Positions 1-41,889 of a stretch of DNA of 41,889 nucleotides are shown piece after piece. The DNA comes from Planctomicrobium piriforme. GTDB lineage: Bacteria > Planctomycetota > Planctomycetia > Planctomycetales > Planctomycetaceae. The position numbers and the translations under genes are program-made. The notes under the pieces are model-generated. The model saw only the letters and a program-made list of their open reading frames with translations. It was not told where the DNA came from and did no database searches. The stretch spans positions 1 to 41,889 of the forward strand of contig CAMATH010000074.1 of the NCBI GenBank assembly GCA_945860955.1, written 5' to 3'. Position 1 is the stretch's first letter; the number at the start of each line of letters is the position of its first letter.

Positions 1-133
1 AGCGACTGCGACCCCCGCACCCGAGACCGGATAATGGCAGCGGCCTGAGGCAACTTCTCCACCTCCGTAAACTCGCGCACTCAATCGACGCCTGCGACGA
101 GCGCCGCCGGACCGCGCGCCGACCGCGGGGTTA

Positions 134-379
134 TTGAGCAGTTACCTTCAAACGGACCATCAATTCCCCAGCGTCAGCAGCCAGAACAAGAAAACGCAGG
201 TCAACGACGACGGCTCGGTCGACGTTTACTTTGGCCCCAAGGCCCCGCCGGGAAAAGAAAGCAATTGGGTCCAAACCATTCCCGGCAAGAGCTGGTTCAC
301 CATCCTGCGTCTGTATGGCCCGCTGGAGCCGTGGTTCGAAAAGAGCTGGCGGCCCAATGACATTGAGCTGGTTGAGTAG
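134..379 (+). pseudogene. C-terminal fragment of a DUF1254/DUF1214 protein
   Basis: The frame from TTG 134 encodes 81 residues that read like the conserved C-terminal end of the DUF1214 half of DUF1254/DUF1214 proteins, with DDGSVDVYFGPKAPPGKESN, PGKSWFTILRLYGPLEPWF and a final WRPNDIE. Family members are usually 300-450 residues, so only the last fifth is here. The frame is open back to a TAA at 68-70, but bases 71-133 encode nothing resembling the family, and neither do the other two frames of bases 1-133. The homology therefore stops abruptly near base 134, which suggests a deletion or rearrangement junction. The fragment still has its own terminator directly after the stop. Family function is poorly defined (exported proteins of unknown activity). 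The start codon is nominal; this is probably a remnant and not a working gene. Confidence 0.7.
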
Positions 380-382
380 TTT

Positions 383-417
383 CGCCTTGTGGTCTGTCGC
401 ACAAGGCGCATTTTTTT
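383..417 (+). terminator. Intrinsic terminator after the DUF1214 fragment
   Basis: A perfect 9-bp stem (383-391 with 400-408) with an 8-nt loop is followed two bases later by seven T residues (411-417). It begins 4 bases after the stop codon of the DUF1214 fragment, so it looks like the original end of that gene. Confidence 0.85.
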
Positions 418-475
418 GACCGGGTGCTGCTGGCGGCGTCGAATGACCGGTTCATCTTTTCGGCAGGAGGAAAAC

Positions 476-763
476 CTGACCGTTACGTTGTCGCTGCCGT
501 ACGATCTCACCGCTGAACAGTGGGCCGAGGTGGACAAAGTTTTCCGCAGCCTGGATGGTTGGCTCGGCTATAGCCAGCCGGACAACACGCCGCAATGGTA
601 CGGGAACAAATCGTCAGAGCGTTTTGTTTGGGCGTCGTTAGAACCAAGTGGATTGCTCGTTGAAGGCAATCTGGAAGCATCATTTTGGACGGGATGGACT
701 TCGGTGCTTTGTGCACGACTGACACTTGCGTTGCAATTCGAAGTTCGAGACGCCGAGATTTAG
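476..763 (+). CDS. Small hypothetical protein, probable CTG start
   Basis: I do not recognise this family. The product is about 95 residues, acidic and tryptophan-rich, beginning LTVTLSLPYDLTAEQW and ending in a strand-rich LTLALQFEVRDAEI. No signal peptide or membrane segment is visible, so it is probably cytoplasmic. Start choice: a perfect AGGAGG at 465-470 lies 5 bases before an in-frame CTG at 476, the best-placed ribosome site. An in-frame ATG at 443 lacks a Shine-Dalgarno, and the open frame further upstream runs through the terminator at 383-417. If ATG 443 is used the protein has 11 extra residues. Its 3' end lies 31 bases from the truncated end of the opposing DUF1186 remnant. Confidence 0.5.
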   Translation: MTVTLSLPYDLTAEQWAEVDKVFRSLDGWLGYSQPDNTPQWYGNKSSERFVWASLEPSGLLVEGNLEASFWTGWTSVLCARLTLALQFEVRDAEI

Positions 764-794
764 CAGCGTGTAGAAAAAGGAGAGGCACCTCGCG

Positions 795-1025
795 TCATCG
801 CGACAGGAAGAGCGCGAAAAAGTGAGCGTTTCCCTGAACCCCAGTGCCAGCGGCGACATGTGCTGTCGCCTGCTCGATGCAGGCGATCAACGGCGGAATC
901 ATCGCGTCGCGATGCGCCTGTGCCGTTCGCAGGGCCTGCTCCGGGAGTTTTTTCACTCCTCCCGCAAGCTCCTCCATGACCTGATCGATATTGAACTCAG
1001 CGTATTCGGTGCCAGTCGGGGGCAT
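795..1025 (-). pseudogene. Truncated DUF1186-family protein
   Basis: From ATG at 1025 (GGAG about 6 bases upstream on the minus strand) this frame encodes 76 residues that resemble the N-terminus of DUF1186 proteins: a VMEELAGGVKKLPEQAL helix, then AMIPPLIACIEQA, then GNAHFFALFL. Full family members continue after that last motif with a conserved LLxQFR segment and another 150-200 residues. Here a TGA follows within three codons and no other frame restores the homology. The protein is thus cut near residue 75, probably by a deletion near base 800. Homologues often carry a C-terminal SEC-C metal-binding motif, absent here. Open frame extends upstream to 1193, but the SD-supported ATG at 1025 fits the family start best. 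Confidence 0.6.
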
Positions 1026-1217
1026 CGCATCTCCGAAAAAAAAGGCGACCTCCGCAAGAATCGGAATCGCAATCATGTGACCGGTTGCCGTCCCGAACGT
1101 CAACCCACATTTCGGAGGAGAAACTCTGGCGGGATTTTTCTCTGAGGCCAATCGTCCCTCCGGTGGCACCAAGCGACGGTTCCTGAAAAACATGTCCGTC
1201 TCGCCAAGCCCGGTGAA

Positions 1218-1793
1218 TTACGGCGCATCCCTTTCGCGTGTTCCCCCATCTACCGCAGCCAGCAGCAGCGTCAAATAGCCCCGCCGCTCTCCGTTTCGCA
1301 ATCCCAACTCCTCCGCCAACTGTTGAATCGCGCTCCGGGCTGCGGGCAGTTCTTCTTCCGTCGCCGCCGTCTCCAATTCCACAAACCGCCCCAGCCCTAC
1401 AACGTCGTCGAGCGCCACTTCATAATCTCGCCCGGCTCGCGACAGACTCCATAAACGGCGTGTCTTCTGAACCGTGTGAACTGATCGAAACCCGAGCGCG
1501 ATCAGGCATTCGGACATTTTCTCGGCGGCCTGCGGCCCCGTGAGGTCGATTTCGATCTCTCGACGCGTTTTGGTCACTTTATCAACCAACGGCCCTTTGT
1601 AGGTAATCGCCCCGCACCCGTCGGTCACCCGCACCCGAACCGCCTCGTCGGTCTGTGAAAAGTCGCGTTGCGGATGGTTGAAATAGTGATCGCTCTGTGA
1701 CACGCAGCGGGTTTCGAGCGCCCCCATTTTTACCATCGCGGCGACCAGTTTTGCTTCGTCCGTCAGCCGGAACTTCAATTCGACTTCAAGCAT
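1218..1793 (-). CDS. CYTH domain protein (class IV adenylate cyclase / ThTPase-like)
   Basis: The 191-residue product is a CYTH tunnel-fold enzyme. It starts MLEVELKFRL, giving the diagnostic ExExK motif at residues 3-7 that binds metal and triphosphate. It continues with SQSDHYFNHP, the basic strand EAVRVRVTD, ITYKGP, and the REIEIDL strand. Later come EVALDDVVGLGRFVELE, which carries the acidic metal ligands, and a C-terminal helical part. Length matches CyaB/thiamine triphosphatase-type proteins (about 180-200 residues). Substrate cannot be told from sequence: cAMP synthesis, thiamine triphosphate or inorganic triphosphate hydrolysis are all possible. The ATG at 1793 was chosen because it places ExExK at the N-terminus; it lies inside the end of the DUF971 gene, so the two are probably co-transcribed and translationally coupled. 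Confidence 0.88.
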   Translation of the reverse strand: MLEVELKFRLTDEAKLVAAMVKMGALETRCVSQSDHYFNHPQRDFSQTDEAVRVRVTDGCGAITYKGPLVDKVTKTRREIEIDLTGPQAAEKMSECLIALGFRSVHTVQKTRRLWSLSRAGRDYEVALDDVVGLGRFVELETAATEEELPAARSAIQQLAEELGLRNGERRGYLTLLLAAVDGGTRERDAP

Positions 1794-2092
1794 TCCCGGG
1801 CCATTTCCTGCAAAAGATCCCACGTGTACAAACCGGTCGAGTGCCCGTCGGACCACTCGATCTTCAAGGCGTAATTCCCGACAAAACCCAGCTTGACTGG
1901 AGTGACATCGGTCGGCACATCCGCCGGATTCAGGGTGCGAATCCCGCTGATTTCATCGATGCACGACGCACACGGACACAGGCAGCGGACGAAGTGGAAC
2001 GGCAGCCGGACCGCCTGCCCCGGACTCCAGGCCACTTCAAAAACGCTCTCGGTTCGCAAAGCGCGAATCGCGGTCGGAGCGGCGGCGGACAT
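1775..2092 (-). CDS. DUF971 (GBBH-like N-terminal domain) protein
   Basis: This 105-residue protein is a stand-alone DUF971 domain, the fold found at the N-terminus of gamma-butyrobetaine hydroxylase. Visible features are FEVAWSPGQAVRLPFHFVR, a cysteine cluster CLCPCASC (probable metal site), and the closing strand LKIEWSDGHSTGLYTWDLL, a strong family signature. Stand-alone versions in bacteria are often linked to Fe-S or Mrp/ApbC contexts, but no such partner is here. ATG 2092 was chosen because it is the first ATG giving a family-sized product; the open frame extends upstream without homology. Its stop overlaps the start of the CYTH gene by 19 bases, suggesting a two-gene operon. Product probably cytoplasmic. 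Confidence 0.87.
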   Translation of the reverse strand: MSAAAPTAIRALRTESVFEVAWSPGQAVRLPFHFVRCLCPCASCIDEISGIRTLNPADVPTDVTPVKLGFVGNYALKIEWSDGHSTGLYTWDLLQEMARECLKSN

Positions 2093-2236
2093 GGGAGACC
2101 TTTCACGAAGTCGGGTGAATTTCGTCGATTCGGGGCCGATTCCGCAGTCAATCGGACGACAGTTGACGTATGATTCGCAATCATAGCGTTTCCCCGACAA
2201 CGCGTCTGCAATTCCAAACCCCGGAACCCAACCAAC

Positions 2237-3346
2237 ATGGCGTGGCTGATCGTCGCCTGTCTGGCCACCAGCTTTTGCGTCTCCTGCCTGGCGACCGCCG
2301 TCATGCGCTGGCTGGCTCCGCGCATCGGTTTGCTGGACCAGCCGAACGCTCGCAAAGTTCATTTGTCTCCCATTCCCCTGGGCGGGGGACTGGGGGTACT
2401 GGCCGGCGTGACACTTCCCCTGCTGGCAGTCTACTGCGGTGCGGTTTCGATCGCCGGCCTGGAACAAATCCCGAGCTGGCTGCCCCCGGAATGGGCGGAA
2501 CACATGGGGGGCGTGGCGTATCGGGCCACCGGGCTGTTTCGGTTATTGGCGGCGGGCCTTGTCATCTCCGGACTTGGCTTGCTCGACGATATCCGTCCCC
2601 TTCCCTGGCGTCCGAAGCTGCTCGTTCAGTTTCTGGTGGCCGGCGGATTGGTCGCCTCGGGGGTTCGGGCGACGCTGTTCACCCAGGCTCCCTGGGTCGG
2701 CGATGTTGTGACCGTGTTCTGGATCGTCGGACTGACCAATGCGTTCAATTTCCTCGACAATATGGACGCGTTGTCGGGGGGCATTGGATGCATCGCATCC
2801 CTGGTGTTCGCCACGATTCTGTTGACCGGGACTGCCGTTCCGCACTGGTTTGTCGCCGGCTTCCTGCTGTTGATCGCCGGCTCGCTGGGAGGGTTTCTGG
2901 TCCACAACTGGCCCCCGGCGAAGATCTTCATGGGAGACGCGGGAAGCTGCCTGATTGGATTGTGGATCGCCTCGCTCACAATCCTGGGAACGTTCTACGA
3001 CGAACATCAGGTGGGGCGGCACGTCATTTTGGCCCCGCTCTGCGTTCTCGCGGTCCCACTCTATGACTTCGCCTCGGTGATGATCATCCGCCTCAGACAG
3101 GGGCGCAGTCCGTTTCATGCCGACAAGTCCCACTTCTCGCATCGGCTGGTCGAACTGGGCCTGAGCAAAAAGGCGGCCGTCCTGACGATTCACCTGGTCA
3201 CGCTGATGACCGGCCTCGCGGGACTCTTGCTGTACCAGGTTCGCGATTGGACCGGCAGCCTGCTGGTACTGATTCTGGTGCTGTGCGCTCTGGCGGTGAT
3301 CGCGATTCTGGAAACTGCTGGTCGCAGACGACGCGATGCCGAATAG
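2237..3346 (+). CDS. Undecaprenyl-phosphate glycosyl-1-phosphate transferase (WecA/TagO/MraY family)
   Basis: A 369-residue polytopic membrane enzyme that would transfer a sugar-1-phosphate (probably GlcNAc-1-P) from a UDP-sugar to undecaprenyl phosphate, starting a cell-envelope glycan. Family motifs occur in order: ARKVHLSPIPLGGGLG (about 35-50), LLDDIRPLPWRPKLLVQF with the catalytic DD (about 117), NAFNFLDNMDALSGG (about 169), KIFMGDAGSCLIGL (about 230), and the basic HFSHRLVELGLS loop near 298. About ten hydrophobic segments are spread along the chain. Length matches WecA/TagO and not the longer MraY. The gene is alone on its strand, 21 bp from the convergent epsC-type gene, so glycan type cannot be inferred from context. 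Start is ATG 2237; a longer alternate frame at 2170 is a shadow. Confidence 0.93.
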   Translation: MAWLIVACLATSFCVSCLATAVMRWLAPRIGLLDQPNARKVHLSPIPLGGGLGVLAGVTLPLLAVYCGAVSIAGLEQIPSWLPPEWAEHMGGVAYRATGLFRLLAAGLVISGLGLLDDIRPLPWRPKLLVQFLVAGGLVASGVRATLFTQAPWVGDVVTVFWIVGLTNAFNFLDNMDALSGGIGCIASLVFATILLTGTAVPHWFVAGFLLLIAGSLGGFLVHNWPPAKIFMGDAGSCLIGLWIASLTILGTFYDEHQVGRHVILAPLCVLAVPLYDFASVMIIRLRQGRSPFHADKSHFSHRLVELGLSKKAAVLTIHLVTLMTGLAGLLLYQVRDWTGSLLVLILVLCALAVIAILETAGRRRRDAE

Positions 3347-3367
3347 CCTCGGATTCGCGACTACCCC

Positions 3368-4300
3368 CTACTTCTCGCGAAACTTCAAATTCGGCTTTTC
3401 AACAGTCACCACCGTATTCGGCGGGACGCTTTTCATCAGCGAGACTGACGCCCCGATCGCCGAGCCGGCGCCGACGACGGTATCCCCACCCAGGACGGTC
3501 GCGTTCGCATAGATCACCACATGATCTTCGATCGTGGGATGCCGTTTTTTTCCCCGGATGATGTTGCCCTGCGCGTCGCGCGGAAAACTGAGCGCCCCGA
3601 GCGTGACCCCCTGATAAATCGTGACGTGAGACGCAATGTCGCACGTTTCACCGATCACGACCCCCGTCCCATGATCGATGAAGAACGACGGCCCGATCCG
3701 TGCCCCGGGATGTATGTCGATTCCGGTCCGACCGTGAACCCATTCCGTCATCATGCGGGGAATAATCGGGACTTTGAGTTTGTACAACTCGTGCGCCAGC
3801 CGTTGAACGGTGATTGCCTCGATGCCCGGATAGCAGAAGATGATCTCATCCAGACTGGTGGCGGCGGGATCCCCATCGTAGGCGGCCTGTACATCACACG
3901 CGAGCAGTCCACGCACGACCGGCAGCCGGCGAAGAAACTGGACCGTGGTCGCCTGCCCCAGCGCCTCGAAGTCGGTCTCCGCCCCACCGCCGCACGATGT
4001 CTCATGGCGCAGGTCGTGTTCATGACGCAGGGCGCGGGCGATTTGCTGCGTCAGCGCGTCGTGCAGTGCGTCGACCAGGTTTCCCACATGGAACGCGACG
4101 TTCCCCGCATGCAGATTCTGCCTCCGCCGGTAGCCGGGGAACAGCACTTCCTTCAAGTCGTCAACGATTTCGATGACCGAATTCAAACTCGGCAGCGGAC
4201 AGTGGCCCAGGTGATTGATCTTGCCGATCGATTGGTATGTTTCGAGGATCTGATGCGTCAGATCGGGAAGGTCTTCCTTCATTCGCAAATCCGTGGCCAA
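3368..4300 (-). CDS. epsC: Serine O-acetyltransferase, EpsC type
   Basis: Transfers acetyl from acetyl-CoA to L-serine, the first step of cysteine synthesis. The 310-residue product has the N-terminal helical SAT domain (about 1-170: [24 protein letters not shown]), then the left-handed beta-helix with hexapeptide repeats: [59 protein letters not shown] and [12 protein letters not shown]. It lacks the extended CysE C-terminal inhibitory tail and ends [11 protein letters not shown]. Start: a GGAGG on the minus strand lies 6 bases before TTG 4300, giving an N-terminus of the [12 protein letters not shown] type that fits this family as I recall it; ATG 4282 is the alternative but is 24 bases from the GGAGG. 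No cysK is adjacent. Confidence 0.93.
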
Positions 4301-4544
4301 ACGACACCTCCGTGAATGCACCAGACCGGTTCCCGACACAGGAATGGACAGCGGCCCAGCGACACCTCGAAGTCCACGCGGAGAGAACGCCTCTCGCGCA
4401 CAAACCTCCGAGACACCCCAGTTTATCGAGATGACATTCTAGGGGGGCCGAAAATCAGGCGTCAATCGCACAATCGCCGCAATCGCTCTCTTGAGAGATC
4501 GGCAATTGTTGTCGGGAGGTTGAAGAGAATCTTTCGCCTGGCTG

Positions 4545-4629
4545 GTGCCGCGAGGTTTTGTGAGGAAGAACGAAAGGCGGGATCGAGATCCCGCACTCCT
4601 TGGAGTGCGGGGCCTTGTCCCCGCCTTTC
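4545..4629. repeat. Palindromic intergenic repeat, copy 1 (complete)
   Basis: The core 4572-4629 folds as a cloverleaf-like palindrome. An outer 10-bp stem (4572-4581 with 4620-4629) encloses a 7-bp hairpin GCGGGAT-CGAG-ATCCCGC, a 7-bp hairpin GCACTCC/GGAGTGC, and a GGGG/CCCC hairpin. Bases 4545-4600 are a direct repeat of 4761-4816, with the same spacing of every element. On the minus strand the element could act as a transcription end (stem followed by CCTTTCGTT). The 490-bp stretch between epsC and the next gene otherwise shows no gene I can support. Confidence 0.8.
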
Positions 4630-4760
4630 CTTCATCCTCCCTTGACTTCCAGCAGGCAATGACCGCATTCTGCCGCAGTTTTCAGGGTTGTCGTTTTCGA
4701 TTGGAATTGGAACACGGAATGTGACCGAATTCAACAAGTGACGGAGGAACTCCTGTGTGC

Positions 4761-4816
4761 CTGCTGCGAGATTCTGTGAGGGATAACGAAAGGCGGGATC
4801 GAGATCCCGCGCTCCA
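4761..4816. repeat. Palindromic intergenic repeat, copy 2 (partial)
   Basis: This copy matches 4545-4600 closely, including a 22-nt identical core holding the GCGGGAT-CGAG-ATCCCGC hairpin (4793-4810). A second GC-rich hairpin follows (4810-4824), but the outer closing arm seen in copy 1 is missing. It lies 14-70 bases past the stop codon of the minus-strand membrane-protein gene, so it probably forms that transcript's 3' end. Confidence 0.75.
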
Positions 4817-4829
4817 GGGGCGCGCCGCT

Positions 4830-6383
4830 CTAATTCTGCTCCGGTTGCACGGCGGGAGCGGGTGCAAGTTCCGCAGCCATTTCGTCGTATTTCGCGAGCG
4901 CTGTCCGAACCGCTTCGATCGCTTCGGGCTGCGGTTCGATCCATAGGGTGGCGGTTTTCGTATCACCTTCCGCAGGTTGCAGCCGGTAGCGAACCTGGTC
5001 CGGGTTCCACCGTGCGATTTCACTGCGGAGTTCCGGCTGTCCAGGACGAGTTTGATATCGAGGGTCGGCAGCGAGTTCCTCCGGGAATGGTGCGATCACC
5101 ACAATGGACGCAAACTCAAATCCTGTTCCGGGCCAGACAAAGGTCCCCAGTCGCTCCTGAACTTCCTGTTGCGTGTGCATCATAAGACGAGTGGGGAATG
5201 TTCGGTGAAAATTCGCCCGAACGGTTGCATCCGCCTGAGGATTGCGTGACGAGTTGCCGGTCATAGAGCCCGCACCCGTGGCCCTCATCCAGACGTTTTC
5301 TGACTCATCACTCGAAACCAGAAGTTCGGGTGCTGCTCCGAATCCACCGCTGAAATTGCCACCCCGCGCGTCCCTCCCTGGATCCCGGCCATTTGACCTG
5401 GCGGACCAGATCTGCGTGTCCACAATGTGGCGACACTCTGAGGCGTCAATCAGGCAAGCGAGCCGGTTTACCGGCAGTTCTTCCGGCCAGGCGACACGAA
5501 TCTTGACCGCGGTGTTTTCCAGGGGCACCGTCGGGCAGACGACCGTCTGCTTGAGTCCTTCACCCGGTTGCAACGAAATACTGTCGACACGGGTCTCCTG
5601 ACTCGGTGCCGTCACCGTCAATGTGTAGATGCCATAGCGAACGCGGGGGAATCGCACGATTCCGTCCGCACCAGACTCCCCACGGAGCGTCGGAATCCCG
5701 GTTTCCTGAGCCTTGATCGTGAATCGTACTTTGACCCCGGCCAAAGGTGGGCCTTCCTTGGTGTCGGCGACGAATAGAAATTCGACGGGATTCCAGTCGG
5801 AAACGGGTTGTTGTTCCGCCTGCTGCCGGGCGCGTTGTTCGGCGTCGCGCGCCCGTTCCGCCTGCGCCCGCGCGTCGGCTTCAATCCGTCGCGATTCCGC
5901 GAGTTCCTCTTTCCACACCTGTTCCCGAAGCTGCCCCCGGGACTCCAGGAGCGCGATCATTCTTCGTTGCGTTTCGATATCCCGCTGGTTTTTCCCCTGC
6001 AAGTCGAGCATCAGCAGGTGCTGCCGACTCATCATGATCCACGACAGCGTCATCGCTCCAACACACGCCAGAGCCAGAAACAGACACATCCCTATCAGAA
6101 ACCTCTGCATCATGATCCGTCTCCAAAGTGCGTCGCGCCACAGGGTCAAGGCGACCGCCGCCGGGTCGCCAAATCTCTCTCGAACCCGATTCCAAACCGC
6201 CGACTCGGAACAATCTCCACCCGAGAGCCGTTCGCGCCTTTGGGCGCACTCCAGATGGTCGGCCAGTTCATCAAGGATGTCTTCCCGCAGACTGGCAGGC
6301 TCATCGCCGCGCGGGGCGGGAAGCCGGGCGGCCCATTCGTGGTCCCCCATCTCATGTTCTACGGTCTCGTGTTCACCCGTCAT
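4830..6383 (-). CDS. PadR-coupled membrane-anchored coiled-coil protein
   Basis: A 517-residue protein of unknown function. Residues 1-90 form an acidic helical domain like the permease-prefix/DUF1700-type segment often encoded after PadR regulators (LREDILDELADHLECAQRRE, later VRERFGDPAAVALTLWRDALW). A single membrane helix follows at about 95-115 (RFLIGMCLFLALACVGAMTL). About 130-195 is a charged coiled coil rich in Arg, Glu, Ala and Gln. Residues about 205-290 resemble a carboxypeptidase-regulatory/SpaA-like beta-sandwich (AGVKVRFTIKA, GIVRFPRVRYGIYTLTV). The remaining 220 residues are unrecognised. The start ATG at 6383 overlaps the PadR stop as ATGA, so translation is coupled. Topology suggests a short cytoplasmic N-terminus and a large extracytoplasmic part, possibly an envelope-stress or transport accessory protein; that role is inference. 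Confidence 0.8.
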   Translation of the reverse strand: MTGEHETVEHEMGDHEWAARLPAPRGDEPASLREDILDELADHLECAQRRERLSGGDCSESAVWNRVRERFGDPAAVALTLWRDALWRRIMMQRFLIGMCLFLALACVGAMTLSWIMMSRQHLLMLDLQGKNQRDIETQRRMIALLESRGQLREQVWKEELAESRRIEADARAQAERARDAEQRARQQAEQQPVSDWNPVEFLFVADTKEGPPLAGVKVRFTIKAQETGIPTLRGESGADGIVRFPRVRYGIYTLTVTAPSQETRVDSISLQPGEGLKQTVVCPTVPLENTAVKIRVAWPEELPVNRLACLIDASECRHIVDTQIWSARSNGRDPGRDARGGNFSGGFGAAPELLVSSDESENVWMRATGAGSMTGNSSRNPQADATVRANFHRTFPTRLMMHTQQEVQERLGTFVWPGTGFEFASIVVIAPFPEELAADPRYQTRPGQPELRSEIARWNPDQVRYRLQPAEGDTKTATLWIEPQPEAIEAVRTALAKYDEMAAELAPAPAVQPEQN

Positions 6384-6712
6384 GCCGGGCCTCCTTCCAG
6401 CCCCAGCACCCCCTTGACACCGTCGGCGAACGTCTGCCATTCGGACCGCCGCGCCGCGAGCGTCTTCCGGCCGACCGCGGTCACCTTGTAGTACTTGCGC
6501 CGACGACCGTCGTGTTCTGTCCAGTACGACTCCAGCAGCTTTTCCCGTTCGAGCCGATGCAGCGCGGGATACAGACTCCCCTCTTTGAGGTCAAACCGCC
6601 CCCCCGATCGGGCGAGGACCGCCTGGGTGATTTCGTAGCCGTAGTTGGGACCGTCGGCGATCACCGCCATGAGCAGCAGTTCGACGGTGCCGTTGAGGAA
6701 GCTCGATTGCAT
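6380..6712 (-). CDS. PadR-family transcriptional regulator
   Basis: A 110-residue winged-helix repressor. The DNA-binding domain is clear: LLLMAVIADGPNYGYEIT, then the recognition region GGRFDLKEGSLYPALHRLEREKLL, then the wing ESYWTEHDGRRRKYYKVTAVGR. It is a short (subfamily-2) PadR with one C-terminal dimerisation helix (LAARRSEWQTFADGVKGVL). Members usually repress their own operon and respond to small ligands or envelope stress. Here the gene overlaps the downstream membrane-protein gene by four bases (ATGA), so the latter is the obvious target. No strong Shine-Dalgarno precedes ATG 6712. A palindrome within a likely promoter about 50 bp upstream is a candidate operator. Confidence 0.93.
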   Translation of the reverse strand: MQSSFLNGTVELLLMAVIADGPNYGYEITQAVLARSGGRFDLKEGSLYPALHRLEREKLLESYWTEHDGRRRKYYKVTAVGRKTLAARRSEWQTFADGVKGVLGLEGGPA

Positions 6713-6761
6713 GGGGACGAGTCAGAACCGTTGAACACAGGAAGCGATACTTTGCGCCTCG

Positions 6762-6799
6762 ATGTATAATACATACCGGCGCATGGTATTGATTGTCAA
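6762..6799 (-). promoter_or_regulatory. Probable promoter and operator of the padR operon
   Basis: On the minus strand TTGACA (6799-6794) is followed after 18 bases by TATGTA (6775-6770), a plausible -35/-10 pair. The -10 overlaps a perfect palindrome ATGTAT-T-ATACAT at 6762-6774. Partly overlapping it is an inverted repeat ATACC-N7-GGTAT (6773-6789). ATGT...ACAT dyads are typical of PadR operators, so autoregulation is likely, but this is inferred from sequence only. Confidence 0.6.
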
Positions 6800-6862
6800 T
6801 GTCGGCCGGTGGATTCCGGCGGCGTATTCGGAGAAAACGGGCTAGGTCGGCTTCATTCTTGG

Positions 6863-6882
6863 AAAAAACCGCACCGCGTGCG
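6863..6882 (-). terminator. Possible weak minus-strand terminator
   Basis: Read on the minus strand, CGCAC-GCG-GTGCG (6882-6870) is followed by G and a run of six T. The stem is only 5 bp. It would stop antisense transcription entering the padR promoter region. Confidence 0.3.
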
Positions 6883-6932
6883 ACCCGAACTCCCACGTGG
6901 TAACATCCCAAAACCCATTGGAGATCGCGCAC

Positions 6933-8210
6933 ATGAATCGTCGTCAGTTTCTGGCGGTCGCGGGAACACTCCCGGCGGCCACCTGGTTTTCCACACAACC
7001 CGCCCCGGCGGCCCAAGTCAAATCTCCCAACGACCGCTGGCGAATCGGCGCGATCGGGCTGCGCTACCAGGGTTCGGTGATCACCCGCGAGGCGCTCGCG
7101 TTTGGAGATGTCGTGGCGCTGTGCGATGTCGACCGGCATGTCCGTGAACAGGCCCGGGCGAGCTTCAACAGCGCCGCCACGATTTACGAGGATTACCACG
7201 ATTTGATCGCCCGGAAGGATCTCGATGTGGTCCTGATTGGCGCTCCCGATCACTGGCACGCGCAGATGGCGATCGACGCCTGTCAGTCGGGCAAAGATGT
7301 GTATGTCGAAAAGCCCCTCACGCTGACGATCGCCGAGGGACAGGCGATCGGGCGCGTCGTGGCCGACACCGGCCGGGTGGTGCAGGTCGGAACCTGGCAG
7401 AGGCACGATGCGCGGTTTCGCCTGGCGGCCGAAATGGTGAAAGCGGGTCGGCTCGGGACGGTGAAGCGGGTCCAGATCGTCCTGGGAAAAAATGAGGTCG
7501 GTGGACCGTTTGAAACATCGACTCCGCCCAAGAATCTCAACTGGAATCGCTGGCTTGGGCCGGCACCGCTCCTCCCCTATACCCCCGAACGCTGTCATTA
7601 CAATTTTCGCTATTGGTTCGAGTACGCGGGGGGCGAAATGACCGACACCGGGGCGCATCACCTCGACATCGCAATGTGGGCCCTGGGGCTGGACCAGACC
7701 GGCCCCGTCGAGATTACCACCGACGCCCAGCTCCCAACCATTGCCAATGGCTACAATGTCCCCATCGCGTTTCAGTCGAAAATGAAATTCGCGAATGGCG
7801 TCGAATTCGAGATTCTTGATCAGGGGCGCAGCGGAATTCTGTTCGAAGGGGATGCCGGGCGGCTCTTTGTGAATCGCGGGACGCTGGCTGGCACGCCGGT
7901 CGACATGCTCAAAGAGACGCCGCTACCGCGGGAAGGACTCGGCCTCTATTCGAACGACAACCTCACCCGACTGGAGAAGTCGGGGAAGATTGAATCGATC
8001 GCCAATCACATGGGGAACTTCTATGACTGCACAGTGAGCCGAAAGACGCCGATCTCTTCGGTCGCGAGCCAGCACCGTGTCGCGACCGCGTGCCACCTGG
8101 GAAACATCGCCGCCCGGCTGGGCCGGACCTTGCGCTGGAACCCGGTCACGGAGCAGTTTGTCGATGATGCCGAGGCCGATGCGATGCGCAGCCGCGAGCC
8201 GCGGAGGTAG
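6933..8210 (+). CDS. Gfo/Idh/MocA-family oxidoreductase, Tat-type signal
   Basis: A 425-residue NAD(P)-dependent sugar/polyol dehydrogenase-like protein. The N-terminus MNRRQFLAVAGTLPAATWF is a twin-arginine-type signal, common for this family in planctomycetes, so it probably acts in the periplasm-like compartment. The Rossmann part follows (WRIGAIGLRYQGSV, then LCDVD), with the conserved VEKPLTLT (the EKP motif) near residue 130. The C-terminal substrate domain contains EYAGGEMTDTGAHHLDIAMWALG, matching the family's catalytic GxHxxD-type region. The nucleotide loop lacks the usual tight GxGxxG spacing, so cofactor may stay bound as in glycosidase-like members; that is inference. ATG 6933 places the RR motif at the start; a longer frame from GTG 6897 adds 12 unrelated residues. 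Confidence 0.9.
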   Translation: MNRRQFLAVAGTLPAATWFSTQPAPAAQVKSPNDRWRIGAIGLRYQGSVITREALAFGDVVALCDVDRHVREQARASFNSAATIYEDYHDLIARKDLDVVLIGAPDHWHAQMAIDACQSGKDVYVEKPLTLTIAEGQAIGRVVADTGRVVQVGTWQRHDARFRLAAEMVKAGRLGTVKRVQIVLGKNEVGGPFETSTPPKNLNWNRWLGPAPLLPYTPERCHYNFRYWFEYAGGEMTDTGAHHLDIAMWALGLDQTGPVEITTDAQLPTIANGYNVPIAFQSKMKFANGVEFEILDQGRSGILFEGDAGRLFVNRGTLAGTPVDMLKETPLPREGLGLYSNDNLTRLEKSGKIESIANHMGNFYDCTVSRKTPISSVASQHRVATACHLGNIAARLGRTLRWNPVTEQFVDDAEADAMRSREPRR

Positions 8211-8244
8211 GCCTGTTGTGTTCGTGACAACACCTCCTGGGACA

Positions 8245-8757
8245 CTACCACCATGACGATTGTTCACCAGAAAGCGTTTTCGTTTCCTGGTCGTACAGGA
8301 CAAACCCCGCCTTCAAATAGAAGTCCAGGGCCTGCGGATGGTCCTGGGTGCAGGTGTGCAGCCAGACGCGGTTGGGCCGGTGGGACCAGGCGGTCCGCAG
8401 CGTCTGGCGGAGGAACTCCCGACCGATTCCGCGTCCGATGAATTCCGGAACCAGGCCGAAATACTTGATCTCGACTTCGCCAGTGATGCGACAATCAAGT
8501 TCAGCGTAGCCGGCGGGACAACCAGCGACATACGCGACCGAAACATCGACCCGGGGGTCAGTGATGATCTCCCGCAATTCGTCGTCGGAAATCTGTTTGC
8601 GGGCGATCCAGTTCCAGGGGCCACCCACCGCTTCAAACAGGTAGCGATAGTACGAGACGGTGGGAGGGATCGCGCGCAGCACGAGCAGATCGCTCTGGGG
8701 GGATTTCAATCCGGCCGGGGGCGATCTCATTTCGAGGTAGTAGGTCGTGATCGTCAT
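8245..8757 (-). CDS. GNAT-family N-acetyltransferase
   Basis: A 170-residue acetyl-CoA-dependent acetyltransferase. The core contains VAYVAGCPAGYAELDC (strands 2-3), VEIKYFGLVPEFIGRGIG with the GRGIG pyrophosphate-binding loop, then WLHTCTQDHPQALDFYLKAGF, the usual end of the fold. Substrate is unknown; the family acts on antibiotics, amines, protein N-termini and others. Start at 8757 gives MTITTYYLEMRSP, followed by VSYYRYLFEAVGGPWNW, a motif I have seen in a broad uncharacterised GNAT subgroup. It starts 5 bases after the stop of the small exported-protein gene upstream on the same strand, so the two may be co-transcribed. It converges with the oxidoreductase at 6933-8210. Confidence 0.88.
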   Translation of the reverse strand: MTITTYYLEMRSPPAGLKSPQSDLLVLRAIPPTVSYYRYLFEAVGGPWNWIARKQISDDELREIITDPRVDVSVAYVAGCPAGYAELDCRITGEVEIKYFGLVPEFIGRGIGREFLRQTLRTAWSHRPNRVWLHTCTQDHPQALDFYLKAGFVLYDQETKTLSGEQSSWW

Positions 8758-8762
8758 GGAGT

Positions 8763-9047
8763 TCACTGCGCTTTGGGCCGTTTCAGGATCGCCCTTTCGA
8801 TGGTATTGATCGCCCGCATTCCCGCGCTCTGGCCCTTCACATCGCCGTACGCGGTCACAACCTCCCAACCCAGGGCGGCATGCTCATTGAGGATATCTTC
8901 AGTCGCGCGGACGATCTTGTACTCCCAAATGACTTTTGCCTGTTTCTCGACATCCTGGGCCTGAGTTGTGGTCCGGGCCGGGTTGTTCACGAACAGCGCG
9001 ACAGCGAGGACGAGGATCGAGGCGGGGAGCCAATGAGACTTGGACAT
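8763..9047 (-). CDS. Small exported DUF4177-like protein
   Basis: A 94-residue protein with an N-terminal hydrophobic signal (HWLPASILVLAVALFVNN) and a short mature domain. That domain reads IWEYKIVRA, then LNEHAALGWEVVTAYG, then a final strand ending ERAILKRPK. The order WEYK...LN..GWEVV...LKR is characteristic of the small DUF4177-type alpha/beta fold. Function is unknown; the protein is probably exported. ATG 9047 is preferred because it opens the signal peptide; the frame is open for 62 codons upstream without any homology. It sits 5 bases upstream of the GNAT gene. Confidence 0.75.
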   Translation of the reverse strand: MSKSHWLPASILVLAVALFVNNPARTTTQAQDVEKQAKVIWEYKIVRATEDILNEHAALGWEVVTAYGDVKGQSAGMRAINTIERAILKRPKAQ

Positions 9048-9117
9048 GCGACGGGTTCCTTGGGAAGCGAGGGGGAGTTGTGTCGGGTGACTTTCCGTGG
9101 GAAGTATTCTATTGAAT

Positions 9118-9897
9118 TCAACCAGCCGCCAGTACATTCGCAACGAATTCCGAGATGAACACGCGATTGACGCACCCCAAATGTCCCGCAAAATGAAAAC
9201 TCCCGGCCATCTCGAACCGCCAGGGAACCTCACGCAGTTGACCGGCAGTCAAAGCCCTGTCTGCCGATCCCGAAGAATTGGAACGGTCAAATCCCCCGGC
9301 ACCCGCGCAAATCACGTGGCATCCGTCAACTGAACCAAACAGGAGCGTTCCCAATCCCAGAAAGAACCAATCACCACAGGAGCGAAAACTCCAGACTTTT
9401 CCCTCCACACATGCGAGCGCCCTCGTCAGGTCGTGACGTGGTGAAATGGCCGCGTTCAACAAGATTACCGAGGTGACCGCCACATCCTCCGGCAGCTCTT
9501 CAAGCGCCAGCACCGCCATCGCCCCTCCACCGGAATGTCCCACGATGTGGACCGGGCGACCGGGGAATTCGTGCTGGTACGCCACGACCCGGTCGGCAAT
9601 CACCCGCGACTGTTTCGCATGCAAAATTCGGCTGCGCAGATGGAACAGCGCGAGGGGAAACCAACCGGTTGTCCAATCATGAATTTCGATCGCCAAACCG
9701 ATCCCCGCATCAACCAAACCGAGCGCGATATCCTGGTTGAGCAGGCTCTCGCCCTCAATGCCAGGCAGAATCAGAACCAGACCTCGGTCAAGCCGATCGG
9801 TCGAACGGTATGGAACGAGTCGCCAGCACAGCAATTTCCCCAGTGGAAACAGCAATCCGGAAAGTGACGAGAGTATTCCGCGCACGAGACGGCGCAT
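9118..9897 (-). CDS. Alpha/beta-hydrolase family protein
   Basis: A 259-residue hydrolase. After a hydrophobic start (LVRGILSSLSGLLFPLGKLL) come the first core strand LVLILPGIEGE (oxyanion-hole region), the helix/strand AGIGLAIEIHDWT, and the nucleophile elbow VHIVGHSGGGAMAVLAL with the catalytic Ser in GHSGG near residue 121. A later AISPRHDLTRAL follows the strand SVILLNAA. The C-terminal part holds a GHLGCVN segment that may supply the catalytic His. Substrate is unknown; lipase or esterase is possible given the N-terminal hydrophobic anchor. It lies 48 bp downstream of the methyltransferase gene on the same strand and may share its transcript. Confidence 0.85.
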   Translation of the reverse strand: MRRLVRGILSSLSGLLFPLGKLLCWRLVPYRSTDRLDRGLVLILPGIEGESLLNQDIALGLVDAGIGLAIEIHDWTTGWFPLALFHLRSRILHAKQSRVIADRVVAYQHEFPGRPVHIVGHSGGGAMAVLALEELPEDVAVTSVILLNAAISPRHDLTRALACVEGKVWSFRSCGDWFFLGLGTLLFGSVDGCHVICAGAGGFDRSNSSGSADRALTAGQLREVPWRFEMAGSFHFAGHLGCVNRVFISEFVANVLAAG

Positions 9898-9945
9898 GGG
9901 TGACTTTGTAAACCACGCTGTTGATTATGAGCGGCCCCCCAAAAT

Positions 9946-10974
9946 CTAACCCCGCGAACTGACGATCAACCGTTGAGCGGAACGCGGGACGTCGTGCATT
10001 TCCTGGCAGGCCAATCCCGCCTCGGCGAACATCGAGCTGTACTCCTCATACGTGTAGGCGTCCCCTTCCGCCGTGGTCCCCAGCATGGTGAAGGCGAATT
10101 CCGCCGGCATCGGGGGTGAGACACGATCGGCATTGGGTACGAATTCCAACGTGAGAACGATGCCATTCGGAGCCAGTGCCCGCTCGACCCGTTTCAGGAA
10201 AGCGACGCAGATCTCTCGCGAAAAGTGGTGCAGAAAGTTCGTCACCAGGATGAGGTCGTAGGGACCGCCGTAATCCATACTCAGCGCATCTCCCGGTAAC
10301 AAGACGTGCCGACGGGCGATTCCGGCCGCCAGGGCGTTTTCCTCGGCGACTTTCAAAACGGGTGCCCAGTCCAGCGCGGTGATTCGCGCCTGGGGAAGTT
10401 GGCGGGCGACCGTGATTCCGAACAATCCATGCCCAGCCGCGATATCGAGGACGGTCGCCGCCTGGGGTCGCAAACGGTGGGCGACCTCGGCCAGAAAATC
10501 TGCCGGAGCCCGCATCATGGGAACCATCGATCGCGCGAAATCGACCCAGCCGGCGAAGTTGGTCTCGACCGTTCCCTCTCCTGGGAGCTGCGTGCGGCCA
10601 GTGCGCACGACCGCGGCGATGTCTCGAAATGCGTCGCGTAACGGCCCGGAATTCAGAAAACCGGTGATTCCCCCCAGGTATGCGGGAGATCGGCTGTCGA
10701 GAAAGACCGCGACATCCGTGGCCAGCGAGTAGCGGTCGCGTTCTTTTCGCAGAAAACCGCTCACCGTGAGAAAGTCGCAGAGAATGCGCACGGCCCGTGG
10801 CTGGCCACCACAGCGAATGGTCAGTTTCTCCACCGTATCGTCGCCGCTGGCGATGGCGGTGAACAGTCCCAATTCAATCGCTCCACGTAGCGCCGCGCTG
10901 CGCTGGAATCCGTTCAGCGTATCAAAGATTCGCGCGGGAGTGAGTTCAGGAGCGGACGCAGACTCGGCGGGCAT
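9946..10974 (-). CDS. SAM-dependent methyltransferase (O-methyltransferase type 2)
   Basis: A 342-residue class I methyltransferase of the dimerising type. Residues about 12-90 form a winged-helix dimerisation domain (FQRSAALRGAIELGLFTAI, then GGQPRAVRILCDFLTVSGFL). The SAM-binding domain starts with ATVLDIAAGHGLFGITVA (motif I, near residue 168), then ITALDW (motif II acidic region), GDALSMDYG, and YDLILVTNFLHHF (motif IV). Architecture matches hydroxyneurosporene/acetylserotonin O-methyltransferase-like enzymes. Substrate is unknown; no pathway genes are adjacent apart from a possible hydrolase partner downstream. No signal peptide, so cytoplasmic. Confidence 0.9.
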   Translation of the reverse strand: MPAESASAPELTPARIFDTLNGFQRSAALRGAIELGLFTAIASGDDTVEKLTIRCGGQPRAVRILCDFLTVSGFLRKERDRYSLATDVAVFLDSRSPAYLGGITGFLNSGPLRDAFRDIAAVVRTGRTQLPGEGTVETNFAGWVDFARSMVPMMRAPADFLAEVAHRLRPQAATVLDIAAGHGLFGITVARQLPQARITALDWAPVLKVAEENALAAGIARRHVLLPGDALSMDYGGPYDLILVTNFLHHFSREICVAFLKRVERALAPNGIVLTLEFVPNADRVSPPMPAEFAFTMLGTTAEGDAYTYEEYSSMFAEAGLACQEMHDVPRSAQRLIVSSRG

Positions 10975-11212
10975 CTTTCAGTCTCGAATTCTGGCGGGGT
11001 TGGCGATCTCCGCAGCATACCGAGATGTGACGCGGACCGGCAACATCCTACAATTCCCCCCGAAAGTCCTTTGAACCGCCACGATTTTGCAGCCCCCGTT
11101 CGATTGTTCCCAACGCAGTTTCCAACCATAATCCGTCCCTGTTGTGAAACAGGTTCCGGCGCCGCGACGGCGGTGCCGCACCCATCTGCCCCCCTGCCTC
11201 CGCGAGTTGAGC

Positions 11213-12145
11213 ATGCCGCGAATTTCCCGCCGTTTTGTCGTCACGCTGTTGACCTGCGCTCTTTTGGTTGGCGTTGGCGGCTTCGCCGTCGGCTGGTTCA
11301 AACCCGACGAGACCACCGTCACCGAGATCGCACCCGGGGTCTTTTTTCGCAAGACCCGCTGGAAGCCGGAGTTCATTGGCTGCAATCAGGGGTGGGTGAT
11401 TTTTGAAGACTTTGTGCTGGTGATCGACGCCAATTTTCCGAACCAGGCCGAAGAGATCATTCCGCTCATCCGCAAGACAACCGACAAGCCGATCCGGTAC
11501 GTGTTCGACACGCACTATCACGGCGATCACGCCGATGGCAATCCGATCTTCGCGAAGATCGGAGCAACCGCTATCGCTTCGGAGAATGCCGCCGAGGAAT
11601 TCCGGACGAAGGGAATCGCGGGGTTCGAGCAGGCGAAGAAAGAGAAGGGGGCCGAGTATGGAAAACTTGAATACAAGACTCCCTCACTGTACTTCCCGAA
11701 GAAATTGGTGATTGAAGACGGCAAACAGCGCGTCGAACTGATGCATATCGCGCACGGGCATACAAAGGGAGACGCGGTCGCGTGGCTCCCGCAGCACGGC
11801 ATTTTGTTCACCGGTGACAGTTGCCTCAATGGTCCGTTCAATTACCTCGGAGATTCCAGCACCGAAAGCTGGATCGGGGCGCTGACGGAAATGAAAAAGC
11901 TGCCGATCCAGAAGATTTGCCCGGGCCACGGCGAAATGAGCGACATCAACCTGATCGACCGCCAGCGACGGTACTTCGTCGAACTGCGACAGACCATTGG
12001 CGAAGCGATCGCGAAAGGGAAGTCACTCGCCGAGATCAAGGAATCGATTGACTTCCCCTGGTACAAGGAGTGGACGGGAGTCGAAGTCCGCAACCAGGTC
12101 GAGAACATCGAACACGTTTTCAAGGAACTGGGGGGCAAGAAATAG
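11213..12145 (+). CDS. Exported metallo-beta-lactamase-fold hydrolase
   Basis: A 310-residue MBL-fold enzyme with an N-terminal membrane/signal segment (RRFVVTLLTCALLVGVGGFAVGW). The binuclear metal site is complete: H101-x-H103-x-D105-H106 in THYHGDHADG, a further His in HIAHGHTKGDAV, Asp in LFTGDSC, and a final His in CPGHGEMSD. Organisation resembles SoxH/quinoprotein-relay-type MBL hydrolases, not classical lactamases; substrate unknown. ATG 11213 is selected because it begins the signal segment; the frame extends 23 codons upstream without homology. The gene stands alone and the 98 bp before the next gene contain a GNRA-looped hairpin. Confidence 0.9.
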   Translation: MPRISRRFVVTLLTCALLVGVGGFAVGWFKPDETTVTEIAPGVFFRKTRWKPEFIGCNQGWVIFEDFVLVIDANFPNQAEEIIPLIRKTTDKPIRYVFDTHYHGDHADGNPIFAKIGATAIASENAAEEFRTKGIAGFEQAKKEKGAEYGKLEYKTPSLYFPKKLVIEDGKQRVELMHIAHGHTKGDAVAWLPQHGILFTGDSCLNGPFNYLGDSSTESWIGALTEMKKLPIQKICPGHGEMSDINLIDRQRRYFVELRQTIGEAIAKGKSLAEIKESIDFPWYKEWTGVEVRNQVENIEHVFKELGGKK

Positions 12146-12192
12146 AGGGTGACTCGCGTTGTTTGACGTCGCCCCTAAAGTACCCCGCCAGT

Positions 12193-12220
12193 CCGTGGTG
12201 ATTCGAAAGAATCGCCACGG
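12193..12220 (+). other. Strong GNRA-looped hairpin upstream of oxidoreductase
   Basis: A 12-bp stem CCGTGGTGATTC/GAATCGCCACGG (one G-U pair) closes a GAAA tetraloop. It lies 48 bases after the hydrolase stop and 22 bases before the next ATG. There is no T-run, so it is not a canonical terminator; it could be a 3'-end stabiliser or a translation-modulating element. A similar hairpin lies between hcp and the protoglobin gene. Confidence 0.6.
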
Positions 12221-12242
12221 CGAGTGAACCGAAACGGAATTC

Positions 12243-13229
12243 ATGACTCCTCAGACCACGACCCGTTCGTTCAAAATCCTCCTCCTGGGTTGCGGCCAGA
12301 TTGGCGGGTTGCACGCGGCCCGACTGGCGGCCGATCCTCGAGCGCGGCTTGTCGCGTTTGTGGACCCCAATCGGGAAGCCGCCACGGCACTCGCCGCGAA
12401 GCACGCTCCAGAAGCGACGGTCGCGACCGATGTCGAAGCCGCGCTGGCCGCGGGTCCTGTTGACGGCGTTGTCATTTGCACACCCACGGGGCAACATTTC
12501 AGCCAGGTACGCGAATTCCGCTCGCGAGGAATCGCCGTTTCGTGCGAAAAGCCGCTGGCTGATTCCCGCGAGCGCATCGTCGACCTGATTGCCGACGCTC
12601 AACACGGCCCGTTGCTGACAATCGCTTATCAGCGACGATATTCGGGCGCCTTTCGGACGGCGCGACGCGAAATTCAATCGGGCCGCTTCGGCCGAGTTCG
12701 GTCCGTCGTGGTCTACAATTGCGAACGCTGGGCCCAGACGATCTCGGGTACATGGCGGAACGATCCGCTACAGAACCCTGCGGGATTTCTGGGGGACGCA
12801 GGCAGTCACAAAGTGGACATGGTGTTCTTCACCACCGGACTCGCCCCCAGGGAAGTATTTTCTCGGAGCCAGCGGCGGGGATACAACGTGGATATCGTCA
12901 CGCAGATCACGGCGGTTTTGGGTGACGATATTCCGTTGTCGATGAATTTCATTGGTGATGCGCAGCACTTTTGCGAGGACTTTCAGATCCACTGTGAAGA
13001 CGCGGACATTCTGATTCGGGACGGGGTTCTCGCGATCGCGAGAAACAACCACTTGGAGCGGGTCGAGAAACGCGAGCTCGAGTCCGACCCCGATACCGCG
13101 TTCTTGGACATCCTGTCAGGGGCGGAAAACGTTGCGCCGGCCACTGTGGCGTTACCGGTTTGGGATTTCACCGACGCGGTGATTCGTTCGTCTGTTTCGC
13201 AGGCTGCGATCCAGGTGAATCCTCGCTGA
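12243..13229 (+). CDS. Gfo/Idh/MocA-family oxidoreductase (cytoplasmic)
   Basis: A 328-residue dehydrogenase-like protein without a signal peptide. It opens with the Rossmann strand and glycine loop ILLLGCGQIGGLHAARLA (GxGxxG), then LVAFVDPN. VVICTPTGQH and VSCEKPLADS follow (EKP near residue 102). The C-terminal domain contains GFLGDAGSHKVDMVFFTTG, the family's catalytic-site region with His/Asp. Closest in style to inositol or glucose-fructose oxidoreductase relatives; the actual sugar is unknown. It is followed 69 bp later by the pectate-lyase-like gene on the same strand, so a shared role in polysaccharide breakdown is possible. Start ATG 12243 is the only sensible one. Confidence 0.9.
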   Translation: MTPQTTTRSFKILLLGCGQIGGLHAARLAADPRARLVAFVDPNREAATALAAKHAPEATVATDVEAALAAGPVDGVVICTPTGQHFSQVREFRSRGIAVSCEKPLADSRERIVDLIADAQHGPLLTIAYQRRYSGAFRTARREIQSGRFGRVRSVVVYNCERWAQTISGTWRNDPLQNPAGFLGDAGSHKVDMVFFTTGLAPREVFSRSQRRGYNVDIVTQITAVLGDDIPLSMNFIGDAQHFCEDFQIHCEDADILIRDGVLAIARNNHLERVEKRELESDPDTAFLDILSGAENVAPATVALPVWDFTDAVIRSSVSQAAIQVNPR

Positions 13230-13298
13230 GAATTGCGATCCCCAGGGACCACCAGTAGAATCGACGCTGATAGGATCACCGTTTGAATCTGGAGACTG

Positions 13299-14810
13299 AT
13301 GATGTGCGAGAGACTTCGACTTTTCGTCGTGTCGCTTTTGGCGGTGATTTGTTCGGAGGGTGCTTGGGCGTCGACTCCCGCGTTTCCCGGCGCGGAGGGA
13401 TATGGATCTGAAACGACTCATGCGCGTGGAAAGAAAGTATTCCACGTGACACGCTTGGACGACGAAAAGGGGCAGCAGAAGACAAAGTCGTTGAAGCCTG
13501 GCCAGTTTCGCAGGGCTTTGGCCGAAGCGGAAGAGGCAGGTGGTGGATATATCGTTTTCGATGTCGCCGGAACGATTCGTCTCAAAGAGACCCCATTGAT
13601 TCCGTCCAACACGTATATCGCCGGGCAAAGCGCGCCCGGTACCGGCATTTCCATCGAAGGGGCGCAGATCTGGGTTGGACGCTGGAAAGCCGGTCACGTT
13701 CACGATGTATTGGTCCGTCATTTGCGGTTTCGGGGACGCGGCAAAAAGGGAAGTGACGCATTTGCCATCCACGGACCAGAAACGCACCATGTCGTGTTTG
13801 ATCACCTCTCGGTTTCGTACTTTCAGGACGGGGCCGTCGACATCAAGAATGAAGCGACCGATGTGACTCTCCAGTGGTGCCATTTTGGTGATGCGGCGGA
13901 CAGTGGGACGAATGAGCCTTACCACGGAGAGCCGCATCTTGTGGACGATCGTGTCGACCGAGTCACGATGCACCACAATTTTTACACTCACTCGCATTCA
14001 CGCGTACCTTGGGTGACAGAAAGCTGCGAGAATGTCCATTTTGAGTTTTCCAACAACGTGGTTTACAACTCGCGAAAATATCCGTCACGCTTTGACGCGC
14101 GGCGAGGAAAGGTCAATGCGATCGGTAATTTTTACATTCCCGGAAAAAACACCCACTCGGATTCCAAGGGCAAATTCCGACCGGTGATCACTGGCGCGAA
14201 TGGAGTTCGAATCCATGTGCGAGACAACCTCGCCGTCGGTGGCATCGGACACGACAACAAGGATTCCGACGGAAAATCGTTCAAGGGAAAAGATCAACAC
14301 ATACAACGGGGCAAGGAAGCCCCCGTCAATGGACCAAGACCCGACAAGTCCCTCCCGGAAGAGCGTGCCATGGGCGGCATGGGGTCTGAAGGCACACTCG
14401 GGCCGGTTCCCGGGGTCGTGGAGTATTCAAAATCGCGTTTTGATGAAATGCCGAAAATCACTTATGTCCCCGTCGAAGAAAACCTGGATTTGGTATTGAC
14501 CCAATTCGGCGCGTTGCCTCGCGACATGACCGATTCCCGTTTGGTTAAGGAACTTTTGACACGATCGGGTGAATGGAAACTCGACATTCCTGACGATGGA
14601 AGTGTCTACGAAGGAGAGCCGGTGGTCGACACGGATCGTGATGGGATGCCCGATGAATGGGAGAAGCGGCACGGGCGTGACCTGGAAACCAATGGACACG
14701 ATTTGGATCCTGAGTACGACAATATTGAAGTCTACCTTAACGAACGCGCCGCACAGTTGGTGAAAGATGCGAAGCCAGTCAAGTCGGGCAACGCGATTCA
14801 ACGGAAGTAG
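13299..14810 (+). CDS. Exported pectate-lyase-like polysaccharide lyase
   Basis: A 503-residue secreted right-handed beta-helix enzyme of the PL1/pectate-lyase type. Signal peptide at 1-25 (LFVVSLLAVICSEGAWA), then the mature start TPAFPGAEGYGSETTHARGK, a hallmark of this group. Helix rungs include GGYIVFDVAGTIRL, NTYIAGQSAPGTGISIEG, VRHLRFRGRG, VVFDHLSVSYFQDGAVDI and MHHNFYTHSHSRVPW. The C-terminus has a calcium-binding DTDRDGMPDEWEKRHG loop (thrombospondin type-3/dockerin-like), common in planctomycete lyases. It probably cleaves pectin or a related uronate polymer outside the cell. Start could be ATG 13299 or 13302 (Met-Met). Base composition of the 3' half is visibly less GC-rich than neighbouring genes, which may hint at transfer. 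Confidence 0.88.
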   Translation: MMCERLRLFVVSLLAVICSEGAWASTPAFPGAEGYGSETTHARGKKVFHVTRLDDEKGQQKTKSLKPGQFRRALAEAEEAGGGYIVFDVAGTIRLKETPLIPSNTYIAGQSAPGTGISIEGAQIWVGRWKAGHVHDVLVRHLRFRGRGKKGSDAFAIHGPETHHVVFDHLSVSYFQDGAVDIKNEATDVTLQWCHFGDAADSGTNEPYHGEPHLVDDRVDRVTMHHNFYTHSHSRVPWVTESCENVHFEFSNNVVYNSRKYPSRFDARRGKVNAIGNFYIPGKNTHSDSKGKFRPVITGANGVRIHVRDNLAVGGIGHDNKDSDGKSFKGKDQHIQRGKEAPVNGPRPDKSLPEERAMGGMGSEGTLGPVPGVVEYSKSRFDEMPKITYVPVEENLDLVLTQFGALPRDMTDSRLVKELLTRSGEWKLDIPDDGSVYEGEPVVDTDRDGMPDEWEKRHGRDLETNGHDLDPEYDNIEVYLNERAAQLVKDAKPVKSGNAIQRK

Positions 14811-14930
14811 CGTTTCAGGGCAAAATCGCGATAGCTTTCGAGCGTCAGTTGTTTGATCTCGCCCCAGCGGGATGACACCGGGAGTTTGCGGGTTTGCCGG
14901 ACTTGTTAAACCGCCCTAGACAGGTTTGCC

Positions 14931-14957
14931 AAAACCGGCTGTAATCCCACCGGTTTT
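14931..14957 (+). other. Hairpin between lyase and TPR genes
   Basis: AAAACCGG (14931-14938) and CCGGTTTT (14950-14957) form an 8-bp stem with an 11-nt loop, 121 bases after the lyase stop and 24 bases before the TPR start. It could be a weak bidirectional terminator; the U tract is only the stem's own four T. Confidence 0.35.
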
Positions 14958-14981
14958 ACTCAACGCTCCAAGGATGGTCGC

Positions 14982-15566
14982 GTGAACAGTCCCGCAGGAT
15001 TGCTGGCCCTTGCCGCTCTGCACCGTGAACGGCAAGACTTTGATCAGGCCGAACGGATGCTGCGGCACATTGTGCGCCTCGATCCCGACGACGTCGAGGC
15101 GTGGCGCTTATTGGGACAGGTCTGTCATGAGCAGGCCGACTTCAATGAAGCGCATCGCTCTGTGTCACGGGCGATCGAACTCGATCCGACCCGAGCTGAC
15201 TTGTATCGTGACCTGGGATTGATCTGCCTGGACGCCGGCCTTGTGGACGATGCCCTGGACAATCTTCAGCAGGCGGTCCACCTGTCCCCCACCGATGACC
15301 AACTGCACTATTCTTTGGGTTTGGTGCTGTTGCAGTACGGGAATCTGATCGGGGCCAGGCTGAGATTTCAGCAGGCGATCCGTTTGCGGGCTGATTTTGT
15401 CGAAGCGTGGCAGAACCTGGCGATCACGTGCCAGCAGCAGGGCGATATGGAGTCGGCACTGGTCTGCTTCCGACAGGTTTACGCCCTCCGTCGCGACTGG
15501 CCGGAAGCAGGTGCCAATCTGCACCGCGTATTGCGGCTCCTGGGCCGACGGGAAGACGCGGCTTAA
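14982..15566 (+). CDS. TPR-repeat protein
   Basis: A 194-residue protein built almost entirely from five tetratricopeptide repeats. Typical helix pairs are visible: LAALHRERQDFDQAERMLRH..LDPD, AWRLLGQVCHEQADFNEA..ALELDP-like, LYRDLGLICLDAGLVDDA..LSPT, LHYSLGLVLLQYGNLIGA, and AWQNLAITCQQQGDMESAL. No signal peptide or extra domain, so it is probably a cytoplasmic scaffold for protein-protein contacts; partner unknown. Start is GTG 14982 with AAGGA about 8 bases upstream; no ATG gives a complete first repeat. It is a lone gene converging with the C45-type hydrolase. Confidence 0.88.
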   Translation: MNSPAGLLALAALHRERQDFDQAERMLRHIVRLDPDDVEAWRLLGQVCHEQADFNEAHRSVSRAIELDPTRADLYRDLGLICLDAGLVDDALDNLQQAVHLSPTDDQLHYSLGLVLLQYGNLIGARLRFQQAIRLRADFVEAWQNLAITCQQQGDMESALVCFRQVYALRRDWPEAGANLHRVLRLLGRREDAA

Positions 15567-15647
15567 CTACCCGGCCCCGACACCACGACAGATTCGGTTC
15601 CGGACGGGAACGAACGCGATACCAGCGATCGTCCGAACTCCCGCGAT

Positions 15648-16853
15648 CTACTTCGCCGAGACCGCCGGCAACGTCAGCTTGATCTCGGGCGATTTCATGT
15701 CGGGCGTCCGCGCCAGCAGCTCCGAGAGCTGAAACGCGTAGTATTTCTGGTTCGCGGCAGGCTGCTTGTCGGTCGAGGCGTTGGCGACCCAGAATTTGGT
15801 GCTTTTGGGCTCAAAAAGAACGTTGTGCAGATTCGACTTCATCGCGACGGGGCAGTCCATCAGGTGCAGCGCGCTTTCGGCATCAAATTTCCCATGCCCA
15901 TGCTTCGCGCGCCGGGAGAGTTCCTTGTATCGATCTCCGGCGGAGAGGAGCACCGAATCCTCGACCGGAGTCGGGAGCAGCGGGTGTGCTTCGCCCGGCT
16001 TCAACAAGGTGAACACATTCCAGCTCGCTTCCATTCCGACCGCGCGATTCGTTTTTCCGTCCGCGACGACATAGAAGTACTGGCAAGTCCGCGGATTGTC
16101 TCGGAAGACCTTGACGGCTTCGTCGAGATCATGGGCCGTCTCGAGAGCTTCGCGAACTAGAAGCGCCATGGGAACGCCCGCCCAATGGCCCAAGCCTCCT
16201 CCGCCCATTTCACCAACCGAGACGTGTTCTTTGTTCATGCCGGTGACGGAACCGATGAACCCGGCGTACGTGACGTTGACGAACGGCACTCCGCCATCGG
16301 GTTCGAGAACGACAACAACCGCGTGGTCTTGCAGGCCCCAGTCAATCGCGTAGTCCAGAACGCGGCCATGGTACAGTGTGCCGTCTTTGGTCGCCGAATT
16401 CATGATCGCGAACCCGCTGCAGTGGAACATTTCCGGAATGAAGTTGGCGACGATGACGTCTTCGGCCTTCAAGCCCGCACCGGCCGCCAGACCTTCCATC
16501 TCTTCAAAGTACTTCGCGGGAACGAAGGGCTTCTGGATGGTCGTGATCGACTCGATGATCGAGCGCGGCTTCAGCTTGAGCATTCCGACCTTGAGCTTTT
16601 CGCCCCCTTTCTTCACGAGCAGGTTGTGCATGTTGCTCCGCACGCGGTCTCGCAACAGTGCCCCCTGCTGGTAACCCATCTCATAGGGGGTGCCCTTCAA
16701 GTGCAGCACGGGATACCCGTCGATGATCTCCAGCCAACCTTGTCCGCAGCGGGCCACCGTCTGGGCCGTGGCGACTGTGGCATCCACCAGTTGGAAGAGA
16801 ACGCACCAGCAAAGAGTCAGCAGAGCCAAACGGAAGCGCAGTGTTGACAGCAT
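15648..16853 (-). CDS. Exported C45-type autoproteolytic acyltransferase/hydrolase
   Basis: A 401-residue Ntn-hydrolase of the peptidase C45 (isopenicillin-N acyltransferase-like)/phospholipase-B-like group. An N-terminal signal (LALLTLCWCVLFQLVDATVA) is followed by the typical propeptide motif GTPYEMGYQQGALLRDRV. The probable autocatalytic cleavage site is before Cys145 in EMFHCSGFAI, with the conserved downstream TKDGTLYHGRVLDY. VTYAGFIGSVTGMNKEHVSVGEM and YFYVVADG follow, as in family members. After self-cleavage the new N-terminal Cys would act as nucleophile on an amide or acyl substrate, here unknown. Length fits the family. The gene is isolated, head-to-head with the lipoprotein gene across 229 bp. 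Confidence 0.87.
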   Translation of the reverse strand: MLSTLRFRLALLTLCWCVLFQLVDATVATAQTVARCGQGWLEIIDGYPVLHLKGTPYEMGYQQGALLRDRVRSNMHNLLVKKGGEKLKVGMLKLKPRSIIESITTIQKPFVPAKYFEEMEGLAAGAGLKAEDVIVANFIPEMFHCSGFAIMNSATKDGTLYHGRVLDYAIDWGLQDHAVVVVLEPDGGVPFVNVTYAGFIGSVTGMNKEHVSVGEMGGGGLGHWAGVPMALLVREALETAHDLDEAVKVFRDNPRTCQYFYVVADGKTNRAVGMEASWNVFTLLKPGEAHPLLPTPVEDSVLLSAGDRYKELSRRAKHGHGKFDAESALHLMDCPVAMKSNLHNVLFEPKSTKFWVANASTDKQPAANQKYYAFQLSELLARTPDMKSPEIKLTLPAVSAK

Positions 16854-17082
16854 AAGGAATTCCCGCGTCGCACAGGTTTTCGGAGGGGACTCGACAGTTC
16901 GCGAACCGGAAATTCCTTAGGAATCAGCCGGGGCGCGAAAGACCGCAGTTTGTGCAGAATACCAATCGGGAAGCGACACAGCGAGATCGTCTTGCTTCGT
17001 TTGCCAGAATCGGATAGTGTCCGCGCCCCTCCTCGTTCTCCCCTCGCTTCCCTCCCCACATCTCCCCCCTCGAGTCCTCCCA

Positions 17083-18978
17083 ATGCGGTCCCGGATGCCC
17101 CCGGCCGGCTGGGCCGGCGCGCTGTTGCTGCTTGTTTCCGGTTGCGCCTCGGCCTGGAATCGTTCCGAACAGGAACTGAGTTCCGGCCCGCGCTCTGCCC
17201 CCTCGACCCGTGGTGAAGCGGGCGGACGCGCCAAGGTCCAATCGAGCAGTGTCGCGAAATCACGTCGCGGTGCCCCGCAGAGTGGGCCTGATGGTCCTAG
17301 CCCGTCCGATCGTGTTCTGGGCGTCGAGAAATCACGGGGCGGGGCCCCTCGGCCCGGGCCCGCGGTGAATAGGCACGTTCTCACCGCCGACGTCGATCCG
17401 GGGCGGGCGGATAGCAGCCGACAGACCGACACTGTTCAACCCGCGGGCGGACTGTTCTCTGCTCGCAAGGGGACGACCAAACCGAAGCCGGTTGATCCGG
17501 CGGCCGCAGAGGTCGTGGACCAGGAATTCCCCGATGCCGGTCCCGAGGAGAAGCAGGGAATTCTCGCCGACATGGAGGGGATGTCCCCCTCAAATATGCG
17601 GGCGATGTTGCGGGCCTGGAAACAGGGGCTGGCCCGGAAAAACGCTGTGGCGGCCAATCCGAATGGCAAGGATCCGTCCCGCGAACCTGTCGTGAATCCG
17701 GCCGCTGCGACAGAGGAATCAACAACCACACGCATCAAGAAGTCATTGAGTGCCGGATTGGGTTCGGTTACCGCCTGGGGTACTGCGATCGTGGGTGGCA
17801 AAAAGCCCGACCCGGCGACGCAGCGGCCTCCGGTGAATTCTCCCGCCGGCGCGTCCCCGACCGCGCAAATTGAAGAGGTTCGATCCGGAGCCGATGAAGA
17901 CGTCGGGCGGGCCACCGCTCGCGAACTACCCGGTGCCCCGGAGCCGAATCCTCGAGACACCCTGAAAGATCTGATTGAGCTGGCCGAGGCGGAAGTCGCC
18001 GACATGCAGCCCGGTCCTTCGACCCGCGAACGGGACGAGTTCATCTCGAAACATGTCTCCCTGCGGATGCTGTATCTGGTCGGCGGACGGCACGAACTCG
18101 CAATGCAGGCGATCCCCGAGATCGATCCGATCGACCAGGAGTTCTGGCAGCATCTGTTCTGGGGATTGGCCAACTACTTCGACGCGGAGTCTCTTCCCTC
18201 ACAGGACGACCGGGCGGCGGAGGCGGCCGCTCAACTCACGCAGGCGGTGCTTAAACTCCAGCGCCGCGCACACTTAGAAGTCCGCTATGCGACGTTCTGC
18301 GATCAGATCGAAGGGTTTGGCGTCTACGAACCATGCGAATCGAACTCGTTCCACTCCGGGCAGGATATCCTGCTCTACGCCGAGTTTGGCAACGTCCTGA
18401 GCGCTCTCGACGAATCGGGGCTGTATCGCACGAATCACATTTCGGTGATTGAACTGTCGGCTTACGGTTCCGATGCGGACCCCGTCGAGCGAATTGAACT
18501 CCCCGAGACGGTCGATCGGTGTCGACGGCCCCGCCGTGACTATTTTCATAGCTATGTCGTGGCGATTCCTCCGACGGTCGCACCGGGAGTCTACGTCCTC
18601 AAGTTGATGGTGACCGACCTCGCCAGCAAACGGCAGGCGTCACACACGTTGAATTTTCGGATCACTCCGGCCCCCGAAGAGCCGACTTCGGTGGTCGATG
18701 GTACGGTGGCCGGGCCACCGGAGACCGCCCCAGTGGAACCACATCCGCGTTCACGAACGCGAGACAAGGTGCAAAGCCATTTGTCGGCGCGGGCCCCCGA
18801 GGAGGCTCTGGAACTCCAGTCACTGGAAGTTGAATCCGACGAACGGCCGGGATTCACCCACGACTCGACGCGAACGTTGGACGAGAGCGCCACGCCGACG
18901 GATTTGTCGGACCCATCCGAAGAATCTGCCGACGACAGCGACATGGACGATCTGCCACCACTGCCGCCGATGCGGTAG
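17083..18978 (+). CDS. Large lipoprotein of unknown function
   Basis: A 631-residue protein with a lipoprotein signal: MRSRMPPAGWAGALLLL then VSGCAS, a lipobox with the acylated Cys near residue 22. Residues about 25-260 are low-complexity, Pro/Gly/Arg/Ser-rich and probably disordered, including an imperfect 24-residue duplication. From about 285 a helical region begins (RDTLKDLIELAEAEVADMQPG), and about 345-560 looks globular: LRMLYLVGGRHELAMQAIPEID, CDQIEGFGVYEPCESNSFHSGQDILLYAEFGNV-type segments, then beta strands with VAPGVYVLKLMVTDLAS. The C-terminus is acidic and Ser/Pro-rich. I do not recognise the family beyond its planctomycete style; surface or periplasmic location is likely. ATG 17083 was chosen as it opens the signal; ATG 17095 is an alternative. 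Confidence 0.75.
   Translation: MRSRMPPAGWAGALLLLVSGCASAWNRSEQELSSGPRSAPSTRGEAGGRAKVQSSSVAKSRRGAPQSGPDGPSPSDRVLGVEKSRGGAPRPGPAVNRHVLTADVDPGRADSSRQTDTVQPAGGLFSARKGTTKPKPVDPAAAEVVDQEFPDAGPEEKQGILADMEGMSPSNMRAMLRAWKQGLARKNAVAANPNGKDPSREPVVNPAAATEESTTTRIKKSLSAGLGSVTAWGTAIVGGKKPDPATQRPPVNSPAGASPTAQIEEVRSGADEDVGRATARELPGAPEPNPRDTLKDLIELAEAEVADMQPGPSTRERDEFISKHVSLRMLYLVGGRHELAMQAIPEIDPIDQEFWQHLFWGLANYFDAESLPSQDDRAAEAAAQLTQAVLKLQRRAHLEVRYATFCDQIEGFGVYEPCESNSFHSGQDILLYAEFGNVLSALDESGLYRTNHISVIELSAYGSDADPVERIELPETVDRCRRPRRDYFHSYVVAIPPTVAPGVYVLKLMVTDLASKRQASHTLNFRITPAPEEPTSVVDGTVAGPPETAPVEPHPRSRTRDKVQSHLSARAPEEALELQSLEVESDERPGFTHDSTRTLDESATPTDLSDPSEESADDSDMDDLPPLPPMR
17251..17361 (+). repeat. Imperfect 72-bp direct repeat within the lipoprotein gene
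   Basis: Segments 17251-17289 and 17323-17361 are similar (shared GTCG.GAAATCACG start and GGGGCCCC-like core). They encode KSRRGAPQSGP and KSRGGAPRPGP in the disordered N-terminal region, 24 residues apart. It looks like an in-frame duplication of GC-rich linker sequence. Confidence 0.5.
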
Positions 18979-19132
18979 TTGCGTGTGATTCGTGGTGCCG
19001 AACGTCTGCAACCTTGGAGGTTACGCGGAGCCCCGCCCGATAGCGACCTACCCCGTCGAATGAGCGGGCCGTGCGCGCACGTTTTCGAAAGGCAACTGGA
19101 CCGCCATGGCCATGCAGGCGGATGATCGCCTG

Positions 19133-20659
19133 TCAGGACAGGGTCAGCGGATCCAAATGTTCCTTCAACAGCCGTGGCCCGACGATCGGTTGGCCATCTT
19201 CATCGCATTCACCCGGGCGGATCAGAAAATTCTCGAATTGCCAGACCGAGTCGTCGAGGTGGGCGTTCGAATCCGAACCCAGGCGATCCCCCAAGGGGGT
19301 CCAGTCCAGTGGGATCGACGGAGTGTGCCCCAGATATTCGCTCGCAGAATTCAGAATCTCGTCGTCGGGGAGTTCATCCGGCAGGCGGACCCCCCGTTTG
19401 GGGTTTCGGATCATCCAGGCGACCGCCCCCAGGACCGATGCTGCGACTTGCAGGGTCGTGGCATTCTGGTGCGGCACCAGTTCGCGGGCTTCCTGAATCG
19501 AAAGAATTGTCCCGCACCACCACGACTTGAAGTCGTGCCCCATCAGCAAGACACCGAGTTCGTCCAGCCCGCGCCCGATATCGTCGGACATGATGCGGTG
19601 CCTTGGCAGATTCCGGTAGTTGTTGGCGCGCACTTCTCTCAGGCAGGCGGAGGCGTCGGCGCAGGGAAGATACGTGTAGTGGACGGTCGGCCGGTAGACG
19701 ATTTTGTCGGAAGCGTCGGCCACGGACAGATAGTCCGACAGGCTGAACGCTTCGCCATGGCGGATGACCATCCCGACAATGTCGCTGGAGGGAACCCGGG
19801 TGCGAACGAACGTGTCGATTCCCCGGCTGTCGAGGCAAATCTGGTTGCAGGGGCCGACCTTGTGTTCCCAGGCACCGATCGGGAGTGTGCGTTCATGAGT
19901 CCCCCAGCCCATTTCCGCCGGGGCGACCCCTTCTTCGTACAGCCCTTCCACGCTCCAGGTGTTGACGAATTCCCCCGGTTGTCGGGGGATGTAGGAAACC
20001 TGGGTGTCCCGCTCGCTGACGTGAATTGTTTTGACGCCGACGGTTTGGGCCAGGAGGTTGTAATGTCGATCGGCCAGCGCCCGTTCGAGCGTCGCGCGCC
20101 GCGGGTCATCGGGGCGATCGGTCACGATTTTCGCGGCGATATCTCGCAGTGCCCGCTTGGTGAAGTGCGAGACCAGCCCGGGATTCGCGCCGTGGTCGAG
20201 TACCGCCGTCGGACCGCGGTTTCCTCCCCAATCCTCCAGCATTTTCCGGATCGCCATATGGCGCACGTACAAAGTGCGTTCCGGCGGCGTGAGCGCGTTG
20301 TCGGCGTACGGATCCCAGAGTTCGACCGAGGTGTTGATGTACAACACCTGATGCTTGTGGCACCACGTGAGGATGTCCACACAGTCGATATTCCAGGCCA
20401 GGTCGATGATCATGTCCCCCGGACCGACGAGCGCGCTAAGCTGCTTGTCCATCCGCGCGGGCTGAATTCGGTCCTTGCAGAAATTAACGCCGGCATCGAT
20501 CCACTGCTGCAGCTTCTCGGGAACTTCGTCCGCGAAATCCATGACGGTGAAGTGATGGACCGGCGTGTCCATGTGTTTCCGCAGGAGGGGCAGAGTACAT
20601 TGCGCGACACCGCCGAATCCGATGATCAGCACCCGGCCATTGAACGAGATGTTCGTCAT
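19133..20659 (-). CDS. hss: Homospermidine synthase
   Basis: A 508-residue NAD-dependent enzyme joining two putrescine-derived aminobutyl groups to make homospermidine. It starts with a Rossmann loop RVLIIGFGGVAQCTLPLL, followed by the acidic ribose-binding end of strand 2 (FTVMDF). Typical segments follow: MIIDLAWNIDCVDILTWCH, YINTSVELWDPY, AVLDHGANPGLVSHF, then MGWGTHERTLP and DIVGMVIRHGEAFSLSDYL. Length matches bacterial HSS (about 475-510) and the motif set separates it from saccharopine dehydrogenases. The cytoplasmic product would supply a major polyamine; no ornithine/arginine decarboxylase gene lies next to it. It is transcribed away from the retron, with about 270 bp between its start and the retron promoter. 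Confidence 0.9.
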   Translation of the reverse strand: MTNISFNGRVLIIGFGGVAQCTLPLLRKHMDTPVHHFTVMDFADEVPEKLQQWIDAGVNFCKDRIQPARMDKQLSALVGPGDMIIDLAWNIDCVDILTWCHKHQVLYINTSVELWDPYADNALTPPERTLYVRHMAIRKMLEDWGGNRGPTAVLDHGANPGLVSHFTKRALRDIAAKIVTDRPDDPRRATLERALADRHYNLLAQTVGVKTIHVSERDTQVSYIPRQPGEFVNTWSVEGLYEEGVAPAEMGWGTHERTLPIGAWEHKVGPCNQICLDSRGIDTFVRTRVPSSDIVGMVIRHGEAFSLSDYLSVADASDKIVYRPTVHYTYLPCADASACLREVRANNYRNLPRHRIMSDDIGRGLDELGVLLMGHDFKSWWCGTILSIQEARELVPHQNATTLQVAASVLGAVAWMIRNPKRGVRLPDELPDDEILNSASEYLGHTPSIPLDWTPLGDRLGSDSNAHLDDSVWQFENFLIRPGECDEDGQPIVGPRLLKEHLDPLTLS

Positions 20660-20926
20660 CGCGTCTCTCCGTTGACGTCGTGGCGACCACCGCGATCAGC
20701 CCCTGGCCCCGCGGTCGCCGAGATATTCGCCCGTCCGGCCTGAGCCATCGACGACAGCGTGCCCAACCGACGCCCCCTCCGTTCCGAAGAGGACACAATC
20801 ACAAAACAGTCTGTCATTTCAGGACATGCAACCTCCCGGGGGTGTTCGCGCAATGGGACCAAGCGGTGATTGTAGGCGGATGACGGAGATTGTAAAGCAA
20901 TTCGACGATTCGGAACCGCTCTGTGG
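20660..20926. other. Intergenic region between hss and the retron
   Basis: A 267-bp divergent intergenic stretch. I see no credible gene: open frames here are shadows without family features. It presumably holds the minus-strand hss promoter, which I could not pin down. Confidence 0.5.
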
Positions 20927-20954
20927 TTGACCACGGTCCTACATTCGTTACGAT
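20927..20954 (+). promoter_or_regulatory. Probable promoter of the retron ncRNA-RT transcript
   Basis: TTGACC (20927-20932) and TACGAT (20949-20954) are separated by 16 bases, a good match to a sigma-70-type -35/-10 pair. The predicted start of transcription is near 20961, just a few bases before the a1 repeat at 20965. That placement is what a retron needs, which supports the call. Confidence 0.55.
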
Positions 20955-20960
20955 CGTTCT

Positions 20961-21134
20961 CTGCTGGTCAGCGGGCCGCACAAGCTACTGTCTGGCGCTT
21001 CACCGCGCGAGACGACTGCGGGGATACCCCGTGGGAGATGGATTGTCTGGCTTTCGCGGCGGAAGCAGAGGACGGCGCGACCTTGCACCGCCCCCTGCTT
21101 CGCCACCGGAACGAGTTGCGCGGCCCGCTGGCCA
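20961..21134 (+). ncRNA. Putative retron msr-msd non-coding RNA
   Basis: Structure read directly from sequence. Repeat a1 (20965-20979, TGGTCAGCGGGCCGC) is complementary over all 15 positions, with one G-U pair, to a2 (21120-21134); pairing extends inward three more bases (20981-20983 with 21116-21118) past one mismatch. Immediately inside a1 is AAGCTACTG; the G at 20984 sits in an AGC context, as for the branching guanosine of known retrons. The msr part has two hairpins: 20990-21013 (GTCT/AGAC plus GCGC/GCGC-type inner stem) and 21016-21034 (CGGGG-ATA-CCCCG core). The msd part is one long hairpin, 21058-21104, about 19 bp with a few mismatches. The order a1, branch G, msr hairpins, msd hairpin, a2, RT gene is the standard retron layout. 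Predicted msDNA is about 50-70 nt. Boundaries are estimates. Confidence 0.75.
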
Positions 21135-21159
21135 CTACAAAATCGCGGAGCGAGCGTGG

Positions 21160-22452
21160 ATGGGACTATTCTCCTGGTTGTGGGGCTTGATCACGGGGAA
21201 GTCGGGCGGGTCGGGCTCCCCCCACGGTCCCGGTCAAACAGCTACCCCAACGGGGCGGTCCCGTGTTCGACTGCGCAGGCGACGGTCAACCCCGCGACTC
21301 ACTCCCCGCAACTCCGTCGCCACCGAACCTGTTCGTCCCCCCCAGGCGGCCGTTGTCTCGATTCGTCCCTATCGCTTCGCGCGACGCACGCCCAATCTGC
21401 GAAACTGGTTTGACTTCAGCGGTGACGTCAATCTTCAACGCCTGGGGCGGTTCCAGCTCCCCCCACTCGCGACTTCTGACGATGTCGCCCGTTGGCTGGG
21501 AATTACCACGGGGGAGCTGGCTTGGCTCTCCGGGCGGTTCTGGGAGCCGTACGCCCCCGCGACCATCCAGCAGGCGCACTACCACTTTGTCTGGATCAAC
21601 AAACGGCGTGGCGGCCGACGATTGATTGAAATCCCCAAAGCCCGTCTCCGGGCCGTTCAGGATCGGATTCTGCGTCAGATCCTGGACCGCATCCCGGCAC
21701 ATTCAGCGGCGCACGGTTTCGTCACGGGGCGCTCGAATCGTTCCAATGCCGAACCGCACGTCGAAAAGAATGTCCTGCTCAAGCTCGACCTGAGAAACTT
21801 CTATCCCAGCGTTTCGTTTTCCCGTGTCGTCGCGATCTTTCGCAGTCTGGGGTTCTCGCGTGAAGCCGCCGGCTGGTTTGGTCGGCTGACAACCACCACC
21901 ACTCCCAAGTCGGCACTCACCCCTGGGACCGAAGCCGACCAACGCAATTTTTTCCGCCGCCATTTGCCGCAGGGAGCCCCTACGTCGCCCGCTCTGGCCA
22001 ACCTCTCGGCCTTCGTTCTGGATCTGCGACTGTCCGGACTGGCACGCAGCTTCCACGCGAACTACACCCGCTACGCCGACGACATTACCTTTTCGGGTGA
22101 CGAGCGGTTTCGCCGGAGTATCGCGGTGTTCTTGCCGCTGGTGCGGCAGATCATTTCGCAGGAACGGTTTCAGATCCACCCCGGGAAGTTGCGGGTGGAA
22201 CGGCGGAGTCAACGACAATCGGTCACGGGGGTTGTCGTCAATTCCAGAACAAACATCCGTCGTGACGTCTACGATCGACTCAAGGCGATTTTGACCAATT
22301 GCGTCCGCTTTGGACCGAGTTCACAAAACCGCGACGGACGGCCTGAATTCGCGAGCCATTTGCGGGGCCGAATCGCCCATGTTCAGTCGCTCAACGTGGT
22401 ACGTGGAGAGAAACTTCTGGAGATTTACTCTAGAATCGACTGGAGCCGCTGA
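21160..22452 (+). CDS. Retron-type reverse transcriptase
   Basis: A 430-residue reverse transcriptase. Catalytic motifs: KLDLRNFYPSV (Asp210), LPQGAPTSPALANL (269-282) and YADD (305-308, with Asp307/308). Two features specific to retron RTs are present: NAEPH at 196-200 (the NAxxH region-X motif) and VTG at 355-357 followed by VVVN (region Y). No maturase or HNH domain is present, arguing against a group II intron, and no TR/VR repeat pair suggests a DGR. Residues 1-13 (MGLFSWLWGLITG) are hydrophobic, 14-60 are a basic, Pro/Ser-rich linker, and a conserved-looking helical region (FARRTPNLRNWFDFS) precedes the palm. The overall plan recalls the myxobacterial Mx162-type RT. Start ATG 21160 lies 25 bp after a2; the frame is open further upstream, but a longer protein would overlay the ncRNA. 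No effector gene is adjacent. Confidence 0.93.
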   Translation: MGLFSWLWGLITGKSGGSGSPHGPGQTATPTGRSRVRLRRRRSTPRLTPRNSVATEPVRPPQAAVVSIRPYRFARRTPNLRNWFDFSGDVNLQRLGRFQLPPLATSDDVARWLGITTGELAWLSGRFWEPYAPATIQQAHYHFVWINKRRGGRRLIEIPKARLRAVQDRILRQILDRIPAHSAAHGFVTGRSNRSNAEPHVEKNVLLKLDLRNFYPSVSFSRVVAIFRSLGFSREAAGWFGRLTTTTTPKSALTPGTEADQRNFFRRHLPQGAPTSPALANLSAFVLDLRLSGLARSFHANYTRYADDITFSGDERFRRSIAVFLPLVRQIISQERFQIHPGKLRVERRSQRQSVTGVVVNSRTNIRRDVYDRLKAILTNCVRFGPSSQNRDGRPEFASHLRGRIAHVQSLNVVRGEKLLEIYSRIDWSR

Positions 22453-22528
22453 GGTGGCGATCACAGACAATTCTCGACTGTGAAATCACGCGGACGGTCC
22501 AGACGTCCGACTCTCGTTCAACTTCCCA

Positions 22529-23812
22529 CTAGGCGGCCCGAGATCCGTCGCGCATCGCCAGCTTGGTTTCGCCACGAACCACTTCCGGCGTGATGACATA
22601 CACTTGGCCGGGATCCTGGTCGGGGAGTTCGAACATAATGTCGAACATCAATCCCTCAATCACGCTTCTCAGTCCACGGGCACCAGTGTCTTTCGCCAGT
22701 GCGATCCGGGCGATCTCCCGCAACGACTCAGGAGAGAACTCGAGCTGCGCGTTTTCGAGCTGGAAGAACTTCTGGTACTGACGCACCAGTGAGTTCTTCG
22801 GTTCGGTCATGATGTGAACCAGATCGTCCTCGGAGAGCGGGTGCAGCGCGCTGACCACCGGGAGCCGGCCGACCAGTTCGGGGATCATTCCAAACTCGAT
22901 CACGTCGTCGACCGTCGCATGCTGCAACAGCTTGTTCCGCTGGTCGGTCGCGTTCGCGGCAGAGGGATCCGATCCAAAACCAATCGTCTTCCTCCCCATC
23001 CGCTTGGCGATGATGTTCTCGAGGCCGACAAACGTCCCTCCGCAAATGAACAGGATGTTCGTCGTGTCCATTTGAATGTACTGCTGCTCGGGGTGCTTGC
23101 GTCCCCCTTGCGGCGGAACGTTTGCGACCGTCCCTTCCAGCATCTTGAGAAGTGCCTGCTGAACCCCTTCGCCGGAAACGTCGCGGGTGATCGAGACGTT
23201 CTGGCTCGTCTTGCCGATCTTATCAATTTCGTCGATGAACAGAATCCCCCGCTGGGCCTGTTCAATATCGAAGTCGGCCGCGTGGAGCAGTTTCAGCAGG
23301 AGATTCTCGACGTCTTCTCCCACGTATCCCGCTTCGGTCAGCGTCGTGGCGTCGCCAATCGCGAACGGCACTTGCAAGGCTTTTGCCAGCGTACGGGCCA
23401 GCAGAGTTTTGCCCGAGCCGGTCGGTCCAATCAACAGAATGTTGGACTTTTCGATTTCGACGTCGTTGTCGGCGTCGGCCGCCAGCATCAGTCGCTTGTA
23501 ATGATTGTGGACCGCGACCGACAAAACCTTTTTCGTCTGCCGCTGACCGATCACGTAGTCGTCGATTTGGGCAACGATCTCGCGAGGAGTCGGCACCTTG
23601 CTGAAGAGCGGACGCGATGTCCCCCTGCGACGCTTTTCCTGATCCAAAATGGATTGGCAAAGCTCGATGCATTCGCCGCAGATGTACACGTCGCCAGGCC
23701 CCTCAACAAGAGGCCCGACGTCGCGATAACTCTTGCGACAGAAGGAACAGTTCGCGTTCTTCTTCCCGGCCGTGGCACGGCTACCAGGGGTGAAGTCTTT
23801 ACCGGTGGGCAT
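22529..23812 (-). CDS. clpX: ATP-dependent Clp protease ATP-binding subunit ClpX
   Basis: A 427-residue AAA+ unfoldase that feeds tagged substrates to ClpP. The N-terminal C4 zinc finger has Cys22, Cys25, Cys45 and Cys48. Walker A is GPTGSGKT at 129-136, followed by [15 protein letters not shown]; Walker B is ILFIDEID. Pore-loop residues include the RKH motif (GGRKHPEQQ), and the ClpP-docking IGF loop is present (KTIGFG). Sensor regions [18 protein letters not shown] complete the family. All parts are intact, so it should be functional. No clpP or tig lies beside it, unlike the classic tig-clpP-clpX cluster. It converges with the retron RT gene across 76 bp that carry two small hairpins but no T-run. 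Confidence 0.97.
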
Positions 23813-23961
23813 CAGTGTTCTCGTAGCGACGACCCGACACGCAGTGGATTCTTCAGCAGACCGAACTCACACGCCCGCAGCTTGCGTTCCATCGCTGAAA
23901 AATCCAGCGAACGCTTACTGACAGAGCCTCCTCACTCCGACACCAAACCATGTGTTCAGGT

Positions 23962-24285
23962 TCAGTGTTCCGATTCTGGCTCCGCCTCCCCTTCAAATGT
24001 CGGGGAAACGTCGGCCGGCGACTTTGAGGCCTCCTGAGGTGGAGTGACTCCCATCGCCGCCGCCATTCGGCCCTTGATTTTTCGGAATTCCTCCTCCGAA
24101 AGCTGACCCCGCCGGACCATTTCGCGATACTCCGTCAGCAAAAGTAGCTCGCCACCGGAATCATCGGCACGGTCGCGCAACCAAACCTTCAGGTAATAGA
24201 CAGCGGTGGCCAACACTAAAAGTCCGGCAACCAGACTCAAGCTCGGCCAAATCAATCGCCGCAAGGGTTCAGGCAGGTTGAGCAT
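23962..24285 (-). CDS. Small membrane protein with SHOCT-like tail
   Basis: A 107-residue protein: a single membrane helix at about 12-35 (LIWPSLSLVAGLLVLATAVYYL), then a charged cytoplasmic or periplasmic part. Within the latter, LLTEYREMVRRGQLSEEEFRKIKGRM resembles the SHOCT-type short C-terminal motif, in which an L..G.IteEEFe-like pattern forms two small helices. The tail is acidic and Pro/Ser-rich. Function unknown. ATG 24285 is preferred over TTG 24303. It lies about 150 bp upstream of clpX on the same strand and about 90 bp downstream of the sugar-binding protein gene, without an obvious joint role. Confidence 0.7.
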   Translation of the reverse strand: MLNLPEPLRRLIWPSLSLVAGLLVLATAVYYLKVWLRDRADDSGGELLLLTEYREMVRRGQLSEEEFRKIKGRMAAAMGVTPPQEASKSPADVSPTFEGEAEPESEH

Positions 24286-24377
24286 TGTCAAATCGCCAGT
24301 CAAATCCAGACAATTTTACAAGGGGTCACACTCTCGGACGTGCTTCCGGCGCGGGACTCGATAGGGGCGGCAGCGTT

Positions 24378-25400
24378 TCATGACCACTTCTCCCAGTTCT
24401 TCTCGTACTCGTCGACATTCTCTTTCGTGACCGGGTCCAGAGGTGCGAAGTCAATCTCTTTGGCGGGATCCGCGCCGGTTCTCGATTTTTCCGTCAAGAT
24501 TTCAATGCAGCGCCTGCCAAACTCGAAATAGCGTTGTCCGAGCAGCACCTGGACGTCACCAATCCGCAAGTGTTCCAACTGTGGCTTCAGCGTATCCATC
24601 GAAACGCTGACCACTTCACCCGGCTGCCAAGGGAGTGGGCGCGAGGTCATGATCGGCCAACCGCCAATCATCGCCCAACCGATAATTCCGGGATTCGCCT
24701 TCTGCACACTTTCCACCTCGGCGTAGGAATCCTGCGGGGTTTCCTTGTGATAAAAAACCCCTTTCAACGTCAAGTTCTCGTGTTTCTCCAACTCCTCCCG
24801 TGCCCCCTTGACCCGTTTCTGTAGATTCGTCGCGGTCTGATTCCCCGCCAAAATCGCGACCTCCCCCTTTTTGTCTCCGAGCAACTGGACCAGATTGCGA
24901 ACGACCATTCGACCCGCTTCGACGTCGTCGGTTCCCACGTAACACAGTCGCTTCGATTCGGGAGCGTCCGAATCAAAGCACATGACGTTCACACCGCGAA
25001 CTACCGCATCGTCAATTGCGCGGGTCACCTTACTGGCGTCAGAACAGGCGATCGTGATCGCGTCGGCCCCGGCATTCACCAACTGTTCAATGAAATCCGC
25101 CTGTTTCTGCGCATCTTCATCGTTCGGTGTGCGCCAGTCCACAGTAATCTCGATCCCGAGTTCCGTCGACAGCTCAGCGGCCCGAACCTCGGCCCCTTTT
25201 CTCGCCGCCAGAAACACCGGATTGGAATTGCTCTTAGCGATCATGCCAAATCGATATCCTCGCGGCACCGTCGACGTGGTCGGCGGCGCGGGACGACGCG
25301 ATTCGCAGCCAACAGCCAATGCGGCCGCAGCCAAGCCAAGTCCGGCTTGTGAAACTCGTTTTCCGAAGTCTCGGCGATTGAAGGCGGTTTGGTGGGACAT
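24378..25400 (-). CDS. Periplasmic sugar-binding lipoprotein (ribose/rhamnose type), orphan
   Basis: A 340-residue type-1 periplasmic binding protein. The N-terminus combines a twin-arginine motif (NRRDFGKR) with a lipobox (LAVGC, Cys near 31). The two-lobed Rossmann-like body shows RFGMIAKSNSNPVFLAARKGAE, the helix GADAITIACSDASKV, VNVMCFDSDAPESKRLCYVGTDD (typical hinge), GEVAILAGNQTATNLQKRV, and GIIGWAMIGGWPI. It resembles substrate-binding subunits of ribose, rhamnose or autoinducer-2 ABC importers. No permease or ATPase genes are next to it, so it either works with a distant transporter or serves as a sensor. Minus strand, alone between nadC and a small membrane protein gene. Confidence 0.88.
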   Translation of the reverse strand: MSHQTAFNRRDFGKRVSQAGLGLAAAALAVGCESRRPAPPTTSTVPRGYRFGMIAKSNSNPVFLAARKGAEVRAAELSTELGIEITVDWRTPNDEDAQKQADFIEQLVNAGADAITIACSDASKVTRAIDDAVVRGVNVMCFDSDAPESKRLCYVGTDDVEAGRMVVRNLVQLLGDKKGEVAILAGNQTATNLQKRVKGAREELEKHENLTLKGVFYHKETPQDSYAEVESVQKANPGIIGWAMIGGWPIMTSRPLPWQPGEVVSVSMDTLKPQLEHLRIGDVQVLLGQRYFEFGRRCIEILTEKSRTGADPAKEIDFAPLDPVTKENVDEYEKNWEKWS

Positions 25401-25517
25401 GGGGCGGGGGGCACTCTCGATTAATCAGTTCAGAACAGTCATCCTGGTCTCTCCGTGAGTCCGCTTTCGCATCGAACATCGGAAACTACGCTGGAGGAAC
25501 CAGTTATAGGATAGCGA

Positions 25518-26426
25518 TCACGGATCGTTGGGTCGATGCCCGTCGATCCCCCAGTCGAACGCCAAGTCCAGCGCTGTCGCGGAATGTGTCACCGCTCCCA
25601 CACTGATCCGCTCGACACCGGTCCGTGCGATTGCCGACACGGTCGCCAGCGAAACCCCGCCCGAAGCCTCCAATTCTACTTCGGGCGCGAGTGTGTTTCG
25701 CAAGGCCACACTCTGCGACAAGGTTTCGGTGTTCATATTGTCGAGCAGAATGATGTCGGGATGGGCCGACAATGCCGCGCGAAGTTGTTCCAGGGTGTCA
25801 ACCTCCACCTCGACAATCATTCCCGGAGCCGCCGTTCTCGCTCGTCGAATGGCTTCGGGAATCGAATGCCCGGCCCCCGACGCATGCCAGCCAGCCAGGT
25901 GGTTGTCTTTGATCAGGATCTGGTCATACAGACCAATGCGATGGTTCTTGCCGCCGCCAGCGCGGACCGCATATTTGTCGAGCAACCGCCACCCCGGGAG
26001 GGTCTTGCGCGTGTCAAAAATGCCGGCACACGTGCCGGCGACGCGGTCGACAAACAGGCGCGTTTGTGTGGCGATCCCGCTCAGGCGGAGCAGGAAATTC
26101 AACGCTGTCCGCTCCCCCGTGAGCAATGCCCGTAACGGCCCCTCAATGCGCGCGACCCGCACGCCCCGAACCACGCGCCCTCCCTCCGGAACGTCGATCT
26201 GTATCCGCACTCGCCCGTCAAGTTTCGCAAACACGATCGGCAACAAGACCCCACCGGCGATTGTTCCGGTTTCCCGTGCGACAAGGTCCACCACTCCCCA
26301 TTCGGACTCCGCGACGAGTGCCTCCGTCGTCACATCCCCCCGAGTTCCCAAGTCCTCTGTCATTGCCAGATCGACCAAGTACTCGGCTGAGGCTCGTTCC
26401 GCATCGGTGAGATCGGGTAAAGACAC
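25518..26426 (-). CDS. nadC: Nicotinate-nucleotide pyrophosphorylase (carboxylating)
   Basis: A 302-residue quinolinate phosphoribosyltransferase, converting quinolinate and PRPP to nicotinate mononucleotide, CO2 and PPi in de novo NAD synthesis. Signature segments: EDLGTRGDVTTEAL (near 24), ERTALNFLLRLSGIAT (near 106), DTRKTLPGWRLLDKYAVRAG (near 140) with PRPP-contacting Arg/Lys/His in GGGKNHRIGLYDQILIKDNH, EVEVDTLEQL, ILLDNM and LEASGGVSL, then ISVGAVTHSA. All catalytic residues expected for the family appear present. No nadA or nadB is adjacent. ATG 26426 fits the family's usual start. Confidence 0.96.
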   Translation of the reverse strand: MSLPDLTDAERASAEYLVDLAMTEDLGTRGDVTTEALVAESEWGVVDLVARETGTIAGGVLLPIVFAKLDGRVRIQIDVPEGGRVVRGVRVARIEGPLRALLTGERTALNFLLRLSGIATQTRLFVDRVAGTCAGIFDTRKTLPGWRLLDKYAVRAGGGKNHRIGLYDQILIKDNHLAGWHASGAGHSIPEAIRRARTAAPGMIVEVEVDTLEQLRAALSAHPDIILLDNMNTETLSQSVALRNTLAPEVELEASGGVSLATVSAIARTGVERISVGAVTHSATALDLAFDWGIDGHRPNDP

Positions 26427-26627
26427 GTCGGCTCAGCTAGGTGAATGAAGTGGTGACACGGTGGGACTTCCAGAAATCCCATTTTAGGCCATCGGCACCA
26501 ATTCGAAAGCTCTAAAATTTCATTTCCCCCGAACCCGATGAACTGGTACGCTTGTGAGAGCTGGGGGGATCAGGCAGAATGTCGGGCAGTTGTGGTCCCC
26601 GTCGGATAGAACGAAAGCGATCGTACG

Positions 26628-29003
26628 ATGTTGCTGCCAGGGCGGCGTTTGGTCTGTTGCGTCCTCGCCTGTGCCGGAATTCTGGTGCTTCCAGGGCACG
26701 CGACCAGGAATTCCGCAGCTCAAGAGCCGGCGGGGTCTCTCGCCGACTTTTACGGGTTTGGCCGGCTCGAACTGTACAAGATGCAGCATCGTTCCGGGAA
26801 CCTGTTGGCCGCCGACTTCAACCAGGATGGCAAGACCGATCTCATTCTGGTCGACAACAGCAACAGCCGACTCGATTTGCTGCAACAGCAAACAAAAATC
26901 CCCGACGACGCTCCCGCGGCAGGACGCGTCAATACCCTTGTTAGTGATCGCCGCTTCGAACACCGCAAAATTCCCGTCGATCGTGAAGTCGCCTCACTGA
27001 CGTCGGGCGATTTCAACGGCGATGGCCGCAAGGATCTGGCCTGGTTCGCCGTCCCCGATCAACTGACCATCGCGTTCCAAAACGAAAAGGCCGATTTCAC
27101 GTCGCGCAAACGACTGCGCCTTCCGGATGTCCAGGCCGCTCAGTGGGTGCTGGCTGCGGGTGATCTCAATCACGATGGTCGGGACGACCTGGTCGTACTC
27201 GGCAAACACGATACTTACCTGATTTACCAGCAGGCAGGTGGTGAGCTTTCCAGCCCGGTTCGGCTGATGAATACGACCGAAAATCTGGGGCTGGTTCAGA
27301 TCGCCGATCTCGACGGCGACGGAAAAAACGACCTGTCCTACCTGAATTCCAGTGATCCCGACCGACCGTTTTGCGTGCGGCTGCAAGGGCCAGACGGTCG
27401 GATGGGGCCCGAATTGCGATGCGAACTCCCCAAGACCCGGGGTGTCACTCTGGCGAACATCGACGGCCAACCTGGAAGCGAAGTTCTGGCGATTGAATCA
27501 CAAACCGGGCGGGTCAAAGTCCACCAGTTGCAACAGTCGGTCGCGCAACCTGGCGAACTGGCGGGGCAGTTGATTCAGTACGGCTTTGGACAGCAGGGGA
27601 AGAATCGCGATCTCGCGACCGGGGATCTCAATCAGGATGGACTGATCGATGTGGTTGTGAGCGATCCCGAATCGGCACAGATGATTGTCTTTCTTCAACG
27701 ACCGGGAGCGGGGCTGGATCTGGGGAACACGTACCCCGGGCTGGTTGGGGCGGAACAGGTTCGCGTCGGTGATGTCGATGGAGACGGGCAGAATGAGGTG
27801 GTCGTCCTCAGCCCCAAAGAGAAGACCATTGGAATCTGCCGACTTGAAGCGGGTCGACTGACGTTTCCCAAGGCATTGCCCACCGAGCGTGAACCGGTGG
27901 CTCTCGACCTCGCCGACTTGAGCGGGGATGGCCGACCGGAAGTGGTGTATCTGTCGCGGGAACGGTCGGCACAATCGTCGAAGTACTTTCTGCAGGCGGT
28001 GGGGCGCGGGGCGAATGCCGACTATGTGCCGCACAAGTTTGGAGAACAGGACTCGATCGCGGTCACCCTGAAGACCTCCCCCGATCGACTCGTCGCCTTG
28101 GATGCCAACCAGGATGGTCGCCCCGACTTTCTCGTCTTCGCGGGGACCGATCGGGCTCCGGTGTTTCTGGCGACGGCTGCCAATGGTGTGCCGGCGGAGG
28201 TCGCGGCAGGTGAAGGCGGTTTCGGCCTGGGGAACGTGGCACCGGGAGGTCTGTTTCTCGGCAAACTGGAACAGCCGGTTGTGCTTGTGGCGCAAAGCAA
28301 TTTCGCCCGCAATGTGATTGTCAACGAGAAAAACCAGTGGCAGGTGGTCGACCAGTACAACGCGGCGGAGGCGGGGGCCAAGATCGTCGGGGCTGCGACG
28401 GTTGACCTGGATGGCGAGCCGGGACGCGAGATTGTCCTGATCGACAGCGGCGTCCGTAAACTGCGGATCCTGCGACGGGAGGGGGCCGTCTTCCGCGCGT
28501 GGCGCGAGGTCGATATCGGGGCGTTTCCGTACAAGTCGGCGCATGTCGCCGACCTGAATGGCGACATGCGGGATGACCTGTTGCTGTTCGGGGAAGGGAA
28601 ATTCGGCGTCTTGTATGCGGGACGTTCCGACCCTCGCTTGAATACCATTGCCAGTTATGAATCGAAGTTGGACAAGGTTCACTTCAACGATTTGGCGGCT
28701 GGCGACCTGAATGGAGACGGACTCGCCGATCTGGCGGTGGTGGATACGCAGTCGCAAATCGTCGACATTCTCAACTACGACCCAACTGCCGGCTTAAGGC
28801 ACGCCGTGCATTTCAAAGTGTTTGAAGCGAAGAGTCTGGCGGGGGAGGAGCGGACGGGGAGCGAGCCGCGCGAAGTTCTGATCTCCGACGTGACGGGCGA
28901 TGGGCTGGCAGATCTGGTTTTATTGAGTCAGGATCGCGTACTCGTGTACCCGCAAGATTCGGCACCCGCGGTTCCCGCGGCGGGAGCTGCGGACAAGAAA
29001 TAG
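26628..29003 (+). CDS. Exported FG-GAP/VCBS-repeat protein
   Basis: A 791-residue exported beta-propeller-like protein. Signal peptide at 1-30 (LVCCVLACAGILVLPGHA). The rest is a series of FG-GAP/VCBS repeats, each with a calcium-binding DxNxDGxxDL loop: DFNQDGKTDL, DFNGDGRKDL, DLNHDGRDDL, DLDGDGKNDL, DLNQDGLIDV, DVDGDGQNEV, DLSGDGRPEV, DANQDGRPDF, DLNGDMRDDL, DLNGDGLADL and DVTGDGLADL. At least ten repeats are evident. Such proteins sit on the cell surface or in the periplasm and bind proteins or polysaccharides; the ligand is unknown. It precedes the GMPG-repeat protein by 255 bp on the same strand. Confidence 0.9.
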   Translation: MLLPGRRLVCCVLACAGILVLPGHATRNSAAQEPAGSLADFYGFGRLELYKMQHRSGNLLAADFNQDGKTDLILVDNSNSRLDLLQQQTKIPDDAPAAGRVNTLVSDRRFEHRKIPVDREVASLTSGDFNGDGRKDLAWFAVPDQLTIAFQNEKADFTSRKRLRLPDVQAAQWVLAAGDLNHDGRDDLVVLGKHDTYLIYQQAGGELSSPVRLMNTTENLGLVQIADLDGDGKNDLSYLNSSDPDRPFCVRLQGPDGRMGPELRCELPKTRGVTLANIDGQPGSEVLAIESQTGRVKVHQLQQSVAQPGELAGQLIQYGFGQQGKNRDLATGDLNQDGLIDVVVSDPESAQMIVFLQRPGAGLDLGNTYPGLVGAEQVRVGDVDGDGQNEVVVLSPKEKTIGICRLEAGRLTFPKALPTEREPVALDLADLSGDGRPEVVYLSRERSAQSSKYFLQAVGRGANADYVPHKFGEQDSIAVTLKTSPDRLVALDANQDGRPDFLVFAGTDRAPVFLATAANGVPAEVAAGEGGFGLGNVAPGGLFLGKLEQPVVLVAQSNFARNVIVNEKNQWQVVDQYNAAEAGAKIVGAATVDLDGEPGREIVLIDSGVRKLRILRREGAVFRAWREVDIGAFPYKSAHVADLNGDMRDDLLLFGEGKFGVLYAGRSDPRLNTIASYESKLDKVHFNDLAAGDLNGDGLADLAVVDTQSQIVDILNYDPTAGLRHAVHFKVFEAKSLAGEERTGSEPREVLISDVTGDGLADLVLLSQDRVLVYPQDSAPAVPAAGAADKK

Positions 29004-29017
29004 CGGATTGGGGTCGA

Positions 29018-29038
29018 TTTGGGTGAAATTCACCCAAA
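29018..29038. other. Inverted repeat after the FG-GAP gene
   Basis: TTTGGGTGA (29018-29026) and its complement (29030-29038) form a 9-bp stem with a tiny loop, 15 bases after the stop codon. It is followed by A, not T, on the plus strand, so it is not a canonical terminator; it may still mark a transcript end. Confidence 0.35.
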
Positions 29039-29258
29039 AAATCGCGATTGAAAGTGAAGAAAGTGGTTGCAGGGAAACTACCGGATCGATACGATAGTGT
29101 GTGATCCCCAATTTCGGCAAAAATTGCGAACTGAGGGGAGGTCGGGAACTTGATGACGCGCTCGGTTTGCTGATTCGTTTCAGCATTGTCTCTGTCTCCT
29201 GGCGTCCGAGAGCTTCGGACGTCGGGAATTCCTGGTCCAGCGTTCAAGGATCGTACCA

Positions 29259-30518
29259 ATGGATGTCAAGCGGATTTATCGTCAGTGGCTGTTGGCGTTG
29301 GTTGGTGCGACCGTCCCAATGTGGGGAGTCGCGATCGCCGAGGCACAGATCAAGCCGAAATCGGGAATTCCAGGTGCGGCGGCGGGTTCGTTTGGCGATC
29401 CGGCATCGAAGGATGATGATGAGGAGTTGAACGACGACGAAGAAGAGAAGCCTGCCAAGAAGAAGGAACCTTCGTCCAAGTCCAAGGCGAAAAAGAAAAA
29501 AGAGCCTGTGCTGCCGCGTAACAAACAGTCAGGCCGCGGGACGGGCCAGTCGGGGACCAGGGGCGGATTCAGCAACGGCAATGGGGGAGGATTCAGCAAC
29601 GGCAATGGGGGAGGTTTCGGAGCGGGTGGGGGATCGAGCGGGGGCGGATTTGGAGGTGGCGGTGGCGCTCCGAGCGGCGGGGGGTCGGGTGGCGGCGTCG
29701 GTGGTGCGTCGAAACCTGGGAAAATGATGGGCGGGGGGGCATCCACGGGTGCCATGACCCCGCCGATGGGCGGAATGTCAGGCCCGACCGGGTCGGCTCC
29801 GTTGCCTCCCGGAAGTGTGATGGGGGGGGGAGGTTCCGGCATACCCGGAATGCCTGGCGGGGGGATGGCTGGGATGCCTGCTGGAGGTATACCTGGAATG
29901 CCTGGGGGGGGAATGCCTGGAATTCCAGGGAGTGGGGTACCCGGAATGCCAACCGGGGGAATGCCCGGAATGCCAGCCGGAGGAATGCCCGGAATGCCTG
30001 CTGGAGGTATCCCCGGCATGCCTGCAGGTGGATCGCCTGGAATGCCGGTGGGCGGAATGCCTGGGATGCCGGTGGGCGGAATGCCTGGGATGCCTGCGGG
30101 CGGCGTTCCGGGTATGCCAGCGGGTGGAATTCCCGGAATGCCGGCCGGAGGGATGCCCGGTATGCCGGGTGGCGGTATGGGTAGCATTCCCGGTGCGCCC
30201 CCAGGATCAACAATGCCCGGCATGCCCTCGTTCCCCATGCCCGGAATGCCGGGTCTGCCAGGTACGCCCATTGGGGGAGCCGGAACCGGAACGGGGACCA
30301 GCGGAGGAACAGGGACAGGAACGGGCGGCGGGATCATCATTCGACCCCCAACCCCCCCGATTGGTGGTGCTGGTGGTGGTGTCCCCGGCGGCGGCACTCC
30401 GGGGGGAGGAATCCCTGGTGGTGGAGGAGTCCCGGGGGGTAGCTTTCCAACGCCGATTCCTGATGGACCCACGGGCGGTGCCCCCGCCGGCTCGACTCCC
30501 CCTGTGGGAACCAACTGA
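29259..30518 (+). CDS. Exported Gly/Met/Pro-rich repeat protein
   Basis: A 419-residue low-complexity protein. The N-terminus has a hydrophobic signal ([20 protein letters not shown]). It is followed by an acidic/basic stretch ([20 protein letters not shown] then [10 protein letters not shown]). A Gly-rich zone follows with two exact copies of the octapeptide GFSNGNGG, and then a long tandem of GMPGMPAG-like octapeptides at about residues 195-310. The tail returns to Gly/Pro/Thr-rich sequence ending GSTPPVGTN. No enzymatic fold is visible. The protein is probably secreted or surface-exposed and intrinsically flexible, perhaps structural or adhesive; function unknown. The start ATG 29259 has AAGGA about 8 bases upstream. 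A strong terminator follows its stop. Confidence 0.8.
29840..30188 (+). repeat. Degenerate 24-bp tandem repeat coding GMPGMPAG units
   Basis: About 14 tandem units of 24 bp, each coding a variant of GMPGMPAG (third-from-last position A, V, T or G; Met sometimes Ile or Val). Codon-level variation between units is considerable, so the array is old or under protein-level selection. It is not a CRISPR array: there are no spacers. Confidence 0.85.
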
Positions 30519-30584
30519 CTCCTGAGTTTGAGTTTCCACTCTGTTTCAGGACTCAGTTCCTGGAGATTCTCGATTCGACAGAAG

Positions 30585-30626
30585 CCGCTCGCGAACCCTT
30601 GACGTTCGCGAGCGGTGTCTTTTTTT
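30585..30626 (+). terminator. Strong intrinsic terminator after the GMPG-repeat gene
   Basis: CCGCTCGCGAAC (30585-30596) pairs perfectly with GTTCGCGAGCGG (30604-30615) around a 7-nt loop, followed by TGTC and seven T. It begins 66 bases after the stop codon and would efficiently end the upstream transcript. Confidence 0.92.
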
Positions 30627-31334
30627 CAAGACAATCGCAGGATCCCTTCCTCGTGAGTCCCGAAACATTTTCTCATGGCGGTGACTTTCCCAAACGTGAG
30701 TCACTACACAGCCAGGCGCCGCCAGCGAAAGGCCTGACGGAGCGGCCAGAAACAAACCCGCGTCCGCGACAGAGAATGCAATTTTAGACCAATTCCAACC
30801 AGCCGGACGAACAATTTGTTTGGCTTCCGTCAGTGCTTCGATTTTGGCGGGCATCTCTCGATCCCCGGTCTCGTAGACCGCGCGCAATTGCAACGCGAGT
30901 TCATTTTGGAGGATCCACAGCGCGGCTCCAAATCTGGCTCGTGTCGCCAAATCCTTGAAAAAGCCATCGGCGAGAAAGTGTGCGTAAGCTGGCCAGGAAA
31001 AAGCCATTCGCTTCGATGCAGTGAGCGGCATTCCAACTTCGGTGCGAACCGGAGAAATCGCGCGTGTGGGTGAACCAAAGAGTGCTTCGCCGATCGCAGC
31101 GACGACTGTTTTGTGTTCAATCTACTGTTTCGCGATGTACTCCGACGGTGGCTGTTGAATCCGAATGTCGAGTTCTCGTGTTCAACCGGAAGTATTCCAC
31201 CGGCTTCGCTCTCAATTTCCCAAAAAATCAGATAAAAAGACCTTGTTGTCCAGATGTGGGCTCGGTACGATCACGCGTATGGCGGTTGGCTCCCTTTCAC
31301 CGGTGCCGACAGCGACTCGTCCGGACCCCTATTT
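30627..31334. other. Gene-poor stretch upstream of hcp
   Basis: About 700 bases with no gene I can support. A minus-strand frame (30546-31031) encodes a moderately protein-like segment (FGAALWILQNELALQLRAVY) but would run through the terminator at 30585-30626 and has no recognisable domain, so it may be a remnant. The right part (31195-31240) is AT-rich and probably carries the hcp promoter; I saw no clear FNR/DNR, HcpR or NsrR-type operator. Confidence 0.45.
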
Positions 31335-31347
31335 CAGGAGCGTTTCC

Positions 31348-32634
31348 ATGTTCTGTAATCAGTGCGAGCAGACGGCCCATGGCACCGGCTGCACCGACCT
31401 CGGAGTGTGCGGAAAAGACCCCGATGTGCAGTCGCTTCAAGAGACCTTGTTGTACGGATTGAAAGGGATGGCGGCGTATGCCAACCATGCCCGCCGGCTG
31501 GGAAAGACCGACGACAACGTCAGCGCGTTTATCGAAGAGGCGCTGTTCGCCACCATGACAAACGTCAATTTCGACATGGAAAGCCTGTTCGAAATGGTGC
31601 TGGAATGCGGTCGGCAAAACCTGCGGGTGATGCAACTGCTGGATGAGGGACACACCGAAAAACTCGGCTCCCCCACCCCCACCACTGTGTACGAAGGCAC
31701 CAAGGCGGGGCCAGGAATCCTGGTGACGGGCCACGACCTGGTCGACCTCGCTGACCTGCTCGAACAAACCCAGGGAACCGGCGTCAACGTCTAAACGCAT
31801 GGGGAAATGCTCCCGGCTCACAGCTATCCCAAGCTGCGGGCGTACTCGCACCTCGCCGGTCATTACGGCGGTCCCTGGCAAAACCAGCAGTTTGAATTCC
31901 CCCTGTTCACCGGACCGATTGTCGCCACGACCAACTGCGTGCTGATTCCGTGGGAGTCATACAAGGACCGCCTGTTCACGACGCGCGTGACAGCGGTTCC
32001 CGGAGGCACGCGGTTGAAGACCAGCGATTTTTCGTCCGTGATCGAGATGGCGAAGACCTCTCCCCCGTTGGTCGAGCGCAAGGTTCGCGAATCGACGATT
32101 GGCTTCAGTCACAACGTGATTCTGGGAATCGCCGAGAAGGTCGTAAGCGCGGTGAAGTCGGGCGAGATTCGTCACTTCTATCTGATTGGTGGCTGTGATG
32201 GGGCCGAAGTCGGCCGCAACTACTTCACGAAAGCCGCCGCCGCCGCTCCGAATGAATCGTTGATTCTCACTCTGGGTTGCGGGAAGTACCGGATCCGCAA
32301 CCACGACTACGGAACGGTCGCCGGCCTCCCCCGATTGCTCGACATGGGTCAGTGCAACGACGCGTATGGCGCGATTCAGGTGGCGGTTGGATTGGCGAAG
32401 GCGTTTGGTTGCGGCGTCAACGATTTGCCGTTGACAATCATTCTCTCCTGGTTCGAGCAGAAGGCGGTCGCGGTCCTCTTGACACTGCTGGCGCTCGGCG
32501 TGAAGGGGATTCGGGTCGGGCCGGTTGCTCCCGCCTTTATCACGCCGAACGTGTTCAAGGTGCTGCAAGAGAAATTCGACCTCAAGCTGACGGAAGCGGA
32601 ACCCCCCGCCGAGCTGTTTCAGTTGGCGTCGTAA
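31348..32634 (+). pseudogene. hcp: Hybrid cluster protein (hydroxylamine reductase) with in-frame stop
   Basis: The 428-codon frame from ATG 31348 (CAGGAG 7 bases upstream) is a compact, class-III-length hybrid cluster protein that lacks the roughly 100-residue helical insert of longer forms. Family role: reduction of NO/hydroxylamine using a [4Fe-4S] and a 4Fe-2S-2O cluster. Proximal cluster cysteines C3, C6, C15 and C21 are present, and the hybrid-cluster ligands are all encoded: His in GHDLVDL, Glu in THGEMLP, Cys in TTNCV, GGCDG, GCGKYR and QCND, and Glu in WFEQKA. However codon 149, which normally encodes Tyr in the conserved NVYTHGE, is TAA (31792-31794). The rest of the frame is intact to 32634. 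The truncated product would lose nearly all hybrid-cluster ligands. Either a recent nonsense mutation or a sequencing error. Confidence 0.88.
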
Positions 32635-32649
32635 GTGTTCGAAGCGTTC

Positions 32650-32679
32650 GCACGGCGATTGTCGCAACAATCGCCGTGC
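32650..32679 (+). other. Perfect 13-bp hairpin between hcp and the globin gene
   Basis: GCACGGCGATTGT (32650-32662) and ACAATCGCCGTGC (32667-32679) form a perfect 13-bp stem with a CGCA loop, 15 bases after the hcp stop and 66 bases before the globin ATG. No T-run follows. It may end or stabilise the hcp transcript, or modulate the downstream gene. Confidence 0.7.
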
Positions 32680-32745
32680 GGTTCCCGCCTGTTTGGTATC
32701 CTCTGGATCCCGTTCTCCATTGCTCCCAAACCGTTGTCAGATCTT

Positions 32746-33324
32746 ATGAAGTCCATCGACGAAGCCCGATTGGAAAGTGACCTGGGCTACCGCTACGAAT
32801 ATCTGTGTGAATTCCTGGATTTCACTGCGGCCGATGTCGCCCGGATTCATGGCGCCGCACCGTATCTGGGGCCAATGATCCCCGAGATGGTGGAAAAGAC
32901 GTACAAAAAGTTGTTGTCGTATGATGCGACCGCGCGGCATTTTCTGCCTCGGCAGGCCGGCTTCAATGGCACCACCCCCGCGAATCTAGCCGAGCTATCA
33001 CTCGACAATCCTCAAATTCAATTCCGCCGGGAACATTTGCTGCGGTATCTGATGCAGCTCCTGGGACGGGCGTACGACGGCAAAATGGCGTTGTATCTCG
33101 ATATGGTGGGCAAGATGCACACACCAGCGGCGGGGAACAAAGAGATCGACGTGCCGCTGGTTCAGATGAACGCCCTGATGGGGGTCTTGTCCGATTGCTT
33201 GACGGAAGTGATCCTGGATTTGCCCCTCGAAGCGGCGAATCGCAACCAGACGGTCCGGTCGTTCAATAAATTGCTGTGGATTCAAAACGACCTGGTGAAT
33301 CGACACTACGCCCGGCAAGCGTAG
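32746..33324 (+). CDS. Protoglobin-family heme protein
   Basis: A 192-residue single-domain protoglobin. It begins with the extra N-terminal helices typical of the family (DLGYRYEYLCEFLDFTAADV), then PYLGPMIPEMVEKTYKKLLSYDATARHFLPR. The conserved IQFRREHLLRYLMQLLGRAYDGKMALYLDMVGKMH follows in which His125 (KMHT) is the likely proximal heme ligand, then PLVQMNALMGVLSDCLTEVILD. Protoglobins bind O2, CO and NO; stand-alone forms may scavenge or sense these gases. No output domain (GGDEF, methyl-accepting or kinase) is attached. ATG 32746 gives the family start; a longer frame from 32635 adds 37 residues with no homology. Its position directly after hcp suggests a shared role in nitric oxide handling. 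Confidence 0.88.
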   Translation: MKSIDEARLESDLGYRYEYLCEFLDFTAADVARIHGAAPYLGPMIPEMVEKTYKKLLSYDATARHFLPRQAGFNGTTPANLAELSLDNPQIQFRREHLLRYLMQLLGRAYDGKMALYLDMVGKMHTPAAGNKEIDVPLVQMNALMGVLSDCLTEVILDLPLEAANRNQTVRSFNKLLWIQNDLVNRHYARQA

Positions 33325-33591
33325 ACAACGCTCTCGGGAACGGCGGGACGCGCGACACTGTGAGTTCCCAGGCTCTTCGTGGGATACCCTCGCATCAGAA
33401 TGTGGCGTCGAACTCCCACAAAGCGATCGAGGGGGCCTTTGAACTCGGCCCCGAGGCGATCTGTTTTCCTGCCAAAATCTCAAAAAACTCAATCTCGCGC
33501 GTGAGATACCAACGGCAACCGGGGATAATCCTCTCAGTCGGTTCAATTCGCGGTTCCCTGAAACCGGTGGACCGCGTCCGCCCGGTAAGCC

Positions 33592-34182
33592 ATGTCCGTG
33601 TCGCAACCCGAAACCCGTCCCAGCCTCATCCTGCGATTGAAAGACTCGCGCAACGAGCCGGCCTGGACCGATTTCGCCCGCGATTACGAACCGTTTCTCA
33701 CCCGTCTGGTGCGACGCCAGGGAATTCCCGATCGCCACGTCGCCGACGTCACCCAGCAACTGCTGATGGCGATTGTGCGGTCGGTTGACCGGTGGAAGGA
33801 CGATGGTCAGTCCGCCTCGTTCCGCCGATGGCTCAGTGGGGTCGCACGGAATGTCTCCATCAAATTCCTGATGCGTGAACGTCGTCAGGTGGGAGGGCAG
33901 GGGGGTTCCGACCTGCTCGAACAGCTCGAAGCCCACGCGGACGAGGCGATCGACAGCGCGCGAGCCCGGGAATACGACCACGAACTGATTGTGTGGGCCG
34001 CCGAACAGGTTCGCGGCGATTTTCGCGAATCGTCCTGGAGAGCGTTCTGGGAAACGCAAATTGAAGGCCGCGACGTCGCCGACGTGGCGGCCGAGCTGAA
34101 CGTCTCGCCCGGGAGCATCTACATGTCGCGCAGCCGAATTCTGGCCAGAATTCGCGAAAAGATCGAAAAGGTGCTGTCATGA
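33592..34182 (+). CDS. ECF-family RNA polymerase sigma factor
   Basis: A 196-residue sigma-70-family factor of the extracytoplasmic-function group. Region 2 is LILRLKDSRNEPAWTDFARDYEPFLTRL-type followed by RHVADVTQQLLMAIVRSVDRW and FRRWLSGVARNVSIKFLMRERR (core binding and -10 recognition). Region 4 is WRAFWETQIEGRDVADVAAE then LNVSPGSIYMSRSRILARIR (helix-turn-helix for -35 recognition). The ending matches planctomycete ECF groups tied to Ser/Thr kinases. Its stop overlaps the kinase start as ATGA, so the two are translated together; the kinase could phosphorylate or sequester it. The 267 bp before the gene hold no other gene I can support. Confidence 0.93.
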   Translation: MSVSQPETRPSLILRLKDSRNEPAWTDFARDYEPFLTRLVRRQGIPDRHVADVTQQLLMAIVRSVDRWKDDGQSASFRRWLSGVARNVSIKFLMRERRQVGGQGGSDLLEQLEAHADEAIDSARAREYDHELIVWAAEQVRGDFRESSWRAFWETQIEGRDVADVAAELNVSPGSIYMSRSRILARIREKIEKVLS

Positions 34183-35786
34183 ACACAACCTGTGACGTCG
34201 ACCTTTTGCGCCGATCGCTTGCTGACCGGCTGAGCGAAGGAGAGGAAGACTCGCTGGGTCGGCATCTCACCACCTGCGCCTCCTGCCAGCGCGAGTTGGA
34301 ACGCCTCGCGGGGGACGAAGGCGATTGGTCGAAGGTCCGTGTCGCGCTGCGGAGTGAAGCCGACTCTTCGACCGGCTCGTCCCTGCGTTCGTCCTTGTCG
34401 CATGCCGCCGAGTCCGAAGATCTCGACGAAGAGTCGGCGATCGACTTCGCCGTCGATTTTCTGGAGCCTTCGTCGGCGACCGATGCGATCGGCCGACTCG
34501 GTGAAATTGACATCCTCGAGCTGATCGGCCGGGGGGGAATGGGGGTGGTGCTGAAAGGTTTTCAGCCCGAACTCAAACGGCTGGTCGCAGTGAAGGTCCT
34601 TGCCCCGCACCTGGCGGTCAGTGGTCCGGCGCGACGGCGATTTGCTCGCGAAGCACAGGCGGTGGCGGCGATTCTGCATCCCAATGTGATGCCGATCTTG
34701 TCGGTTCACTCGAATGGCAAACTTCCGTACCTGGTGATGCCGTTTCTGGCGTGCGAATCGCTGCAACAACGCATCGAACGGCACGGTCCACTCGACACAG
34801 TCGACGTGCTGCGGATCGGTTTACAGACCGCAAAGGGACTGGCCGCCGCTCACGCCCAGGGAATCGTCCATCGCGATGTGAAGCCGGCGAACATTCTGCT
34901 GGAGCGCGGCGTCGAGCGGGTGATGCTCACCGATTTTGGACTCGCCCGCGCGGTGGATGATGCCCAGATCACCCGGACCGGGCTGATCGCCGGCACGCCA
35001 CAGTACATGTCCCCCGAGCAGATCCGGGGCGAAGCACTCGACGCCCGATCGGACCTGTTCAGCCTGGGGAGTGTCCTGTACACAATGGCGACCGGTCGGC
35101 CCGCGTTTCGGGCCGAGTCGACCTATGGAATTCTCCGTCGAATCACTGACGACGCCCCGCGCCCGATTCGGGAACTCAATCCGCAGATCCCGGACTGGCT
35201 CGAACGGTTGATCTGCCGACTGCTGGAGAAATCTCGTGACGCGCGATTCGCCTCGGCGGAAGAGGTGGGGCAACTTTTGGAGCAATGTCTGGCACACGTG
35301 CAACAGCCAATGACAGTTCCCCTACCGGCTGCCGTGGCCGCTCCGGTTGCCCCCCAAGCCATCGTCTCGGACCACGCTCAATGGCGTCACACCGGGAAAA
35401 TGATCGCCGCCTTCATTGCGGTGGCGATGGTCGCGCTGGTTTGGTTCACAATTTCTAGATCACCCCATTTTTCGTGGGTGGCCCCTAACACAGAGTATCT
35501 TGGGGTCGATACTCCGGACCGCAATGAGCCAGTTTCCGAATCAATCCAAAGCGAAGTCGATGACGCGGAGAATTCGACGTCCGCCCCCCCGGCGCTTTCG
35601 ACGGACGGCGATACCGACTGGAATTCCGTTCCTCGCGACCTCAATGCGCTCTTCGACGAAGCGCAGAGCTTTGAAGACCGGGTGAAGCGTTTTTGGAACG
35701 ACGAACCCGATACCGAACAGACAAACTCCCCCTTGGATCCCCCGGACCAAGCCGATCCGCCGCTCGAACAGGAGATCACGCCGTGA
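34179..35786 (+). CDS. Membrane Ser/Thr protein kinase with zinc-finger N-terminus
   Basis: A 535-residue Hanks-type kinase. Residues about 25-45 carry a zf-HC2/anti-sigma-like motif HLTTCASCQREL (His-x3-Cys-x2-Cys). The kinase domain spans about 108-370: the glycine loop IGRGGMGVVLKG, catalytic Lys in VAVKVLAPH, the catalytic loop HRDVKPANILLE, DFGLAR with the metal-binding Asp, and GTPQYMSPEQ, the substrate-binding APE-like segment. A membrane helix follows at 408-425 (MIAAFIAVAMVALVWFTI), then an acidic Pro/Ser-rich extracytoplasmic tail. The combination suggests a kinase that controls the upstream sigma factor through its zinc finger while sensing outside the membrane. Coupled by overlap to both neighbours (ATGA and TGATG). 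Confidence 0.93.
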   Translation: MNTTCDVDLLRRSLADRLSEGEEDSLGRHLTTCASCQRELERLAGDEGDWSKVRVALRSEADSSTGSSLRSSLSHAAESEDLDEESAIDFAVDFLEPSSATDAIGRLGEIDILELIGRGGMGVVLKGFQPELKRLVAVKVLAPHLAVSGPARRRFAREAQAVAAILHPNVMPILSVHSNGKLPYLVMPFLACESLQQRIERHGPLDTVDVLRIGLQTAKGLAAAHAQGIVHRDVKPANILLERGVERVMLTDFGLARAVDDAQITRTGLIAGTPQYMSPEQIRGEALDARSDLFSLGSVLYTMATGRPAFRAESTYGILRRITDDAPRPIRELNPQIPDWLERLICRLLEKSRDARFASAEEVGQLLEQCLAHVQQPMTVPLPAAVAAPVAPQAIVSDHAQWRHTGKMIAAFIAVAMVALVWFTISRSPHFSWVAPNTEYLGVDTPDRNEPVSESIQSEVDDAENSTSAPPALSTDGDTDWNSVPRDLNALFDEAQSFEDRVKRFWNDEPDTEQTNSPLDPPDQADPPLEQEITP

Positions 35787-38700
35787 TGTTGCGTTCTCGA
35801 ATCACTGTCCATTTGCTGGTGACCCTGCTCGGGCTCTGCGCCAGCGCCGGAAACCTGGCAACCGGACAAGAGCGAACCGTTGCGCCGCCAGAAAGACTTG
35901 CGGCTCCTCCGACCGATGCCCCAGTCGACGAAGAAATTCTACCGGCCCGCATTCCGAGAGCGATCGACGATGAGCTGCAGAACACTCGCCCGAGTGTGAG
36001 TGCGGGTGATCGCGATGGTGTGAGGTCGCCAGCGATGGCGGCGACACTCTATATCCTCGAAGCCGACTGGTCGAAATCGCCGACCGCGAGGCAGGTTGAG
36101 GCGGACCTGCTCGCGGCGTTTGAAGGATTGAAACTGACCGAATCGCAACGGGCCGACATTGTCAAGTTGGCCCCCTCGATTCTGTTCGCTCCGGGAAATG
36201 TCCCTCTTTACACTCCGAGCCACGCTTCCGGTCTCCTGCTCTGGCTGAAGCAGCATGGTCTCCTCAAGGCGCAACTTCAGTCGATCGCCCGAAGCGAGAG
36301 AATCATGGAGGACTCTTCTTTCGACCTGGGAGCATCAGCCGCCGGCAAGAATCGGTCGCCGCAAAATCCCGGAAGCGACCGCATGACGCAGCGGTTGGAA
36401 TTCCTGGACAAGGACCAACTCCTGATGTCGGTTGGGGAAAGCGACATCAGTGAAGGGCCGTTTATCACCAAGAAAAACGTGCAACAATGGTTGGTGGGCT
36501 GGGAGTCGACGCCAGGTGAGAACGCGATCTCGCTCGTTTCGTCGACCATCGTTTTCGAACAGCGGCGCGGCGAAAAAGATCCGCGCAATCTCGGGTCGAA
36601 CCATCAAAAAGAGGCCTATTTCCTAATCCCCGACGATCACGTCGCCATCGTGGGGACCCAGGAGATTTTTTATCGAACGTTGGAACACCAGATGAACAAC
36701 GCACCAGTGGCCGCTATGGTCGGCAGCCCAAAAGTGGCGGTGAACCGCGTCCTTGGGATTTTGGTGCTTGGGAAACCCGCAGTGGACCTTTCGGTCAACC
36801 CGGGTCCGACCGGTTTCTTTGTCCCCGACCGGATTGGCACGGTGAAACACGAACGCCCGCGAACTCGACCCGTACCTCAACCCAAAGCAGGCGGTTACAT
36901 TGACCAGTCCGGTCGAACGTACGGGCGGGATTTGTCGGCTCAACCGGCCCGGCGGCCGGCCAGAGCGGCCAGCGAACTCCCCTCCCCCTCAACGGCGGCG
37001 GCAACTCCAAAAGCGAGCCAGACCTCGCAGATCTTGGGGGAGATAATCACGAATGCACCGGCGGCGGACGCGCCGCCGGCTCAATGGGAACAGCATTCGA
37101 AGGAAAAGGACCGTAAACTCGTCCAATTGTTCAACGGTTCCAAGAGTGACGAAGAGCGTGAAAATTGGGGGAGAGAACTCCTCACAGAACTGCGAACATC
37201 AACACTTCGCGGGCATTACGCAGCCGGGTTGCAGCGATTGCGCGATGTCGAACGTGAATTCAAGACTGGCGTGCCAAATCTCGCGCCGCTCGCCGAATAC
37301 TCTGTGTGGATTGCCGAATTCAACGAGCGGTTGAACAAGTGCACCGAGGAAGATGATCGTGAACGGTTGAGAGCGCAACGGCGGGAATATCTCGTGACTT
37401 TCTTGGATCGCCACCCGAAATCCGAAGTCTGTGCGATCGCTTTTTTGGAACTTGGTGCCAAAGATATGGAGCGGGGAGATTACGATCTGGGGATTCGACG
37501 ATGGCAGAAGGCCGCCGCCGAGTTCCCTGAAACGGAACATGGGCGACGGGCTGCCAAAGCCCTGGAGCCATTCGCGGCAATGGCCGCCGCTTCTCGGATG
37601 CGACCACCAGAGAGAGCAGACAGTCGTATTAACGCGGGGACAGCGGCTCCCGCGACGCCGCAGAGTGCCGAGGCGACAGAATGGGAGCAAACCGAAATGG
37701 CCCGCTTCGCAGGCACGTGGCGGGTGACCGAGGTCGTCTCGCCGGCCGAAGGGACTCACAGTCCCCAGGACCAATTCGAACTGGGAATCGTTCTCGATCG
37801 ATTTTCTCATCGATTCCATGGCAAGGAAGTCGGTCATGGCGTGATCAGTTTGGAGAATCGGCCAACGGGGCGGCCCGTTGTTCGATTCACCTATCTCAAG
37901 GATCACCTGACTCCCACCGGGGGACACCTCGCGGGAACGTATCAGTTTCAGCCGGATGGTTCCTTGTGGTTGACCACTCCCGACACCAGCGTTCGTCTGG
38001 GGGCAGGCGTTCAGCCGAACAAGATTCTCAAGCTGGCGAAGTCGGACGATCAACGCGTGGATTCCCCGAATCGACCGGCCAACGGGGATTCGCAGCGTTC
38101 CAGCAATGATCCGGGCGTCGTCTACAAATACCCCGCCTCGGCGACCACTGAGCTCAAGTCGCAGTACGACACCCAGGAGCGCGTTGTCCGGGATCTCGCG
38201 CAGCGGGTGCGTAATGCGCCCGCCGACGGTGCCGGCGTGGCTGAGTTGAAGAACAGCCTCACGGCAGCGGTCTATCGGGCGTTCGCGCTGCGTCAACAGC
38301 TCAACCGAGTGGAATTGAAAGAGCTGGAAGAGCGGCTGGCCCGCTCGCGGCTGGCGATCGAAACCCGAGAGAAGATTCGCGACCAGGTCGTCGAACGGCG
38401 GGTCAATGATCTATTGAATCCCGAGTTCCAATGGGATGACCGCAGAACGACGATCGATTCCGCCAAATCGACCCGAGACGCAGATCATCCCGACGTTTTG
38501 AACGGCGGCACCGTGCGGACCAATGAGTCTGTTCCTGCGGCGACGGGGCGGGCATTGATCGAATCCGAGTACCGTCTGTTCGAAGGCGAGTGGCAAATCA
38601 TTTCGGAAGACAGTGCCGGTAAAGTCACCCAAAACCCGCGAGAGACCCGCAACCGATTCGTCGTCAAAGACGGCAGGATGGAAGGGGCGGAGTTCGTACT

Positions 38701-39460
38701 CAACCCGTCCGCCACGCCGCGGCAGATCGACCTCAGGGCCGAGGTCGGGCCGAAACTCTACAAATCGATCCGCGGCATCTATGAATGGGTCGATCGCGAC
38801 CAGGATCCGACCGCGAAGACTCAATTGCGTATTCGCATTCCGAATCCGGAATCAAAAGACACGGAGATTCGTCCGAACGATTTTGAACAGGCTGGGAATT
38901 TTCACACGATCGTGTTGGAGCGTGCCAGTACCGATCATGCCACTCTGCGTCCGCTTCCCCGTGTCTCGGACGAAGCCGACCCGAAATTGCAGTCGGAATA
39001 CCGTGCGATGGACGGACGGTGGCGACTGTTGGAATATTCAAAAGACTTCGAAGTTCTGAAAGTTTCGGACACGGAACGCATTGTCACGATTCAAGGGGAG
39101 AAAATCGACGAAGCCCCGTTCTCGCTCGATCTGTCTAAGTCACCCCGACAAATCGACTTGAAAGTGAAGTCGGGGGAAGAGACGAAATGGAAGACAGTGC
39201 GGGGGATCTATCGATGGGAAGAATCGCCGGTACCAAAAGGGCGTCGGCTGCGAATCGCGATGAGATATCCCGCATTCCCCGAATCCAACAGCCGGCCGAC
39301 GGATTTTCTTCCTACCAAAGAAGTGAACATGACCCTCTTGGAATGGATTGGCGAAATCCAACCCGACGAATCCGCACCTTCATCCGCTCCTCCAATACCT
39401 GACGCCACAGCGCCGTCAACATTCAAGACACCAGAGCCGGCGGACCCCAAACGCCCGTAG
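35786..39460 (+). CDS. Large exported protein with TIGR03067-like repeats
   Basis: A 1224-residue secreted protein. The signal peptide is in MLRSRITVHLLVTLLGLCAS. Residues about 85-330 are unrecognised, with a helical ESQRADIVKLAPSILF segment. About 430-610 is helical and charged (TPR-like: LITELR, LERLRDVERE-style repeats ending in CAIAFLELGAKDMERGDYDL). Near 650-760 is a domain starting MARFAGTWRVTEVVSPAEG. Near 925-1060 and 1080-1200 come two domains of the planctomycete TIGR03067 type: LFEGEWQIISEDSAGKVTQN with SATPRQIDLRAEVG and SIRGIYEW, then MDGRWRLLEYSKDF with SPRQIDLKVKSG and TVRGIYRWEE. Function of TIGR03067 is unknown. ATG 35786 overlaps the kinase stop (TGATG), so the three genes form one operon. 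Confidence 0.82.
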   Translation: MLRSRITVHLLVTLLGLCASAGNLATGQERTVAPPERLAAPPTDAPVDEEILPARIPRAIDDELQNTRPSVSAGDRDGVRSPAMAATLYILEADWSKSPTARQVEADLLAAFEGLKLTESQRADIVKLAPSILFAPGNVPLYTPSHASGLLLWLKQHGLLKAQLQSIARSERIMEDSSFDLGASAAGKNRSPQNPGSDRMTQRLEFLDKDQLLMSVGESDISEGPFITKKNVQQWLVGWESTPGENAISLVSSTIVFEQRRGEKDPRNLGSNHQKEAYFLIPDDHVAIVGTQEIFYRTLEHQMNNAPVAAMVGSPKVAVNRVLGILVLGKPAVDLSVNPGPTGFFVPDRIGTVKHERPRTRPVPQPKAGGYIDQSGRTYGRDLSAQPARRPARAASELPSPSTAAATPKASQTSQILGEIITNAPAADAPPAQWEQHSKEKDRKLVQLFNGSKSDEERENWGRELLTELRTSTLRGHYAAGLQRLRDVEREFKTGVPNLAPLAEYSVWIAEFNERLNKCTEEDDRERLRAQRREYLVTFLDRHPKSEVCAIAFLELGAKDMERGDYDLGIRRWQKAAAEFPETEHGRRAAKALEPFAAMAAASRMRPPERADSRINAGTAAPATPQSAEATEWEQTEMARFAGTWRVTEVVSPAEGTHSPQDQFELGIVLDRFSHRFHGKEVGHGVISLENRPTGRPVVRFTYLKDHLTPTGGHLAGTYQFQPDGSLWLTTPDTSVRLGAGVQPNKILKLAKSDDQRVDSPNRPANGDSQRSSNDPGVVYKYPASATTELKSQYDTQERVVRDLAQRVRNAPADGAGVAELKNSLTAAVYRAFALRQQLNRVELKELEERLARSRLAIETREKIRDQVVERRVNDLLNPEFQWDDRRTTIDSAKSTRDADHPDVLNGGTVRTNESVPAATGRALIESEYRLFEGEWQIISEDSAGKVTQNPRETRNRFVVKDGRMEGAEFVLNPSATPRQIDLRAEVGPKLYKSIRGIYEWVDRDQDPTAKTQLRIRIPNPESKDTEIRPNDFEQAGNFHTIVLERASTDHATLRPLPRVSDEADPKLQSEYRAMDGRWRLLEYSKDFEVLKVSDTERIVTIQGEKIDEAPFSLDLSKSPRQIDLKVKSGEETKWKTVRGIYRWEESPVPKGRRLRIAMRYPAFPESNSRPTDFLPTKEVNMTLLEWIGEIQPDESAPSSAPPIPDATAPSTFKTPEPADPKRP

Positions 39461-39579
39461 TGGCCGCTCGGCGAATTGCTGACCTGTCCCGCAACGTTGT
39501 GCGGTCAATTTGTTAAAATCCCGGTGGCGTGGTGTTTCCACGCCGCTGGTGTTCATTGACCCTGTGGGATTGGTCGGGA

Positions 39580-41889
39580 ATGAATTCTTCCACGCGATTT
39601 CGTTGTGTGCTACTGGTGCTGGCGGTCTGTGCCGCGTCGTGTGGAACTCCCACACGCGCACAAGCATTGGAACCCGGACCAATCCCCCAATGGATCTGGA
39701 ATTCTCCCTTCCCCGATGCGGTGGACCGCGAGTGGTTTTCCAAGCGCATTCAGCTCACCCGCCTTCCCAAGTCGGCGACGCTGTGGCTGCTCGCCGACGA
39801 CAAGGCGGAAGCGCGAATCAACGAAGTCTCTGTCGCGACGGTCGTGGGAACGCGACGGATTCAACACGTCGATGTGACCGGTACATTCCGCGAAGGTGAA
39901 AACCGCATCGATGTCATCTGCGATAACGACGCCGGCCCCGCGGGAATCGCTCTCTGGCTGAAACTGACCGACCAGCAGGGCCAGTCGACGGTGATCACGT
40001 CGGACCCCACGTGGACGGTCCGCAAGCGTCGCACTCAGGGTGACCGTGAATTCGCGACCAGTCTCGGATTGCTGGGGGTATTCCCCTGGGGAAACCCCGA
40101 GGGTGAAACTGAAGACTATTATCAATGGAAAAAGGCGCTGGGGGCCGGCCAGGCGCACGACGCCGCTTCCATTTCTGTGATGCCCGGCTTCGAAGTCGAC
40201 CTGGTCCATTCGTCTGCGAAAGGCGAAGGATCTTGGGTCAGCCTGACGTTCGATCCGCAGGGACGGGCGATTATCGGTCGAGAAGGCAAAGGGCTGTTGC
40301 GCTATTCGCTGCCCCCTTACGAGACGATGGAAGTCATCAACGACACGCTCGAAGAATGTCGTGGGGTTCTCTACGCCGGCCGGAGTCTGTTCGCCAACGC
40401 CAACAACTCGAAAGGACTCTATCGCCTGCGCGACACCGACGGCGATGACCGATTCGACGAAGTGAAACTGCTCAAGCAGACCGGGGGAGGCGTGGGACAT
40501 GGGCGAAACGGGCTGGCACTCGGTCCCGACGGCATGATCTACACCATTCACGGGAACAATGTTCGACTCCCCGAGGGTTACAAACCGGGCCGGTCGCCGT
40601 TGCAGCACTTGGCCGAAGACAAGCTGATCCCCGTCGACTGGGATCGTTTTCTGTTTGATGCCGACGCCAAAGTTCCCGCCGGTCATGTCGCCCGAATTGA
40701 CCCCGAAGGAGAAAACTGGGAGCTGGTCGCGGGTGGATTTCGCAATCCCTACGGAATCGACTTCAACGCCGACGGCGAGATGTTCACCTTCGACGCAGAC
40801 AACGAGGGGGATATCGGCACCCCGTGGTATCGCCCCACCCGCATCAATCACATTGTGTCGGGGGGCGACTATGGATTTCGGCAGGGGACGGCGAACCGTC
40901 CCGCGCACTTCGCCGAACACCTCCCCGCGAACATCGATATCGGACTCGGTTCACCGACCGGCGTGAAGTTTGGCACCCACAGCTCGTTCCCCGGTCGATA
41001 TCGCCAGGCGCTCTACGCGCTCGACTGGTCCTACGGGCGAATTTACGCGGTGCATCTCCTGCCACGCGGAGCGGGCTACGTCTGCGTAGTCGAGAAGCTG
41101 TTGGAAGGGTCGCCGTTGAATGTGACCGACCTGGCGTTCGGACCTGACGGCGCGATGTACTTTGTCACAGGGGGCAGGGGGACGCAGTCGGGGCTCTATC
41201 GCGTTCGGTGGGGGCAAGAGAAGTCGCAGGAAGATCCGTTGGTAATAAGGAATCTCGATTCCCTTGGGGCCGGTCCTTCGGTCGAGCGGGCGCAACTGGC
41301 TCGCCGGCTGCGGCGACAACTGGAATCGTTTCATGGCCGCCAGGATCCGGCGGCGGTGGAACTCGCGTGGCAGCACCTGGGCAGTTCTGACCCGTGGTTG
41401 CGTCATGCGGCGCGCGTCGCTCTCGAGTTTCAGCCGGTCGCCGAGTGGTCGGAACGGATTCTCGCCGAACCGGTTCCAGAGGTCTCGCCGCATATCGAAG
41501 AGCATCTCCGGCAGCGCGAATGGAAAGGTCTGTTGTTGCTTATCGAAGAGCAACTCCGGCTGCGTGAACTGGCCGGTCTGTTGGCACTCGCCCGCGTGGG
41601 CGAACCGGCTATGCGAACTCAGTTGCTCAAGAATCTGTCTCATCGTCGTTTTGAATTGGATGAATGGTGCCATCTGGAATTCGAAGAGCGGTTAGAAGCT
41701 CTGCGGATCGTGTCGATTTGCGTGACGCGGATGGGCCGGCCTGATGCCGATATTTGCGCCGACTGGGCTCGCCGACTCGAGCGTTTGTATCCGCTGGCGG
41801 ACGATGAAGAGGAGATTCATACGCTGCCACTGCTGAAACAGCGGCTGTGCGAATTGCTGGTCTATTTCGATTCGCCGACGGTGGTCGCC
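39580..41889 (+). CDS. PVC-type propeller dehydrogenase/HEAT protein (partial, 3' end off window)
   Basis: The first 770 codons of a protein that continues past the window. A signal peptide opens it (FRCVLLVLAVCAASCGTPT). Residues about 35-150 form a lectin-like jelly-roll (WIWNSPFPDAVDREWFSKRI, then VTGTFREGENRIDVICDND). From about 200 there is a PVC-type six-bladed propeller of the sorbosone/glucose-dehydrogenase class: VMPGFEVDLV, WVSLTFDPQGRAIIGREGKG, GRNGLALGPDGMIYTIHGNN, GHVARIDPEG, FRNPYGIDFNADGEMFTFDA, then VTDLAFGPDGAMYFVTGGRG. HEAT-like helical repeats begin near 590. Family members often end in a heme c domain (CxxCH), which would lie beyond the window. Start ATG 39580; a minus-strand frame over the same DNA is a shadow. 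Confidence 0.88.
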   Translation, partial: MNSSTRFRCVLLVLAVCAASCGTPTRAQALEPGPIPQWIWNSPFPDAVDREWFSKRIQLTRLPKSATLWLLADDKAEARINEVSVATVVGTRRIQHVDVTGTFREGENRIDVICDNDAGPAGIALWLKLTDQQGQSTVITSDPTWTVRKRRTQGDREFATSLGLLGVFPWGNPEGETEDYYQWKKALGAGQAHDAASISVMPGFEVDLVHSSAKGEGSWVSLTFDPQGRAIIGREGKGLLRYSLPPYETMEVINDTLEECRGVLYAGRSLFANANNSKGLYRLRDTDGDDRFDEVKLLKQTGGGVGHGRNGLALGPDGMIYTIHGNNVRLPEGYKPGRSPLQHLAEDKLIPVDWDRFLFDADAKVPAGHVARIDPEGENWELVAGGFRNPYGIDFNADGEMFTFDADNEGDIGTPWYRPTRINHIVSGGDYGFRQGTANRPAHFAEHLPANIDIGLGSPTGVKFGTHSSFPGRYRQALYALDWSYGRIYAVHLLPRGAGYVCVVEKLLEGSPLNVTDLAFGPDGAMYFVTGGRGTQSGLYRVRWGQEKSQEDPLVIRNLDSLGAGPSVERAQLARRLRRQLESFHGRQDPAAVELAWQHLGSSDPWLRHAARVALEFQPVAEWSERILAEPVPEVSPHIEEHLRQREWKGLLLLIEEQLRLRELAGLLALARVGEPAMRTQLLKNLSHRRFELDEWCHLEFEERLEALRIVSICVTRMGRPDADICADWARRLERLYPLADDEEEIHTLPLLKQRLCELLVYFDSPTVVA

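Follow-up and report, generated by a model that had tools for sequence, protein, structure and literature searches.

The hcp gene of Planctomicrobium piriforme, which encodes a class III hybrid cluster protein (Hcp), an iron-sulfur enzyme, is interrupted at codon 149 by a single in-frame TAA. We consider it probable that this is a real and very recent nonsense mutation, which either became fixed in the strain that was sequenced or is carried by most of the sampled population. The gene lies on the plus strand at positions 31348-32634 of the window, by which we mean the whole analysed stretch of 41,889 nucleotides, contig 74 of a genome of 8.4 Mb in 282 contigs that is 98.88% complete. It starts with the ATG at 31348, ends with a terminator TAA at 32632-32634 and comprises 428 codons plus the terminator.

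With an X placed at the stop, the translated protein scored 427 bits against PF03063 (Pfam Prismane, cut-off 27), 652 bits against NF003658 (NCBIfam hydroxylamine reductase, cut-off 367) and 603 bits against TIGR01703 (cut-off 361). The closest hcp loci in the genome collection are from planctomycete MAGs, with best-segment identities of up to 83%. A phmmer search matched residues 1-413 to residues 65-477 of the Methanothermobacter marburgensis HCP (PDB 7e0l), and the equal lengths suggest an alignment without gap. Passages of PMC10502027 describe class III HCPs as lacking about 100 residues of the middle region of classes I and II. The window protein agrees with class III in its length of 428 aa, in a Pfam match that jumps from profile position 74 to 159, in the equal-length match to 7e0l and in its retained ligands. 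It has no N-terminal rubredoxin domain, unlike the M. marburgensis HCP; this domain has been found only in Methanobacteriales, again according to passages of PMC10502027. The stop at codon 149 is the other difference from the M. marburgensis gene.

The hybrid cluster of the M. marburgensis protein is held by His193, Glu217, Cys261, Cys347 (persulfide), Cys375, Cys400 and Glu434, as given in a passage of PMC10502027. A constant offset of 64 places these ligands at His129, Glu153, Cys197, Cys283, Cys311, Cys336 and Glu370 of the window Hcp, where all seven residues match, and the set required for the cluster (one His, two Glu and four Cys) is present. We compared the gene with 82 relatives, namely 80 loci from the genome collection and the congeners G001 and G002. 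Cys3, 6, 15 and 21 as well as Glu153, Cys197, 283, 311, 336 and Glu370 are identical in all 82, in a tabulation that covered all ligands except His129. Recent work on bacteria suggests that HCP functions as a nitric oxide reductase (PMC10210160, abstract), and we infer NO or related nitrogen oxides to be the substrates of Hcp in P. piriforme. Passages of the same paper state that no counterpart of the HCP reductase is known for classes I and III, and what class III does and where its electrons come from is described as open.

The premature TAA occupies 31792-31794 on the plus strand, in a local frame that reads GTC (31789-31791), TAA, ACG CAT GGG GAA and ATG (31807-31809). In the frame, 148 open codons precede the stop and 279 follow it, with homology on both sides, and column 149 is Tyr in all 82 relatives (49 TAC, 33 TAT); the TAA is therefore not a chance occurrence. 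None of the relatives has an in-frame stop in its matched stretch. Among 139 near-uniform alignment columns (at least 95%), the window sequence departs at only three, 149, 254 and 428. The departure at column 254 is a Ser common to the window and its congener, and column 428 is the last residue, where 79 of the 82 rows are gapped. Since the alignment of the window and congener genes is free of gaps over all 428 codons, the change is a substitution and not an indel.

The sequence-only reading had described one in-frame TAA in an otherwise intact hcp, at a codon where a conserved Tyr was to be expected and with the other ligands and the downstream frame undamaged, and had named a substitution instead of an indel as the point to check. 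These results bear it out on each of those points. It was inaccurate in placing the ligand Glu three codons after the stop, since Glu is codon 153, four positions after codon 149 with three codons between them.

Within the genus, hcp was found in three of four genomes; in the fourth, G003, which is 83% complete, both hcp and the globin are missing. The hcp gene of the congener G001 is 98% identical to the window gene and open throughout. Matches occur in 40 of 120 genomes of the family and in 71 of 397 genomes of the class, own genome counted in both cases; the class count includes a few longer proteins that were matched in two stretches. The only in-frame stop among the family matches, and among the best matches of the 71 class genomes, is that of the window. 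Signs of decay were seen elsewhere: G407 carries a short second piece with one TGA, the hcp of G336 lies in two frames and G162 has a partial second match. This decay, together with the patchy distribution, indicates that loss of hcp is tolerated in the group, while the rarity of stops in best matches indicates that the gene is kept intact where it is present.

The comparison with G001 also gives an indication of the age of the stop. In total, 84 of 429 codons differ between the two genes, of which 73 are synonymous sense differences, nine are missense, one is the nonsense change and one is the terminator. All nine missense differences are at variable positions, and at each of them the window residue is found among relatives; the four N-terminal cysteines and the tabulated ligands are unchanged. 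We fitted a codon model to seven sequences with a topology set by hand and the row of L151 as outgroup (among the 27 family loci, the frame finder missed L150, L153 and L166). Omega was estimated at 0.032 overall and at 0.039 on the window branch, with low power: fixing the window branch at 1 cost only 2.26 log units. When both congener branches were set free, omega was 0.131 for the window and 0.006 for G001; the fit improved by 1.95 log units, which is not significant (2 degrees of freedom). When base changes were polarised by G002, five of those in nonsynonymous codons fell on the window branch and three on that of G001, with three ambiguous, and of those in synonymous codons 23 fell on the window branch and 34 on that of G001, with 17 ambiguous.

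The slight missense excess on the window branch is what an old hcp pseudogene, drifting neutrally, might leave behind. Against such a history, which we regard as very improbable, stand the low omega of the window branch, the retention of near-uniform residues and the lack of a second stop or a frameshift. Further disabling mutations, which according to the earlier reading would mark an old pseudogene, were looked for in the hcp frame and none was found. In codon comparisons of low power, there is no clear sign of neutral drift on the window branch, and by a rough profile about a third of the branch could be neutral. Because the hcp frame holds no second lesion, the stop is most likely recent or else a base error.

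Pseudogenes with a single nonsense mutation are a common class in bacterial genomes. Like them, the window hcp combines one in-frame stop with an intact remainder and an intact congener orthologue, and we saw no difference from this class. A single disabling change, a constrained gene and an intact orthologue, which characterise a recent nonsense pseudogene, were all found here. Our literature search found no report combining hydroxylamine reductase, pseudogene and premature stop codon.

An error of sequencing or assembly at one base, with an intact hcp in the organism, would produce much the same picture: an error in a draft of 282 contigs would be expected to show up as one substitution in a gene that is otherwise under constraint, and the stop has no counterpart in the best matches of the other class genomes. 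We consider such an error unlikely, albeit by far the most serious alternative, and in our judgement a real mutation is about three times as likely. The surrounding sequence speaks for good quality, since hcp shows no frame lesion and, apart from the stop, deviates from near-uniform residue columns nowhere on its own account, and the adjoining globin departs from none of 60 such columns (44 sequences). A tblastn search of 29 window ORFs against G001 loci matched 18 at more than 80% identity and found in-frame stops of G001 only under the window ORF 6591-7661 (minus strand), which lies opposite another ORF. In alignments of ten window/G001 DNA stretches, several of them aligned only in part, the unbalanced differences were an insertion of 1 base, a deletion of 32 bases and an N run in G001. 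We read the window as the probably intact side in these ten stretches, with no window frame lesion apparent in them.

Other stops in the genome were surveyed as well. Single in-frame stops were found in 4 of 48 rows of the SBP_bac_10 family in the window's genome, two of which are full-length matches, and in none of 27 sulfatase rows. The two full-length SBP_bac_10 copies (L126 and L127, on contigs 49 and 39 of G000) have one in-frame TGA each inside the domain. A codon-usage scan for split genes over 390,078 bases including the window, in which 176 coding ORF ends were recognised, gave four candidates, of which hcp alone was accepted. The candidates at hisI-hisG and at the end of hisG were read as ordinary gene boundaries, and a candidate on the minus strand inside the gene at 26628-29003 was read as antisense.

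The TAA could also be read through or suppressed so that full-length Hcp is made, and the conserved downstream frame of hcp would agree with this. ARAGORN, run on stretches around 48 Rfam tRNA places, predicted 47 tRNAs, among them one Tyr tRNA (gta) and none with the anticodon TTA. This list is incomplete, with 150 of 217 candidates scored and a Leu tRNA with the anticodon TAA likewise missing, which leaves some room for a suppressor. On the other side, TAA terminates 23 of 152 long open segments as well as hcp itself, and codon 149 is not a stop in any of the relatives examined. Suppression is in our view very improbable, and reassignment or recoding of TAA is disfavoured. The sequence-only reading had offered recency, error and suppression side by side; the first two are upheld by the lack of a second lesion, the retained ligands, an omega that is not significantly raised and the intact congener gene, while suppression is opposed by the tRNAs and by the use of TAA as a terminator. 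A selenocysteine tRNA was predicted in the window's genome (L125, G000 contig 150), and the genome may thus recode some TGA codons; this bears on the SBP_bac_10 cases with TGA and not on the TAA of hcp. No tRNA and no Rfam family was found in the window itself.

Under a real nonsense mutation, hcp would have been under purifying selection until the stop arose, and translation would now end after residue 148, just before the ligand Glu153. His129 (31732-31734, plus strand, computed from the ATG at 31348), which corresponds by position to His193 of the M. marburgensis HCP, lies upstream of the stop. Glu153 (31804-31806, plus strand), the counterpart of Glu217 by position, comes after the stop but ahead of the next start codon. 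That codon, an in-frame ATG 12 bases past the stop, opens a possible re-initiation frame of 275 aa (31807-32634, plus strand) without His129 and Glu153. One might therefore imagine a two-piece Hcp whose fragments assemble into a working enzyme. Of the two fragments, one would contain His129 and the other five ligands, so that His129 is parted from the rest, and Glu153, conserved in all 82 relatives, would be in neither. Given also that none of the 82 relatives is split at this place, we regard a functional two-piece enzyme as scarcely conceivable. The loss of Glu153 from both fragments implies that a split product should be dead, and this anatomy supports the earlier expectation that it would be inactive. 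Neither did we find a second Prismane gene in the genome, where the sole one consists of the two pieces around the stop. With its ligands split or lost and no second gene, the cell would be hcp-null if the base is real and would have lost its sole recognised hybrid cluster protein. We infer that the base at codon 149 is real and that the Hcp product is inactive.

The gene following hcp encodes a single-domain protoglobin, a frequent neighbour of hcp in the family; it is intact, 192 aa long and located at 32746-33324 on the plus strand. In the window, the globin ORF (32635-33324) shares the frame of hcp. An in-frame fusion by read-through of both TAA codons was considered and rejected, since the congener spacer differs by one base, and we take the shared frame to be a coincidence. 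In the family sample, 39 of the 40 hcp genomes carry the globin (the exception being G100), compared to 29 of 80 genomes without hcp (Fisher p ~8e-12, not corrected for kinship). The two genes lie within 1 kb of each other in 36 of the 40 family hcp genomes, in 32 of them in tandem with the globin downstream and in four divergently (pair loci: window 31348-33324, L084, L085 and L146-L172). Among loci of the collection, and within the flanks fetched, the globin was found in 15 of 17 of L003-L019 and in none of the 63 of L020-L082. Two of 77 protoglobin rows have one in-frame TGA each (G088 contig 39:20454-21023 and G034 contig 133:29352-29852).

Homology to G001 around the pair spans approximately 31198-33342, and the genes that surround the pair differ among the three congeners, with Met-tRNA synthetase, OmpH-like and permease genes nearby in G001 and NHL-repeat and Tad-like genes in G002. 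The spacer between the two genes contains a long hairpin (32649-32680, plus strand) that the congener shares. When 21 tandem hcp-globin spacers were folded, eight had z <= -3 against simple shuffles and several had no hairpin. A few ended in T runs, so that hcp and globin may be separate transcripts in some genomes.

It is possible, and we propose it tentatively, that in planctomycetes the genes for class III Hcp and the single-domain protoglobin belong together as a conserved pair dealing with nitrogen oxides, and that the window comes from a natural hcp-null in which the globin has been retained. In such a unit the globin would perhaps bind or deliver NO, or serve Hcp in place of the class II Hcr reductase. 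Against a strict unit, 29 genomes have the globin but no hcp, and in three the two genes are not neighbours. A literature search, judged from titles, abstract openings and passages, found no report of the hcp-protoglobin pairing.

Two further elements were observed in the window. At 4547-4658 there is a palindromic element, about 110 bases long and dispersed, that is MITE- or REP-like (inverted repeats 4562-4639 and 4778-4819), into which most of 69 matches fall, on both strands and to many G001 contigs. At 20923-22452 a reverse transcriptase of 509 aa is encoded that is closest to retron-type RT models (PADLOC RT_other, RT_outgroup and RT_XIII) and stays below the NCBIfam cut-offs; no Rfam match accompanies it in the window.

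The stop in hcp is in itself an ordinary event, another newly arisen null allele, or a base error, in a gene with a patchy distribution across the family. An hcp-null that retains the globin would matter a little more, because the pairing is strong in the sample (36 of 40 adjacent) and because passages of PMC10210160 describe both the function of class III Hcp and its electron donor as open. If true, a natural hcp-null keeping its protoglobin would let the roles of Hcp and globin be told apart.
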